From the NCBI GenBank assembly GCA_015061845.1, contig SUVT01000003.1, positions 1 to 64,000 of the forward strand: a stretch of 64,000 bases of DNA, read 5' to 3'. The DNA comes from Lentisphaerota bacterium (GTDB lineage: Bacteria; Verrucomicrobiota; Lentisphaeria; Victivallales; UBA1829). Below, one piece after another: positions 1-64,000 of this stretch. Positions within the stretch are counted from its first letter, which is position 1. Each line of letters begins with the position of its first letter. The notes below the pieces were generated by a model that saw only the letters and a list, made by a program, of their open reading frames with translations, was not told the origin of the DNA and did no database searches. A program made the translations under genes and the position numbers.

Positions 1-2209
1 TGCTCATCATGCCGGGGATCCAGCCGAGGAAGGATGACATGATATCCCGTCGGTAATTTGTGCCGACTTCCGCGATAAAGGAACGCCCGCTGGGGTTGTG
101 TCCGGTGTGGAATGTCAGGTAGGATGCTGCCAGATTCTGAAGATAGATATCGTTGAAATAGGCGGCAAGAGCCTGTGTCTGCAGTGCAATCGTGCCGTTG
201 ATCCCGGAAAGGAAGTAGTTGTTCAGCTCCCCGTAAAGGTTCCGCTTGCCGTCAAGAGAGGTTCCGATTTTCACAGAGAACCAGTTTTTACGCGGTTTTT
301 CCCGGAAGTCTGCAAAGGGGGTCGTATAGGGCAACGCCTGCGTATAATGGTTTTTCAAATGGAAATCAGCGAAGATCCGCAAAGCAGCATGGATCCGGAA
401 CGCGCGTTCTGTTCCGGGAATCTCTTTTGCCAGAAGAGTCAGCGCATAAATTCCCATATTGTCACGGGTAAGATGCGCCGTATCTTTTCTTGCGTTTTCA
501 CAGAAAAGCCCGCAAAGATATCCGTGTTCGTTTTTGAAAAGCATTCTCTGCTGACGTTTCAGGAGTTCATCTGCAAGCTCAAACGCCATTTCTCTGTAGT
601 AAGTTCCTCCGGTGGCTTTCCAGAAGAGAACCGCATTTTCCAACCGCATACCGATCGCAAGTGTCGTATGGGGCGCATAAGGTCCGATGCCCATTTTTTT
701 CAGCTCTGCCGCATTTGCATCGCACATCATGTCAAAGTGTTTTTTTGCCTGAGCCAGCACTTTTTTTGCCAGAGCTTTATCGGTATCTTTTGCTGCAAGA
801 TAGAAGTAGGCTCCTGCGGCTGTCATGCCCCAATGGCTGTCCTGTACATCCGGATGACAGATGTAAGTTCCCTGGGCAACGTGAACCACACGCTCGTCGC
901 CGGAGTTCGGAATGTTGTCTGTCCAGAAGTTGTTGACTTTGATGAAGTGACCGCCCCGGAAGACTGCCTGAAGTTTTTTATCGGGGTTGTTCAGCGGATA
1001 AAGAGAGTGAACCGTAAAGGGCAAACCGCTTTTCGGATCATAAAGTTTTGTCATGAACTTTGCGCCCCAGAGAAGCTCGTCATAAGTTGCCGGAACATTG
1101 AAGTTACAGGCAACCGCAAGAGGCCGCATAATGGTTTTGATCGCCATGGAGTGATAGCCGCGCAAGTCGGAAGCATCGAACCAGCCGCCGGAGATGTCGA
1201 CCGGCTGTTTGTTATCGGAGCGGAGGACAGGTTCCAGAAAACATGCCGGGTGTGCCGGAGTTTTCATTCCGCTGCGCATACTGAACAGGAAATTTGCATT
1301 TTTTGCGGTCAGATCATTCAAGTGCTTGAAAGAGATCTCAAAAGGAACGGAAAGCAGATTTCCGCTTTTGACCCGGTAGGTTCCCTCCTTCATGAAACGG
1401 CTGAAATGAGCAATTTTGAATTCACCGGTGGGGTATTTTTCTGTTGAGAGTTTTCCTTTATAGACAGCTTTTCCTGTTTTTGCATCAATGAGTTCAAAAT
1501 CAGATGCTTTGTGCTTGCTTGAAAGAACCGCCCATTTTGCATAAGCCGGAGAAAAACCTGTCTGGGGAACGATGATTTTTTCTTCAGAAGCATGCCAGCC
1601 GTCTTCCGTTCCGGGAACCACCCGTTCCAAAGTAAAATCTTTGAAGTAATAATTAGCCCATTCGGGATCGCCGGGAAGACGCCCGGTCATCTGTTTGGAG
1701 ATCACGAACGATTTGATTTTCCGCATTTTTGCCGGATCTTTGTGATTGCTCCATGTGACGGTGATCTTGTTCCACTGGCGGGGGCGCATGGGACGGCACG
1801 CCTGAGTCCAGATCCCGGAACCGCCCATCTCAATCCAGAGAGACGCTCTGTCCGGAACATCAGGATAGACCCAGCAGCTGAGCTGATTGTACTGAACATA
1901 TTTTTCCGGCGCAAGGTTCAGGTCTACTTTGACGGTGCTGATTGCCGGATTTTCACCGTAGACATAAGGGAAATTATCCCGGATGACTTTTCCATGATCC
2001 AGTTTGAAATGCAGCGTTGTGACTTGTTTTTTGGAATCGGAACTTGCCTTGATGATCTTCGGAAATTTAGTCGTCCAGTTTTTTGCCTGAATCGTTGCAA
2101 AAGGGATTTTTTCACTGGCAAGGATCCGTTCTGAATCAGAAGAAATCATCTGTGCAGACACCAGAGCCGGAACAAATGCTGTAAGAAAAAATATGCTGTT
2201 TCTTATCAT
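1..2209 (-). CDS. Secreted glycoside hydrolase family 9-like protein (3' end beyond window)
   Basis: Read directly on the minus strand from ATG at 2209 (MIRNSIFFLTAFVPALVSAQ signal peptide); frame stays open to base 1. Motifs GGWFDASDLRGYHS and GHNPSGRSFIAEVG resemble GH9 catalytic Asp and C-terminal motifs. Not in ORF track because it has no stop in the window. Confidence 0.7.
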   Translation of the reverse strand, partial: MIRNSIFFLTAFVPALVSAQMISSDSERILASEKIPFATIQAKNWTTKFPKIIKASSDSKKQVTTLHFKLDHGKVIRDNFPYVYGENPAISTVKVDLNLAPEKYVQYNQLSCWVYPDVPDRASLWIEMGGSGIWTQACRPMRPRQWNKITVTWSNHKDPAKMRKIKSFVISKQMTGRLPGDPEWANYYFKDFTLERVVPGTEDGWHASEEKIIVPQTGFSPAYAKWAVLSSKHKASDFELIDAKTGKAVYKGKLSTEKYPTGEFKIAHFSRFMKEGTYRVKSGNLLSVPFEISFKHLNDLTAKNANFLFSMRSGMKTPAHPACFLEPVLRSDNKQPVDISGGWFDASDLRGYHSMAIKTIMRPLAVACNFNVPATYDELLWGAKFMTKLYDPKSGLPFTVHSLYPLNNPDKKLQAVFRGGHFIKVNNFWTDNIPNSGDERVVHVAQGTYICHPDVQDSHWGMTAAGAYFYLAAKDTDKALAKKVLAQAKKHFDMMCDANAAELKKMGIGPYAPHTTLAIGMRLENAVLFWKATGGTYYREMAFELADELLKRQQRMLFKNEHGYLCGLFCENARKDTAHLTRDNMGIYALTLLAKEIPGTERAFRIHAALRIFADFHLKNHYTQALPYTTPFADFREKPRKNWFSVKIGTSLDGKRNLYGELNNYFLSGINGTIALQTQALAAYFNDIYLQNLAASYLTFHTGHNPSGRSFIAEVGTNYRRDIMSSFLGWIPGMMS

Positions 2210-2230
2210 GATTTCGTGCCTTTCCTGACA

Positions 2231-2268
2231 GAGAAAAACAGCCGCTCGAAAAGTCCGAACGGCTGTTT
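2231..2268 (-). terminator. Rho-independent terminator
   Basis: Inverted repeat aaacagccg...cggctgttt followed by T-run on minus strand, just after the 2282..3103 CDS. Confidence 0.65.
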
Positions 2269-2281
2269 GATTGCGGTTGCT

Positions 2282-3103
2282 TTACCGGGTAAGCTCTTCC
2301 AGCTTGATGTTCTTGAACTGCAAGACGGAATCTTTATTTCCGGAATAGTTGCCAAGAATCAGAATTCTTACGTTACGGGTCGTATACCACCATTTGTTGT
2401 TGGTGATTGCTGCTTCTTTGGTGGCTTCGCCGCTGATGACTGCAGAGAATGTTTTCCATTCATCGGAGAGCTTGGCGGAAGCTGCTGCAGCGTACTGATA
2501 GGTTCCGGCGGAACGGTGCTGACGGACCATGATTCCTTTGGCGTAAGCCTTTTTCAGCGGTTTCACAAGTTTGACGATGTAACCGTCGCCATCTTTAACA
2601 ACAGCATTAAAGGCGGGGGAAAGATTTGCATTGGGAATGTCGGACATATCTGCTTTTACGTTGAATGCGACGAGCCCGCTGTTATATTTCCACTTGGAAC
2701 CATCCTTGATTTTCAGAACGGTATCGCCGGGTTTTGCATCAGCGGTCAGGACAGTTTCTGTTCCTTTCATCCCCTGGATCCGTTCAGAGACGACCCATGT
2801 TTTTTTGGCGTTCAGCGGAGCAAAACCAAAGTAAAGCTTTGCGGGTTTCGTTCCATCTTTTGCCTTGAATTCACCGGAGAGTTTATAGGTCTTCTTCGGG
2901 TCGATCGTCAGAATTTTTGTGCTGAGAAAATTGGCAACACCTTTCAGTTCAAACACTTTCTCACTGTCGACTGTCAGTGTTCCTGAACCGTTGATCTTTT
3001 TCAGATCCGCTATCTGGGTGGGCGCGATCATGTTTTCGGCAGCCATAACAAAAGCGGCTGTTCCTGCGAGAATTGCGGTAAGAAATGTTTTCATCTTTGT
3101 CAC
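2282..3103 (-). CDS. Secreted hypothetical protein, possibly carbohydrate-binding-like beta-sandwich
   Basis: ORF with signal peptide (MKTFLTAILAGTAAFVMAAE); C-terminal RILILGNYSGNKDSVLQFKNIKLEEL resembles CBM-like ends. Confidence 0.55.
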   Translation of the reverse strand: MTKMKTFLTAILAGTAAFVMAAENMIAPTQIADLKKINGSGTLTVDSEKVFELKGVANFLSTKILTIDPKKTYKLSGEFKAKDGTKPAKLYFGFAPLNAKKTWVVSERIQGMKGTETVLTADAKPGDTVLKIKDGSKWKYNSGLVAFNVKADMSDIPNANLSPAFNAVVKDGDGYIVKLVKPLKKAYAKGIMVRQHRSAGTYQYAAAASAKLSDEWKTFSAVISGEATKEAAITNNKWWYTTRNVRILILGNYSGNKDSVLQFKNIKLEELTR

Positions 3104-3109
3104 CTTTCC

Positions 3110-3616
3110 TTAAAATGCAGCGATATAGGGGAGATTCCGGTATTTTTCATCGGAGTCCATTCCGCATCCGATGAGATAGCGGTCTTCCATGAGGAATCCT
3201 GCCCAGTCTGCATGGTCGATGCCTTCCGGACGGGGAATCGTTTTTTCAACAAGAACCACGGTTTTGACACTCAAAGCTCCCTGATCAAGAAGTTTTTCTT
3301 TGATCTTCTTCAGGGTTCTTCCGGTGTCCAGAACTTCATCAAGGATCAGAAGATGTCTTCCTTTGACATCCAGTTTCATAAAGGAACGGAGTTCCACATT
3401 CCCTGTGCTGGAGTGATGTTTGTAGCTGGATGCACTGATGGAGTCAATAAAAAAGTCTTCCACTGCGATTGCTTCGGCAAGTTTCGCACCGAAGAAGAGT
3501 CCGCCGTTCATGACAACGAGCATTGTCAAAGGCTGATCTTTGTATATTGCTGTGATCTCCGCACCAAGTTCTCTGATGCGGGCTTCCATCGTTTCCTGAT
3601 CTTTGATGATTTCCAT
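3110..3616 (-). CDS. hpt: Hypoxanthine phosphoribosyltransferase
   Basis: PRPP-binding motif LLILDEVLDTGRTL, typical length. Confidence 0.9.
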   Translation of the reverse strand: MEIIKDQETMEARIRELGAEITAIYKDQPLTMLVVMNGGLFFGAKLAEAIAVEDFFIDSISASSYKHHSSTGNVELRSFMKLDVKGRHLLILDEVLDTGRTLKKIKEKLLDQGALSVKTVVLVEKTIPRPEGIDHADWAGFLMEDRYLIGCGMDSDEKYRNLPYIAAF

Positions 3617-3630
3617 TTTATTTCCGGTGG

Positions 3631-4731
3631 TTAAACATTGAAACGGATAAACACGCAGTCTCCATCCTGAACGACATATTCTTTGCCTTCAATACGGAGT
3701 TTTCCGGCTTCTTTTGCGCCGTTCCAGCTGCCGTACTGAACGAGATCGTCGTAGGATTCCACTTCCATCCGGATGAAGCCGCGTTCCATATCGGTGTGGA
3801 TCTTTCCGGCTGCCTGCGGTGCAAGTGCATTGCGGGTGACGGTCCACGCGCGGGTCTCATCGGTTCCTGTGGTAAAGAAGGTGATATAATCCAGAAGACT
3901 GTACCCCATGTTGATCACGCGTTCCAGTCCGCTTTCTTCCACGCCGAGATCTTCCAGGAAGACTTTTGCATCTTCCGGAGAGAGCTGTGCCAGTTCTTCT
4001 TCCAGTTTTGCACAGACAGGCACGACCTGCATTCCGTGTTTTGCCGCCGTTTCGATCAACTGTTTGGAAATGTCACTCTTTCCGAACTCATGGAATGCGG
4101 TTTCGTCGGTGTTCGCACAGACAAATGCGGGGGTCAGCGTCAGAAGCTGAAGAGCCTTTGCGATTTTATCCAGCTTTTCATCAGCGATGTCATAGGAGGG
4201 TCTCTGTCCGTTTTCGAGCTGATTGATGAAACTGGTGATCAGTTCCAGTTCAAGTTTCAGGTCGGGATCTCCGCTGCGAAGAGCTTTTTTGCCGTGTTCC
4301 AGACGTTTCTGGAGCAGGTCAAGGTCAGCCAGCATCAGCTCGGTGAGGATCAGTTCCAGGTCACGGCTGGGGTTCACAGAGCCGCCGACATGGACCACAT
4401 CGTCATCGGCAAAAAGACGGACAACATGGGCGACAGCATCCACGTTCCGGATGTGTCCGAGGAACTGGTTTCCCAATCCCTGACCTTTGCTGGCTCCTTC
4501 CACAAGACCGGCAATGTCGATAAATTTCATTGTAGTCGGAACAACTCTGGCTGATTTTTCGATTTTTGCCAGAACATCCAGGCGGGGGTCGGGAACGGGG
4601 ACGATCCCGGTATTCGGTTCAATGGTACAGAACGGGAAGTTCGCCGCAACGGCACCGCCCTTGCAAAGAGCATTGAACAAAGTGGATTTTCCTACATTGG
4701 GTAATCCAACAAAACCACATGCAAAACCCAT
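3631..4731 (-). CDS. ychF: Redox-regulated GTPase/ATPase YchF
   Basis: MGFACGFVGLPNVGKSTLFNAL start, C-terminal TGS-like region; start trimmed from ORF-track 4788. Confidence 0.95.
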   Translation of the reverse strand: MGFACGFVGLPNVGKSTLFNALCKGGAVAANFPFCTIEPNTGIVPVPDPRLDVLAKIEKSARVVPTTMKFIDIAGLVEGASKGQGLGNQFLGHIRNVDAVAHVVRLFADDDVVHVGGSVNPSRDLELILTELMLADLDLLQKRLEHGKKALRSGDPDLKLELELITSFINQLENGQRPSYDIADEKLDKIAKALQLLTLTPAFVCANTDETAFHEFGKSDISKQLIETAAKHGMQVVPVCAKLEEELAQLSPEDAKVFLEDLGVEESGLERVINMGYSLLDYITFFTTGTDETRAWTVTRNALAPQAAGKIHTDMERGFIRMEVESYDDLVQYGSWNGAKEAGKLRIEGKEYVVQDGDCVFIRFNV

Positions 4732-4748
4732 GTTACATCTTTCCTGTT

Positions 4749-6803
4749 TTAGTTTTTGATTTTCCAGTCGAGTGCCCCGACAGGACATTCTTCAATACAT
4801 TTTCCGCAATCTTTACATGCAAGAGGAAGTGCTTTTCCGAATGCCGTTCCGATCCGGGTTGCAAAACCGCGCTGCATTGCTGCAAGCAGATGATTGTTCA
4901 CAACTTCGCCGCAAATCTTCACGCAGATACCGCAGCGGAGACATTTCCGGGGATCCTGAATGATCGCCGGATGGCGGGTATCCGCCTTGCCGCAGGAGCG
5001 TTCTCCCTTGAACATGTCAGGTTTCACACCCAGACATTCAGAGTGCTTCTTCAGTTTACATTCACTCTTGGAGGTACAGGAACATTCAATACAGCGTTCG
5101 CCTTCCTTCATGATCTTTTCTGCCGGGATCGTCGGGAAAAGTTCCGTGAAAGTCGTCTTCCGCAATTCCATAGGGATGAATTCAGGTTCTACACGGTCCG
5201 CTTTGGAAACTTCGTGCAGATACACAAGATCATCAGTTGTAAGAGAACTCCAATGTCCGCGGGAAACGTTGAATACGGGCGGTTCAACATGCTTCCGTCC
5301 GGCAAAGAAATCAACGGCAGAAAGGGCCGCTTTCCGTCCGGCAGCAACCGCTTCCACAACTGTTGCAGGACCGCTGACACAATCCCCGGCAGCGAAGACA
5401 TTTTCGTAGCCTTCCACTTTCAGATCGTCTGCATTGACTGCGATGTCGCCGCGTTTGGTTGCAGTCGCTTCTGCGGGGCAGATGGTGCGCTGTCCGATGG
5501 CTGCGATGATGGTGTCTGCTTCCATGTCAAATTCAGAACCGGGGACAGGTTCCGGCTTGCGTCTTCCGGAGGCATCCGGTTCGCCAAGCTGCATCTTGCA
5601 GCAGGTGAGAGCCAGTTTTCCGTTTTCCAGCTTTTTGACAGCCACAGGAGCAGTCAGGAGTTCCAGCTTTGCGCCTTCTTCCACAGCTTCGTCAACTTCG
5701 ATCGCCTGAGCAGGCATCTCTTTGCGGGTTCTGCGGTAGACGATCGCAACTTCTCCGCCGAGACGGATGGCTGTTCTTGCGCAGTCCATAGCAGTATTAC
5801 CGCCGCCGACTACCAGTGTTTTTCCGGGGTTCGGAAGGTCTTTCCAGTTGTGAGCTGCAATATTTTCCAGCCAGCGGATCCCCTGTTCGGCATATTCTTC
5901 CCCTTCCACTCTCATGGAGCTGGGGGACCAGGAACCGACTGCAAGGATCACACCGTCATACTGTTTGGAAAGGTCTGCAATAGTGATATCTTTGCCAAGT
6001 TCCTTGCCGTACTGGATGGTGACATCCATTTTTTCAAAGTGGGCAAGTTCTTTGCGGAGCGTATCTTTGGGAAGACGGAATTCAGGGATCCCGTAACGGA
6101 GCATCCCGCCGGCTTCAGGCATTTTTTCATAAATATCAGCCTGAACACCTTCCAGACGGAGATAATAAGCTGCGGAGAAACCTGCGGGACCGGCACCGAT
6201 AATGGCAACTTTTTTGCCGTTCAGCGGCGGCAGCTCTTCCATGTAGGATTCATAATGAAGATCAGCTGCAAGCCGTTTGAAATCATTGATGGAAACTGGC
6301 TTGGAGTCGATGTTCCGGCGGCAGTCCCGTTCGCAGAACCGGGGACAGACTCTGCCGATGGACATGGGCAGGGGGATCCGCTGTTTGATGATCTTCAGAG
6401 CTTTCAGGAAATCACCCTGTTTTCCGGCGCGGACATACTCTTCCACAGAAGCGTGGGCAGGACATGCCAGAGTACAGGGGGCTTCACAGTCGCCGGTGTG
6501 TTCGGAAAGAAGCAGACCCAACGCTGTACGGCGCATCTCTTTGACTTCATCGGAAGAGGCATCGATATCCTGTCCTTCAGAGGGGCAGGCGGAACAGGAA
6601 GGCAGGAACTTTCCGGTCTTTTTATCTTTGACCACACAGACAAAGCAGGAAGTGGTCTTGGAAATTTTCTTGTTGAAGCAGAGGGTCGGGATCTTGATCC
6701 CGGCAGCTTCTGCGGCTTTCAGAATGGTATCCCCCGGCTGGGCAACACGGTCAACACCGTCTATTTTGAAATGGATTTCAGACATGACAGATTCTCCCAT
6801 CAC
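4749..6803 (-). CDS. GltD-like FAD/NAD(P) oxidoreductase with N-terminal [2Fe-2S] and C-terminal [4Fe-4S] domains (bifurcating-complex-like subunit)
   Basis: CX10CX2CX13C [2Fe-2S] motif; CEAPCTLACP and CPRFCERDC; GAGPAGFSAAYYL and VVGGGNTAMDCARTA dinucleotide motifs; C-terminal CLRCGICVKIC and CKDCGKCIEECP. Confidence 0.85.
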   Translation of the reverse strand: MMGESVMSEIHFKIDGVDRVAQPGDTILKAAEAAGIKIPTLCFNKKISKTTSCFVCVVKDKKTGKFLPSCSACPSEGQDIDASSDEVKEMRRTALGLLLSEHTGDCEAPCTLACPAHASVEEYVRAGKQGDFLKALKIIKQRIPLPMSIGRVCPRFCERDCRRNIDSKPVSINDFKRLAADLHYESYMEELPPLNGKKVAIIGAGPAGFSAAYYLRLEGVQADIYEKMPEAGGMLRYGIPEFRLPKDTLRKELAHFEKMDVTIQYGKELGKDITIADLSKQYDGVILAVGSWSPSSMRVEGEEYAEQGIRWLENIAAHNWKDLPNPGKTLVVGGGNTAMDCARTAIRLGGEVAIVYRRTRKEMPAQAIEVDEAVEEGAKLELLTAPVAVKKLENGKLALTCCKMQLGEPDASGRRKPEPVPGSEFDMEADTIIAAIGQRTICPAEATATKRGDIAVNADDLKVEGYENVFAAGDCVSGPATVVEAVAAGRKAALSAVDFFAGRKHVEPPVFNVSRGHWSSLTTDDLVYLHEVSKADRVEPEFIPMELRKTTFTELFPTIPAEKIMKEGERCIECSCTSKSECKLKKHSECLGVKPDMFKGERSCGKADTRHPAIIQDPRKCLRCGICVKICGEVVNNHLLAAMQRGFATRIGTAFGKALPLACKDCGKCIEECPVGALDWKIKN

Positions 6804-8545
6804 TGATTGTTGGAGTTGAACCCTTCGCCGCGGGGAACGCGCTGAATGGTCTTTTTCGGACAGAGTTCTTTACAGGAGTTGCACTTGATGCACTTCGCAT
6901 TGTCGATGACAAAGTTTTCATCAATAGCACCCACCGGACAGGTTTTGCGGCAGAGTCCGCACTTGATACAGTTGGCAGGATCAAATTTCAGATCCACCAA
7001 TGCAGAACATGCAAGAGACGGACAGACTTTGTTCTTCACATGAGCTTCATATTCGTTCCGGAAGTAACGCAGAGTGGAAAGTGCCGGGTTCGGTGCCGTC
7101 TGCCCCAAACCGCAGAGCGCACCCATGCGGATCTTCGGTCCGATGTCTTCCAGGAATGCAATATCGTCTTCCGTTCCGTTTCCTTCGGTGATCCGCTGAA
7201 GTGTTTCGTACATGCGTTTCGTTCCGACACGGCAGAACGTACACTTTCCGCAGGATTCCTTGTGGGTGAAGGAGAGGAAGTAACGGGCAGTTTCCACCAT
7301 GCAGCGGTCGTTGCCGATGACGATCAAACCGCCGGACCCCATGATTGCTCCAAGCTCTTTCAGGGAGTCGTAATCGACTTTGACATCGAACTTGTCGGCA
7401 GGGATACATCCGCCGGAAGGGCCTCCGGTCTGAACTGCTTTCACGGTTCCGGGTTCTGCTCCGCCGATCTCATAAACGATCTCTGCAAGCGTAACGCCCA
7501 TGGGAACTTCCGCCAGCCCCGGATTCTTCAAGTCTCCGGCAAGAGCAAAAATCTTTGTTCCGGTACTCTTCGGAGTTCCGATTTTTGCATAATTTTCCGC
7601 ACCATAGTTCAGAACGGGTGCGATATTTGCAAATGTTTCCACGTTATTGATTGAGGTGGGCAAACCGTTCCAGCCGCTGTCGGTGGGGAAGGGCGGACGG
7701 AACCGGGGCTGTCCCCGTTTGCCTTCCAGTGAGGCAATCATTGCGGTTTCTTCTCCGCAGACAAATGCGCCGGCACCTTCTTTGATAACAATATCAAGGG
7801 GCTTTTCTCTGCCGGGAAGCTGATCGTAACCTGCTTTTTGGATCTCCGCAATGGCAATGGTCAAATGTTCGATCGCCATGGGATATTCGGCACGGCAGTA
7901 GATGAAAATTTTGGTTGCACCGGTTGCATAAGCTCCGATAAGCATCCCTTCAAGTACCTGATAAGGAACACTTTCCATCATGGAGCGGTCCATGAATGCT
8001 CCCGGGTCGCCTTCGTCGGCATTACAGATCATGACTTTTTCCGGATTCTGTTTTGCTGCAAGGAAACTCCACTTCATGCCGGTGGGGAATCCTGCTCCGC
8101 CGCGACCGCGCAAACCGCTCTTTTTCAGCTCTTCGATCACATCTGCAGGCTGCATGGCAGTACATTTTTTCAATGCGGAAAAACCGCCGTTCGCCTTGTA
8201 TTCTTCAATGTCGCAGGGAACGATCCGTCCGGCTAGTTTTGTGACAAATACCAGTTCATTTTTCTTGCGGAGAGCAGGAACTTCAAAACGGCCCTCTTCA
8301 GAGAGAGAAAGGATTTTCTGAGCCGTTTCAGCGGTTCCCTGAACACGGGAATAAAAGACCGGTTCGGAATCCGTTTCCACTTCAACGATAGGTTCGCAGT
8401 AGCAGTGTCCGATACAGCCGACACCGACGACCGGGATATCTCCGGCGATCTTTTTGAGTTCATCATAGACCGCCTGGGCACCTGCTGCAAGACCGCAGGA
8501 TGCCATTCCGACTTTGATACGTTTGATCTGTGCCATGGTGATCAC
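6800..8545 (-). CDS. NuoF/HydB-like NADH-binding iron-sulfur flavoprotein
   Basis: GLRGRGGAGFPTGMKW, ICNADEGDPGAFMDR, ESCGKCTFCRVGT, C-terminal 2x[4Fe-4S] motifs; thioredoxin-like [2Fe-2S] N-terminus. Confidence 0.93.
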   Translation of the reverse strand: MITMAQIKRIKVGMASCGLAAGAQAVYDELKKIAGDIPVVGVGCIGHCYCEPIVEVETDSEPVFYSRVQGTAETAQKILSLSEEGRFEVPALRKKNELVFVTKLAGRIVPCDIEEYKANGGFSALKKCTAMQPADVIEELKKSGLRGRGGAGFPTGMKWSFLAAKQNPEKVMICNADEGDPGAFMDRSMMESVPYQVLEGMLIGAYATGATKIFIYCRAEYPMAIEHLTIAIAEIQKAGYDQLPGREKPLDIVIKEGAGAFVCGEETAMIASLEGKRGQPRFRPPFPTDSGWNGLPTSINNVETFANIAPVLNYGAENYAKIGTPKSTGTKIFALAGDLKNPGLAEVPMGVTLAEIVYEIGGAEPGTVKAVQTGGPSGGCIPADKFDVKVDYDSLKELGAIMGSGGLIVIGNDRCMVETARYFLSFTHKESCGKCTFCRVGTKRMYETLQRITEGNGTEDDIAFLEDIGPKIRMGALCGLGQTAPNPALSTLRYFRNEYEAHVKNKVCPSLACSALVDLKFDPANCIKCGLCRKTCPVGAIDENFVIDNAKCIKCNSCKELCPKKTIQRVPRGEGFNSNNQ

Positions 8546-8994
8546 ATCTTTCTGTATTCGTTGAGAATGCGGACAAGCTTCTTCCGGTCAAGGTTGCCGT
8601 AAACTTTACCGTTGACGGACATCACGGGTGCGAGGCTGCAGCAGCCGAGACATGCAACGACCTGGATCGAAAATCTGCCTTCGGCATCTGTTTCGCCGTC
8701 CTTGATCCCCAATTCAGCTTCCAACCACTGTTGGATCTGCGGAGAACCTTTGATATGACAGGCGGTTCCGTCACAGACACTGATCTGGAATCTGCCGGGT
8801 TTGATCCGTTTGAACTGTGCATAAAATGTAAGAACGCCTTCGACTTCAGCGGGAGCCATTCCGAAATATGCGGCAACGGCTTCGATCGCCTCATCTGAGA
8901 CGTACCCTTCTTTCTGCTGAACGAGCTGAAGACCTTTGATCAGACTGCTCCGATCGATTCCCAGTTCTTTCAGAAAGGAAAAATCTGCAGACAT
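8542..8994 (-). CDS. NuoE/HydC-like [2Fe-2S] subunit
   Basis: VCDGTACHIKGS...VVACLGCCSLAPVMSVNGKVYGNL. Confidence 0.93.
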   Translation of the reverse strand: MSADFSFLKELGIDRSSLIKGLQLVQQKEGYVSDEAIEAVAAYFGMAPAEVEGVLTFYAQFKRIKPGRFQISVCDGTACHIKGSPQIQQWLEAELGIKDGETDAEGRFSIQVVACLGCCSLAPVMSVNGKVYGNLDRKKLVRILNEYRKM

Positions 8995-9291
8995 AACTCT
9001 CTTCCTCCTGGTGATTTCAATACCTGAAAAATCAAAGTTTGAAATTACCTTCCTTATTATTATATTTCTGTTGAATTTATTTTATAAGTGGTTTAATATA
9101 TCCCGTTTTTGTGAAAAATCAAAGGTTTTCGCAAAAAAAACAAAAGATATAGAATGATATTGCTGTTTTTTATGATTTTTTCGATGGAAAATACCGGAAA
9201 TGCCGTACTGTCCGGAGTTCCAAGCACCCCAACCGATCCTTTGCAAAGCCTGCCGGTCTCTTCCAGCTATGCCGGAAACATGAATAAAAAA

Positions 9292-9564
9292 CTATTTCTC
9301 CGGAGCCGTCAGCCGTTCCAGTTCTTCAAGATAAGCCATTGCTTCCTCCCGGCAATGACCGCACATCTCTTCGGACGGTTGAAGAGAACCGCAAACTTTC
9401 GGACGATCCGGAGAATTGAAAATCTTACAGCGGAAATGCCCGTCAAGATTGATACAGGGAACACCTGCCGGTTTTCCTTCAGGCATCCCGGGTATGGATG
9501 AGGAGATCGACGGGGCAATACAACATGCCCCGCATTTTTCTCTGCAGCTGAATTTTCCGCTCAT
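9292..9564 (-). CDS. YkgJ family cysteine cluster protein
   Basis: [27 protein letters not shown] matches the YkgJ signature. Confidence 0.85.
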
Positions 9565-10481
9565 TCAAACAGCCATGTGGAAAGATACCGTTCTCCGCAA
9601 TCAGGCAGAAGAACAACGATCCGCTTTCCGGTATATTCCGGACGTTTGGAGAGTTCCAGCGCAGCATACAGTGCCGCTCCGGAAGAGATACCGATGAGGA
9701 TCCCCTCTTTCGCCGCACATTCACGGGCAGTTCTTCCGGCATCCTCTCCGGAAACTGCAACAACTTCTGAAATGATTTCTGTGTTTACGACTTTCGGAAT
9801 GAAGCCTGCACCGATCCCCTGCAGCGGATGAGGTCCGCCGGGTTTTCCGGACAACACGGCACTGGTTTCCGGTTCAACCGCAACGATTTTGACATTGGGA
9901 TCTTTGGAAAGCAGATATTCCCCGACACCAGTCAGAGTTCCTCCGGTTCCAACACCTGCCACAAAAGCATCGATTTTTCCTTCGGTATCTTCCCAGATCT
10001 CCGGTCCGGTGGAAAGTTTGTGACTTTCCGGGTTCGCCGGATTTTCAAACTGCTGAGGGATAAAAGAACCGGGATTGCTGTCACGCAGTTCGATGGCTTT
10101 TTCAATGGCTCCGGTCATCCCTTTAGCCCCTTCTGTCAGCACGATTTCCGCACCGTAAGCTGCGGCAAGTTTGCGCCGTTCTATGCTCATGGTGTCAGGC
10201 ATGGTAAGGATGAGGTGATATCCTTTGACTGCAGAAGCAAGGGCAAGTCCGATGCCGGTATTTCCGCTGGTGGGTTCGATAATGAGCGCACCCGGCTTCA
10301 AAAGACCGGCTTTTTCAGCGGCTTCGATCATCACGAGCGCAGCACGGTCCTTGACGGAACTGCCCGGATTGAACGACTCCACTTTTGCCAGAACTTCCGC
10401 ACCGCCCTGATTCAGCTTGTTGATCCGCACCAAAGGCGTATTTCCGATGGTTTCAAGAATATTGTCTGCGATCTTTCTCAT
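9561..10481 (-). CDS. cysK: Cysteine synthase A
   Basis: [15 protein letters not shown]-lysine motif, [22 protein letters not shown]. Confidence 0.93.
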
Positions 10482-11266
10482 TATTTGATTCCTTTCTTTT
10501 TTGCTTCGTTCCAGAGAGAATCCATCTCTTCCAGAGAGACAGCTTCAATATCTTTTCCCTGTTCCGCCAGTTTTTCTTCGATGTAACGGAACCGTTTGAT
10601 GAATTTCCGGTTGGCGGCGGCAAGGAGATCTTCGGAGGAGTTGCGTTTCCGGAACCGCACCAGATTTGTTATGGCAAAGAGAAAATCTCCCAGTTCTTCG
10701 TCGATATGCTCGTCGTTGCCCTCTGCAATGGCTTCTTTGACTTCGTTGAACTCTTCGCCGATCTTCTCAAGGATCTGTTCCTGAGTACTCCAGTCAAAGC
10801 CCACTTTTGCGGCTTTTTTCTGCATTTTTTCAGCCTGCAGGAGAGCCGGACAGTGATAAGGGATCCCGTCCATCAGAGATTTCCGGTCATCTTTGTGTTC
10901 CTGTTTCTTCACAGCTTCCCAGAGCTTCAGAACATCGGAAGTATCATTGACTTTTTCATCACCGAACACATGGGGATGCCGGCGGATCATTTTTGCAGAG
11001 ATCCCCTGAACCACATCATCGAAAGTGAACACGCCCCGTTCTTCAGCGATGACGGAATGAAGCACCACATGCATGAGCAGATCTCCCAGTTCTTCGCACA
11101 TTCCGGGATCGTTTTCATCCTCAATGGCATCCATGAGTTCGGCGCACTCTTCCATGGAGCATTTTTTCAACGTTTTATGAGTCTGCACTTTATCCCACGG
11201 ACAGCCATCCGGGGCGCGGAGTGCTTTCATAATATTAACAAGTTTCTGCATATTTTCCTGATTCAT
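10481..11266 (-). CDS. mazG: Nucleoside triphosphate pyrophosphohydrolase MazG
   Basis: ALRAPDGCPWDKVQTHKTLKK, ECAELMDAIE, EELGDLLMHVV. Confidence 0.93.
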   Translation of the reverse strand: MNQENMQKLVNIMKALRAPDGCPWDKVQTHKTLKKCSMEECAELMDAIEDENDPGMCEELGDLLMHVVLHSVIAEERGVFTFDDVVQGISAKMIRRHPHVFGDEKVNDTSDVLKLWEAVKKQEHKDDRKSLMDGIPYHCPALLQAEKMQKKAAKVGFDWSTQEQILEKIGEEFNEVKEAIAEGNDEHIDEELGDFLFAITNLVRFRKRNSSEDLLAAANRKFIKRFRYIEEKLAEQGKDIEAVSLEEMDSLWNEAKKKGIK

Positions 11267-13149
11267 TTTTGAAAACTTTCTTTTTTTGCTTCCAGTTCTT
11301 CCCAGCGGGCATAGAGTTTTTCCAACTCAGCTTTTTTTGCTTCCAGTTCCTGTTGAAGTTCCTTGATCTCAGCCCCGTGTTTCACAAAGAAATCAGGATC
11401 AGAGAACTTGTTTTCCAGTTCGGCGATTGCCTCTTCCGTTTCCGGAATGGAGTTTTCCAACGCTTCCAGTTCCCGTTCCTCTTTGTAGGAAAGTTTGGTC
11501 TGCAGTTTCGGTTTCGGAGGCGGAGCTTTTTGTTCTTTCGGAAGAGCTTCCGCTTTTTTTGCAGCAAGCCGTGCTTTCCGTTTGGTTTCGTAAGAGTCAT
11601 AATCGCCCACATCGGAGAAGACAAAGCCATCCTCTTCGATTGCGATAATATGAGTACAGACCCGGTTCAGGAAGTAGCGGTCATGGCTGACTACGGCAAG
11701 AATTCCGTTGTAGGAGAGAAGTGATTCTTCCAGCACCCGCAGAGTGGGGATATCCAAATCGTTGGCAGGTTCGTCAAGAATCATGAAATTCCCTCTGATA
11801 CGCAGGATTTTTGCCAGAGCAAGCCGGGCACGTTCGCCGCCGGAGATCAGCTTCACCTGAGTATTGATCCGTTCATCTTCAAAGAGAAAACGTTTGAGAT
11901 AGCCGTAAACACCGATAGAAGCGCCGTTGAATTGAACGGTGTCACCATCGGGCGCGATTTCCTGCCGGACTGTGTTTTCCGGGTTCAAACGGACACGGGA
12001 CTGGTCGATATAGTTGAATTCGACGGTGGGTGCGATTTCCACACTTCCGGAATCCGGTTCAAGCTGTCCGGTGATCATTTTGAGAAGCGTTGTTTTTCCT
12101 GCGCCGTTCCGTCCGACGATCCCAACGCGCTGTCCGGCTTCAAATTCAAAAGAGAAATCTTTGACCAGACATTTTCCGCCCAGAGATTTTGAAATATTTT
12201 TCAGGGAGACTGTTCTGTTGCCCAGCTGAGTTGCTTCCGGGATGATCAATTCCATGTTTCCGATCCGTTCCGGAGCCTTGATTGCGGCAATATCCTCGTA
12301 ACGTTTCAATCTGCCTTCATTGCGTTTCAGACGTGCTTTCGGCGCACGGCGTACCCATTCGATCTCCCTGCGGAGAAAGGCGAGCCGCTTCTGTTCCGCC
12401 ACATCTTCCCGGTATTCCCGTTCTTCTTTTGCCGCAAGAAAGTCAGCATAGGAACCTTCGCAGGTAAAGAAAGAACCGTTGTCAAGCTCCACGATCCGGG
12501 TTGCGATCCGGTCAAGAAAACAGCGGTCGTGAGTGACGAAAAGACAAGCTCCGCGGTAGGATGCCAGAAAGTCTTCGATAGCGGAAACCGTTTCTGCATC
12601 GAGATGGTTTGTAGGTTCATCCAGAAGAAGCAGATCGGGTTCTGAGATGATTGCTCTTGCGAGCATGACCCGCCGCATATTTCCACCGGAGAGTTCACCG
12701 CATTTTTTCATCGGTTCATTGATTTCCAGTTTGGAAAGAACCTGATTGAGTTTCTGTTCCGGATCCCAGGCATCATGACTGGTCAGAAAGTGTTCCAGTT
12801 CAGTATATTTTGCAGAAGAGGGACTTAAACTTTCATACTCTTTCAGAACCTCCTGAAACCGGGTCAGTCCTTCCCGTACAAACTCTGCGATCGTTTTTTC
12901 TTCATAACCTGCCGGGGGAGACTGCTGCATGAAAGAGATCACGCAGCCCCGGGCAATGGTAATTTCTCCGGCAGAAGGGGAGTATTCCCCGGAGATGATC
13001 CGCAGCATCGTTGATTTTCCGGAACCGTTCCGTCCGATCAGGGCGACCCGTTCCTCTTCGTGAATAGAAAATGCCGCATCTTTGAATAATGTATGCAGTC
13101 CGATGGAATCTTTCAATCCTTCCACCGTCCATAGAACTTTTCCTGCCAT
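11263..13149 (-). CDS. ABC-F family ATP-binding protein (Uup-like)
   Basis: Two NBDs (GRNGSGKST, GRNGAGKTT), LSGG signatures, DEPTNHLD/DEPANDLD, C-terminal coiled coil. Confidence 0.9.
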   Translation of the reverse strand: MAGKVLWTVEGLKDSIGLHTLFKDAAFSIHEEERVALIGRNGSGKSTMLRIISGEYSPSAGEITIARGCVISFMQQSPPAGYEEKTIAEFVREGLTRFQEVLKEYESLSPSSAKYTELEHFLTSHDAWDPEQKLNQVLSKLEINEPMKKCGELSGGNMRRVMLARAIISEPDLLLLDEPTNHLDAETVSAIEDFLASYRGACLFVTHDRCFLDRIATRIVELDNGSFFTCEGSYADFLAAKEEREYREDVAEQKRLAFLRREIEWVRRAPKARLKRNEGRLKRYEDIAAIKAPERIGNMELIIPEATQLGNRTVSLKNISKSLGGKCLVKDFSFEFEAGQRVGIVGRNGAGKTTLLKMITGQLEPDSGSVEIAPTVEFNYIDQSRVRLNPENTVRQEIAPDGDTVQFNGASIGVYGYLKRFLFEDERINTQVKLISGGERARLALAKILRIRGNFMILDEPANDLDIPTLRVLEESLLSYNGILAVVSHDRYFLNRVCTHIIAIEEDGFVFSDVGDYDSYETKRKARLAAKKAEALPKEQKAPPPKPKLQTKLSYKEERELEALENSIPETEEAIAELENKFSDPDFFVKHGAEIKELQQELEAKKAELEKLYARWEELEAKKESFQK

Positions 13150-13155
13150 AAAATA

Positions 13156-13959
13156 TTATACTCCAGATTCAAGTTTTATAATCAGATTTTCATTTGCAGC
13201 GACCCAGGACGGAAGACCGTTCAAAGTTGCTGCCATAGGGGCAAAGAAGCAGGGGCCGCGGAAACCGTAAACAGACAGAGATTCGATCCAGGGAAGAATA
13301 TGTTCCGGGATCAACACGTTTCCGGTATCTGCAAGGTAGAGGAAACGAAGGGAACGGATCTCTGAAAAAAGTCCGCCTGCATGTTCTTCCGGAGAGAATC
13401 CCGGCGTAAGTTCATGCGCATGAACGTCCAGACGGAGCTTGATCCAAGGCAAAAGAGTCCGTCTTAAAAATTCCGGAACCTGTCTGATGATCTCCGGCGA
13501 TGCTGCCGGAATGGAAAAGGGGATCAATAGCTGAAAGTTATAGCGTTCCAATGAATAGGCGATCCCTTTGATGATTGTCAGATACAGTTTTTTCCGCTCC
13601 GACGAAAGCATGGAATTCAAGTCGAAATTCAGAACCCCGGCAGTGATCCCTTTTTGTGCCAGAGCTGCAATCGTCCTGTTCAGTCCGGTCACACAATCCC
13701 GCACAAGTCCGGGATATGCCAGAGACAGATTTTCCAGAATTCCCGGTTCGACCAGAGAACATGCGTGGACAGGGGAAAGTCCTTCCAGCACAATCTGGTT
13801 TTCTGTGAGGTATGCCGGGATTTCCGCTGCAGCAAAACGATCAGGCAGCTCCTGAAAGAAATCTTCCGGAAAATTGTCCGACGGAAGTTTTTCGATTGAA
13901 AAACCGAAAGATGTTTTGCAAACAAAATTTTGAACAGGCTGCCGGATCGTGGAAATCAT
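13156..13959 (-). CDS. Hypothetical protein, possibly TIM-barrel/sugar isomerase-like
   Basis: 267-aa ORF within the minus-strand operon; fold guess is weak. Confidence 0.5.
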   Translation of the reverse strand: MISTIRQPVQNFVCKTSFGFSIEKLPSDNFPEDFFQELPDRFAAAEIPAYLTENQIVLEGLSPVHACSLVEPGILENLSLAYPGLVRDCVTGLNRTIAALAQKGITAGVLNFDLNSMLSSERKKLYLTIIKGIAYSLERYNFQLLIPFSIPAASPEIIRQVPEFLRRTLLPWIKLRLDVHAHELTPGFSPEEHAGGLFSEIRSLRFLYLADTGNVLIPEHILPWIESLSVYGFRGPCFFAPMAATLNGLPSWVAANENLIIKLESGV

Positions 13960-14606
13960 AAGAAACCAGCCTCTGCCAAAGTCTGCATCGTTACCTGTGA
14001 TTTTTTGCCGTAACCGGCACGGCCGAGGAATGCCGCAACATATTTTCCGATCACATCCGTTTCAAGATTTACCGGAGAACCTGTTTTTTTCCCGGAAAGG
14101 TTCGTATGGCTCAAGGTCGTCGGAATCAAACCGATACGGAAAGTGTTGTTTTCAACGGCTTCGATCGTCAGAGAAATCCCGTCGACTGCAACAGAGCCTT
14201 TTTCCACAAGATACGGAACCATCTCTTCCGGCACGGAGACTGTCATCTCTGTATCAGAATCTTTCTGCTTGAGAGAGACGATCGTTCCGCAGCCGTCAAC
14301 GTGTCCGCTGACGATATGACCGCCGAATCTGCCGTTTGCAGGCATGGCGCGTTCCAGATTCACTGTCGCCCCGATGGGTTCTGATCCCAGATTTGTCCGG
14401 GAAAATGTTTCGCGCATCACATGGAACACCAGCGGACCGCCATCCATTCCGGATTCCAGTGTCAGACAAACGCCGTTCACTGCAATACTTTCCCCCTGTT
14501 CCAGATCTTTGAACGGGGCGGCGGTTTCTATTGTCAATTTTCCGGCTTCCCCCTGCAGTTTCCGTGCAAGGATCGTTCCGGTCATCTCTACTAATCCTGT
14601 AAACAT
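13956..14606 (-). CDS. ribE: Riboflavin synthase alpha subunit
   Basis: MFTGLVEMTG start, two internally repeated lumazine-binding halves (VNGVCLTLE, VDGISLTIE). Start trimmed. Confidence 0.93.
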   Translation of the reverse strand: MFTGLVEMTGTILARKLQGEAGKLTIETAAPFKDLEQGESIAVNGVCLTLESGMDGGPLVFHVMRETFSRTNLGSEPIGATVNLERAMPANGRFGGHIVSGHVDGCGTIVSLKQKDSDTEMTVSVPEEMVPYLVEKGSVAVDGISLTIEAVENNTFRIGLIPTTLSHTNLSGKKTGSPVNLETDVIGKYVAAFLGRAGYGKKSQVTMQTLAEAGFL

Positions 14607-14754
14607 AAGTAACACCTCATTCTTTCAGGGAAATTTACATGCAGAATGTGTTTTTTCAAGTCCCCTTTCCGGATTTAAAAGAACTTTCCGTTTGAAAAAA
14701 TCTTTTTTTATGATATTGTAATTGCGGAATACACCAAAAACAAGGAATATCACC

Positions 14755-16671
14755 ATGAAAAATATATTCGGAACGCAAAATTTTTTCACAGGCTGCAACT
14801 ATTGGGCAAGTCATGCCGGAACCGATATGTGGCATAACTGGAACCCCGAAACAGTGAAAGAAGACTTCAAAAAAATGAAGGCTCTGAATCTGGAAATCGT
14901 CCGGATCTTCCCCCTCTGGCCGGACTTCCAGCCGATTACTCTTCATGCAAAGAATAATAACACCCCTTATCAGCTCCGCTGGAAAAATAATGAACCCATT
15001 CCATACGATGCAGACGGCAGACAGAGCGGGGTGGATCCGGAAATGCTGGACCGGTTCCGTTTCGTTTGCGATTGTGCAGAGGAAAACGGCATTAAACTGG
15101 GAATCGGACTCATCACCGGCTGGATGTCCGGAAAAATCTTTGCGCCTCCCGCTTTTGAACAGAGAAGCCTGCTCCGGGATCCTCTTGTTCTCCGTTGGCA
15201 GATGAAGTTTATCAAACGGTTCGTCAGTGAGTTCAAAGATCATCCGGCAGTCAGCTTCTGGGGCGTTGGAAATGAGTGTAACTGTCTTGACACCACAACC
15301 CGTGAAGAAGGTGCACTCTGGACCCGTGCCATGTCAGAAGCCATCCGTGCAGCCGATCCGGAAAAGCCGATCGTTGCAGGACTTCACGGAATCACACCTC
15401 AGCCCGCAACAAGCATCTCCCCCTCCAATTTCTGGAGCATCTCAGATATGGCGGAAGACTTTGATGTTCTTACCGTTCATCCCTATCCGCTCTTTTCCCC
15501 TCATACCTCTGTTGACCGTCTGACCGGGATCAAAGCGGCTATGCACGCAACTGCCGAGGCACATTTCTTCGGTGATATCGGAAAACGTCCCTGTGTTGCA
15601 GAGGAATTGGGAACGCTTGCTCCAACCATTGCCGGAGAGAAAAATGCAGCAGAATATCTGCGTGCAACTCTGCTTCAGCTCTGGGCGCACGATTGTGAAG
15701 GTCTTTTCTGGTGGTGTACCTTTGATCAGCTTCATCTGGAACATCCGCCGTATGAATGGTGCGGCGTGGAAAGAATGCTCGGTTTGTATCGGGCAGACGG
15801 CTCCCGGAAGCCTGTGGCAGATGTTCTTGCGAACTTTGCTGACATGCGGAAATCTCTTCCTTTTGACAAACTTCCGGCATTCAAAAAAGAAGTCGTTTGT
15901 GTTTTAACGGATGAACAGGATTGCTGGATGGCTGCTTATGGTGCCTGGGTGCTTGCCAAACAGGCTGGCTTTGATTTGGAATTCCAGTTCGCAGATGAAC
16001 CGCTCCGGAACGCCGGATTCTATCTTGTTCCCATGATCGCCGGATTGAACAACATGCCACGCAGCCGCTATATGGAACTGATGGATAAGGTCAAAGACGG
16101 TGCAACTTTGCTTTGTACTTTTGACGGAGCCTGCCTTGCTCCGTTCGATACCTTCTTCGGAGTGACTTCTGAATATCAGGAAAACTACAATGGAACTGCG
16201 GAAGCAGTTGTTTCCGGCACAACGCTTGCCTTCGATTTCAGTACAAAAATCACACTTTCCACCTGCGGTGCAGAAATTCTCCTTTCCGATGGGGAAAACA
16301 AACCGATGCTGACTCGCAATCAATTCGGCAAAGGAAAAGTTTTCTTCCTGACCTATTCCCCCGAACGTGCCATTGTTAAATGGAACAGAGCCGTCGAAAA
16401 GCCCTACTATGAGCTTTATAAACTCTGCTTTGCAGAAGCGTTGGCTGAACGGGAAATCCAATCAGGAAATCCGGAAGTTACAGCAACGATCCACCCCGTC
16501 AGTGATGACTGCTGCTATGCAATTCTCATCAATAATGCAGAATCTGTTTGTTCGTGCAGTAATGTCAAATTGAAAGATGGTTGGACGATTGCCGGAGTTG
16601 TTGCCGGAACATTTCCGGAGATCCCGGCACATCAGTTCGCTGTTCTGAATATTAAAAGTGCCTTGAAATAA
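14755..16671 (+). CDS. Glycoside hydrolase family 5-like protein
   Basis: FFTGCNYWASHAGTDMW; GVGNECN acid/base-like and VAEELGT nucleophile-like motifs; start at MKNIFGT. Confidence 0.7.
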   Translation: MKNIFGTQNFFTGCNYWASHAGTDMWHNWNPETVKEDFKKMKALNLEIVRIFPLWPDFQPITLHAKNNNTPYQLRWKNNEPIPYDADGRQSGVDPEMLDRFRFVCDCAEENGIKLGIGLITGWMSGKIFAPPAFEQRSLLRDPLVLRWQMKFIKRFVSEFKDHPAVSFWGVGNECNCLDTTTREEGALWTRAMSEAIRAADPEKPIVAGLHGITPQPATSISPSNFWSISDMAEDFDVLTVHPYPLFSPHTSVDRLTGIKAAMHATAEAHFFGDIGKRPCVAEELGTLAPTIAGEKNAAEYLRATLLQLWAHDCEGLFWWCTFDQLHLEHPPYEWCGVERMLGLYRADGSRKPVADVLANFADMRKSLPFDKLPAFKKEVVCVLTDEQDCWMAAYGAWVLAKQAGFDLEFQFADEPLRNAGFYLVPMIAGLNNMPRSRYMELMDKVKDGATLLCTFDGACLAPFDTFFGVTSEYQENYNGTAEAVVSGTTLAFDFSTKITLSTCGAEILLSDGENKPMLTRNQFGKGKVFFLTYSPERAIVKWNRAVEKPYYELYKLCFAEALAEREIQSGNPEVTATIHPVSDDCCYAILINNAESVCSCSNVKLKDGWTIAGVVAGTFPEIPAHQFAVLNIKSALK

Positions 16672-16677
16672 TATTTT

Positions 16678-17292
16678 TCAGGAACGCAGAGCCGCCATGA
16701 TCCGTTCGGTTTTGACCAAACCATCCCGGATGATTTTGACTTGACCGTCAGCAGTGACTTGGATAATTGTAGACGGAACAGAATCTTCGGGCAGGGCACC
16801 GCCATCTACAGCCCCTGCCGGTGCGCCGTCAATGGTGCGCAAAGCTGTCGGCAGATCCAGTGCGGGCGGCTCTCCCGAAAGATTTGCACTGGTAGATGCC
16901 AAGGCTCCGTTATACTGCTTCAACAAGTCAAGAATAAACGGATGATCCGGGATCCGGAATCCGAACGTTGAGCCGTTTTTATCCGGAACGATCAGGGTGA
17001 TCGCTCCGGGCATGAATTTTTCCGCCAGCCGTTTTGCTGCCGGGGGCAGGGAAACTCCGCACAATTTTTCCGCAACGGAAATTTCCGGTACAAAAGCCGC
17101 AAAAAGTTTTGTCGGAGAACGGTGCTTGAGGTCATAGATCTTCTTCCTTGCTTCCTCATCTTCCCAGGCACAGATCAAACCGTAAACCGTTTCCGTGGGG
17201 ACGATGAGAACAGCTCCTTTCTGTTTGAGGAGTTCCGCAGCCTTTTTACCGGCATCATTTTGTGCAGCAGAGAAGAAGATCATGAGATTCAA
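16678..17292 (-). CDS. tsaC: L-threonylcarbamoyladenylate synthase (TsaC/Sua5/YrdC)
   Basis: GAVLIVPTETVYGLICAWEDEEARKKIYDLKHRSPTK; STSANLSGEP. Confidence 0.9.
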   Translation of the reverse strand: MNLMIFFSAAQNDAGKKAAELLKQKGAVLIVPTETVYGLICAWEDEEARKKIYDLKHRSPTKLFAAFVPEISVAEKLCGVSLPPAAKRLAEKFMPGAITLIVPDKNGSTFGFRIPDHPFILDLLKQYNGALASTSANLSGEPPALDLPTALRTIDGAPAGAVDGGALPEDSVPSTIIQVTADGQVKIIRDGLVKTERIMAALRS

Positions 17293-17660
17293 TCCTCGAA
17301 ATAGCTTGCGCCGGAGGATTTGTTTTCGCTGATCCGGACTTTGTAAACTTTGATCCGGCTGTCATTGAGTTTTGCCGCAAGACGGTCATAGATTGTCTTG
17401 GCGATATTTTCGCTGGTGGGATTGATTTTGTCGAACGGCGGGATGGTGTTGAGATCTTTGTGATCCAGTTCCAGCAGAATGGCATCCAGTTCCCGTTTGA
17501 GGGCCTTGAAATCCACTGCGATACCGATTTCATCCAGAGATTTGGAGCGGACGAAGACTTGTACTCCCCAGTTGTGACCATGTTTTTCGGAACAATTTCC
17601 GTTATATCCCTTCAGATTATGCGCGGAAGAGAATTCGCGTTCTACATCGAGTTCAAACAT
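17289..17660 (-). CDS. queD: 6-carboxytetrahydropterin synthase
   Basis: EFSSAHNLKGYNGNCSEKHGHNW zinc-binding motif; start trimmed to MFELDVE. Confidence 0.88.
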   Translation of the reverse strand: MFELDVEREFSSAHNLKGYNGNCSEKHGHNWGVQVFVRSKSLDEIGIAVDFKALKRELDAILLELDHKDLNTIPPFDKINPTSENIAKTIYDRLAAKLNDSRIKVYKVRISENKSSGASYFED

Positions 17661-17833
17661 TTTGAGTCCTTTCTTCAATTATTTTCATGTGGTAATTTAC
17701 GCTGTTTTTGCAAAGTTTCAAGAAGGAAGGGAGAAAAAAGCATGGGAAAATGTGAAAGAGAACTTGAAATTTTTAAAATCTGTGGCATATTTCATAGAAA
17801 AAAACCAAACCATTTAATCGAAAGGATTTACCT

Positions 17834-18811
17834 ATGGTCAACTACAAGGATCTCGGTCTTGTCAACACAAGAGAAATGTTCAAGAAAGCAATGGCTGGCG
17901 GCTATGCTATCCCCGCTTTCAACTTCAACAACATGGAACAGCTTCAGGCAATCATCGCTGCTTGTACCGAAACAGAATCTCCTGTGATTCTTCAGGTCTC
18001 CAAGGGCGCACGTCAGTATGCCAACCAGACTCTGCTCCGCTACATGGCTCAGGGTGCTGTCGCTTACTCTGCTGAAATCAGCGGCGGAAAACCTGTTCCC
18101 ATCTGTTTGCACCTCGACCACGGTGATTCCTTTGAAACATGCAAGAGCTGCATCGAATTCGGTTTCTCCTCTGTCATGATCGACGGTTCCAGCAAACCCT
18201 GGGAAGGCAACGTCGAAGAAACCAAACGCGTTGTTGAACTGGCTCACCAGTATGATGTCACAGTCGAAGGCGAACTCGGAGTTCTCGCTGGCGTTGAAGA
18301 TGATGTCGTTGCTGAAAACCACTCCTTCACTAAACCCGAAGAAGTCGAAGCATTCCTCGCTCAGACTGGTGTTGACTCCCTCGCTATCGCAATCGGAACC
18401 AGCCATGGTGCTTACAAGTTCAAGCCCGGTACCGATCCCAAGATCCGTCTCGACATTCTCCACGAAATCGAAAAGAAGATCCCCGGATTCCCCATCGTTC
18501 TCCATGGATCCTCCTCCGTTCCCCAGGATCTCGTCAAGATCATCAACGAACACGGCGGAAAACTCAAAGATGCTATCGGTATCGACGAAGGTCAGCTCCG
18601 CGAAGCTGCTAAGTCCGCTGTTTGCAAAATCAACATCGACTCCGACGGCCGTCTCGCTATGACCGCTGCAGTCCGTAAAGTCTTTGATGAAAAACCGGCA
18701 GAATTCGACCCCCGCAAGTACCTCGGTCCTGCTCGTGATGCTCTCAAAGAACTCTACAAGCACAAAGTTATCAACGTCCTCGGTTCCGCAGGACACGCTT
18801 ACGACAAATAA
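17834..18811 (+). CDS. fba: Class II fructose-bisphosphate aldolase
   Basis: AIPAFNFNNMEQLQAI, HLDHGDS, VEGELGVLAGVEDDV, GTSHGAYKF; strongly biased codon use. Confidence 0.95.
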   Translation: MVNYKDLGLVNTREMFKKAMAGGYAIPAFNFNNMEQLQAIIAACTETESPVILQVSKGARQYANQTLLRYMAQGAVAYSAEISGGKPVPICLHLDHGDSFETCKSCIEFGFSSVMIDGSSKPWEGNVEETKRVVELAHQYDVTVEGELGVLAGVEDDVVAENHSFTKPEEVEAFLAQTGVDSLAIAIGTSHGAYKFKPGTDPKIRLDILHEIEKKIPGFPIVLHGSSSVPQDLVKIINEHGGKLKDAIGIDEGQLREAAKSAVCKINIDSDGRLAMTAAVRKVFDEKPAEFDPRKYLGPARDALKELYKHKVINVLGSAGHAYDK

Positions 18812-18835
18812 TCGCAAGCTGATAATGTTTCAGAG

Positions 18836-18865
18836 AATCCCCGGTTTTACCGCCGGGGATTTTTC
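18836..18865 (+). terminator. Rho-independent terminator after fba (abuts next start codon)
   Basis: aatccccgg-ttttaccg-ccggggatt followed by T-run. Confidence 0.8.
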
Positions 18866-18870
18866 GTATC

Positions 18871-20322
18871 ATGAACACATCTCTTCTCAAAACAGAATGT
18901 TTGACTAAGAAGTTCGGCGGAAACACGGTTCTGGATAATGTCTCCATTGAAATCCCTGCCGGATGTATTCTTGGACTTGTCGGTGAAAACGGTGCCGGAA
19001 AGTCCACTTTCGTCAAATGTGTCACCGGAATTTACAAACCGGATGGCGGTTCCGTGTGTTTGAGCGGAAATGTCTCCATGATCCCACAGGAGTTCAACCT
19101 GGCACAGGATCTTTCCGTCTGCGAAAATATTTTTCTTGGAAGAGAGCCTGCCTGTTTCGGTGTGATCAACCGGAAGAAAATGGCGGAAGATTCTGCCGCT
19201 TTGCTGCAGCGTCTCAGCGCAGAAATTTCCCCTTACGGCAACGTTTCCGACCTCAATGTTGCAGAAAAACAGATGGTGGAAATCGCAAAAGCTCTCTCCG
19301 TTCAATCAAAACTCCTGATTATGGATGAGCCGACAACTGTTTTGAACAGCCGGGAGACCGCAATTCTTTTTCAGGTTATGCGTGAACTGAAAAACGAAGG
19401 CTGTTCCATTATTTTTATTTCGCACCGCCTTGATGAAATTTGTGAAATCTGCGATGAAGTTGCGGTTTTGCGGGATGGTTCTCTGGTTCACCGCTGCGCA
19501 GCGTCGGAGCTTGATCCGGAAAAAATCGCCCGTCTCATGGTTGGCAGAGAGTTGACCCGTCTGTTCCCGGAACAGGTCATTTCAGAAAATACCGGAGTCG
19601 CTTTGGAGTGTACAGGTATCTGTTCCGGAAAAGAAGTGAAGGATGTCAGCTTTTCCCTGAGGCGCGGAAGTGTGACCGGGATCGCCGGACTTGCCGGGGC
19701 AGGGCGCACAGAGCTTGCAGAAGCCATCTGCGGGTTACGGAAACGGAATGCCGGGACAATCAAAGTTGCCGGAAAGAGTGTTTCGATCCGGAAACCGGCT
19801 GATGCGATCAGAAATAAAATCGTTTATCTTTCCGAGGATCGGCAGGCAAGCGGTTTGCTGCAGGAGTTTTCTGTGACACGGAACATGACACTTGCTTCTC
19901 TTGTGAAGTATTGCACCTTTGGGTTTATCCACTCCCGGAAAGAGTCTATGACTGCACAGGAATATATCCGTGAGTTCGGGATCAAGACAGCTTCATCCGA
20001 TGCTCCGGTATCCTCTTTGAGCGGCGGAAACCAGCAGAAAGTTGCCATCGCAAAGTGTCTTGATAATGCACCGGAAATTTTTATTTTTGATGAGCCGACC
20101 CGGGGCGTGGATGTCGGTGCAAGACGTGAGATTTATGATTTTATTGCAGCGCTGGCAGAAAAAGGTATGACGTGTCTGATCATCTCTTCAGATCTTGACG
20201 AGATCATCGGGATGTGTCCCCGGATCCTTGTGATGCGTGCCGGAGCTTTGGCAGGTGAATTGAACGGAACAGAGATTACTCAGGAAAATATTATGTATCT
20301 TGCAACAGGAGTGAAGAAATGA
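18871..20322 (+). CDS. Sugar ABC transporter ATP-binding protein (RbsA-like)
   Basis: Two NBDs, GENGAGKST, LSGGNQQKVAIAKCL, DEPTRGVDVGA. Confidence 0.93.
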   Translation: MNTSLLKTECLTKKFGGNTVLDNVSIEIPAGCILGLVGENGAGKSTFVKCVTGIYKPDGGSVCLSGNVSMIPQEFNLAQDLSVCENIFLGREPACFGVINRKKMAEDSAALLQRLSAEISPYGNVSDLNVAEKQMVEIAKALSVQSKLLIMDEPTTVLNSRETAILFQVMRELKNEGCSIIFISHRLDEICEICDEVAVLRDGSLVHRCAASELDPEKIARLMVGRELTRLFPEQVISENTGVALECTGICSGKEVKDVSFSLRRGSVTGIAGLAGAGRTELAEAICGLRKRNAGTIKVAGKSVSIRKPADAIRNKIVYLSEDRQASGLLQEFSVTRNMTLASLVKYCTFGFIHSRKESMTAQEYIREFGIKTASSDAPVSSLSGGNQQKVAIAKCLDNAPEIFIFDEPTRGVDVGARREIYDFIAALAEKGMTCLIISSDLDEIIGMCPRILVMRAGALAGELNGTEITQENIMYLATGVKK

Positions 20323-21278
20323 TAACGATAGATGGACAGATGAAGCGTGATATGAAATCGTTGATCGGACCCTACCTTGCATTGGCGGTTCTGCTGATCG
20401 CATGCTGTATTTCCGATGAACATTTCCGGAGCGCACAGAACCTGTTGAATATTACCCGGCAGGTCTCTTACAGCGGACTGATCGCTTTAGGGATGACCTT
20501 TGTCATTGCCGCTGGCGGGATCGATCTGTCTGTCGGTTCCATTCTTGCCATGACCGGTGTCTTATCGATTCTCGGCATGAATCTTCTTCCTCCCGGAATG
20601 GAATCTCTCGGGGTGCTTGCCGCATTCGGTATCTCTGCCGGAGCCGGCATAGCCGCAGGTGCAGTGAACGGTTTTCTTGTATCTCTGGGAAAGATCCCGC
20701 CCTTCATTGCAACGCTTGGTACACTTTCAATATTCCGTTCTCTTGCACTCTATTTTGCTGATGCCGGAATGGTCTCTTCCAATAACAACATGTACCGTCA
20801 GATCGGCAGTTTTGAACTTCTCGGGATCCCGCTTCCGACGATCGTCCTGATCGTTTTTACGATTCTGTTTGCGATTCTTCTGCGGAACACCCGGTTCGGC
20901 AGACACGTTTGTGCTGTCGGATCCAATGAGAAAGTCGCTTTTTATTCGGCAATTCCGACGGGACGGATCAAATTTTATACTTATATGCTGATCGGTTTTG
21001 CCGCCGGAGTGAGTGCGTTCCTTTTCGGCAGCCGTTTGAACTCCATAAGTTCCACCAGTGCCGGAGCTGCTTATGAGCTGGATGCGATTGCAGCTGTGAT
21101 CATCGGCGGCAGTTCCATGTCCGGAGGAAAAGCTTCTATTACCGGAACCTTTGCCGGGATCCTGATCCTCGGGATCGTTTCCAACGTGCTTGACATGTGG
21201 GGAATCAGTATCAATTTACAGGGGCTGGTGAAAGGTCTTGTTATTTTAGTTGCAGTTTTGATCCAGCGGGTCAGATAA
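20319..21278 (+). CDS. Sugar ABC transporter permease (RbsC-like)
   Basis: GGIDLSVGSILAMTGV, multiple TM helices, AVIIGGSSMSGGKAS. Confidence 0.93.
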   Translation: MITIDGQMKRDMKSLIGPYLALAVLLIACCISDEHFRSAQNLLNITRQVSYSGLIALGMTFVIAAGGIDLSVGSILAMTGVLSILGMNLLPPGMESLGVLAAFGISAGAGIAAGAVNGFLVSLGKIPPFIATLGTLSIFRSLALYFADAGMVSSNNNMYRQIGSFELLGIPLPTIVLIVFTILFAILLRNTRFGRHVCAVGSNEKVAFYSAIPTGRIKFYTYMLIGFAAGVSAFLFGSRLNSISSTSAGAAYELDAIAAVIIGGSSMSGGKASITGTFAGILILGIVSNVLDMWGISINLQGLVKGLVILVAVLIQRVR

Positions 21279-21291
21279 CAGAAAGGGTTTT

Positions 21292-22571
21292 ATGATGAAA
21301 AATTCTTATTTTGAACAGGTTTTGAGACAGCGTTTGATTCCGCAGCCGAAAGAAGTGGAATTTCTGGATGGGGAATGTGTGATTTGTCCGGAGTTCCCCG
21401 TGGAATTGAAAACCGCAGAAAATGAAGAAGAATTCGGCTGCCTTGTCAATGATTTGTTTGAAGATTACTGGAACGTTTCCCCTCTGATCAAGCTGACCCA
21501 CTCCAAACAGGCAGAGGATTTTCTGGAAGAAGAGTACATTATAATGGTTTCCAGAAACAAGATCACGCTGACATCCCACTGCAGCAAAGGACTTCAGCTT
21601 GCCATGAAAACCCTCCGCCAGCTGGCAGAACCTATTCGCGGAACAGATATTCTGGAGGGCTATGTTCTCCAACCTTGCAAGATCCATGATTATGCCGACA
21701 GCGAGTTCCGGGCTCTTAAACTTACCATTCAACATTACGATGAACTGGGGATGGTCGAGAAAAAAATCCGTCGTGCCGGTGCATTGAAATTCAACTATCT
21801 CTTTTTGGATTGTGCTTCTGTTTTTCCGTTCAAATCCCACCCCGGTTTCCGCTGGGAGTATGGTGCAAAACGCCCGGCTTTCTTCCGTGCTTTGCTGGAT
21901 ATTGCTGACGAAGCAGGAGTCACGTTGATCCCCTGTTTTGATATTTTCCATAGGGCTTCCATGGCGGAATCTGGTTCCGAAGAACACAAGGTTTGAATTT
22001 TCATCCGGAATATGCTCCCTTGTTTGAACCCGGAGGGTGGAGCTGGTGCATGAGTAATCCGGCATCTCAGGCAGTCGTTGCTGATCTTGTTCACGAGCTG
22101 TATGAGTTTTTTGAATGTCCGGATTATTTCCATATTGGAAAAGTCAGCAGCCGGGAGTTCCGCTTCTGCCGGAGCTGCGCAGAGAAATCTGCAGAAGAAC
22201 TGCTCAGTCAGCAAATCGCTGCACTCTATATGAGCTTCGATGAAAACCGTCCCCGGTTCGTGCTTGGAAAAGAGAAATCTGATGAAAAGAAAAAAGTGCA
22301 AATCGCATTTCCCGGTGATATTCTGCTGGAAGTGAATGACGGTGATAAAATCCCCGCCGGAATTGATTGTATTCAAAACTTTACAGATGAAAATTCTGTT
22401 CTTGCAGACGATGCAGGCGGTACGGTCTTTGATTTGGATGAAAGCGGTTGTTGGGCTGCCGATATTGCATGGAACGGTAAAAAGCAGCCGGAGTATTGTA
22501 CGGAATCTGTCGTTCAAACAAAATTGAATGCGATTTCCGATATGGAACCCGTCAGTCAGTACGATTTCTGA
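21292..22571 (+). pseudogene. GH20-like (beta-N-acetylhexosaminidase-like) gene split by apparent -1 frameshift
   Basis: ORFs 21292..21996 (...EEHKV*) and 21993..22571 (TTG start, LNFHPEYAPLFEPGGW...) are continuous at protein level if one T is restored at 21991-21995 (GTTTG to GTTTTG). Confidence 0.7.
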
Positions 22572-23356
22572 GCTGACTCTATCGCCTTTTTCAGTTGGTC
22601 GATCCCTTCAAAAACTCTTGGTCCCGGACGGAGCAGCGTGTCACTGTTCAGTCCGGAGATGATTTGTTTTTCCGAAAAGACTTTCCAGATGCCGTTTCTC
22701 CTGAATGAGAACCCTGGAGTCCAGATCAGATAATCCGGTTTTTGCATAACCATCCATTCTCTGGAACATCTGAAATACGATGCTTTTGCATTTGCGGCAA
22801 GATTTTCGAGTCCAGCCAGTTCCATAATGGAGTTGGGGAGCGAACCCGGTCCGGCAAGCAGGATCGGATTGTGCCAGATCACCCAGAGGGCAGTCGGTTT
22901 TTTTCTGATTTTTGCGGCTTCCTGTTTCAATTCGTTTACACGTTTGGCAGCCTTTGCGGCTTCCTTTTTTCCCCTTTCGGGACAGCCGAGGATGTCTCCT
23001 AATGTGATGAGAGACTGAATATAATCATTCAGCGTTGTTGCCGGGATATCTATCACTTTTGCTTTGAGGTATTTTTTCTGCCGGACAGATTTCATGGGAA
23101 TTCCGTTTGTAACGATATAATCCGGCTTCATCATAAGAAGTTTTTCAATGTAAAATCCCCTGTAGTCACCGGCAGCCGGGAGTTTCATGATATGCCTTGG
23201 GTAATCACAAGCCGCACTTCTGGCGACCAGCATGGATTCCCCGCCGAGGAAACAAATCGTTTCAGTAAGAGCCGGGGTAAGAGAGACGATCCTTGGTTTT
23301 GCATAAAGGATCGGAAGGATCAAAAGAAGAAAAATGATACAGAAAAGTTTTTTCAT
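22556..23356 (-). CDS. BtuF/TroA-like helical-backbone metal/cobalamin ABC substrate-binding protein
   Basis: Signal peptide, PRIVSLTPALTETICFLGG, MKPDYIVTNG; start trimmed to MKKLFCII. Confidence 0.8.
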   Translation of the reverse strand: MKKLFCIIFLLLILPILYAKPRIVSLTPALTETICFLGGESMLVARSAACDYPRHIMKLPAAGDYRGFYIEKLLMMKPDYIVTNGIPMKSVRQKKYLKAKVIDIPATTLNDYIQSLITLGDILGCPERGKKEAAKAAKRVNELKQEAAKIRKKPTALWVIWHNPILLAGPGSLPNSIMELAGLENLAANAKASYFRCSREWMVMQKPDYLIWTPGFSFRRNGIWKVFSEKQIISGLNSDTLLRPGPRVFEGIDQLKKAIESAQKSY

Positions 23357-23364
23357 GGGATAAA

Positions 23365-23395
23365 AAAAGCGGGTATGCCGAAACATACCCGCTTT
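23365..23395 (-). terminator. Rho-independent terminator after ilvC
   Basis: Inverted repeat aagcgggtatg...catacccgctt followed by T-run on the minus strand. Confidence 0.75.
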
Positions 23396-23406
23396 GGGAA
23401 AGCTGA

Positions 23407-24402
23407 TTAGCCTTTGCGTTCAAAGAGAGAACGGATCTTGGCACCGGTGACTTCAGCGATGTGGCTGCCGAGGTCTTCACGGGCCTTGAGGAGGTTTGCG
23501 CTCTTGTTGACGCGGATTTCGTTGAGGAATGTCCGTGCGAATTCGCCGCTTTCGATGCGCTTGAGGGACTCTTTCATGCGTTCCTTGACATCGGGAGTGA
23601 TGATCTTGGGACCATTGTAGTATTCACCGAATTCAGCGGTGTTGGAGATGACTTTGTTCATCTTCTGGATACCGCCTTCGAAGACGAGGTCAACGATGAG
23701 CTTGAGTTCGTGGATACATTCGAAGTAAGCCATTTCCGGGGGATATCCGGCTTCGACGAGGGTTTCAAAACCATACTTCATCAGGTCAACGCAACCACCG
23801 CAGAGAACGTTCTGTTCACCGAAGAGGTCTTCGTAGGTTTCCTGTTCAAAGGTGCATTCGAGAACACCTGCGCGGGTGAAGCCCATAGCTTTTGCCATAG
23901 CAAGAGCGGTCTGGAGAGCTTTGCCGGTAGCATCCTGCTTGACAGCGACGAGTCCGGGGACACCGAAGCCTGCGAGGTATGCTTTACGTTCTTCGGTAGC
24001 GGGGCTCTTGGGAGCAACCATGATGACGTCGCATCCTGCGGGAGGAACGATTTCACCGAAGACGATGTTGAAACCATGGGAGCAGCTGAGGGTCTTGCCC
24101 GGGGTCATGTGCTGCTTGATGTCTTCTGCGAACACAGGTCCGTGGAATTCATCGGGAAGAAGCATGTGGATGACATCTGCCTTTGCAGCGGCTTCGCTGA
24201 AAGACATTGTTTCAAAACCGTCTGCAACAGCGCGGTCGAAAGAGGGTCCTTTGCGGGAACCGATGATCACATGGACACCGGAATCTCTCATGCAGTTAGC
24301 CTGAGCACAGCCCTGGCTGCCATAACCGATAACGGCAACTGTCTTGCCGACGAGGACGGACGCATCAGCGTCATTGTCGTGAAGGATCTTCACAGAACTC
24401 AT
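23407..24402 (-). CDS. ilvC: Ketol-acid reductoisomerase
   Basis: VAVIGYGSQGCAQANCMRDSGV, MVAPKSPATEER. Confidence 0.95.
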   Translation of the reverse strand: MSSVKILHDNDADASVLVGKTVAVIGYGSQGCAQANCMRDSGVHVIIGSRKGPSFDRAVADGFETMSFSEAAAKADVIHMLLPDEFHGPVFAEDIKQHMTPGKTLSCSHGFNIVFGEIVPPAGCDVIMVAPKSPATEERKAYLAGFGVPGLVAVKQDATGKALQTALAMAKAMGFTRAGVLECTFEQETYEDLFGEQNVLCGGCVDLMKYGFETLVEAGYPPEMAYFECIHELKLIVDLVFEGGIQKMNKVISNTAEFGEYYNGPKIITPDVKERMKESLKRIESGEFARTFLNEIRVNKSANLLKAREDLGSHIAEVTGAKIRSLFERKG

Positions 24403-24501
24403 TTTACCTATCTCCTTAGTGTTAGAATGGTGTTTGTAACAACAGTGTTTTTAATATACCACGTCTTTGGGATAATTTCAACCTTTTTTGGCAGAGAACA
24501 T

Positions 24502-26223
24502 TCAAGATTTTCTTCTTTTTTCAGCTTTTTTCTTTGCTTTCTGCTGCTTGGGCTTCGTTTGCTTTTTAAAAGGTTTTCTTTTCCACACTTGAATTTTTGT
24601 TTCTTTATCCCAAACCGGAGCTCCGACCTTTTCATAATGGGCGGCGGAAAGTTTCTTATTCTCTTCCAGTACCACGTATACCGCATCTTTCATAGTTTTA
24701 CAATAGCTTCCGCCGGAATAGTATGCCGCCGCAGAATATCTTTCCTTCATAGAAATCCAGACCGTGGGATAGCAATTAGATTTATAATTGAGCAAATCAA
24801 ATTCCGGGGTCCAGTATTTCTTCCCTTTATAATCATTCCGGATGATAGCCGCTATCTCATGAGTTTGTTTTTTGGACAAAACAAGCTTCCCCTTACCATG
24901 GGTATAAGAAGATACATAGAGAGCTTCACTGTAAGATCCAAGCATGAAGACAATAACAAGAAATGTTCCGGTTGCCATCTGCTGCTTTTTGTTCATTTTC
25001 AGTTTCGCAAGGATTCTCCATATCAGCATTGCTGTAAAACCGAGCCAGCCGAAATACAATGGTGTACCCGGAAGAAGATATCTTGATGAGGTATACAGAA
25101 CTTTATTAGAACTGATGTATTGCAAATAAATCAGACATCCCTGTAAGAGAAAAATACCAAGCAGAATCCATTCTGCAGATGTGAACTTTTTACGGAATAT
25201 TCTGTAAAGCAGCCCCGGCAGCATCAGGAAGAAGAGAAGCGGAAGCATTCCGTAAAAAGTGTTTTTCAATGTGATATCTGCATCCTCTGCATTACAACGG
25301 AAATCTGTGTTAAGAATTTTGAAGCAAACAAATCCTGCCCCTGCCAGAAGAATTGCTGTACAGATGAACTTTCCATATTTTCTTCTGAGAATCCATCCCA
25401 GCAAAGGAAGATAAATCAAAAAGGTGACAACAAAAGCAATTAAAACAATTTCTGCTGTATTGGCAAGTGTTGGGGGCCTGTGGAAATTTTCTGTGAATAC
25501 TTCCAGAAATCTTGATCCCGGTAAAACATATCCGGTAATTTTGTAGTTAATAAATAATTCCGGAATAGAAAAAACAATTGCGACCAGTCCGGCAAGAGCA
25601 GAACGCCATGGTAATTTATTTTTATAAACATCCAATACTGCACAAAATGCAAAAATAATTGTTGCAAACAATATGGTGTCATTTCTTACACAGACAGTCA
25701 AACCACAGGCAATACCTGCGGCAATATAACCCTTCAGAGACTGTCTGTATTTGTAAACAAGGATAACACCAAGTGTCAAAAGCAGAATGACAAACTGTTT
25801 ATGAGGTTCTCTGACACCCGTGACAGAAAGCTGAAGAAGGCGGGACGAGAAAACATACGCAAAAATTCCCCAATATGCAATTCGTTTCCCGAAGACTTCT
25901 TTCAGAAGATGGAATAGCGGAAAAATACCGATTGCGTAGAAAAATAAGCCGGAAATTTGAGTTCCGATAAATCCGTTTACAGAGAATAACCAAGCGAAAA
26001 TGCCGGAAAACGTTGGATGCAGCATTTGTACCCGTGGATGGAAGGCATACATCCAATCCCCCCGGGCAAACGCTTCCGCCATGGGAATATAACGGTGTAC
26101 TACATCACGTTGCGGAAAATCTGTCAGAATCAGCAGCGGCGTTCCAAAGATAAAAATCAGGAGGAAAAATCCCCATAATTTCCAATTGCTTTTTTTCAGA
26201 TTGTATAATAATGTTTTTAACAT
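24502..26223 (-). CDS. Multi-pass membrane GT-C type glycosyltransferase-like protein (GT39-like)
   Basis: Many TM segments, early DFPQRDVVHRYIPMAEAFARGDW acidic loop. Confidence 0.65.
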   Translation of the reverse strand: MLKTLLYNLKKSNWKLWGFFLLIFIFGTPLLILTDFPQRDVVHRYIPMAEAFARGDWMYAFHPRVQMLHPTFSGIFAWLFSVNGFIGTQISGLFFYAIGIFPLFHLLKEVFGKRIAYWGIFAYVFSSRLLQLSVTGVREPHKQFVILLLTLGVILVYKYRQSLKGYIAAGIACGLTVCVRNDTILFATIIFAFCAVLDVYKNKLPWRSALAGLVAIVFSIPELFINYKITGYVLPGSRFLEVFTENFHRPPTLANTAEIVLIAFVVTFLIYLPLLGWILRRKYGKFICTAILLAGAGFVCFKILNTDFRCNAEDADITLKNTFYGMLPLLFFLMLPGLLYRIFRKKFTSAEWILLGIFLLQGCLIYLQYISSNKVLYTSSRYLLPGTPLYFGWLGFTAMLIWRILAKLKMNKKQQMATGTFLVIVFMLGSYSEALYVSSYTHGKGKLVLSKKQTHEIAAIIRNDYKGKKYWTPEFDLLNYKSNCYPTVWISMKERYSAAAYYSGGSYCKTMKDAVYVVLEENKKLSAAHYEKVGAPVWDKETKIQVWKRKPFKKQTKPKQQKAKKKAEKRRKS

Positions 26224-26384
26224 AATGTTCCAATTTTATCGTTTCTGTTCAGATACAATACATCTTAAAATAAAAAAATCAACCATCAGATTGTAAAATA
26301 GGTTTTTTTTCTCTTGATTTTTTATATCAGGCAAGTATATTATCCCCATGAAATTTTCAAAAAAATGAAACCCGGGAGAAATAC

Positions 26385-28196
26385 ATGTTTTTTAATTCAG
26401 AAAAAGGTCGTTTTTTTCTGATACTTGTCTTGCTGATTTCCCTTTTTTTAACTACCGGATGCCGTAAAAATGAAACGGAAAATAAACGGATATTCCGGAC
26501 TTCGATCAATAAACTGATCACAACTCTTGATCCTGCCCTGGCTGCCGATACCGCAAGCCAATTCATGACAGCTTCTTTCTATGATACCCCGCTCCAATAT
26601 TCTTTCAGTAAACGACCCTATGAACTGGAACCTTCCATGCTGGAATCAATGCCGGAATTTTCCGCAGATGGAACAACGCTGACTTGCCGTCTTCGTGATG
26701 ATCTCTACTTTCAGAATGCCCCGTGTTTCCCGGATAAAGCTTCGAGAAAAGTCAAATCCAAAGATGTGATTTTTTCCATTCTGCGTCTCGCAGATGTGCG
26801 GGTTCATTCCACCGGGTTCTGGTTGATCCGCGGCAGAATCAAAGGGCTGGATCAATTCCGTTCCCTTACCAAAAATGCTGCCGAAAATGATTTTTCTCCT
26901 TATGATCAGGGTTGTGACGGATTGGAAGCCGTGGATGACAGGACGTTCCGGATCCATCTGACCTCTGCAGATCCCAGATTCATTTATGCAATGGCGATGC
27001 CTTACTTTTCTGTCGTTTCACGTCGTGCGGTTGAACATTACGGGAAAAAATTTGCGGATCATCCCTGCGGTTCCGGACCTTTTATACTGAAATCATGGCA
27101 GAAAGATCATCAGATCCATCTGGTGAAAAATCCGGAATACCGTGTCGAATATTTTCCTGAAGCAGAAAATCCTGCCGACCGTACAAGACAACTCCCGCTT
27201 TGTGATGAGATCATCTGTGATCTGATAAAACAGCCTATGGCAGGATGGCTGCTTTTCCTGCAGGGGGAATTGGATTCCTACGCTCTGGATGGTGAGAATT
27301 TTGCCGCAGTCGTCAATAAAGATTTGCAAATCCCATCTTCTTTGCAGAATCGCGGGATCCAGCTTTTGCGTTCTCCGGAAATGCAGATCAACTACATCGG
27401 ATTTTCTTTTGCCGATCCTTTGCTGGGAAAAAATGAAAACCTCAGAAAGGCGATCTCTCTTGCGTTCAACCGGGACATCAGAATTGAGTATGGTGCAGGA
27501 AAATTGTTCCCCGCTCACGGTCCGGTACCTCCGGATGCCGGGGCAGGGTATCTGGCAAAACCGGGAGATTTTACTCAGCGGAATATTCCCCTTGCGAAAG
27601 AATATATGAAGAAGGCTGGTTTCCCCGGAGGAATTGATCCCCGGACAGGAAAACCTTTGGAAATTACATTTGATCAGGCAGGAAGCGATACCTTCTATCT
27701 GCAAACAGCAGAACTTCTGGCAATCGATCTGGCAGAAATCGGAATCAAGGTAAAACCGGAATTCAATAACCGGGCAAGATTTTTACAGAAACTTGCCAAT
27801 AATCAGGTGCAGATGTTCCGTTTATCATGGACAGGGGATTATCCCGATGCTGAAAATTTCCTGCAGCTCTTTTACGGTCCCAACAGCGGCGCAAGCAATC
27901 GTGTCAACTGTGATATTCCGGAGATCAATGCAAAATATGAACAGATCAAAAATATGCAGCCATCTGCAGAACGTGATAAGGCTTACGATGAACTGGCTGA
28001 ATTGATCCGTTCAAAAGCTCCCTGGATCTTCGAGAGCTATACCGTTTCGTTCATGCTGAAACATTGCTGGCTGGAAAACATGCGTCCCCACGATTTTGCC
28101 TTCCAGCGTTGGAAATATATTTCTGTAGATCCTCAGAAACGAAGAGGGACGATCCGGAAATTCCGTCCGCTTTCGTTGAAGGAACTGCGGGAATAA
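26385..28196 (+). CDS. ABC transporter substrate-binding lipoprotein, family 5 (Opp/Dpp-like)
   Basis: Lipobox LTTGCRKN; LDPALAADTASQF; SLAFNRDIRIEYGAG. Confidence 0.9.
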   Translation: MFFNSEKGRFFLILVLLISLFLTTGCRKNETENKRIFRTSINKLITTLDPALAADTASQFMTASFYDTPLQYSFSKRPYELEPSMLESMPEFSADGTTLTCRLRDDLYFQNAPCFPDKASRKVKSKDVIFSILRLADVRVHSTGFWLIRGRIKGLDQFRSLTKNAAENDFSPYDQGCDGLEAVDDRTFRIHLTSADPRFIYAMAMPYFSVVSRRAVEHYGKKFADHPCGSGPFILKSWQKDHQIHLVKNPEYRVEYFPEAENPADRTRQLPLCDEIICDLIKQPMAGWLLFLQGELDSYALDGENFAAVVNKDLQIPSSLQNRGIQLLRSPEMQINYIGFSFADPLLGKNENLRKAISLAFNRDIRIEYGAGKLFPAHGPVPPDAGAGYLAKPGDFTQRNIPLAKEYMKKAGFPGGIDPRTGKPLEITFDQAGSDTFYLQTAELLAIDLAEIGIKVKPEFNNRARFLQKLANNQVQMFRLSWTGDYPDAENFLQLFYGPNSGASNRVNCDIPEINAKYEQIKNMQPSAERDKAYDELAELIRSKAPWIFESYTVSFMLKHCWLENMRPHDFAFQRWKYISVDPQKRRGTIRKFRPLSLKELRE

Positions 28197-29731
28197 GAGT
28201 TGTCGCGCCTGTCAGACAGTTTGAAGATCCAGCCATCCGGTCCTTCATAAACGACTTCCCATCCGCTGTTGAACTTCAGATTCATTCCCATGTGCCATTG
28301 CCGCCGGAGCAGAACCGCATATTCCGCTTTGAAAACCCGTCTGACGGCATAGGAATTATGAACTCTCGGCTGGGCTAATTTTCCAAGCATCTTACTCTGT
28401 TCAGGATATGGGACAAAGGAGAACATGGGATCCAAGCCCCAGGTGAATTCATATTCCGGCGCAAGGAATACCAGCGGCGGAAAATCACTCCAGTCCAGAT
28501 TGACAACCCGGTCTCCCGGTTTGGCAAGTGTCTTCAACGTCGTAACCAGCTTCGTCGGCATCGCTGCTGATTTCTTTTTCATGGAATTATAAGTGTATGG
28601 GATCGTAAAAGCTATATTCAGGGCAACCAATACGGAAAAAGCGATATACAGAATTTTCGGATCCTTTGAATAACGGAAAGACTGATTTTGAATGACCAGC
28701 GGAAGAACCAGACCCAATGTAAGAAACAGCATGGGAATCGCATATTCGATGGGGCGGAGCGAGATCATATACGCTGCACTCATCCAGAACAATGCAAGAA
28801 GGGTGCAAACCGTACACTGCGGCGGGATCTCTTTCCAGCCCTTCTGTTCTCTCAATCTGTTCCACATTACCAGACAGAAATAGAGAAGCAGGAAAATCGG
28901 AATCGATGTCACGATCCAGAGTGAACGCGGCGGATGCAATTCCTGGGCAATCGGAATCAAACCGTCACCAAGCGCAGCGGTCGGGGCAAGAAGCGCATCG
29001 ATCCCCTGAATCTTCCACAGTGTAAGGGTATTGGGACTTTGCGGATGAATCAGAAGACCGCAGAAGATCCCGGCAGCAGATGAAAGGATCGGCAGAAGTG
29101 CCCGGAACTTCTCTTTCGGAAAATAGGCGATCCCAAATGCAATCGCAGTGACCACCAGCAGATGCGGTGTCGAGTATGTCCAGGCAAAAAGCCACCCCAT
29201 TCCGAAGATGATGAGAACCGTTTTCCATTTCCCCGGTCCCTGAAACAGGAATCCGCAGGAAAGCATCATCAGTGCCATGGAAAGAACATGGGGACGTATC
29301 ATAAGAAGGCGATATGTGAACAGGGGAGAAAACAGTGCAACTCCCAAGGTGCAGAGCCATAGCATTTTATTGGAAATTCCCGCTTTGACTGCCGCATATA
29401 CAAACGCAGAGAAAAACAGAAGCAGCAACAGCAGAGAAGCCCCGGTAAAGGGCGGTACAACAGGTGAATTGAAAAAGTGTTTTATCCCGGTATAACCTTT
29501 CAGAAGAACGTGGAACAGCAGCTCTTTATCGGCAAACTGGTTCCGCCAGATGGAAAGGGTTATGGGATATTCTTTTGCGGTCATCTCAGAAAAAGACCGG
29601 TCGGCAGCGTGAATGTGCCAATACACGTCAGTACTGTTCTCTCTTCCATCCGGGATCAGACAGCGCAGACTGATCAAAAGTATCACCGGAACAAGTACAG
29701 GAAGAACTCTGTGCAGTAAAAATTTTTTCAT
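28133..29731 (-). CDS. Multi-pass membrane protein, GT-C-like
   Basis: 532 aa, many TM helices, TDVYWHIHAAD early loop. Confidence 0.7.
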   Translation of the reverse strand: MKKFLLHRVLPVLVPVILLISLRCLIPDGRENSTDVYWHIHAADRSFSEMTAKEYPITLSIWRNQFADKELLFHVLLKGYTGIKHFFNSPVVPPFTGASLLLLLLFFSAFVYAAVKAGISNKMLWLCTLGVALFSPLFTYRLLMIRPHVLSMALMMLSCGFLFQGPGKWKTVLIIFGMGWLFAWTYSTPHLLVVTAIAFGIAYFPKEKFRALLPILSSAAGIFCGLLIHPQSPNTLTLWKIQGIDALLAPTAALGDGLIPIAQELHPPRSLWIVTSIPIFLLLYFCLVMWNRLREQKGWKEIPPQCTVCTLLALFWMSAAYMISLRPIEYAIPMLFLTLGLVLPLVIQNQSFRYSKDPKILYIAFSVLVALNIAFTIPYTYNSMKKKSAAMPTKLVTTLKTLAKPGDRVVNLDWSDFPPLVFLAPEYEFTWGLDPMFSFVPYPEQSKMLGKLAQPRVHNSYAVRRVFKAEYAVLLRRQWHMGMNLKFNSGWEVVYEGPDGWIFKLSDRRDNSYSRSSFNESGRNFRIVPLRF

Positions 29732-29744
29732 GAGACACCTCTTT

Positions 29745-29782
29745 GAAGAAAAGAAAGCGTCCGGGGATAAAACCGGACGCTT
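29745..29782 (-). terminator. Rho-independent terminator after infA
   Basis: aagcgtccgg-ggataaaa-ccggacgctt, T-rich on minus strand. Confidence 0.75.
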
Positions 29783-29797
29783 CTGGACGGCCGAATG

Positions 29798-30016
29798 TTA
29801 TTTCTGACGGAAAACAATTCTGCCTTTAGTAAGATCATACGGTGACATTTCAAGCGTTACTGTATCTCCGGGGAGAATACGGATGAAATTCAATCGCATT
29901 TTTCCGCTGATGTGAGCGAGGACAATGTGATTGTTCGGAAGCTCCACTCTGAACATTGTGTTGGGGAGCAACTCTTTTACAACGCCATCAACCTTGATTA
30001 CGTCTTCTTTAGACAC
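29798..30016 (-). CDS. infA: Translation initiation factor IF-1
   Basis: 72 aa; [47 protein letters not shown]. Confidence 0.95.
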
Positions 30017-30770
30017 GGGTCAAAACCTCCGGTTGTTCATTCGTTATCAATACCATATGCTCAAAGTGAGCCGACATCTTTCCGTCTTTCGTGCATACTG
30101 TCCAGCCATCACCGCGGACAAACACTTTGAAGGTTCCCAGATTGAACATCGGTTCAATCGCAAGAACCATGCCCGGCTGAAGCACCGGACCTTTGCGGAG
30201 CGTTACATAGTTGGGAACTTCCGGCGGTTCATGGAGCTTCGTTCCACAGCCATGACCGACAAAGTCCCGGACTACTGCAACAGAATATTTTCTTGCAACA
30301 GCTTCGATCGCAGCAGAGATACTGCGGACAGAATTGTCGACTTTCGCAGCCTTCAATCCTGCCTCCAGTGATTCTTCTGTCGCTGTCAGAAGACGCTTGA
30401 TATCTTCAGGCGGCTCCTGTCCAACATAAACTGTTCTGGCGGTATCTCCGATCCCGCCTTCATACTCCACACCCACATCAAGGCTGACAATATCGCCTTC
30501 CTTGATGATCCGGGTCATGGAGGGGATTCCGTGGACAACTTCATCGTTCACGGAAATACAGATATTGCCGGGGTAGCCGTGGTAATTCAGAAACGCACAG
30601 CGTCCGCCCAGAGAGGCAATGATCTCCCCGGCTATCATATCAAGCTCTTTGGTCGACACACCGGGACGGACATATTCCGCGATCTTGTCACGGGCAATCG
30701 CTGCGCGCTTCGCCGCCTCCTTGATCCGGATGATCTCCTCCGGTGTGTGAATGACAAAGTCTCTTGCCAT
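30009..30770 (-). CDS. map: Methionine aminopeptidase type I
   Basis: [37 protein letters not shown]. Confidence 0.95.
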
Positions 30771-30772
30771 AA

Positions 30773-31432
30773 TCAGTTCAGAGCCTTCAGAAATGCTGCA
30801 TAGACTTCTGCCTTGGGCAGAGATGCATCAACTGTGAAGAGAAGATTCTTCTTGGTATAGAACTCGATCAGCGGAGCAGTCTGTTCGTTGTAAACTTTCA
30901 GACGGTTCACAGCGGTTTCCATGGAGTCATCGCTTCTCTGGTAGAGTTCGCCGCCGCAGTGGTCGCAAACACCTTCCACTTTCGGCTTGCCGAAAATCTT
31001 GTTGAAGTTCAATCCGCACTTGCGGCAGGTGAGACGGGCGGTCAAACGCTGAAGAAGCAGTTCTTCCGGAGCATCAAAAAGAACAACTGCATCCAGTGTT
31101 CTGCCGCTCTTGGCAAGCTCTTCTTCCAGCAATTCTGCCTGACGGACTGTACGGGGGAAGCCGTCAAGAACAAAACCGTCTTTGCATGCTTCGCCGTTCA
31201 GTGTGGAAGCAACCATTCCGGCAACGACTTCATCGGGAACCAGTTTACCGGCATCAATGTAGGATTTAGCCAGTTTTCCGAGTTCTGTTCCATTCTTCAT
31301 TTCCGCACGGAAAATGTCTCCGGTGGAAACGTGTGCAAGTTTAACGTCTTTCAGAAGAAGTTCTGAAGCTGTTCCTTTTCCTGCTCCCGGAGGTCCGAGA
31401 AGCACCATCTTTGTTTTTGCTATCATGATCAT
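30773..31432 (-). CDS. adk: Adenylate kinase
   Basis: LLGPPGAGKGT, DGFPRTVRQAE, zinc-type lid CRKCG...CDHCGG. Confidence 0.95.
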   Translation of the reverse strand: MIMIAKTKMVLLGPPGAGKGTASELLLKDVKLAHVSTGDIFRAEMKNGTELGKLAKSYIDAGKLVPDEVVAGMVASTLNGEACKDGFVLDGFPRTVRQAELLEEELAKSGRTLDAVVLFDAPEELLLQRLTARLTCRKCGLNFNKIFGKPKVEGVCDHCGGELYQRSDDSMETAVNRLKVYNEQTAPLIEFYTKKNLLFTVDASLPKAEVYAAFLKALN

Positions 31433-31457
31433 TCCTTTCTAAAAATGATTAAAGGTA

Positions 31458-32420
31458 TCAATTCAATTCCTGAGCCGCTGCAACATCTCTGATGATCTGT
31501 TCCAACGGAATTTCCGCCTGCCAGCCGGTCAAACTGTTGATCGCTGAAACATCAGGTCTCCGGTGAAGCATATCTTCAAAACCGCTTTCGTAGGCCTGAT
31601 CATAAGAGATACGCTCAATCGGTGCATTGGAATTCAAGGTCTTGACTGTCAGTTCCGCGAGGTCTTCCATGGAAATACTGTTCGTAGCTCCGATATTGAA
31701 GATCCTGCCGGCAATATCTTTCTGATCGACCAGAAGTTTTAAGGCGCGGATCGTGTCGAAAACGTGACAAAAACAGCGGGTCTGCTTGCCGGAACCGTAA
31801 ACTTTCAGAGCTTCTCCGGTGCGTGCAGCTTTCACAAAACGCGGAATAACCATGCCGTACTCCCCTGTTTGACGGGGTCCGACAGTATTGAAGAAACGGA
31901 CAACTGTACCGTTCAGATTTTTGTTCCGGTAGTATGCCATGAGAAGAAATTCATCCAGCAGTTTGCTGCAGGCATAGGACCAGCGGGAATGGGTGGATGG
32001 ACCGATCACCAGATCGTCTTTTTCGGAAAACGGAAGTCTATCTGATTTTCCGTAAACTTCACTTGTGGAGGCAAGAATGATCCGCTTGCCATACTGCGAG
32101 GCAAGTGAAAGAATCCGTTCTGAACCATTGACGTTTGTCAGGATCGTTCCGACGGGATCCCGGACAACAAGCTCCACTCCGACAACTGCCGCAAGGTGGA
32201 AGATAACATCACTCTTCTCTACAAATTCTTCTAACTTCTCAGAAGAGATAATATCCCCTTCTTCAAAGTGAAAATTCGGATGATCCTGAATTTTTTCAAT
32301 GTTTTTCCGGGAACCGGTGGAAAAATTATCCATTGCATAGACAGTATGACCATCAGCAAGGAGAGATTCACAAAGGTGACCTCCGATAAAACCTGCACCC
32401 CCGGAAACAAAGAAATTCAT
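31458..32420 (-). CDS. NAD-dependent epimerase/dehydratase (SDR, UDP-glucuronate decarboxylase-like)
   Basis: VSGGAGFIGGHLCESLL, YACSKLLDEF, NTVGPRQTGEYGMVIPRFV. Confidence 0.88.
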   Translation of the reverse strand: MNFFVSGGAGFIGGHLCESLLADGHTVYAMDNFSTGSRKNIEKIQDHPNFHFEEGDIISSEKLEEFVEKSDVIFHLAAVVGVELVVRDPVGTILTNVNGSERILSLASQYGKRIILASTSEVYGKSDRLPFSEKDDLVIGPSTHSRWSYACSKLLDEFLLMAYYRNKNLNGTVVRFFNTVGPRQTGEYGMVIPRFVKAARTGEALKVYGSGKQTRCFCHVFDTIRALKLLVDQKDIAGRIFNIGATNSISMEDLAELTVKTLNSNAPIERISYDQAYESGFEDMLHRRPDVSAINSLTGWQAEIPLEQIIRDVAAAQELN

Positions 32421-32422
32421 AC

Positions 32423-33244
32423 TCAGGCGTCCTTCTTTTTTCCGAACAGGGATTTCCAGAGATAAATCAGAATTCCGAGCAGGATGTAAATATTAATGAA
32501 GAGGAATGCCGTATAAACCGGGAAAAGAATCAGAAGAACCAGGAAAACCAGAACGATCGCAATCTTTTTCTTGCTCTTTGCTGCAGTCGTCAGCCATTTC
32601 CCAATATGGAGATAACGGATCGGACTGACCATCAGCAAACCGAGAATTGCTGCATATACCGGAATGATCCACCAGTAGTTCACGAGATCGAGGTGGAAAA
32701 TCTCATCCATCTTTAATTTCTGACAGCAAAGGACTGTTGTACAAACCGCAGCGGCTGCGCCGGGGGAGGGCAGTCCATGGAATTTATCATCGCTCTTTTT
32801 ATCCAACATCGCATGAACATTGTATGTTGCAAGACGCAATGCAGCTCCGCCAAGATAAACCGCCGCAAGGATCCAGACGATCACCGTGTAACAACGCGGT
32901 TCATGCAAATCCTTAAAACTGTGAGTGATTGCTGTAATAAGTGTTGCAGGTGCCACACCGAAAGTTACCATATCTGCCAGAGAGTCCATCTGCAGACCAT
33001 GCATACTTGTGGCTTTCAGAATTCTTGCTGCAAAACCATCAAGACAGTCAAAGATCATAGCTCCCAGAATTAACCAAGCACAGATAATCCAAACTTTGTT
33101 CTGTAAATCAGGAAGTACCTGATTATTATTGTAACTGAGAGCTACGATAATAGATGCAAAACCGCAAAGCGAATTGCAGAGAGTCAGAGAGTTCGGAACA
33201 TATCTCAACCATTTAAAATTAGTCGCATCAATACTTTTTTTCAT
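32423..33244 (-). CDS. pssA: CDP-diacylglycerol-serine O-phosphatidyltransferase
   Basis: FDCLDGFAARILKATSMHGLQMDSLADMVTFGVAPA motif. Confidence 0.92.
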   Translation of the reverse strand: MKKSIDATNFKWLRYVPNSLTLCNSLCGFASIIVALSYNNNQVLPDLQNKVWIICAWLILGAMIFDCLDGFAARILKATSMHGLQMDSLADMVTFGVAPATLITAITHSFKDLHEPRCYTVIVWILAAVYLGGAALRLATYNVHAMLDKKSDDKFHGLPSPGAAAAVCTTVLCCQKLKMDEIFHLDLVNYWWIIPVYAAILGLLMVSPIRYLHIGKWLTTAAKSKKKIAIVLVFLVLLILFPVYTAFLFINIYILLGILIYLWKSLFGKKKDA

Positions 33245-33261
33245 AAGAAAATTTCCTTCTT

Positions 33262-33939
33262 TTATTTTTCTGCAATTTCAACAATTGCTGATACGCCGCC
33301 TTGAACACGATCGCCGACACCAACCTTGATTTCCAGAAGATCACTCTTCGCCGGAAGATAAAGTTCTATCTTAGATCCATACTTAAGCATTCCATACCGC
33401 TCCCCGCGAACCAATTTATCTCCGGGGACAGGTTCGCAAATGATCTTGTCGATTCCCGTAACAGAAACCTGCTTGATCCCGAGAGGGATCTCTTTTCCGC
33501 AAGCCGTTGCAATACCGGCAAGCATGACCGATTCCGTAGAGGATCCTTCCATCTCTTTCCGTTCCCGGAGTTTGACCGTAAAATCGCATGGAGCCCGGTT
33601 GATACGGACATCCAGAACGGAAACAAAAATAGTGATCCTCAGCATATCCTTTCCATTGAATATGTTTGCAAGATGCCCATATTCAGAGGCTGAGATCAAT
33701 TCAATATCCCGGACTTGACCATCTGCCGGAGATAAAATCAGTTTTTCATCATCCGGAATTTCCCGCTCCGGATCACGGAAAAAGAAGCACACCGCGAACC
33801 ATGCAAGTGCTAACAGAACAGCAAACGCATACCCTGCTGCCGTGACCCAGATCCCACCCGCAATGCTGAGCAGAAACAACGGCACAAAAAGCAGTGTCGC
33901 CAAGCTGTATTCTTTTTTTCCGTACTTTGTAAGAGACAT
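33262..33939 (-). CDS. psd: Phosphatidylserine decarboxylase (short form)
   Basis: LSPADGQV, INRAPCDF, KYGSKIELYLP processing region; adjacent to pssA. Confidence 0.9.
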   Translation of the reverse strand: MSLTKYGKKEYSLATLLFVPLFLLSIAGGIWVTAAGYAFAVLLALAWFAVCFFFRDPEREIPDDEKLILSPADGQVRDIELISASEYGHLANIFNGKDMLRITIFVSVLDVRINRAPCDFTVKLRERKEMEGSSTESVMLAGIATACGKEIPLGIKQVSVTGIDKIICEPVPGDKLVRGERYGMLKYGSKIELYLPAKSDLLEIKVGVGDRVQGGVSAIVEIAEK

Positions 33940-34005
33940 TCTCTTTACCCTCTATCATTTCTTATTGCTGCAGGTAATATACACCCTCAACAGTGATTTC
34001 GCAAA

Positions 34006-34560
34006 TCAAACTTTTTTTCCGGAGCCGGAAAGTCTGGAATCTCCGTGAAAAGTATTCGCATGGCAAACTGCCAATGCCAACGCATCTGTAGAGTCATCCG
34101 GAACTCCGGAGACATCTATTCCGCAGACCGCCGCCATCATGACTGCGACCTGTTCCTTTGTTGCTGTCCCACGACCGATGGCAGATCTTTTTGCCGTCGT
34201 CGGGGAATATTCATAAATCTCTATTCCTTTTTCTGCAAGAGCCGTTATCACAGCTCCACGTGCCAGGCTCAGAATCATCGCGGTCTTGATGTTTTTCTGT
34301 ACAAAGGCACTTTCAATTGATGCAGTATCCGGATGGAAGGTATCAACAAGTTCCCGAATTCCCCCGGCGATCCGGTAAAGACATTCACTATGGATCAATG
34401 ATGCCTTATTCTTGATCACGCCGCAATCAAGAATCTGGTATTTACCGGGAGCATTCATGCGGATCACTGCATATCCGGTAGAACGCAGAGAAGTGTCCAC
34501 TCCAAGAATTACTCTGGGGATAACCGAACTCTCTGACATTCTGCCGGAAATGGAACTCAT
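34006..34560 (-). CDS. ruvC: Crossover junction endodeoxyribonuclease RuvC
   Basis: ILGVDTSLRSTGYAVI, SIESAFVQKN, DDSTDALALAVCH. Confidence 0.93.
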   Translation of the reverse strand: MSSISGRMSESSVIPRVILGVDTSLRSTGYAVIRMNAPGKYQILDCGVIKNKASLIHSECLYRIAGGIRELVDTFHPDTASIESAFVQKNIKTAMILSLARGAVITALAEKGIEIYEYSPTTAKRSAIGRGTATKEQVAVMMAAVCGIDVSGVPDDSTDALALAVCHANTFHGDSRLSGSGKKV

Positions 34561-34566
34561 GCTGAA

Positions 34567-35325
34567 TTATTCTTCCTCAGCAAGTTTTTCCATGATTTCA
34601 TCAGCGATTTCGATGTTGGAAGTCACTTTCTGAACGTCATCAAGGTCTTCCAGCTTATCGATAAGGCGGAGAACCTGCTGAGCCTTGTCGAGTTCGTTGA
34701 TCGCAATGGTGTTATCAGGTTTACGGACGATGCCTGCTTCTGTAGGAGCGATTCCGGCATCTTCCAAAGCTTTTGCAAGAGCTTCAAAAGCATCAGTTTC
34801 TGCCCAGATTTCAGCAACACCGTCTTCGACTTCCAAGTCTTCTGCACCGGCTTCAAGAGCGAGATCCATCAGCTTTTCTTCGGTTGCATTTTCGCCTTCG
34901 ATGAGGAAGTGAGCCTTGCGCTGGAACATGTAAGCCACAGATCCGGTTGCACCCATGTTACCGTTGTTTCTGTCGAAAACAAGACGGACATCGCTGAGTG
35001 TACGGTTCTTGTTATCGCTCAGACATTCAACGATGATTGCAACACCTGCGGGACCATAGCCTTCGTAGGTGATTTCTTCAAATGTAACATCTCCGAGTTC
35101 ACCGGCACCTTTCTTGATGGCGCGTTCGATGTTTTCACGGGGCATGTTGGCTGCGCGTGCTTCTGTAAGACACATACGGAGCTTCGGATTGGTATCGGGT
35201 TCTTTACCACTCTGCTTCACAGCAACCATGATTTCTTTTGCGAGTTTGGAGAAGATGCGGCCTTTCTTTGCGTCAGCTGCGCCCTTCTTGTGCTTGATGT
35301 TTGCCCATTTACTATGTCCGGACAT
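34567..35325 (-). CDS. yebC: YebC/PmpR family regulator
   Basis: MSGHSKWANIKHKKGAADAKKGRIFSKLAKEI. Confidence 0.95.
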   Translation of the reverse strand: MSGHSKWANIKHKKGAADAKKGRIFSKLAKEIMVAVKQSGKEPDTNPKLRMCLTEARAANMPRENIERAIKKGAGELGDVTFEEITYEGYGPAGVAIIVECLSDNKNRTLSDVRLVFDRNNGNMGATGSVAYMFQRKAHFLIEGENATEEKLMDLALEAGAEDLEVEDGVAEIWAETDAFEALAKALEDAGIAPTEAGIVRKPDNTIAINELDKAQQVLRLIDKLEDLDDVQKVTSNIEIADEIMEKLAEEE

Positions 35326-35405
35326 ACTACCTGCCTTTGTTAAAATGTTAAAAGTTAAAAGATGTTTTTATTTGTTGTTCAATCTGTCTGATACAGATAT
35401 CATCC

Positions 35406-36458
35406 TCAATCAACAGCCAGTGCCATTGCTTTTGCCATACGGTCCACATCCTGAAGAATGATACCGGTTCCGTTGGCAACTGCGTGCAGCGGATCGTCTG
35501 CAAGGAACACAGGCAAACCTGTTGCATCAGAGATTCTCCGGTCAAGTCCGCGCAGCATGGAACCGCCGCCAGCCAGCATGATTCCGCGTTCCAGAAGGTC
35601 TCCGGAGATTTCTTCCGGACACTGCTCAAACGTGCTGTTCACGGCTTCAACAATGTTGGTCACAGGACCGTTCAATGCAATACGCAATTCTTTTGCAGTG
35701 ATCCTTACTGATTTTGGACGTTTGGAAATCAGGTCAATCCCCTTGGCATCCATGTAGATGCGGTCTTCATTTTCCTGGGGATATGCACTGCCGATCTCGA
35801 TCTTCAAATCTTCTGCCATACGGGGACCGATCCCGAGATTGTGATTCCGCTTGACAGCCTGACAAATCGCAGCATCCATTTCGTCACCGCCGATACGGAG
35901 ACTGTGTTTTGTCACAATACCGGAGAGAGAAAGCACTGCGACTTCTGTCGTACCGCCGCCGATATCAACGATCATACTTCCTGTCGGATCTGAAACGGGA
36001 AGCCCCACACCGACTGCAGAAGCAATCGGTTCATCGATCAGGAAAATATCTCCCGCACCGGCACTGTCTGCTGTCTCCTGCACGGCTTTGCGTTCCACAG
36101 CTGTAATTCCGGAGGGAACTGCGATCAGCACACGGGGACGGATCAGGGTTTTGTGCATGGGAAGCATCTTCTTCGCTTCACGGATGAAGTGTTTCAGCAT
36201 GGCTTCGGTGATATCAAAATCTGCAATCACACCATATTTCATGGGACGGACTGCTTTGATGTTTTTCGGGGTTCTACCAAGCATGCGCTTCGCAGCAAGA
36301 CCCACTGCCACAACTTCTTTGGTCGCTTCCACACGGGCAACCACAGATGGTTCAGAAAGAACGATCCCTCTATCCTTCATATATACAAGGCAGTTCGCAG
36401 TACCGAGGTCAATCCCGATATCGCTGGAAAAAAGTCTGGCTAATTTTTGAAGCAGCAT
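35406..36458 (-). CDS. mreB: Rod shape-determining protein MreB
   Basis: DIGIDLGTANCLVY, VDIGGGTTEVAV, MLAGGGSMLRGLD. Confidence 0.95.
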   Translation of the reverse strand: MLLQKLARLFSSDIGIDLGTANCLVYMKDRGIVLSEPSVVARVEATKEVVAVGLAAKRMLGRTPKNIKAVRPMKYGVIADFDITEAMLKHFIREAKKMLPMHKTLIRPRVLIAVPSGITAVERKAVQETADSAGAGDIFLIDEPIASAVGVGLPVSDPTGSMIVDIGGGTTEVAVLSLSGIVTKHSLRIGGDEMDAAICQAVKRNHNLGIGPRMAEDLKIEIGSAYPQENEDRIYMDAKGIDLISKRPKSVRITAKELRIALNGPVTNIVEAVNSTFEQCPEEISGDLLERGIMLAGGGSMLRGLDRRISDATGLPVFLADDPLHAVANGTGIILQDVDRMAKAMALAVD

Positions 36459-36511
36459 ATTCAGTCTCCGGTTTGATGTTTAGTGGTAATGTAACTCAGA
36501 TTTCCGGAATT

Positions 36512-37795
36512 TCAACTCAAAAGACGTTCCGGAACGTGAGTATGACGGATCATATCTTCAAATTCTTCTCTGTCGCGGATCAGGAAAGCTTCGCCGTTGT
36601 TGACAAGAACTTCTGCCGGACGGAGACGTCCATTGTACTGGTAGCTCATGCCGAAACCGTAAGCACCGGCATTTTCGCAGATCACGATATCGCCTTCGGA
36701 AAGATCTTCCGGCAGTTCGCGGTCCTTGACCCAGAAGTCTGTGTTTTCACAGAGCTGTCCGCTCATACCCAGCGGCTTGCGTGCATGATCTTCTTTTCCG
36801 TCAACATAGATATGATGATAGGAACCATAGAATGCAGGACGGACGAGAATGTTCATACCGATATCGGTTCCGGCAATCTTGCGGTAGGATTCCTTGATCG
36901 CATGAACAGTACCAATGACCCAGCCTGCATTTCCGACGAAGTAGCGGGCGGGTTCCAGTTTCAGCTGAGGCGGTTTCATGCCGTATTCTTCAGATTTCTT
37001 CTTGAACATTTCAGCGGTGAGCTGTGCAGCTTTTTCCAGATCAAGAGCGGGTTCGCCGGGCTTGTAAGGAATACCGAGTCCGCCGCCCAGGTCAACAAAT
37101 TCAAAGTTGATATCCAGTTCTTTGGAAACTTTGCCGATGATATCCATGAGCAGTCCGGTCACAAACGGGAAATATTCTGCATCAGTGATGCAGGAACCGG
37201 TCATCATGTGGGCACCGAAACGCTTGATTCCGGCTTCTTTTGCCATACGGTAAGCATCGATCACTTTGTCCGGATGGATCCCGAATTTTGCATTGGGGCC
37301 TGCGTTGGTGACATATTCACCGACGTTGCTCTTGCCGTAACCGGGGTTCACGCGGAAAGAGAGAAGTTCGGGTTTGCCGAATTTCAGCAGACGGGGCAGA
37401 AGAGAGACATCGTCGAGGTTGAAGATGACTCCGCTTTCCAGACCCTGTTTGATGTCGTCATCGGAAAGGAAGTTTCCGCTGAACATGACTTTTTCGCCTT
37501 CCAGACCAACGCTCTTGGCAAGAAGAATTTCGTTGACACTTGCGCAGTCTGCTCCTGCGCCTTCCTGACGCAGAATGTTGACGATTGCGGGGTTGTTGCA
37601 GGATTTTACTGCATAGAACATTTCAAAATTCGGATAATATTTCCGGAATGTTTCGCTGACTTTCCGGTAATTAGCGCGGATTTTCTGTTCGTCGTAAACA
37701 TAGGTGGGAGTTCCATACTTCGCTGCAAGTTCAGATACAGCGATCCCGCCAATGTAAAAGTTGCCGTTTTTCATTTCCATAAAATAGTCCTCCAA
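36512..37795 (-). CDS. lysA: Diaminopimelate decarboxylase
   Basis: MFYAVKSCNNPAIV PLP lysine motif; EPARYFVGNAGWVIG; CENAGAYGFGMSYQYNG. Confidence 0.93.
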   Translation of the reverse strand: MEDYFMEMKNGNFYIGGIAVSELAAKYGTPTYVYDEQKIRANYRKVSETFRKYYPNFEMFYAVKSCNNPAIVNILRQEGAGADCASVNEILLAKSVGLEGEKVMFSGNFLSDDDIKQGLESGVIFNLDDVSLLPRLLKFGKPELLSFRVNPGYGKSNVGEYVTNAGPNAKFGIHPDKVIDAYRMAKEAGIKRFGAHMMTGSCITDAEYFPFVTGLLMDIIGKVSKELDINFEFVDLGGGLGIPYKPGEPALDLEKAAQLTAEMFKKKSEEYGMKPPQLKLEPARYFVGNAGWVIGTVHAIKESYRKIAGTDIGMNILVRPAFYGSYHHIYVDGKEDHARKPLGMSGQLCENTDFWVKDRELPEDLSEGDIVICENAGAYGFGMSYQYNGRLRPAEVLVNNGEAFLIRDREEFEDMIRHTHVPERLLS

Positions 37796-37868
37796 GAATG
37801 AACATTTATTAATCCCTGTAATTTAGCACACAAACGGATAGAATTCAACACAAATTTCAGATTTTTTT

Positions 37869-38429
37869 TCAAGATAACGCAATCTTGTGCAGAATTTCAC
37901 AGGAATTTGCATCTTTCATAGCATAAACTGAGAGCATGTCAAGACGGATCGGCTCTTTGGGAAAATCAATAAAAAGCAGGTCAAACTGTTTTCTGAGACA
38001 AAGAATCTCTTTTCTCAGGGCAATGGTGCAGTGTGCCTGGAAAGGGTAGGGGGACGGGTCAAATCTGATCCCGCATTCTGAAATCTTTTTCTGGGCAGAG
38101 AGTAGTTCCGGAGATTCTTTCACCTTTAAAAAATAGATGTCGGTACCGGGAAATCGTTCCACTTTATCAAAACAGATATAGAACGGATGGATCTCTTTTG
38201 CGGCTCTTTCAAGATGTTCCGCAATTTCCCTGACCGTTTGCCCCTGAGAAACCAAACCGGTTCCGCTGGAACCTGTCAGCGTTATCTCAACAGGAAGTTT
38301 CGACCGTTCCGGATCAAACTCTTTCCGGAACGATTGAATTTTTTCTGCTGCCGGAGATGGGATATCAAGGACAATATAAACCGGACAATCCACCTTCCAG
38401 TTATTCCAATCATTTCCGGCATCAGTCAT
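37869..38429 (-). CDS. 2'-5' RNA ligase / 2H phosphoesterase family-like protein
   Basis: C-terminal AHCTIAL HxT motif; N-terminal position reads VEIT rather than HxT. Confidence 0.65.
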   Translation of the reverse strand: MTDAGNDWNNWKVDCPVYIVLDIPSPAAEKIQSFRKEFDPERSKLPVEITLTGSSGTGLVSQGQTVREIAEHLERAAKEIHPFYICFDKVERFPGTDIYFLKVKESPELLSAQKKISECGIRFDPSPYPFQAHCTIALRKEILCLRKQFDLLFIDFPKEPIRLDMLSVYAMKDANSCEILHKIALS

Positions 38430-38432
38430 AAC

Positions 38433-39047
38433 TTATCCCTTGTTGAGGGCCTGAAGAGATTTTCTGATGATATTTTCCACAGAACGTTCGCCTTCAGGAA
38501 GATCAGCCGCGATTTTTACCACAGTGTCAAGAATTTTTGCCCGGTTGAAGCCGAGTTTTTCCAATGCCATTGCAGCATCTTCGGCTTCTCTTGAGTTCGG
38601 CATTGCGGCGGGGGACGCCCCTCCGAACTGGGATTCCGGACTGATCTCACGGATCTTGTCACGCAGTTCGATGATCATGCGTTCGGCAGATTTCGGTCCG
38701 ACTCCGTTGATCTTTTTCAGGGTCTTGATATCGCCTGACAGAATCGCCTGACAGAAAACCGGTATATTCAAGCTGCTCAGAATATTCAGGGCAGTCTTGG
38801 CTCCGATCCCGTTGACTGTATTCAGCAGACGGAAGATCTGGAGTTCCTGTTTTGTGGCAAATCCGTAAAGACTCATATCATCTTCCCGGACGATAAGGAT
38901 CGTTTGCAGGATCACCTCTTTTCCGGGCAGGGGGAGCTTTTCAAAGGTGCAGAGCGGAATATTGACGGAATATCCCACTCCGGCACACTCCACCAGAGCT
39001 TCCGTATAGGAGGCATCGATCAAAGTTCCGCGGAGCCGGGCGATCAT
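38433..39047 (-). CDS. ruvA: Holliday junction DNA helicase subunit RuvA
   Basis: MIARLRGTLID, NTVNGIGAKTALNILS, KINGVGPKSAERMIIEL; start trimmed. Confidence 0.95.
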   Translation of the reverse strand: MIARLRGTLIDASYTEALVECAGVGYSVNIPLCTFEKLPLPGKEVILQTILIVREDDMSLYGFATKQELQIFRLLNTVNGIGAKTALNILSSLNIPVFCQAILSGDIKTLKKINGVGPKSAERMIIELRDKIREISPESQFGGASPAAMPNSREAEDAAMALEKLGFNRAKILDTVVKIAADLPEGERSVENIIRKSLQALNKG

Positions 39048-39048
39048 A

Positions 39049-39930
39049 TCAGAGTTCCTCCGGGCAGACATCCAGAGAGATATCTGCAGATTTTACAGAG
39101 TGAGTCAAAGCTCCGACAGAGATGAAATCCACTCCGGTCGCGGCTGCGGAAGGAACGCGTTCCAGTTTCATATTTCCGCTGGCTTCCAGTTTTGCTTTTC
39201 CGGCGGTCCGTTTGACAGCCTCAGCCATCAATTCGTTGGACATATTGTCGAGAAGAATATATTCTGCGCCGGATTCCAGAGCTTCATCCAGAGAATCCAG
39301 AGAGTCGATTTCCACTTCCACTTCCAGATCCGGATACATTTTTCTGGCACGTTCCACGCTGCGGAGAATTCCGTCTTTTCCTTCCAGTCCGGCAAGTTCC
39401 CGGTGATTGTCTTTGATCATCACACGGTCATAAAGTCCGATTCTGTGGTTGGAAGCTCCACCGACTGCAACGGCATATTTTTCCAGATTTCTCCATCCGG
39501 GAGTGGTTTTCCGGGTGTCGAGAACGATTGCTTTTGTACCGGCTGCTGCATCCTGATATTTCTTTGAGGCAGTCGCAACTCCGCAGAGTCTCTGCAGGAA
39601 GTTGAGCGCGGTACGTTCTGCTGTCAGAATGGAAGATGCTCTTCCGGCGATCTCTGCCATGAGAGTTCCTTTCGGGCAGAACTCGCCTTCCTGTACCAGA
39701 TCTTTCCATTCGATTTCGGGATCGACTTCTTTCATGATCCGTTTCGCTACAGGAAGCCCTGCGCAGACACAATCCTCTTTTGCAAGGAAGACTGCTTTGA
39801 CCCGCAGATTTTCGCCGATAACGGATTTTGTTGTAACATCCCCGCGGTCCTGAAGGTCTTCTTCCAGCGCAAGGGCGATGAGAAGATCAATTCTTCTCCA
39901 ATCAAGTTCAGGGATCGTTTTCATATTCAT
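39049..39930 (-). CDS. nadC: Nicotinate-nucleotide diphosphorylase (carboxylating)
   Basis: GDVTTKSVI, LDTRKTTPGWRNLEKYAV, LDNMS. Confidence 0.95.
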   Translation of the reverse strand: MNMKTIPELDWRRIDLLIALALEEDLQDRGDVTTKSVIGENLRVKAVFLAKEDCVCAGLPVAKRIMKEVDPEIEWKDLVQEGEFCPKGTLMAEIAGRASSILTAERTALNFLQRLCGVATASKKYQDAAAGTKAIVLDTRKTTPGWRNLEKYAVAVGGASNHRIGLYDRVMIKDNHRELAGLEGKDGILRSVERARKMYPDLEVEVEIDSLDSLDEALESGAEYILLDNMSNELMAEAVKRTAGKAKLEASGNMKLERVPSAAATGVDFISVGALTHSVKSADISLDVCPEEL

Positions 39931-40730
39931 TGTTCCTCTTTATACATTCTTTGGATCGGTTCAATAGCAATAGCTTTTCCTGTCTCCAACTCGTATGTAA
40001 TAACGGCTGCATCCAGCCGGATTTCTTTTTCCCGTACATTGAGGCGAACCGGCATTCCGGTTCTGAACTTTTGGACAACATCCGGCACTTCCCGTCCGAG
40101 GATGGAGTCTTTCGCTCCGACCATGCCCACATCTGTCAGCATGGCTGTTCCGTTGGGCAGAACACGGGCATCGTTTGTCTGAACATGAGTGTGAGTTCCA
40201 ATGACAGCTGTGATTTGCCCGTCGTACATCCACGCCATAGCGGCTTTTTCGCTGGTGGCTTCTGCGTGCATGTCTACGATCACTGTCTTGCAGGTCGCCG
40301 GAAGTTTGGTCAGGATCTTTTCCATGACTTCGTAAGGACAATAGGCGGACTCCCGCATGAAGACTTTGCCCATGAGTGCGACGACTGCGATTTCACCGCC
40401 TGCCGGATTCCGGAAGACTTTCCAGCCGACACCGGGCTGTTTTTCAGAGAAGTTTGCCGGACGGATCAGATTCGGAATATGCTGGATCTCAGTTTGCAGC
40501 GGCTTCTGGTCCCAGGTATGATCCCCGCTGGTGAACACATCCACCTGATCTCCCATTTCCTGCAGACACGTGGCGGTCAGACCGGAACCGTTGGCACAAT
40601 TTTCTGCGTTGACGATCACAAAAGAACAGCGGTATTCCTGTTTGAGAACAGGCACAAGGTCACGGACTGCATTCCGTCCGCCTTTTCCAACCACATCTCC
40701 GATAAACAAAACTTTCAGTAAAGCACTCAT
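39927..40730 (-). CDS. ymdB: TIGR00282/YmdB family metallophosphoesterase
   Basis: VLFIGDVVGKGGRNAV, NAENCANGSGLT, SGDHTWDQK, GTHTHVQTNDARVLPNGTAMLTDVGM. Confidence 0.92.
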   Translation of the reverse strand: MSALLKVLFIGDVVGKGGRNAVRDLVPVLKQEYRCSFVIVNAENCANGSGLTATCLQEMGDQVDVFTSGDHTWDQKPLQTEIQHIPNLIRPANFSEKQPGVGWKVFRNPAGGEIAVVALMGKVFMRESAYCPYEVMEKILTKLPATCKTVIVDMHAEATSEKAAMAWMYDGQITAVIGTHTHVQTNDARVLPNGTAMLTDVGMVGAKDSILGREVPDVVQKFRTGMPVRLNVREKEIRLDAAVITYELETGKAIAIEPIQRMYKEEQ

Positions 40731-40842
40731 CTTATGTATAAATCCCTGGTTAAGTTTACATTCCATATATTAATATAAACCCATTTCGGGATTTCTGCAA
40801 GTTTTTTTTTGTTTTCCTGTTGAAAAAGTATAAAATATCGTT

Positions 40843-42093
40843 TTATTTTGCTCCATTCCGGTAACTTTCTGAATTCAGAGCTTTGTTCATCATCCGGATG
40901 ATCATGATGAAAAGCAATACGGCTCCGATGGCTATCACTACCCATAAGAAATATTTATACAGATTGATCGCCGGGATTTTCGGAGCATAATCCGGGGATT
41001 CAACTTCTTCTCCCAATTCATAAATCTGCGGGGGAAGCCCGTATTGGTCAGCAAATTCTATATCATAAGGCATCATTTTATCATCTCCGCCATAATAAAT
41101 TTTAACATTCCCCTTTTCCGGCGGGATAAACATCAGGACTTTCTGTTTGATTTCCCACAGCAAATTGAGATTTTTCAAAGGTTCTTTGTTGGCATTATAA
41201 ATTCTGATAACATAGTAATCCCCCCGGATTTCCGGCAGTGGTATGCCCTTGGTGTCCTGAGTGAGATTCTGCGACGCAATACATTTTTCCTGTTCCTTTG
41301 TTTTGGAAAATACTTCCACATAACGTTCAAATTTCTTATCATCATTCTGTAAAAACAGCTCTGTGCATGGAATCCTGTTCGCATCAACAGTGATTTCTGT
41401 CAGTTGACCTTTGTTGAAACGGCTGATTTCCGGCAATGTTATATTTTTCACTTCCGGTTTCCCCGGCGTTTTTAAGGGGACTGCCTGATTGATTGCGATC
41501 CTTTTGAAAAATTCCTTTGCAGCAGATAACCGTTCCTGATCAGGTTCTGTCAGCGTAACTCTGACCCGTTGAGCTTTGACGGCAGGAAATTCCGTATAAA
41601 CTGTCCGGTCATCATGTTTTGACTGCTTGAGAAGAATATTCTTTTTCTCTGCGACTTTCTCACCTTTCGCATTGAAAAAATCCAATGAGATTTCCCGTCC
41701 CTGTTCGTTTTTCATTGCAGGGAAAGTTAATCTGGAAATATTGCCTTCCGGTGAAATTGAAAACTCTGCAGAAGCCGTTTTTCGGGGGATATCCAGCTTG
41801 AAGTCTGACATTGTACCGGAGTAAACGGCATAGAGATGCTTGTCATGAAGAGGAAAAACATTTTTTACAGCAAACGGGATATTCCGTCCTTCCTCGTCAA
41901 TGAGCCTGATGTTTGTATATTTATCATTTGTATTTTTATAGAGCTTATGATCAAGAGGGATCGCTGCGATTTTCTCCGGTGTCCCTACTAATTTTGCTGT
42001 TCGCATATACGGAAAATTCCTGAGATACATCGATCGTGCCGTCAGTGCGGCTGTCATTAAGAAAATGAATGTTGTAAAGATAATTTTTCTCAT
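40843..42093 (-). CDS. Secreted/membrane-anchored hypothetical protein (possibly DUF3999-like)
   Basis: Signal peptide MRKIIFTTFIFLMTAALTARS preceded by GAGGAGGG; C-terminal TM helix; start trimmed. Confidence 0.55.
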   Translation of the reverse strand: MRKIIFTTFIFLMTAALTARSMYLRNFPYMRTAKLVGTPEKIAAIPLDHKLYKNTNDKYTNIRLIDEEGRNIPFAVKNVFPLHDKHLYAVYSGTMSDFKLDIPRKTASAEFSISPEGNISRLTFPAMKNEQGREISLDFFNAKGEKVAEKKNILLKQSKHDDRTVYTEFPAVKAQRVRVTLTEPDQERLSAAKEFFKRIAINQAVPLKTPGKPEVKNITLPEISRFNKGQLTEITVDANRIPCTELFLQNDDKKFERYVEVFSKTKEQEKCIASQNLTQDTKGIPLPEIRGDYYVIRIYNANKEPLKNLNLLWEIKQKVLMFIPPEKGNVKIYYGGDDKMMPYDIEFADQYGLPPQIYELGEEVESPDYAPKIPAINLYKYFLWVVIAIGAVLLFIMIIRMMNKALNSESYRNGAK

Positions 42094-42228
42094 ATTCCCT
42101 CCTCGTAGATTCTGTAAAATTTTATTGGGGGGAAATCTGATTAAAGTTTTCAGACAAAATTTTTCTGAAAAAGTTTGATGAAACTGACTTATTTTTGTCT
42201 GTTCAGAAAGATTCATACTCTGTACAGC

Positions 42229-42256
42229 TTGACATTTGAATATTTTGTGCTAGATT
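42229..42256 (+). promoter_or_regulatory. Sigma70-like promoter
   Basis: TTGACA, 16 nt, TAGATT upstream of the 42347 CDS. Confidence 0.4.
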
Positions 42257-42346
42257 ATCAGGAGTTTTTCTTTGAAAAGGTAACTGAAATTGATTCATAA
42301 TGATAGAAAAATTCAGTGAATTTGCAAGGATTCTTGGAGAGAGTTT

Positions 42347-43462
42347 TTGAAAAAATCAGCCATAGCAGTAATTATACCGTCTTATGAGCCATCAGAGAAG
42401 CTGCCCACTCTGGTTGCTGCTTTGCGCCGTCAAATTTCCAATCCCATTGTTATTGTCAATGACGGCAGCAAACCTGAAAAATATCAATGTTATTTTGATC
42501 AGCTGGAATCAACTCCGGACGTGGTGATTCTGCGGCATAAAAGAAACCGTGGTAAGGGCAGGGCTCTGAAAACAGCATTTGCTTATTGTCTTCTGAAAGA
42601 GTTTTCCGGTGCTGTAACTGCCGATGAAGATGGACAGCATCTACCGGAGGATATCTGTCGCTGTGTTGCTGCATTGGAAGAAAATCCGGATTCTCTGATT
42701 CTGGGTGTCCGTTCCTTTCAGGAAAAGGGAGTTCCCGTTAGAAGCAAATTGGGAAATCTTCTGACCTGTCGTGTGTTCAAAATTCTGACCGGACAGACAT
42801 TGTCCGATACACAAACCGGTTTACGCGGACTTCCGGCATTCTTTATAGAAAAAATACAGAAAGTTTCCGGGGAACGGTTTGAGTATGAAACAAAAATGCT
42901 TTTGATCGCAAGCAGCTTGAATATTCCGTTCAAAGAAGTTGAAATTTCTACGATCTATGAAAAAGATAATACAACACATTTCAGACCGTTCAAGGATTCC
43001 TGGCTCATCTATATCACTCTGTTCGGAGAGTCGCTCCTTCAACTGTTCTACTTCTTCTCAAGCGGAATTATGTCGTTCCTGATCGATATTTCTGTCTTTA
43101 CCCTGTTTTATAAACTGATATTCCGGAAGATGGATCTTGAATATTTCAATATGTCTTTGCGGCTGTTGTTATCAATTGTTCTTGCCCGTTGTGTTTCAGC
43201 AACCGTGAACTATACGTTGAACCGGAATTTTGTTTTCAAGAACAAGGGGCTGGTCGATGCGAAATCTCTTTTGAAATTCTTCGGACTTGCCAGCTTTATG
43301 GTATTGCTATCGTACATTCTGACAGAAACGATGCTTGCTTTATTCAACAGTGAAAAAGCTGTGCTTACAAAAATTTGCGTTGATTCCTCTCTTGTCTGTG
43401 TGACATTCCTTATTCAGAAATTTTTCGTATTCAAGCCTTCGGGGAAATCAGGAAAAGTATGA
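42347..43462 (+). CDS. GT2 (dolichyl-phosphate mannosyltransferase-like) fused to GtrA-like membrane domain
   Basis: VNDGSKPEK, TADEDGQHLPED, DTQTGLRG; C-terminal four-TM region with CVSATVNYTLNRNFVF; TTG start. Confidence 0.85.
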   Translation: MKKSAIAVIIPSYEPSEKLPTLVAALRRQISNPIVIVNDGSKPEKYQCYFDQLESTPDVVILRHKRNRGKGRALKTAFAYCLLKEFSGAVTADEDGQHLPEDICRCVAALEENPDSLILGVRSFQEKGVPVRSKLGNLLTCRVFKILTGQTLSDTQTGLRGLPAFFIEKIQKVSGERFEYETKMLLIASSLNIPFKEVEISTIYEKDNTTHFRPFKDSWLIYITLFGESLLQLFYFFSSGIMSFLIDISVFTLFYKLIFRKMDLEYFNMSLRLLLSIVLARCVSATVNYTLNRNFVFKNKGLVDAKSLLKFFGLASFMVLLSYILTETMLALFNSEKAVLTKICVDSSLVCVTFLIQKFFVFKPSGKSGKV

Positions 43463-43475
43463 TTTAAAAAGAAAG

Positions 43476-43506
43476 AATCCCGGATCAGAAAATTCAACCC
43501 GGGATT
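43476..43506. terminator. Hairpin between convergent genes (terminator)
   Basis: aatcccgg...ccgggatt inverted repeat flanked by A-/T-rich sequence. Confidence 0.55.
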
Positions 43507-43523
43507 ACTCTCAGAACCGATTT

Positions 43524-43682
43524 TTATTCTTTGGAAAAGCTGTCTTTTCCAACGCCGCATTCGGGGCAAACCCAATCTTCGGGCAGATCTTCAAAAGCGG
43601 TTCCGGCGGCGATTCCGTTAGCAGGATCGCCGTTTGCGGGATCATAAACAAATCCGCAGACATCGCACACATACTTGTCCAT
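43524..43682 (-). CDS. rd: Rubredoxin
   Basis: Hand-translated, below ORF-track cutoff: [52 protein letters not shown], two CxxC knuckles. Confidence 0.95.
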
Positions 43683-43719
43683 TTTCTATTCTCCTTATTG
43701 TTGAGGTAATATTTTTTTA

Positions 43720-44925
43720 TCAGAGATCCTTAATGGATTCCCCGATCTTGACTCCATACTCAAAACATGCTTCAAAATCTTCTTTGGAAGATGCAAATTT
43801 CAGCTTCAGCGGTTCAATGGTTTCACAATTCATAGCGTTCAACTGTTCCGTGATCTGAGCAACCGCTTCTCCACTCCATCCGAAAGATCCGAAAGCAGCA
43901 CCTTTCAGATTTTTCGGACGCAATCCGCGCAGATAACAGAGCGTATCCATAAGTGAGGGGAACGCCATGTTGTTCAGTGTCGGGGCCCCGATCACCAGTG
44001 CGCCGGCTTTCAGCATAGCTGTCGCAACATCGCTGCGGGAACGGTTGTGCATGTTGAAGACTTCAACAGCGGCGCCGGTGGAACGGATCCCATCGGCAAT
44101 GGATCTAGCCATCTTATCCGTTGCGCCCCACATGGTGTCGTAGCAGATAACTGCGCGGCGTTCCGGTTTCTGATCGGACCATTCACGGTATTTTTCCAGC
44201 GGGAAGGTCAGCAGAACTCCGCGCCAGATCGGACCGTGGTCGGGAGCGATCATGGCAATATCAAGGTTCAAAGAAGGAATGGAATCCAGCAGTTTGGAAA
44301 CCTGATTAGAGTAGAGCAGAAGAATGTTTGCATAGTAAGTCTTCATCTCCTGAAGCATAAGCTCCACCGGATTTTCATCTGCAAACAGTTTTTCTGTTGC
44401 CAGGTGCATTCCGAAACCATCCTGAGAGAACAGGATCTTTTCTCCGGAGAGATAGCAGATCATGCTGTCGGGCCAGTGAAGCATTTTCGTTTCCACAAAG
44501 GAAAGAGTCATGCCGTTTCCGATCTCAATGGAATCACCGGTCTTGACCGCCGTAAGTTTGTCTCCGATCCCGAACTGATCGTTGAGGATACGGACACCGG
44601 CGACGGATGCGTAGATTTTTTCCGGCTGGATTTCGCGGATGACATCCGGCAAAGCTCCGGAGTGGTCAGGTTCCGCATGATTGGAAATGATCGTCCGGAT
44701 TTTTTCAGGGGATCCGATCACAGAACTGATTCTGGCATACATTTCATCTTTGAAAGGAGCTTTCACTGTGTCGATCAAAACAGGATTTTCCCCTTCGATC
44801 AGGTATGCGTTATAAGTTGTTCCGCTGTGAGTGGTATAACCGTGAAACTCTTTCAAGCTCCAGTCGATCGCTCCGACCCACCACACTTTTTCAGAAATCC
44901 GAACTGCTCTGAATCCCATTTTCAA
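43720..44925 (-). CDS. fprA: Flavodiiron protein (A-type flavoprotein, rubredoxin:O2 oxidoreductase)
   Basis: SNHAEPDHSGALPDV diiron ligands, LHWPDSM, YDTMWGATDKMA flavodoxin motif. Confidence 0.93.
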   Translation of the reverse strand: MKMGFRAVRISEKVWWVGAIDWSLKEFHGYTTHSGTTYNAYLIEGENPVLIDTVKAPFKDEMYARISSVIGSPEKIRTIISNHAEPDHSGALPDVIREIQPEKIYASVAGVRILNDQFGIGDKLTAVKTGDSIEIGNGMTLSFVETKMLHWPDSMICYLSGEKILFSQDGFGMHLATEKLFADENPVELMLQEMKTYYANILLLYSNQVSKLLDSIPSLNLDIAMIAPDHGPIWRGVLLTFPLEKYREWSDQKPERRAVICYDTMWGATDKMARSIADGIRSTGAAVEVFNMHNRSRSDVATAMLKAGALVIGAPTLNNMAFPSLMDTLCYLRGLRPKNLKGAAFGSFGWSGEAVAQITEQLNAMNCETIEPLKLKFASSKEDFEACFEYGVKIGESIKDL

Positions 44926-44930
44926 TCCTC

Positions 44931-45323
44931 TTACTCTTTATGTTCGTACACCCATAATCCGTGAACATTGCAGTATTCCCGCAAGATCACGCCGGGTTTG
45001 AAAGACATCGGAAAAACTGCCTCGGGGCGTTCTCCGGCTCTCAAATACTTTCTGACTCTCATGTCTCCGTCGATCATCTCTATCCAGAGAATCCGGTGTT
45101 CTTCCGTCATTGGGTGAAGCGTCGAACCGACAGTCACTTTCGTCTCCCATTTGGAAAAAACTTCCCCGACCGGCACATGCTTTTCTTTTGTTTGATCAGC
45201 TGTTTGCGGATTCTCCTCCTGCATCGGCTGACCGCAGCACACAAAACCTTCGTAGCATTGACATTCGACGATGACTTCAATCACTGCCCCGCAGATTCCG
45301 CATTTCAAAATTTTCTCTTTCAT
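44931..45323 (-). CDS. dfx: Desulfoferrodoxin (superoxide reductase, 2Fe-SOR)
   Basis: CGICG...CCGQPM center I; KHVPV, HPMTEEHRILW, YCNVHGLW center II ligands. Confidence 0.95.
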   Translation of the reverse strand: MKEKILKCGICGAVIEVIVECQCYEGFVCCGQPMQEENPQTADQTKEKHVPVGEVFSKWETKVTVGSTLHPMTEEHRILWIEMIDGDMRVRKYLRAGERPEAVFPMSFKPGVILREYCNVHGLWVYEHKE

Positions 45324-45486
45324 AAATCCCCTCCTCTCTGTTACGGGTTTCAGTCACTTTGACAACTTCCGTGATCTGAATGTTCTCAACCGGACTTCAA
45401 GCAGGGATCTACTTTGAAAATATAATCACTTTTTGAAAAAATGCAAGGCAGTCTGAAGAAAAATCAAGCGTGTTCCAGCAGAAAAA

Positions 45487-47310
45487 TCAGAGTTTTTCGA
45501 TAGAAACCTGTACTCTCAAGCCGCTGCTTCCTTCTGCAACGAAGGTTTCATAATGACCATTCCGGTTCCGGGCAGGGCGATCCAACGCAATAATTGTTCC
45601 GTCAAGCACAGTGTAACGGCAGACATAACCCTCAAATTCCACTTCCAGAACACCCTCTTTCAGTGTGATTTTGCTGTAATCTTTCCCGTTGAACTTGAAC
45701 GCAGGGAGCAGAAGACGGACAGTTTCACTCCCGGAAACTTTGATGCTCAGACCGTCCCGGTCAAGTGTATACCAGGCTCTGAGCTTTTGTCCGGCAGGGA
45801 AGTTGTATTCCACTTCAGCACCTGCAGTTTCACCTTTTGCAAAGTGATTTTTGATTGTGTGAACAACATCCTTTTCCACGGCATAGTGCCACTTTCCGTT
45901 GACCTCCACCCCGGGCGCGATGGCAAGACGGGCAGAATCTTTCATGTCAAGAATATAGGCGTACATTTCCGGACAGGGAACGGTGAGACACAGTTCGGAG
46001 GGCGCACCCTTTTTGTGAAGACGACCCAGCCCGCTACAGTCGTAATCATAGTCGGCACGGTAATCATATTCCGCAAAATAATCTCCTGCACGGAGGAACA
46101 GTTTGTGGAAGTAATCGGATGTCTTCCAGCTCATTCCAGTCTTGTCGTCAAGTTCAATCGGTTCAATGGATTCATCACAGAGACGGTAGGCTGCATAGAG
46201 AAATGATGCCGTTGTGATCATGTATTTGTCAAAATAGGCATAATTTTCACAGCCGTATTTTGATTCGATGGGAAAACGGTTTTTGATGTGGGAGATGGGC
46301 TTTTTATTGAGCCAGAAAGCGATGTTTTTCAATGCTCTGACAGCAAGCATCCTGTACTGTCCGGCTGTCTTCAAATCACCTTTCTTCGCATAGTAGTTTG
46401 CATAACATTCCATCATGATTGCCACATGCGCTTCGTTGTGGAGGAACTGGTTGCTCCGTCCGCCGTAGGGCATTTCTCCGGTGACAGAGATCATCTTCCA
46501 TGTATATTCTGCCCCCTGATCCAGCGCATCCTGCCAAACTTTCTGATATTTTCCCTTGTAGCCCTCATGAAGAAGAACTGCAAACAAACCCCGGGTCACG
46601 AAATCGTAAACCATAGGTTCATGAGGATCCCGGTACATCTTGTTTTCATCCAGATGCCGCAGCTGGGAATATGCCTGCAAATCAATAAAGTCGGAATATT
46701 TATCTGAAAGTCCGGCTTTCTGACGCATAAATTCACTGAGCATGGTGAACGCCGCCCAGTTGTAGACCACATGATCCATATCTTTGGCATATACATTATA
46801 ACAGGTATAAGGATCGATGGTCTTCAAGAGATCCTTCCATTCCTGAATTTTTTCAGCCGGAACCTGATTGCTGTTTTCCAGTTCCTGAATACAGAAAATG
46901 ATTTCTTTCACGGAGAAGTCGTTTGCGGCTTTGACTTTCGGGATCTGCTGACAGCAGAAGTCCATCATCTCAATAAAGCGCGGTTTCAGGTCCAGACGTT
47001 TGTTGTGAGCGATCAGAATCCCGATGTTTGCAGTCAGACGGGGAAATCCATGCTCGGTCAAACCATCTTTTTTTACCTGCTTGAAGTAACGGTCAATGTG
47101 CTCCGTGGTATACGCAGAAAGGGTTGTTTCCATCAAATCGAGATAGTACGCTTTTTTCATAGCTTTGTCCTTTTTTGTATTTGTTGCTGAAACAATAGTT
47201 GTTTTTACCGTGGTGCAAGCTGAAAGAAATAATAATGTCAGAGATGCCAAAAGCACCCTCTTGAAATATTTTGATTTATGAACTGTCATGGAAACCTCCT
47301 TATGAATCAT
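45487..47310 (-). CDS. Lipoprotein, probable alpha/alpha-toroid polysaccharide-active enzyme (glycosidase/lyase-like)
   Basis: Lipobox LLFLSACTT; MPYGGRSNQFLHNEAHVAIMMECYANYY helical region then beta-rich C-terminus. Confidence 0.5.
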   Translation of the reverse strand: MIHKEVSMTVHKSKYFKRVLLASLTLLFLSACTTVKTTIVSATNTKKDKAMKKAYYLDLMETTLSAYTTEHIDRYFKQVKKDGLTEHGFPRLTANIGILIAHNKRLDLKPRFIEMMDFCCQQIPKVKAANDFSVKEIIFCIQELENSNQVPAEKIQEWKDLLKTIDPYTCYNVYAKDMDHVVYNWAAFTMLSEFMRQKAGLSDKYSDFIDLQAYSQLRHLDENKMYRDPHEPMVYDFVTRGLFAVLLHEGYKGKYQKVWQDALDQGAEYTWKMISVTGEMPYGGRSNQFLHNEAHVAIMMECYANYYAKKGDLKTAGQYRMLAVRALKNIAFWLNKKPISHIKNRFPIESKYGCENYAYFDKYMITTASFLYAAYRLCDESIEPIELDDKTGMSWKTSDYFHKLFLRAGDYFAEYDYRADYDYDCSGLGRLHKKGAPSELCLTVPCPEMYAYILDMKDSARLAIAPGVEVNGKWHYAVEKDVVHTIKNHFAKGETAGAEVEYNFPAGQKLRAWYTLDRDGLSIKVSGSETVRLLLPAFKFNGKDYSKITLKEGVLEVEFEGYVCRYTVLDGTIIALDRPARNRNGHYETFVAEGSSGLRVQVSIEKL

Positions 47311-47633
47311 GAATTCTGGTCAACTTCCTGTTGAAGAATCGTAATAGCCTGAACCTGGTTGATTCCACAGACTTCCACGACTTTGTCCCGTGATGTCTGT
47401 CCGGAATGAAGAGAGACTGAGGATTTTGATAAATCAAGAATATCCGCCAGAAAAGCACAGAGTGCCGCATTTGCTTTGCCATCAACAGGTGGCGTGTTCA
47501 GCGACACTTTTACTGCATTCCCGTGCATTCCACGGATCCCCTGTTTGGAGGCTCTTGGCTGAACCCGGCAGGCGATCCGCACAATACCGGGTTCAATTTG
47601 TGTAACTGCTGATTCTACAGATTCAGTCATCAC
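47307..47633 (-). CDS. DUF167/YggU family protein
   Basis: RVQPRASKQGIRG...VKVSLNTPPVDGKANAALCAFLADIL. Confidence 0.9.
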   Translation of the reverse strand: MMTESVESAVTQIEPGIVRIACRVQPRASKQGIRGMHGNAVKVSLNTPPVDGKANAALCAFLADILDLSKSSVSLHSGQTSRDKVVEVCGINQVQAITILQQEVDQNS

Positions 47634-49765
47634 ACACTTTCCGGTGGAATCGGTTCTGTTTGAGTCGGAACTGTTTCTTCTGCAGGAATTTCTTTGATGA
47701 AATCCTGTTTGGGCTGAGGAAGTCCGAGAAGTTCATAAACCTGAACGGCATCCAGCGTTTCTTTTTCCAGAAGAGCTTCTGCCAGTTTATCAAGCATGTC
47801 CCGGTGTTCCGTCAGGATCTGTCTTGCAGAATCCATGGCGTCATCCACCAGTTTCTTGATCTCAAGGTCAATGATCCGGGCAGTTTCTTCGCTGTAAGCC
47901 TCACTGCGGGTGATATCACGTCCAAGATAAATATGATCGGAGCGTTCGCCGTACTGGATCGGACCGAGTTTGTCACTCATACCGAAAGAGCAAACCATTG
48001 CACGGGCAACTTTGGTGGCATGGGAGATATCAGCAGATGCACCGCTTGTGATATCTGTGAAGACGATCTCTTCTGCGGCACGTCCACCCATGTCGACTTT
48101 CATAAGATCTTTCATTTCCAGCATACTCTGGGAGTAACGGTCCTCTTCCGGAACCATCATGGTAAGTCCGAGAGCCTGACCGCGCGGAATGATCGTAACT
48201 TTATGCAGCGGAACAGAGTGTTCGCAGAAAATATTGACGATGGTGTGTCCGGCTTCATGCCATGCAGTGAGACGGCGTTCCCGTTCGGGGATCCGGCGGC
48301 TCTTGCGCTCTCTGCCGAAACAGACTTTGTCGCGGGCTTCTTCCAGATCGTGCTGGTCGGCTGCCTGTTTATTGTAACGGGCTGCAAGAAGTGCCGCTTC
48401 GTTGATCAGGTTTGCCAGGTCGGCACCGGAGAATCCGGAGGTGGAACGGGCAACAGAATCCAAGTCAACATCCGGCGCAAGTTTGATATTCTTTGCGTGA
48501 ACGTCAAGGATCTTGCGGCGTCCGGCAATATCGGGATAATCAATAACGATCTGACGGTCAAAACGACCTGGGCGGAGCAGGGCAGGGTCAAGGACATCTG
48601 CACGGTTTGTTGCAGCAAGAACGATCACACCTTCCTGAGTTTCCAGACCATCCATCTCAACAAGCATAGCGTTGAGTGTCTGTTCACGTTCATCGTGACC
48701 GCCGCCGATCCCGGAGAAACGGGAACGTCCGACAGCATCGATTTCGTCAATAAAGATCACACAGGGAGCATGTTTTCTTGCCTGATCGAACATGTCACGG
48801 ACACGGCTTGCACCGACACCCACGAACATTTCCACGAAGTCGGATCCGCTGATTGCGAAGAAAGCAACCCCTGCTTCCCCGGCAACGGCTTTTGCCATCA
48901 GGGTCTTACCAGTTCCCGGAGGTCCGGTGAGAAGTGCGCCGCGGGGAATCTTGCCTCCGAGAAGTTTGAACTTCAGAGGATCTTTCAGGTATTCCACGAT
49001 TTCTTTGGTTTCTTCTTTTGCTTCATCACAGCCTGCAACATCATCAAACGTTTTACTGTTTTCATTGGGAAGGATCATTCTGGCTCTGGATTTTCCGAAT
49101 TCAGAAGCTCCTTTTCCAGCCATCCGCATCTGACGGGCAAAGAGGAAGTAGATCAGTCCGATGATGACGATGCCGATCAATACGTTTCCGAGCAGAGATT
49201 TCCACCAGGAATCACGTTCAAGGATGATAACGTCAACATTCTTCAAACCTTCCATGACTGCAGGGGTTTTGATGACCCGTGTTCGGTAGTAGTTCTTTTG
49301 TTTTTTCAGTTCATCGGGGGTATCTTCTGTTTTTGATTCCCCGGAAAGGTCTGTTGTTCCGCTGGATTTCTCAGCTTTTGCGGTCTCTTTTTCAGCCTTT
49401 TCTTCCTTTGAAGATTTATCCTTTGCAGCATCAGCGTTAGCCTTTTCTTCCGGCTTTGCCTTTGCTTCTTCTTTCTTCACGGGTTCTGCATTTTTTCTTT
49501 CATATGTCCCTTCGATTTGAAGGACATCCTCGGTTTCCGGAAGAACCGTTGCTGTCGTGATCCATCCATTTCTCAAATATCTTTCAAAATCTGTTTGTGA
49601 CAGTTCTTTGGTATCACTGAGAGACGGAGTGAATTTATAGATAAAAAGGGTTACGATCATTACGAGAACGAGCAGCCAGATGAATACAGCTGCGGGCGGT
49701 CTCTTTGATGGTGTTCCGTTTGGGGAAAACTTGTTGCCTGAGGGCTTTTTGTTCAAATCGCTCAT
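47630..49765 (-). CDS. ftsH: ATP-dependent zinc metalloprotease FtsH
   Basis: [21 protein letters not shown] region, HEAGH zinc motif. Confidence 0.97.
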
Positions 49766-49826
49766 ATACTTTCAATATCCTTTTTCCGGCTGCAGCCGGA
49801 GTCGGGAGGTCTTTCTCTGTTTGTGG

Positions 49827-50333
49827 TTAATTACCCTTCTGGAAAAGGAACCCGCCAAGTGCAAGAACTGCAATCAAAAGGATTGCGATCACCGCAATCA
49901 GAATGAAACGTTCTTTTCTGTCGGACGGAGACGACTGCTCCGGAGCTGTTCCGAGATTCACGGTATCGGGGTCGATGTCTGTAATCGTGATACCGGTCGT
50001 TGTTCTCTGTGTGGTTGTGGAACGGGAACCTTCCTTACTGTCAGCATCGAAGAGAACTTCAATTCCGCCGAACTGGATGATATCGCTGTTCATAAGCACC
50101 TGTTCGGTGATCATCTTATCATTGACACGGGTTCCGTTTGTAGAATTATTATCGCGGACAATGAAAGAATCTCCCTTGCGGATGATATCGCAATGGTAAG
50201 AAGAGAGAGAGGGATCTTTGATACAAATATCTCTTTCTTCAGATCTTCCAACGGTATACATATCGTTGGTAAGCTCAAACTGTTTCCCTCTGAATTGAGA
50301 AGAAAGTACGATCAATTTTGGTGTGCCTGCCAT
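49827..50333 (-). CDS. FHA-domain protein with C-terminal transmembrane anchor
   Basis: YTVGRSEERDICIKDPSLSSYHCDI...DNNSTNGTRVN; C-terminal LIAVIAILLIAVLALGGFLF. Confidence 0.9.
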   Translation of the reverse strand: MAGTPKLIVLSSQFRGKQFELTNDMYTVGRSEERDICIKDPSLSSYHCDIIRKGDSFIVRDNNSTNGTRVNDKMITEQVLMNSDIIQFGGIEVLFDADSKEGSRSTTTQRTTTGITITDIDPDTVNLGTAPEQSSPSDRKERFILIAVIAILLIAVLALGGFLFQKGN

Positions 50334-50499
50334 AAGATCAACTCCTTAAACATGATTGCAAGCCAGGTCCCGGAAGACTCTGAATGCTATTTTTTTTCTT
50401 GAACTATAAATATCATCCGGAAAGATATCACAAATCTTGAAAAATTCAACACCGGAAACTATAAAAGTATAAAAAAATTACAGTTTTTTCAATTTTTTT

Positions 50500-50590
50500 C
50501 ACAGATATCCCATAATTTTTCAAAAATCAATTTTCTCCCGTTCAAACATGGAGAAAACACCTGTTTTTTTTAAAATATGGGATATCTGTG
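50500..50590. repeat. 91-nt nested inverted repeat (15-bp perfect outer arms, 8-bp inner arms)
   Basis: cacagatatcccata (50500-50514) vs tatgggatatctgtg (50576-50590); inner ttttctcc (50531-50538) vs ggagaaaa (50550-50557). Confidence 0.8.
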
Positions 50591-50742
50591 TAAAGAATTT
50601 GATAAAAATTACCAAAAAATTTCAAAGTCGGCTTGACTTTAAGCAAACCATCTCAAAAGTTTTTCCCTTCTTCCCCGATTACAAATCAACCTTTATCAGG
50701 TACCTGTTGCCTGAAATTTTTAACGATTTAGAATAACAGGGA

Positions 50743-51966
50743 TTACTTTTTGTTTCTGGTGATGTTTTCCGGAATCGAACGGGCTGTTATTTTTGCAAAT
50801 TTAAAATCAACAGCCCCTTCACGGAAGAACGGTTTTAATTCTTCCGGTACAACATTAATTCCTTTGTTATGCATGATGTTGTTGGAAATCTGGAATCTGC
50901 AATTTTCCATTCCCCGCGGATTTTTCTTTATTTCAGCCGGGATATTCAAAGAAGGATCGCAAACGATCAGAGGGATCCCGCCGATTGCATAACAATCCCG
51001 GATTGTCAGCTGCATAGGTATTGCAAAAAGACGAACCAGTGCACCGTTTTCCCGGACAACCTGACCGCATGCTGTAAGACAATTCCGGAGGACCACTCTT
51101 CCTCCGTCCGAATGCGGATGGATCGCAGCTGCCTTTGCATAATTGTAAACTGCCGGGATCCCGCCGCCTTCACCGCCGAAACGGACACTATCCGCCTCAA
51201 AACGGCCGTAATTATCCACCCAGCGGGCATTGTGGTAATAATCCTGTCCCTTGGGCGGATTTGCGCTGGGGGTCAGACAGCAGAATGAAAGCCGCATGGT
51301 TCCGTACCGGTTGATAAATGCAGCACCATCGGCCATGTTCGGCTGTATCTGATCAACCCAGCAGTTGCGGATCTCCATCAAATCTCCGAAATTTTGCGCA
51401 CAACGGAAATTCTTGGAGAAGAGACATCCCTCGATCAAAGACTGACAGGACAGGTGAGAGATTCCTCTGGGCGGTTCCAGTTTGACTGCCATCTCTGAGG
51501 CATAAAGAAACTGACAATCCCGGATCGTGACCATAGTCTTATCCAGATTTCTGTTCGTTACCAGAACCTGAACTCCTCCACCGAGAAATACCAGCTTTTC
51601 AATCCGGTTTCTGTATGCATTGATCTGGAACATCAAGCCGTTTCCCGCACCTGCCCATTTGAGAACAGCGGTCGTGTTTGAGCCGGACATATTCACGAAA
51701 CCGGAGACATTGATCGTGGACGTGATTTTATAAACACCGTGAGGAAATACCACGGTTGGCCCGGAGCCGAAATAACTGGATGCCGGATATTTTCCGTAAG
51801 ACCTGAATCCTCTCACAGATTTTGCCGCCGCATCAAATGCCTTCTGGATTGCTTTCGTATCATCAACCTGTCCGTTTCCGACAGCTCCATATTTTTTTAC
51901 GTTGAATCCTTCGCCAAAGGAACAGAGTGTGCAAATACACAGCAGAGTTATAAAAATTCTTTTCAT
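50743..51966 (-). CDS. Secreted right-handed beta-helix protein (Pectate_lyase_3-type)
   Basis: FNVKKYGAVGNGQVDDTKAIQKAFDAA after signal peptide. Confidence 0.8.
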   Translation of the reverse strand: MKRIFITLLCICTLCSFGEGFNVKKYGAVGNGQVDDTKAIQKAFDAAAKSVRGFRSYGKYPASSYFGSGPTVVFPHGVYKITSTINVSGFVNMSGSNTTAVLKWAGAGNGLMFQINAYRNRIEKLVFLGGGVQVLVTNRNLDKTMVTIRDCQFLYASEMAVKLEPPRGISHLSCQSLIEGCLFSKNFRCAQNFGDLMEIRNCWVDQIQPNMADGAAFINRYGTMRLSFCCLTPSANPPKGQDYYHNARWVDNYGRFEADSVRFGGEGGGIPAVYNYAKAAAIHPHSDGGRVVLRNCLTACGQVVRENGALVRLFAIPMQLTIRDCYAIGGIPLIVCDPSLNIPAEIKKNPRGMENCRFQISNNIMHNKGINVVPEELKPFFREGAVDFKFAKITARSIPENITRNKK

Positions 51967-51988
51967 ATTCTATTATACCTTTATACCT

Positions 51989-53632
51989 TTATTTGGTAAA
52001 AAGCGGTTTTTTGTTCAAACCGAATTCATGGATTTCCAGGACACTTCCGGGCGCAGCAAGTTCATATCTGTGCGGAATCTTGCCCTTACGGGGATGGTAT
52101 TCCTGTCCAATGTAATAAATCCGGAATGTCAAAGTCCGTTTTCCTTTCAGAGCAGGAACAGCTTTGGCGACATTTACTTCCCGTTTTCCGATGGGAAGCT
52201 GGCGCACGAAAAATGTGTACAGCTTTCCGGTTGCTTCATCAACCATTTTAACTGCAAATTCGGCCGGCTGACTGGAACGTACATCCATTGTCAGATAAGG
52301 GGTTTTACTGAAATCAACTTCCACATGTTTGACTTCAACAAAGGGGGCATCTCCATTTTTTCCGGAAAGACGGCGCATCAAACAGACCGGATAACTGTCT
52401 TTATGGAAGACTGCAAGGAGGTCTCTGTTGTAAATCGCAGAACCGTCCATGTAGTTATCAAAGGAAAGTTTTACACCTTTCATGGTCAGAATATTGATTT
52501 CACTTTTCGGTTTGATGGAGGTGACTTTGTATTCTTTGATTTTCTTTTCCAGTTCTTTGCCTGCCAGATGACCTGCCGGCATGGGGAGAGGATTTACCTT
52601 TGCTGTCTGCAGGTCTTCCGGAATGACGAAACCTTTGAATCCCACATTTCCGTGAGCATGGAAGTTAAAGACATTTTTTTCGCCGAAGAAATAGTTGTCC
52701 AGCTTGATTGCAGGATTCACAACCACGCCCTTGCTGAATGTGGAATGGCAGTTTTCGATTGCCACAAGGTTCGGAACTTCCACGCAGTAAACTGCACAGT
52801 CCTGCAATCCGCTTGTGTGGGCATCCACTTCACATTCCCGAAGTACGACCGTATTGGGCAGCGTGGGCAGTTTGGAATATTTTGCGAAATTATAAACAGC
52901 AGTAAAACCGCCGCCTTCACCGCCGAAACGGCAGTTCGTTACTGTGAGCCGTCCGTAGTTGTCAATCCAGCGTTGGCTCTGTCCGTTGCAGAGGGGAACC
53001 CCGAGAAGATTGTCAACGGTCATATAACCGTGACGGTTCACGATGACAGCGCTGTTTTTCATATCCTTATTATTCATGATCCATACATCCCGGATCACGG
53101 TCCAGTCGGAATCGCTGTCAATGGAACCGATACAATGAATGAATTCACTCTTTTCAATGGTAAAAAGTGTGCTTTGCGCACCCTTGCGTGTCATGAGAGC
53201 GGTTCCGGTACACCAGAAAAATTTACAATTTTCCACAAAGAAAAGAGATTTATCCAGGTTGTCATTGACTGCGGCAATATGACCTTTCCCGCCTTTGAAG
53301 ACCAAACCTTTCACGGAAGCGTGCCAGAAGTTGATATAATCAAAGGTCGTTGCCTCCGGGTCCTGCTGAACAATGACTGCATTGTTGCCCCGCAGAGAAA
53401 CCCGGTCAACTTTCAAAGTTCCTTTCACCAGATAAACTCCGGAGGGGAAATAAACGGTTTGGGGATTGTATGGATCACGGATCTTTTTTGCCGCGGCTTT
53501 CAGCGCGGCAGCGATCGCTGCAGTATCATCTTTTTTACTGTCTCCGGCTGCCCCGAAATCTTTCACATTGATTTCTCCGGCAAACAGAATTGCTGCACAT
53601 GCTGCAGCCAATACGGTTAACAACTTTTTCAT
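51989..53632 (-). CDS. Secreted right-handed beta-helix protein (Pectate_lyase_3-type), paralog
   Basis: INVKDFGAAGDSKKDDTAAIAAALKAA after signal peptide; FGGEGGGFTAVYNFAK matches FGGEGGGIPAVYNYAK in the neighbour. Confidence 0.82.
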   Translation of the reverse strand: MKKLLTVLAAACAAILFAGEINVKDFGAAGDSKKDDTAAIAAALKAAAKKIRDPYNPQTVYFPSGVYLVKGTLKVDRVSLRGNNAVIVQQDPEATTFDYINFWHASVKGLVFKGGKGHIAAVNDNLDKSLFFVENCKFFWCTGTALMTRKGAQSTLFTIEKSEFIHCIGSIDSDSDWTVIRDVWIMNNKDMKNSAVIVNRHGYMTVDNLLGVPLCNGQSQRWIDNYGRLTVTNCRFGGEGGGFTAVYNFAKYSKLPTLPNTVVLRECEVDAHTSGLQDCAVYCVEVPNLVAIENCHSTFSKGVVVNPAIKLDNYFFGEKNVFNFHAHGNVGFKGFVIPEDLQTAKVNPLPMPAGHLAGKELEKKIKEYKVTSIKPKSEINILTMKGVKLSFDNYMDGSAIYNRDLLAVFHKDSYPVCLMRRLSGKNGDAPFVEVKHVEVDFSKTPYLTMDVRSSQPAEFAVKMVDEATGKLYTFFVRQLPIGKREVNVAKAVPALKGKRTLTFRIYYIGQEYHPRKGKIPHRYELAAPGSVLEIHEFGLNKKPLFTK

Positions 53633-53663
53633 TCAAGATATCCTTTCAAATTGCTTTTGTATT

Positions 53664-54554
53664 TCAATATGGGCTGTCATAGGTTCCATCGGGCTGGGGA
53701 GCGGATTGCATTCCGTAGGTTCCGGAACTTTTCAGGGGAATCTGGGAATATCTCAAAGATGCAACATGTCCATCATGGAATGCAAAATTTGCACTTCTGT
53801 TGTGACGGAATTTCAAGTTCTGGTATTGTGCCTGACTGGGCGGTTCATGAACTCTGCCGATTCCGAATCCGGGGCCGAACTGCGGTTCAATGTCAGCAAG
53901 CTGTGCACGGGTGGATGTCGCCCTGATTTTTGTGATTTTTGCAAAAGTGACATGTTCCCAATATGTTGTTGTTGAATTTGGCCAGCCGCCATTGGTATTT
54001 GAGTTGACCCCGTAATCTGCAAAACAGCCGCTGATACCATTATTCCCACGGTATTTTTCAACCGGACAGCGCCATACAGCTTTCGGATTCCAGGCATCTC
54101 CGGCAAATAAGTCATACTTTTCCGTATGAAAAAAGGCTGTCCAATAGGAACCGCTCCCGGTTTTCCGGATGTGAGATGGCAACAGCATATCATCATTTTC
54201 CTGTGTATAACGCATCAGAATATCGTTCACCTGACGGATATTGTTTTTACATTGAACCTCCTGAGCTCTTCCTCTGGCATTATTCAATGCTGGCAGCAGC
54301 ATCCCGGCAAGAATTGCAATGATCGCAATTACAACCAGCAACTCAATCAGCGTGAACGCTGATTGAGTGAAGATGTGAAGGTGTGAAGAGTTTGCCTGCG
54401 GCAAACGTGAAGTGCGCCCTGACGGGCGTAAGGATGTGCAGTTTTTATGAACTTTTTTGAGGCAATACAACGGTAAAACACCTATTTGACAAGTAACACT
54501 CACCAGCAACTCTATCAGCGTGAAACTTTTTTGACTGAAACGATTTTTTTTCAT
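53664..54554 (-). CDS. Type II secretion pseudopilin-like protein (H-X9-DG/DUF1559-like) with duplicated prepilin N-terminus
   Basis: FTLIELLVS and [34 protein letters not shown] in one frame; [25 protein letters not shown] before ATG at 54554. Confidence 0.85.
54334..54524. repeat. 23-bp direct repeat (22/23 identical) bounding a 168-bp-period cassette
   Basis: accagcaactcaatcagcgtgaa (54334-54356) and accagcaactctatcagcgtgaa (54502-54524). Confidence 0.9.
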
Positions 54555-54742
54555 TTTTCTCTCCTGTTATTGTTATTATTCTGATGACATTTTTGGGTCT
54601 GTTGACGGGTTATGGTCTTTTTGAGCAGTCTCATGAGAATATCCTTTCTATGACCTGCGGCAAAAACACGATGATTTCTGATGACGGTTTGCTGAACCTG
54701 TCATCATTGGCATTTTCAAGCTGCGGCGTATTTTCTTCATTT

Positions 54743-55804
54743 TTATTGACTTTTCAAATATGGTTTGATATAGACATTTTTACGAAGTTCAACAGGGGTG
54801 CGGACTTGTTCCAGTAATGCCCTGGCACATTCCTCCGGTGAAACAATGATGCTCGGGAATGTAAAACCACCCAATCCCCGGCACCAATCTGTGTTCAAAC
54901 AGCCAATATAGTGTTTCGGGATATATCCACATTCCTTTGCGATTGTCAGAACCAGATTCAGAGAACTGTCATTTCCTGTATAAATTCCATCCGGCTGACT
55001 TTTCGGATGGGAAAATATTTCGTATATTGCATCATCCAGTTTTTTCTTTTTTGAATAGGAAATGTAAATATGCAAAGCGGGATCGAATCCATTTTCTTTC
55101 AAGACATCTGCGAATCCATCCATAATGAGTTTGCTCCGGTGATGGGAAAAATCCTCCGGATCAAAACGCCGGAACATATCCGGTCCGTCACAATCAATCA
55201 GTAACGGACGCTTGCACCCCTTTTCAATCAAATAAGACGCTCCGATTCTGCCGATTTCATAATAATCAATAAGAACCCCCGTTGCATTTTCCGGGATATC
55301 GTAATCAATGTAATCAAAGAAAACCGGATTCTTTTTCAGGATCTTGTCGATCATTGGATAAGCTTTATAGATATATCCGTCAAGGAGCATGTAATTTGTT
55401 TCCAGGGAAGAAAGAGTCTTGAGTCCGCGCCGGATATGTTTTCTCAGTTTCGGCTGTTCAAATCCCCAAACATCGACCGCTTGAATACACAATCCTGCCT
55501 CTGCAGTCATTCTTTGCAGATGAGCATAGACCTCTTCGTGAAAATGCCCGCCGTAACGCAGGACGGCACCGATCAGTTTTGCGGGATTGTAGTCTCTGCT
55601 TATCATTGTGCCGAGCCGTTTTTTCCGCTCAATAACGCCTTCTGAAACCAAATGTTCCAATGCGTGACGGACTGTTCCGCGGGCAACACCGAACTGGATG
55701 GCAAGTTCAGTCTCTTTGGGTAATAATGAGTTATCCCACGTTCCGGACCGAATCCCATCCCGCAGGTATTCCAGTATTTTTTCTGATTTTTCGCCGCGTT
55801 CCAT
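54743..55804 (-). CDS. GntR-family transcriptional regulator with LacI-type sensor domain
   Basis: LLPKETELAIQFGVARGTVRHALEHLVSEGVIERKKRLGTMI; C-terminal periplasmic-binding-like domain. Confidence 0.88.
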   Translation of the reverse strand: MERGEKSEKILEYLRDGIRSGTWDNSLLPKETELAIQFGVARGTVRHALEHLVSEGVIERKKRLGTMISRDYNPAKLIGAVLRYGGHFHEEVYAHLQRMTAEAGLCIQAVDVWGFEQPKLRKHIRRGLKTLSSLETNYMLLDGYIYKAYPMIDKILKKNPVFFDYIDYDIPENATGVLIDYYEIGRIGASYLIEKGCKRPLLIDCDGPDMFRRFDPEDFSHHRSKLIMDGFADVLKENGFDPALHIYISYSKKKKLDDAIYEIFSHPKSQPDGIYTGNDSSLNLVLTIAKECGYIPKHYIGCLNTDWCRGLGGFTFPSIIVSPEECARALLEQVRTPVELRKNVYIKPYLKSQ

Positions 55805-56160
55805 ACTGAAAAACTCCTGAAAATATTTCGTACAGCATAATTATAGCATACAGTTCAAAAAAAATCAACAGGACATATTTTTATATATTCGTAAAAAACG
55901 ATGTTTTGGAAATGGACATATTCTTTCAGCCAATATGTATTGTCTCTGTTATTTTGTTGAAAATGAAAATGTTCAGCATTTTTTCTGTTTTTTTTATGAA
56001 AAAATCAGGAAAAATACAGGAAAAATCAAAAAAAATCATTTATGCACTGGAAAAAATCGCAAACAGGAGTTATATTTTCGGATTATCACTGTATTTAAAA
56101 AAATAACGGGCTTTTTTCTAAAAAAAGTCCAAACAAAATGATTTAGAAAGGTAACGGCTC

Positions 56161-57495
56161 ATGTCAAAGAAAGAAAATGCACTGATGACAGCCATGACAA
56201 TGGAACTGAAAGAAGTTTCCGCATGCACCAAAACTGCAGAATTCTGCGTTCCCGCAGAAGCTGTCAAAGCAGAATTTGCCGCTGTCGCAAAAGAATTCGC
56301 TTCCCAGGTTCAGATCGGTGGCTTCCGTAAAGGAAAAACCCCTGTCTCTCTGGTCCTCGCCAGATACGGCGCAAAGCTTGCAGAAGATGTTGAACGCTCC
56401 ATCCAGCGCGCAGCTGCTGAAAAAGTTCAGGATGCCTGCAAGGTCGTCGCAATCCCTGATTACAAAGCAAAAGATGATGCAAAACCGGCTGCAGACAAGG
56501 CTTTTGAATTCACCTTTACCGTGGATATCGCTCCTGCTTTCGATCTGCCCGCATACGCTGATTTTGAAATCGAAGTCCCCGCTCAGCCCTCTCTCGATGA
56601 AGAAGCTGAAAAGGAACTCCAGTACCTCAAAGAACTTTACTCCGACTATGCAACCGTCGAAGATCCTGCTGTCAGCGGCGATATGCTGAAAGTCACCTAC
56701 ACCAGCGACTTCACTCCTGCTGAAGATGCTTCCGCATCTCTCAAACGCATGGCTGGCGCAGAAGATTCCTGGATCTGGCTGAGCGAAAATGATTTCGTTC
56801 CCGGGGCAACTGCAGCTCTCACCGGAGCAAAGACCGGCGATGTGAAAGAATTCACCGCTGAATTCCCCGCAGACTGGCGTGAAAGCGGACTCGCAGGCAA
56901 GAAAGTTGCTTACAAGTTCACCGTCAAAGAAGTTCAGCATAAGACCCCCATCACCGATGACAAAGTTCTCGCTGAAAAACTCCGCATGGATGATGTCGAA
57001 AAGATGAAAGAAATGCTCAAGAAACAGGCTGAAAACAAGCTCGTTTCCGAACGCAAATCTGTCATTCAGGAAAAACTGGTTGCAAAACTCGTCGAAGCTG
57101 TCGGTGCTTTTGAACTCCCCGCTTCCGCTGTTGAAACCGAAAAGAGAAGAATCTTCTCCTCCATCGCAAACAACACTGTCAAGTCCGAAGCTGATGCTGA
57201 AAAGTTCAAAGCTGACATGGAAAAACACCTTGCAGATGCAGAAGTCGAAGCACGCAAGAAACTCTCCCGCAACTTCATCCTTACCGCAATCGCTGAACAG
57301 GAAAAAGTTGAAGTTTCTCCCGCAGAATTCGATCAGCATCTCGAAGAACTTGCCGGTTACTACCGCTGCAAGAAGCAGGATATCGTCAAACGTCTTCAGG
57401 AAAATGATGCGTTCGGTGATTTCCATGCTGACCTTGTCATCGGAAAGACCCTTGATGTCCTTTGCGACAAAGTAAAAGTCAAAGAAGTGAAATAA
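56161..57495 (+). CDS. tig: Trigger factor
   Basis: VQIGGFRKGKTPVSLVLARYG PPIase-associated N-terminal motif; upstream of clpP-clpX. Confidence 0.93.
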   Translation: MSKKENALMTAMTMELKEVSACTKTAEFCVPAEAVKAEFAAVAKEFASQVQIGGFRKGKTPVSLVLARYGAKLAEDVERSIQRAAAEKVQDACKVVAIPDYKAKDDAKPAADKAFEFTFTVDIAPAFDLPAYADFEIEVPAQPSLDEEAEKELQYLKELYSDYATVEDPAVSGDMLKVTYTSDFTPAEDASASLKRMAGAEDSWIWLSENDFVPGATAALTGAKTGDVKEFTAEFPADWRESGLAGKKVAYKFTVKEVQHKTPITDDKVLAEKLRMDDVEKMKEMLKKQAENKLVSERKSVIQEKLVAKLVEAVGAFELPASAVETEKRRIFSSIANNTVKSEADAEKFKADMEKHLADAEVEARKKLSRNFILTAIAEQEKVEVSPAEFDQHLEELAGYYRCKKQDIVKRLQENDAFGDFHADLVIGKTLDVLCDKVKVKEVK

Positions 57496-57527
57496 TTCCT
57501 TTTCCGGAACGTTTCATTCTTGTTGAG

Positions 57528-57575
57528 AGCCAATTCTGCAGGTCAGAATCTCTGATCCTGGGGAATTGGCTTCTT
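57528..57575 (+). terminator. Rho-independent terminator after tig
   Basis: agccaattc...gaattggct with inner tcaga/tctga stem, followed by TTCTTT. Confidence 0.7.
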
Positions 57576-57610
57576 TAGTAAAAACAACACACCCTCAAGG
57601 AGTATCTGCT

Positions 57611-58207
57611 ATGAGTAAAGCTATGTATGTTCCCATGGTCGTTGAACAGACCGGGCAGGGAGAACGCGGCTACGATATCTATTCCCGTCTCCTGAAAGAC
57701 AGAATTATTTTCCTCGGAACCCCCATTGATGATACCGTCGCAAACCTCATCGTTGCTGAACTGCTTTTCCTGCAGTCCGAAGATCCCAAAAAGGATATCG
57801 ATCTTTATATCAACAGTCCCGGCGGTTCTGTTACAGCCGGTCTGGCGATCCTCGACTGTATGAAAGTGATCTCCTGCGATGTGAAAACATATTGTGTCGG
57901 TCAGGCTGCAAGTATGGGTGCAGTCCTCCTCAGTGCCGGAACAAAGGGGAAACGCTTCGCTCTTCCCAATGCACGGGTTATGATCCATCAGCCCAGCGGC
58001 GGAAGCGAAGGAACTGCTGCTGATATCGATATTCAGGCTCGTGAAATCCTCAAGATCCGCACAACCCTGAATGCTATTCTCGCAGAAAATACCGGAAATT
58101 CCGTGAAAAAGATTGCCCACGATACCGAACGCGACTATTTTATGTCCGCTCAGGAAGCTCTGGATTACGGTATCGTTGACAGCATTATCCCCCATAAGAA
58201 AGCGTAA
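57611..58207 (+). CDS. clpP: ATP-dependent Clp protease proteolytic subunit
   Basis: [34 protein letters not shown]; start trimmed to MSKAMYVPM. Confidence 0.95.
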
Positions 58208-58216
58208 GAGGACTGT

Positions 58217-59491
58217 ATGGCAAAACATACTCATGATGGCAATGGTGAGATCCCCCGCTGTTCTTTTTGCGGGCGTCCTGCCTCTGCCCCCGGGACAGGA
58301 AATCTGATCAGCAGTCCTTCCGGCGCATCCATCTGCGAAAGCTGTGTGGAACTCTGCCGTCAGTACATGCATGGAAAAGATTCTGCACCCAAAAAGAAAA
58401 ATTCAGAAATTCTTCCTCTGGAAATCCCGAAGCCGGCAGAAATCAAAGCTGAACTGGATAAGTACGTCATCGGTCAGGATGAAGCAAAAAAATTCCTGTC
58501 CGTGGCTGTGCATAACCACTACAAGCGTCTCGTTTCCCATGATCAGAAAGCCGACGATGATGTTCTGATCGAAAAAAGCAACGTGCTGCTGCTCGGTCCC
58601 ACCGGTTCCGGTAAAACATTGCTGGCCCGCACTCTTGCGAAAATGCTGAACGTTCCGTTCTGTATTGCTGATGCAACAACTCTGACAGAAGCCGGTTATG
58701 TGGGCGAAGATGTGGAAAACATTCTTCTGCGCCTGCTTCAGGCTGCCGATTTCGATGTCCAGAAGGCTCAAGTCGGTATTATTTATGTGGATGAAATCGA
58801 CAAAATCGCCAGAAAGACAGAAAACGTTTCCATTACACGGGATGTCTCCGGTGAAGGTGTTCAGCAGGCTCTTCTGAAAATTCTGGAAGGTACAGTTGCC
58901 AACGTTCCCCCGAAAGGCGGACGGAAACATCCGGATCAGGAGTATATCAAGGTCGATACCACAAATATTCTCTTCATCTGCGGCGGTGCATTCGTCGGGT
59001 TGGATAAGATCATTCAGCGCAGAGTTGGAAAACATGTTCTCGGATTCAACAAAGAAAGTGAAAACGAAACTGCAGTTGATCCGAACTCCCCTGAAATCCT
59101 GCGCCTGACAGAGCCGGAAGATCTGGTTCATTTCGGTATCATTCCGGAGTTCATCGGACGTCTTCCCATCGTTACGTCTCTGATGCCTTTGAAGGAAGAG
59201 GATCTGGTGAAGATCCTTACCGAGCCGAAAAATGCTCTTACCCGTCAGTATCAGAAACTCCTTGGAATGGAAAATGTTCAGTTGGAATTCAAACCGGATG
59301 CCCTGAAAGCAATGGCAGAAAAATCTGTCAAGCGCGGAACCGGTGCCCGCGGACTTCGCTCCATTCTGGAAAATATGATGATGGATATCATGTTCGATAT
59401 CCCGTCCCGCAGTGATGTGAAAAAGTGTGTGATCACCCGGAAAACCGTGGAAGGCGGTAAACCGGAACTTACTTTGAAGAAAAAGAAATAA
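58217..59491 (+). CDS. clpX: ATP-dependent Clp protease ATP-binding subunit ClpX
   Basis: N-terminal zinc finger CSFCGRP...[23 protein letters not shown]. Confidence 0.96.
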
Positions 59492-59513
59492 GATTAAAAA
59501 CTTTTTTTCTTGG

Positions 59514-59639
59514 AACCACGGAAGACACGGAAAGACACAGAATAAAAGATCAACGTCTTTTGCGTTTTAATTTTTGCACGGCAAAAATTAAAACGCAATC
59601 ATGAAAAATTTCCGTGAAACTTCCGTGTATTCCGTGGTT
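59514..59639. repeat. MITE-like palindromic intergenic element with near-perfect terminal inverted repeats
   Basis: TIRs aaccacggaagacacggaa (59514-59532) / ttccgtgtattccgtggtt (59621-59639), 18/19 complementary; inner perfect 18-bp arms 59560-59577 and 59581-59598, 3-nt loop. Confidence 0.85.
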
Positions 59640-59651
59640 TCTTAAAAGAAC

Positions 59652-60425
59652 TCAAAGCCCTGTCGGGAGTTCCCGGAAGACACATTCGATTCCGAACTCT
59701 TCCGCAACAACATTCATCACATTCAGGACACCGGGAATTTCTGAACGGTAGTGTCCGGCGGCAATCACTGCCACATCTGCTTCTTTGGCGTAATGCCATG
59801 CCTGATGGGTGAACTCTCCGGTCAGCAGACAGTCGATTTTTCCGGCGATCATCTCCTGGAAGAAGGGGACACAAGCTCCGCCGCCGGAGACAACTGCAAC
59901 TGTTTTAACGGTTTTGTCATCGTTGAAACAAGTGTAAGAGTAGCCGGGGTAGGGCAGGTTCGTACAGAAATCCATGCCGAGTTTTTTTGCTTTGACTGCG
60001 CGGGGCAGCTCTCCGGCGTAACCGATCATCGTTCCATCATAGAATCCGAACGGACGGAGATTTTTCAGTTTCATCATCTTTGCGATTGAGGCATTGTGTC
60101 CCAGTTCCGGGTGGGCATCCAGCGGAAGATGGGCGGCGTACAGCGACATATTATTGTTTGCAAGCTGCATGATTCTTGCCGCATCCAGAGAGTTGATCCG
60201 CTTGAGACTTCCGCCCCAGCTCATGCCGTGGTGGACAAAAACAAAATCCGCCCCCTCTTCAGCTGCAAAGTCAAAAAGATCTTTACAGGCATCCACACCG
60301 AACACCGCTTTTTTGACTTCGTTTCCGGCATCGAACTGCAATCCGTTGTTGGAGGAATCACCGCTGAATGCTTTCACGTTGAGAAGATCATTCAGGAACA
60401 TTGAAATTTCGTAAGCTGTTGCCAT
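59652..60425 (-). CDS. Nif3-like dinuclear metal center protein
   Basis: SSNNGLQFDAG, DFVFVHHGMSWG, SGGGA, GHYRSEIPGV. Confidence 0.9.
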   Translation of the reverse strand: MATAYEISMFLNDLLNVKAFSGDSSNNGLQFDAGNEVKKAVFGVDACKDLFDFAAEEGADFVFVHHGMSWGGSLKRINSLDAARIMQLANNNMSLYAAHLPLDAHPELGHNASIAKMMKLKNLRPFGFYDGTMIGYAGELPRAVKAKKLGMDFCTNLPYPGYSYTCFNDDKTVKTVAVVSGGGACVPFFQEMIAGKIDCLLTGEFTHQAWHYAKEADVAVIAAGHYRSEIPGVLNVMNVVAEEFGIECVFRELPTGL

Positions 60426-60442
60426 AATTATTTCTCCTTTGA

Positions 60443-61699
60443 TTATCGGATCTGTCCGTTTCCGCGGACTTTGTACTTGTAAACGGTCAATTCATCCAGC
60501 CCCATGGGACCGCGTGCGTGGATCTTGTCGGTGCTGATCCCGATTTCTGCGCCCATGCCGAACTCTCCGCCGTCGGTGAACCGGGTGGAAGAGTTTGCAT
60601 AAACGGCTGCGGAATCCACTTCATTGAGGAACTGTTCCGCTGCAGCGGCGTTGTTGGTCAGGATCGAATCGCTGTGACCCGAGCCGTTGGCATTAATGTG
60701 ATCAATGGCTTCCCGGAGGTCTTTCACAGTCTTGACTGCCAGTTCCAGACAGAGGTACTCTTTCTGCCAGTCGGCTTCAACTGCCGCAACGGAGCGGGGG
60801 ACAAGTGCCTTGAACGCATCATCGGCATGGAACGTGACATCATGCAGAGCCGCATCGATCATCGGTGCAAACTGCGGAAGAACTGCTTCGTTGATGAGCA
60901 GGGTTTCCAAAGCGTTGCAGACTCCCGGACGCTGACATTTTGCGTTGCGGATGATCTCACAGGCCCGCGCTAGATCACAGTCGGAGTCAACATAAATGTG
61001 GCAAACCCCTTTATAGTGTTTGATGACGGGCATGGTTGCCTGTTCCACAACTGCGCGGATCAAGCCTTCACCGCCACGGGGGATCACCAGACTGATATAC
61101 TGATCCATCTTGACCATCATGGAAACCGCCGCACGGTCGGTGCAGGGGATCACGCAAACGGCTCCGGCGGGCATTCCGGCTTTTTCTCCGGCTTTGCTGA
61201 TACATTCCGCGAGTGCAATATTGGAACGGATCGCTTCGGAACCTCCCCGGAGGATCACCGGATTTCCGGCTTTCAGACAGAGAACGGTGGAGTCGACTGT
61301 CACGTTGGGACGGGATTCGTAGATGATCCCGATCACGCCGATAGGAACAGATACTTTCTGGATCAGAAGTCCGTTGGGACGGGTGGTTTCGGATAGGATT
61401 TTTCCAACCGGATCGGGGAGGGAGATCACATGTCTGACACCGTCTGACATGGATTTGATTCTTGCGTGATCCAGTTTCAAGCGGTCGAGCATTGCGGAGG
61501 AAAGCCCTGCTTTTGCGGCTTCTTCCATATCGATTTTATTGGCTGCGATGATCTCAGCTTCGGAGGCATCAATAGCATCTGCCATTGCCTGAAGCCATCT
61601 GTTTTTTTCTTCGGTGGAAGCGGTTGCCAGTTTCCGGGCTGCATTTTTTGCGTTCGCGCCCAGTGTTTCCAGCATTTGTTTCATTTCTGTCTGATCCAT
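60443..61699 (-). CDS. proA: Glutamate-5-semialdehyde dehydrogenase
   Basis: IGVIGIIYESRPNVTVDS, CNALETLLI, ANSSTRFTDGGEFGMGAEIGIST; start trimmed. Confidence 0.95.
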   Translation of the reverse strand: MDQTEMKQMLETLGANAKNAARKLATASTEEKNRWLQAMADAIDASEAEIIAANKIDMEEAAKAGLSSAMLDRLKLDHARIKSMSDGVRHVISLPDPVGKILSETTRPNGLLIQKVSVPIGVIGIIYESRPNVTVDSTVLCLKAGNPVILRGGSEAIRSNIALAECISKAGEKAGMPAGAVCVIPCTDRAAVSMMVKMDQYISLVIPRGGEGLIRAVVEQATMPVIKHYKGVCHIYVDSDCDLARACEIIRNAKCQRPGVCNALETLLINEAVLPQFAPMIDAALHDVTFHADDAFKALVPRSVAAVEADWQKEYLCLELAVKTVKDLREAIDHINANGSGHSDSILTNNAAAAEQFLNEVDSAAVYANSSTRFTDGGEFGMGAEIGISTDKIHARGPMGLDELTVYKYKVRGNGQIR

Positions 61700-61794
61700 A
61701 AATCGTATCTCCATTGGATTTAATCTCAATATCCAAGGAATATAGCATATATTTTCCAAGTGTCAATCTTTGAACCGGACAGAGGGGGATTTTT

Positions 61795-61831
61795 TCAAAA
61801 AAAAAACGCCCGGAGCCAGGCTGCGGGCGTT
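61795..61831 (-). terminator. Rho-independent terminator
   Basis: acgcccg...cgggcgt then long T-run on minus strand, downstream of 61853..62251. Confidence 0.8.
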
Positions 61832-61852
61832 GTGAAATCGGAAAATCAATTG

Positions 61853-62251
61853 TTACTTGAAATCGATATACCATTTCCCATTGATTTTGGAAATGGGGGC
61901 ATCCTTGAGGGTATCTTTAACCATCTGATCAAAATTTCCTTTGTATTTTCCTGAAAGTTCTTTTCTCAAAGATGTGTGCATTTCCTGACAGAAGAGTTTT
62001 TTCATTTCGTGGAGGCTTTTATTTTGCTTTTTTACTAATTGTTCAAACTGTTTTTGTGTGGAAGGAGCAAAACATTCCCACAAGATTTCAGCTTTGTTGT
62101 GATAGGCTGCAAGCATAAAAGTTCTGACAGTCGCCTCTTTGCTGGAAAGATCAGCTTTATAGATTGCCGGAACTTTGGCTCCCTGAGCCATGACGGGGAC
62201 AGCACTTGCGAATCCGAGGATCAGCATTGCAGCGATGAGTTTTTTGAACAT
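61853..62251 (-). CDS. Small secreted protein, member of local paralogous family (NTF2-like fold suspected)
   Basis: Signal peptide; EATVRTFMLAAYHNKAEILWECFAPSTQKQF...INGKWYIDFK. Confidence 0.75.
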   Translation of the reverse strand: MFKKLIAAMLILGFASAVPVMAQGAKVPAIYKADLSSKEATVRTFMLAAYHNKAEILWECFAPSTQKQFEQLVKKQNKSLHEMKKLFCQEMHTSLRKELSGKYKGNFDQMVKDTLKDAPISKINGKWYIDFK

Positions 62252-62320
62252 TTTTCATTCCTTTCTGTTTTTTTTGACAGATTCATTCTGCCGTTTTTTA
62301 CCTCTATTGATTGTTTTTAA

Positions 62321-62752
62321 TCAATTATCCTCTTCGTCTTCTTCCCATTCAAGGTCAATGTACCATTTTCCTTTGATTTTAATGAGTATAAATTCGTCAT
62401 CGTCATACAGATCTTCTATGACTTTATTCATATTCTTTTTGGCAAGATTGATTTCTTTTTTGTAATCCGTTCTCAATTCATAGCAAAACGCCTTTCTGAA
62501 TTCAGCGGGAGTCATTTTTTCTTCAGAAGCATTGCTTTCGAGAACTGCCAGCGTTGTCGGCGCAAAACAATCCCAGAGCATATCTGTATTGCTGTCGGCG
62601 AGCGCAAGAAGAAAGGACTTTATAATCATCTGCCTGGATGAATGATCTGCTTTCTTAGCCGCAAGAACAGTTGTCTGTTTTGTTGTCTGTCCCATGACGG
62701 GGAATGTACAGATACAACCGAGAAGAAGAAAAATCAAAGCTGTTTTTTTCAT
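62321..62752 (-). CDS. Small secreted protein, paralog
   Basis: Signal peptide; MIIKSFLLALADSNTDMLWDCFAPTTLAVL...KIKGKWYIDLEWEEDEEDN. Confidence 0.75.
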   Translation of the reverse strand: MKKTALIFLLLGCICTFPVMGQTTKQTTVLAAKKADHSSRQMIIKSFLLALADSNTDMLWDCFAPTTLAVLESNASEEKMTPAEFRKAFCYELRTDYKKEINLAKKNMNKVIEDLYDDDEFILIKIKGKWYIDLEWEEDEEDN

Positions 62753-62761
62753 AAGATCTCC

Positions 62762-63547
62762 TTATATTTTTTTAGGATGATAATACCATTTTCCCCGGAC
62801 TTGAATAATCGGGGCTTTCTTCAAAAATTCTGCTTTTGCCTTTTCTGCGTCAAACTGATATTTTTCCAGAAGTTTTTCAATTTCCGGTTTGTGTTCATTG
62901 ACAAAATTTTTCTTGATATCGTAAAGATCCAAGCCTTTATTTTTTTCTGCTTTGCGGAGTTTTTCCTGCATTTCGTAAGAAAGACAATCCCAGACAAGAT
63001 CATAGTTTGACGATAACACACCGCTCAGGAAATTATCTCCCAGAGCTGCTTTGCTTGAGTGATTCGCAAGAGATTTGTAAACCGATCCCCGTGATTTTCG
63101 TTTTACCAAAGAACCTTCCAGATCCAGATACCATAAGTTTTCGATTTTTTTGACAGGATAAAGTTTCCCATTAAACATCTCTGCCATGATTTTTTTCTGG
63201 TTGAATTGATGTTTACTCATTAATCTCTGGAAATCTTTATTAAACTTTGCAAAGAAGTCCTTTTTGAATTTTTCCAGATCTCCTTTGGCAGACTGCTTCA
63301 AAATCTTTTGTGTATTCGGGGAAAGACAATTCCAGAAAAGCTCCGGTTTATTATGCATTGCCGCATAGATAACTGCCTTTGCTGTACCTTCTCTTGTGGT
63401 AAGATCTGGCTCATTTGTCTTATATTGCTCTTCTTCCTGATCAGAACATCCTGCAGTGAAAAAAATCATGCAGGCTGCAAGTATTATTGAGAAAATTCCT
63501 GAAATCTTTCTTGGCATATTTGTCTCTCTCCGGATAAATCTTTTCAT
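62762..63547 (-). CDS. Lipoprotein with two tandem copies of the same domain, paralog
   Basis: Lipobox FFTAGCSD; AVIYAAMHNKPELFWNCLSPNTQKIL and FLSGVLSSNYDLVWDCLSYEMQEKL; ends VRGKWYYHPKK. Confidence 0.75.
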   Translation of the reverse strand: MKRFIRRETNMPRKISGIFSIILAACMIFFTAGCSDQEEEQYKTNEPDLTTREGTAKAVIYAAMHNKPELFWNCLSPNTQKILKQSAKGDLEKFKKDFFAKFNKDFQRLMSKHQFNQKKIMAEMFNGKLYPVKKIENLWYLDLEGSLVKRKSRGSVYKSLANHSSKAALGDNFLSGVLSSNYDLVWDCLSYEMQEKLRKAEKNKGLDLYDIKKNFVNEHKPEIEKLLEKYQFDAEKAKAEFLKKAPIIQVRGKWYYHPKKI

Positions 63548-64000
63548 TTTCTGAACGTGTTTTGGAAGTCAATGTAATTCTTATTGTCTTTGGTCACCCA
63601 ACTTTTTCCGATGTCTCTTCCAACAGCATTGACCAATTCGTCCATATCCTCTTCCACTTCATAAAATTTTTCCAGATATGATTTTCTTAAATCATTACAG
63701 ATTTCCTGCTTAAATTCGTTCATATCTTTCCCCGAATATTTTGCTGAGTCTTCCAGAATTTTCTTCGTATCATCAGAAAAACAGATCCACATGATTTCCG
63801 GTTCGTTATTGATCACTGCTTGAGTGAACGTTCTAACAGTTCCTTTTTTCGTGGAAAGGTTGACTTTCATCTTTTTTTCTTCAGGAGATTCTGATATATT
63901 TTTTTCAGAAGGAAAAATCATATTCCTTATTTTTTTATAATGACGTTTCACCATAATGATGCCGGAAAGACATACTATAATCAGAATGCCTGTGATAATT
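63544..64000 (-). CDS. Paralogous family member, N-terminal membrane segment (5' end beyond window)
   Basis: Frame remains open upstream of ATG 63954 to base 64000 encoding IITGILIIVCLSGIIMVKRHYKK; GTVRTFTQAVINNEPEIMWICFSDDTKKIL. Confidence 0.7.
   Translation of the reverse strand, partial: IITGILIIVCLSGIIMVKRHYKKIRNMIFPSEKNISESPEEKKMKVNLSTKKGTVRTFTQAVINNEPEIMWICFSDDTKKILEDSAKYSGKDMNEFKQEICNDLRKSYLEKFYEVEEDMDELVNAVGRDIGKSWVTKDNKNYIDFQNTFRK

Follow-up and report, generated by a model that had tools for sequence, protein, structure and literature searches.

Organization of the locus

The window analysed here comprises the first 64,000 bases of a contig of 64,292 bases from a Lentisphaerota bacterium (genome G000). 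At its right end, on the minus strand and adjoining proA, lie four consecutive genes (61853-64012 on the contig). A domain of about 100 residues occurs once in three of them and twice in gene 3, which makes five homologous copies. Gene 1 (P0001, 132 aa; 61853..62251), the closest to proA, consists of a signal peptide and one domain. Gene 2 (P0002, 143 aa; 62321..62752) has a signal peptide, one domain and an acidic tail; the presence of LLGC within the signal peptide makes a lipobox possible. Gene 3 (P0003; 62762..63547, an ORF of 261 aa) carries a lipobox (TAGC) and two domains, the first at 63098..63427 and the second at 62765..63094. Its likely start is at 63517, which is favoured by the presence of a ribosome-binding site and yields a normal lipoprotein signal. 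Gene 4 (P0004, 155 aa) has an N-terminal transmembrane (TM) anchor and one domain; it extends from 63544 to about 64012 (L006:4012), of which 63544..64000 are in the window, the final 12 bases including the start codon lying beyond its edge. The initial annotation stated that the array continues past this edge. When the contig was extended rightwards and the members counted, no more than four genes were obtained: the contig stops at 64,292, and apart from the start of gene 4 its last 292 bases contain just an unrelated ORF, a C-terminal part of 66 aa. As these bases hold no fifth member, the four genes and their five domains are the complete array on this contig.

The flanking gene (60443..61714, minus strand), which we take from its sequence to be proA (glutamate-5-semialdehyde dehydrogenase), is a housekeeping gene outside the system. 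On the minus strand between gene 1 and proA, a hairpin followed by a T tract, resembling an intrinsic terminator, is found at 61808..61821 (L006:1822-1809). A promoter-like site for proA (TTGACA-16-TATATT) is located at 61739..61766 (L006:1767-1740) and separates this gene from the array. Another promoter-like site (TTGTAA-16-TATATT) is located upstream of gene 4. All these promoter- and terminator-like sites were identified by consensus alone, and the region does not contain clearly more of them than expected from shuffled sequence. The four genes look like a single transcription unit that ends at a terminator ahead of proA.

A family of exported domains

The relationship between the domains was analysed with profiles. 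With the profile made from genes 1, 2 and 4, gene 3 is matched twice (E 9e-20 for its first domain, 2e-14 for the second), so that the window domains form one family. The same profile matches further members in other parts of the genome, the weakest at E about 1e-11, and P0001 alone as query matches P0002 at E 5e-21. These values establish homology and exclude a chance motif. In the alignment, the domain signature consists of a near-invariant Trp after two helices and of a C-terminal GKWY strand. The pattern described in the initial annotation holds as far as four consecutive homologous minus-strand genes are concerned, but the motif is looser than was stated: in the five window domains, the C-terminal strand is NGKWYID, KGKWYID, RGKWYYH, ENLWYLD and DNKNYID, and the Cys of the middle helix is missing from both gene 3 domains. 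An intramolecular disulfide between the Cys of the WxC motif and that of the middle helix was considered and rejected. The first Cys is retained where the second is missing (gene 3 domains, and C153, C162 and C16 elsewhere in the source genome), which argues against a strict Cys pair.

The initial annotation was right that the anchors differ: signal peptide in genes 1 and 2, lipobox in gene 3, TM segment in gene 4. This diversity extends to the whole family. The N-terminus is intact in 43 genes, and every one of them has an export signal, called by regular expressions and hydropathy and not by SignalP; they are distributed as follows: 15 with a lipobox, 26 with a signal peptide or TM segment, and 2 with a zinc ribbon and TM segment. 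The number of domains per gene ranges from one to four (44 genes). We take the domain order of the zinc-ribbon genes (G000:C16 and G098:C42) to resemble that of TcaA/YvbJ-type proteins, made of a zinc ribbon, a TM segment and an extracytoplasmic NTF2-like domain. Unlike in these proteins, the order is restricted to 2 of the 44 family genes, neither of them in the window, and the zinc-ribbon match is under the cut-off (19.7 vs 30.3 bits). The class of architectures combining a zinc ribbon, a TM segment and an extracytoplasmic NTF2-like domain has been described (PMC3924330).

Relation to DUF4878 and predicted structure

No Pfam or NCBIfam model reached its cut-off on the window proteins. P0001 scores 12.6 bits (full protein) and 13.8 bits (domain) against DUF4878 (PF12870), under the Pfam curated cut-off of 24.1. 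A scan of 66 members gave weak matches only, most commonly to DUF4878 (E <=0.1 in 7 of 66, best 0.0014). When the family profile was aligned with hhalign to a DUF4878 profile made from 14 such domains found in the same class, the match was at 96.8% (E 3e-10, score 54.7, 94 columns); among the controls, 100 column shuffles reached at most 15.9, and the scores of reversed profiles were about 10. The link with DUF4878 is thus established by the match between profiles, no single sequence being above the Pfam cut-off. PDB profiles match weakly (best E 0.006); most of these matches are to NTF2-like proteins and cover the N-terminal helices.

Solved structures of DUF4878-type domains are NTF2-like folds found with the same range of anchors, and an extracellular ligand-binding role has been proposed for these DUFs (PMC3924330). 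Our family shares with DUF4878 a small exported domain with N-terminal helices and a conserved C-terminal K-x-x-G-x-W strand, the lipobox, signal-peptide, TM and zinc-ribbon architectures, and a profile-profile alignment over the full length. It differs from DUF4878 in that the tested members fall under the Pfam cut-off, that its model has helices in place of the middle strands and no NTF2 sheet, and that domains occur in tandem, up to four per gene.

The AlphaFold2 model of the P0001 domain, computed from nine sequences (pLDDT 94.9, pTM 0.85), predicts five helices (10-22, 26-31, 35-48, 52-72 and 79-89) and one beta-hairpin (92-95/98-101), without the sheet or cone which forms the known NTF2 pocket. 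Both gene 3 repeats are modelled with the same fold, the first one without aligned relatives, and are joined by a low-confidence linker; the models cover the window proteins and close sequences from related loci. Using Foldseek, we found no PDB match to the P0001 domain model at E < 2.5, and no PDB or viral match to the one- and two-domain models at E < 0.5. A known solved fold was discarded, matches being at chance level for both models. The NTF2-like (DUF4878-like) fold suggested by the initial annotation is therefore half confirmed: hhalign supports the relationship against its controls, but no NTF2 cone is predicted: the model checked with Foldseek lacks the cone-shaped alpha+beta architecture with curved sheet and cavity. 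From the profile alignment and the model, we infer that the domain may keep the N-terminal helices and the last hairpin of an NTF2-like layout, with helices substituting for the middle strands. This would represent a possible change of fold between two families of detectable homology, in which an NTF2-like alpha+beta domain became mostly helical.

Distribution of the family

In a search of the order, the class and a sample of the phylum, the family numbered at least 70 domain copies; our collection comprises 71 domains in 44 genes. The family occurs in 15 genomes of the class Lentisphaeria, which represent four genera and two families within one order. The family is present in all three genomes examined of the source genus, among them the neighbour genome G001, a Lentisphaeria MAG obtained from roe deer cecum; the other three genera belong to a second family of this order. 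No member was found elsewhere in the phylum sample. The count of 15 genomes leaves out G179, whose candidate C78 (E 1e-4) resembles an ordinary NTF2-like protein and was left uncounted. These results define, in poorly studied gut bacteria, an uncatalogued and lineage-restricted family of this size, which is a remote relative of DUF4878, probably altered in structure. Viral contigs, phages and plasmids yielded no relatives with P0001 or close relatives as queries, a search from which distant members could escape; as none of the three contained relatives, a mobile or phage origin was not retained.

Other members of the source genome include two single-domain lipoproteins (C153, C162), the zinc-ribbon and TM version (C16) and a secreted two-domain protein beside two secretin genes (C19); on C46, a polysaccharide deacetylase gene has a family member on either side (L070:6207-8953). 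Tandem clusters are recurrent: six adjacent genes in G087:C72, three in G098:C8 and three in G001:C3. The last gene of the G087:C72 cluster appeared NTF2-like by eye, an impression which we abandoned as no Pfam match says so. The succession of two secretin genes (Pfam Secretin) and a two-domain member is found in both G000 and G001 (L028:2260-6313, L030:5707-9777), and secretin genes beside this C19/C105 gene are, as far as seen, local to genus g1. In genus g30, one member occupies a syntenic position, with a putative glycerol-1-phosphate dehydrogenase-like gene on one side and a small TM protein on the other (L073, L077, L078 and L068, the dehydrogenase-like gene being visible in L068 only as part of an unresolved ORF). 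At this site G095 carries two tandem copies, one TM-anchored and one lipoprotein. Apart from such genus-level synteny, no conserved partner gene recurs across genera or loci.

Copy turnover and selection

Local amplification, another proposal of the initial annotation, is supported. Local duplication is frequent in the family, and copy number and location differ between sister species. Beside the same proA, G001 has two copies resembling gene 1, and its two-domain gene is a different one. G002 contains a different gene and no array at this place, and its counterpart of gene 3 is present at another locus (G002:C74). In the phylogenetic tree, each gene 3 repeat pairs with one G002:C74 repeat (100/99 and 99/97), and the window domains group weakly with other copies of the source genus (90/53). 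The C19 protein and proteins from the other family have their second repeats in one group (98/96); no equivalent grouping is resolved for the first repeat, and many deeper forks are unresolved.

Gene 1 and the gene at the same position in G001 are 89% identical and differ by 15 nonsynonymous and 2 synonymous changes (dN/dS 1.83). In the same comparison, the nonsynonymous and synonymous changes are 0 and 32 for proA, which has 100% amino acid identity with G001, and 0 and 33 for a NIF3-like gene (Fisher P 9e-11 for gene 1 vs proA). Neutrality is not rejected for the gene 1 pair (P = 0.33). Older paralogs, at dS about 1.2, have a dN/dS of 0.20, and the C19/C105 pair 0.31; such long-term values of about 0.2-0.3 indicate constraint. 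The diversifying selection suggested initially is thus favoured by the ratio of the one syntenic pair, but not by the neutrality test or by the distant paralogs. The substitution counts of this pair are suggestive of relaxed or diversifying evolution and fall short of proving positive selection. Of the 28 places in 11 genomes where family members occur, 7 are at most 500 bases from a contig end, compared to 1.0 expected (P 5e-5), as would be the case if assemblies break at strain-variable or repeated loci; this excess hints indirectly at strain-level structural variation at the family loci.

Possible functions

We propose, as a reading with an even chance of being correct, that the four genes constitute a separate cassette of tandem paralogs which places one binding module across the envelope, this module being a helical DUF4878-type derivative that binds a ligand non-catalytically. 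The cassette would be transcribed separately, as a single transcript, and the module of about 100 residues would be delivered free to the periplasm by a signal peptide, to a lipid anchor, or to the inner membrane by a TM segment. As a remote and mostly helical derivative of DUF4878-type NTF2-like exported domains, it could bind a small molecule, a peptide or an envelope polymer outside the cytoplasm, as has been proposed for these domains; the location would be periplasmic instead of surface. The copies would arise by tandem duplication, then be lost or relocated between species, and diverge. In favour of this proposal, the domain order of G000:C16 and G098:C42 repeats a DUF4878-type architecture. 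Against it stand a model without NTF2 sheet, the lack of a solved-structure match and of a recurrent partner gene, and the fact that no conserved pocket or ligand was identified. By analogy with DUF4878, ligand binding in the envelope is the most likely function of the family.

Exported tandem paralogs with copy turnover between sister species could also constitute an envelope immunity or decoy array, in which distinct exported toxins of gut competitors are neutralised by one copy each, copies being gained and diversified along with changes in the toxins. The 15 nonsynonymous vs 2 synonymous changes of the syntenic pair next to fully conserved neighbours, and the over-representation of copies at contig ends, agree with such an array. 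We consider it quite unlikely: the neighbours of the clusters, inspected by eye, include no recognisable toxin gene or secretion effector, neither PADLOC (best E 0.034) nor PHROGs gave a convincing match, PADLOC and neighbour inspection revealed no known anti-phage defence or immunity family and no cognate toxin nearby, and the long-term dN/dS reflects constraint. Pressure from the host or from phages on a surface lipoprotein array might likewise explain lipid-anchored and secreted tandem paralogs, their differences in copy number and their raised replacement rate, with a logic like that of the Staphylococcus aureus lpl cluster. The latter is also a tandem array of paralogous exported proteins (PMC4470592); the likeness is one of description, and the anchors are mixed here. 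However, a clear lipobox is present in only one of the four window genes, the zinc-ribbon and inner-membrane versions point to periplasmic sensing, and phages and viral contigs contain no relative, which leaves a surface array decidedly improbable.

A mostly relaxed expansion, with duplicates of little individual function drifting where duplication is frequent, is compatible with the dN/dS near or above 1 of the close pair, for which neutrality is not rejected, and with G002 having no array at the same locus. It is nevertheless an unlikely explanation, given that the frames are all intact, that the W and GKWY motif is retained across genera, that paralogs at dS about 1.2 show a dN/dS of 0.20, and that single-copy loci are syntenic across genomes. 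Beyond the proposal of a non-catalytic binding cassette, we regard as speculative, and rather doubtful, that the helical NTF2-derived fold serves gut Lentisphaeria as a fast-turnover, multi-anchor system of envelope recognition, in which gain, loss and diversification of copies would follow changes in the ligands (for instance toxins, phage or host molecules). If copy turnover does track outside pressure, the family would mark an interaction interface of these bacteria.

Two minor features were observed in the source genus. A second, divergent proA is present (G000:C119:23833-24735, G001:C118 and G002:C38, with 42-44% identity in G001 and G002). Near the C19 member, the contig end (L028:1-750) is occupied by repeats of a unit of about 40 codons (RERAKKRFFRKVISLRTQAQKN).
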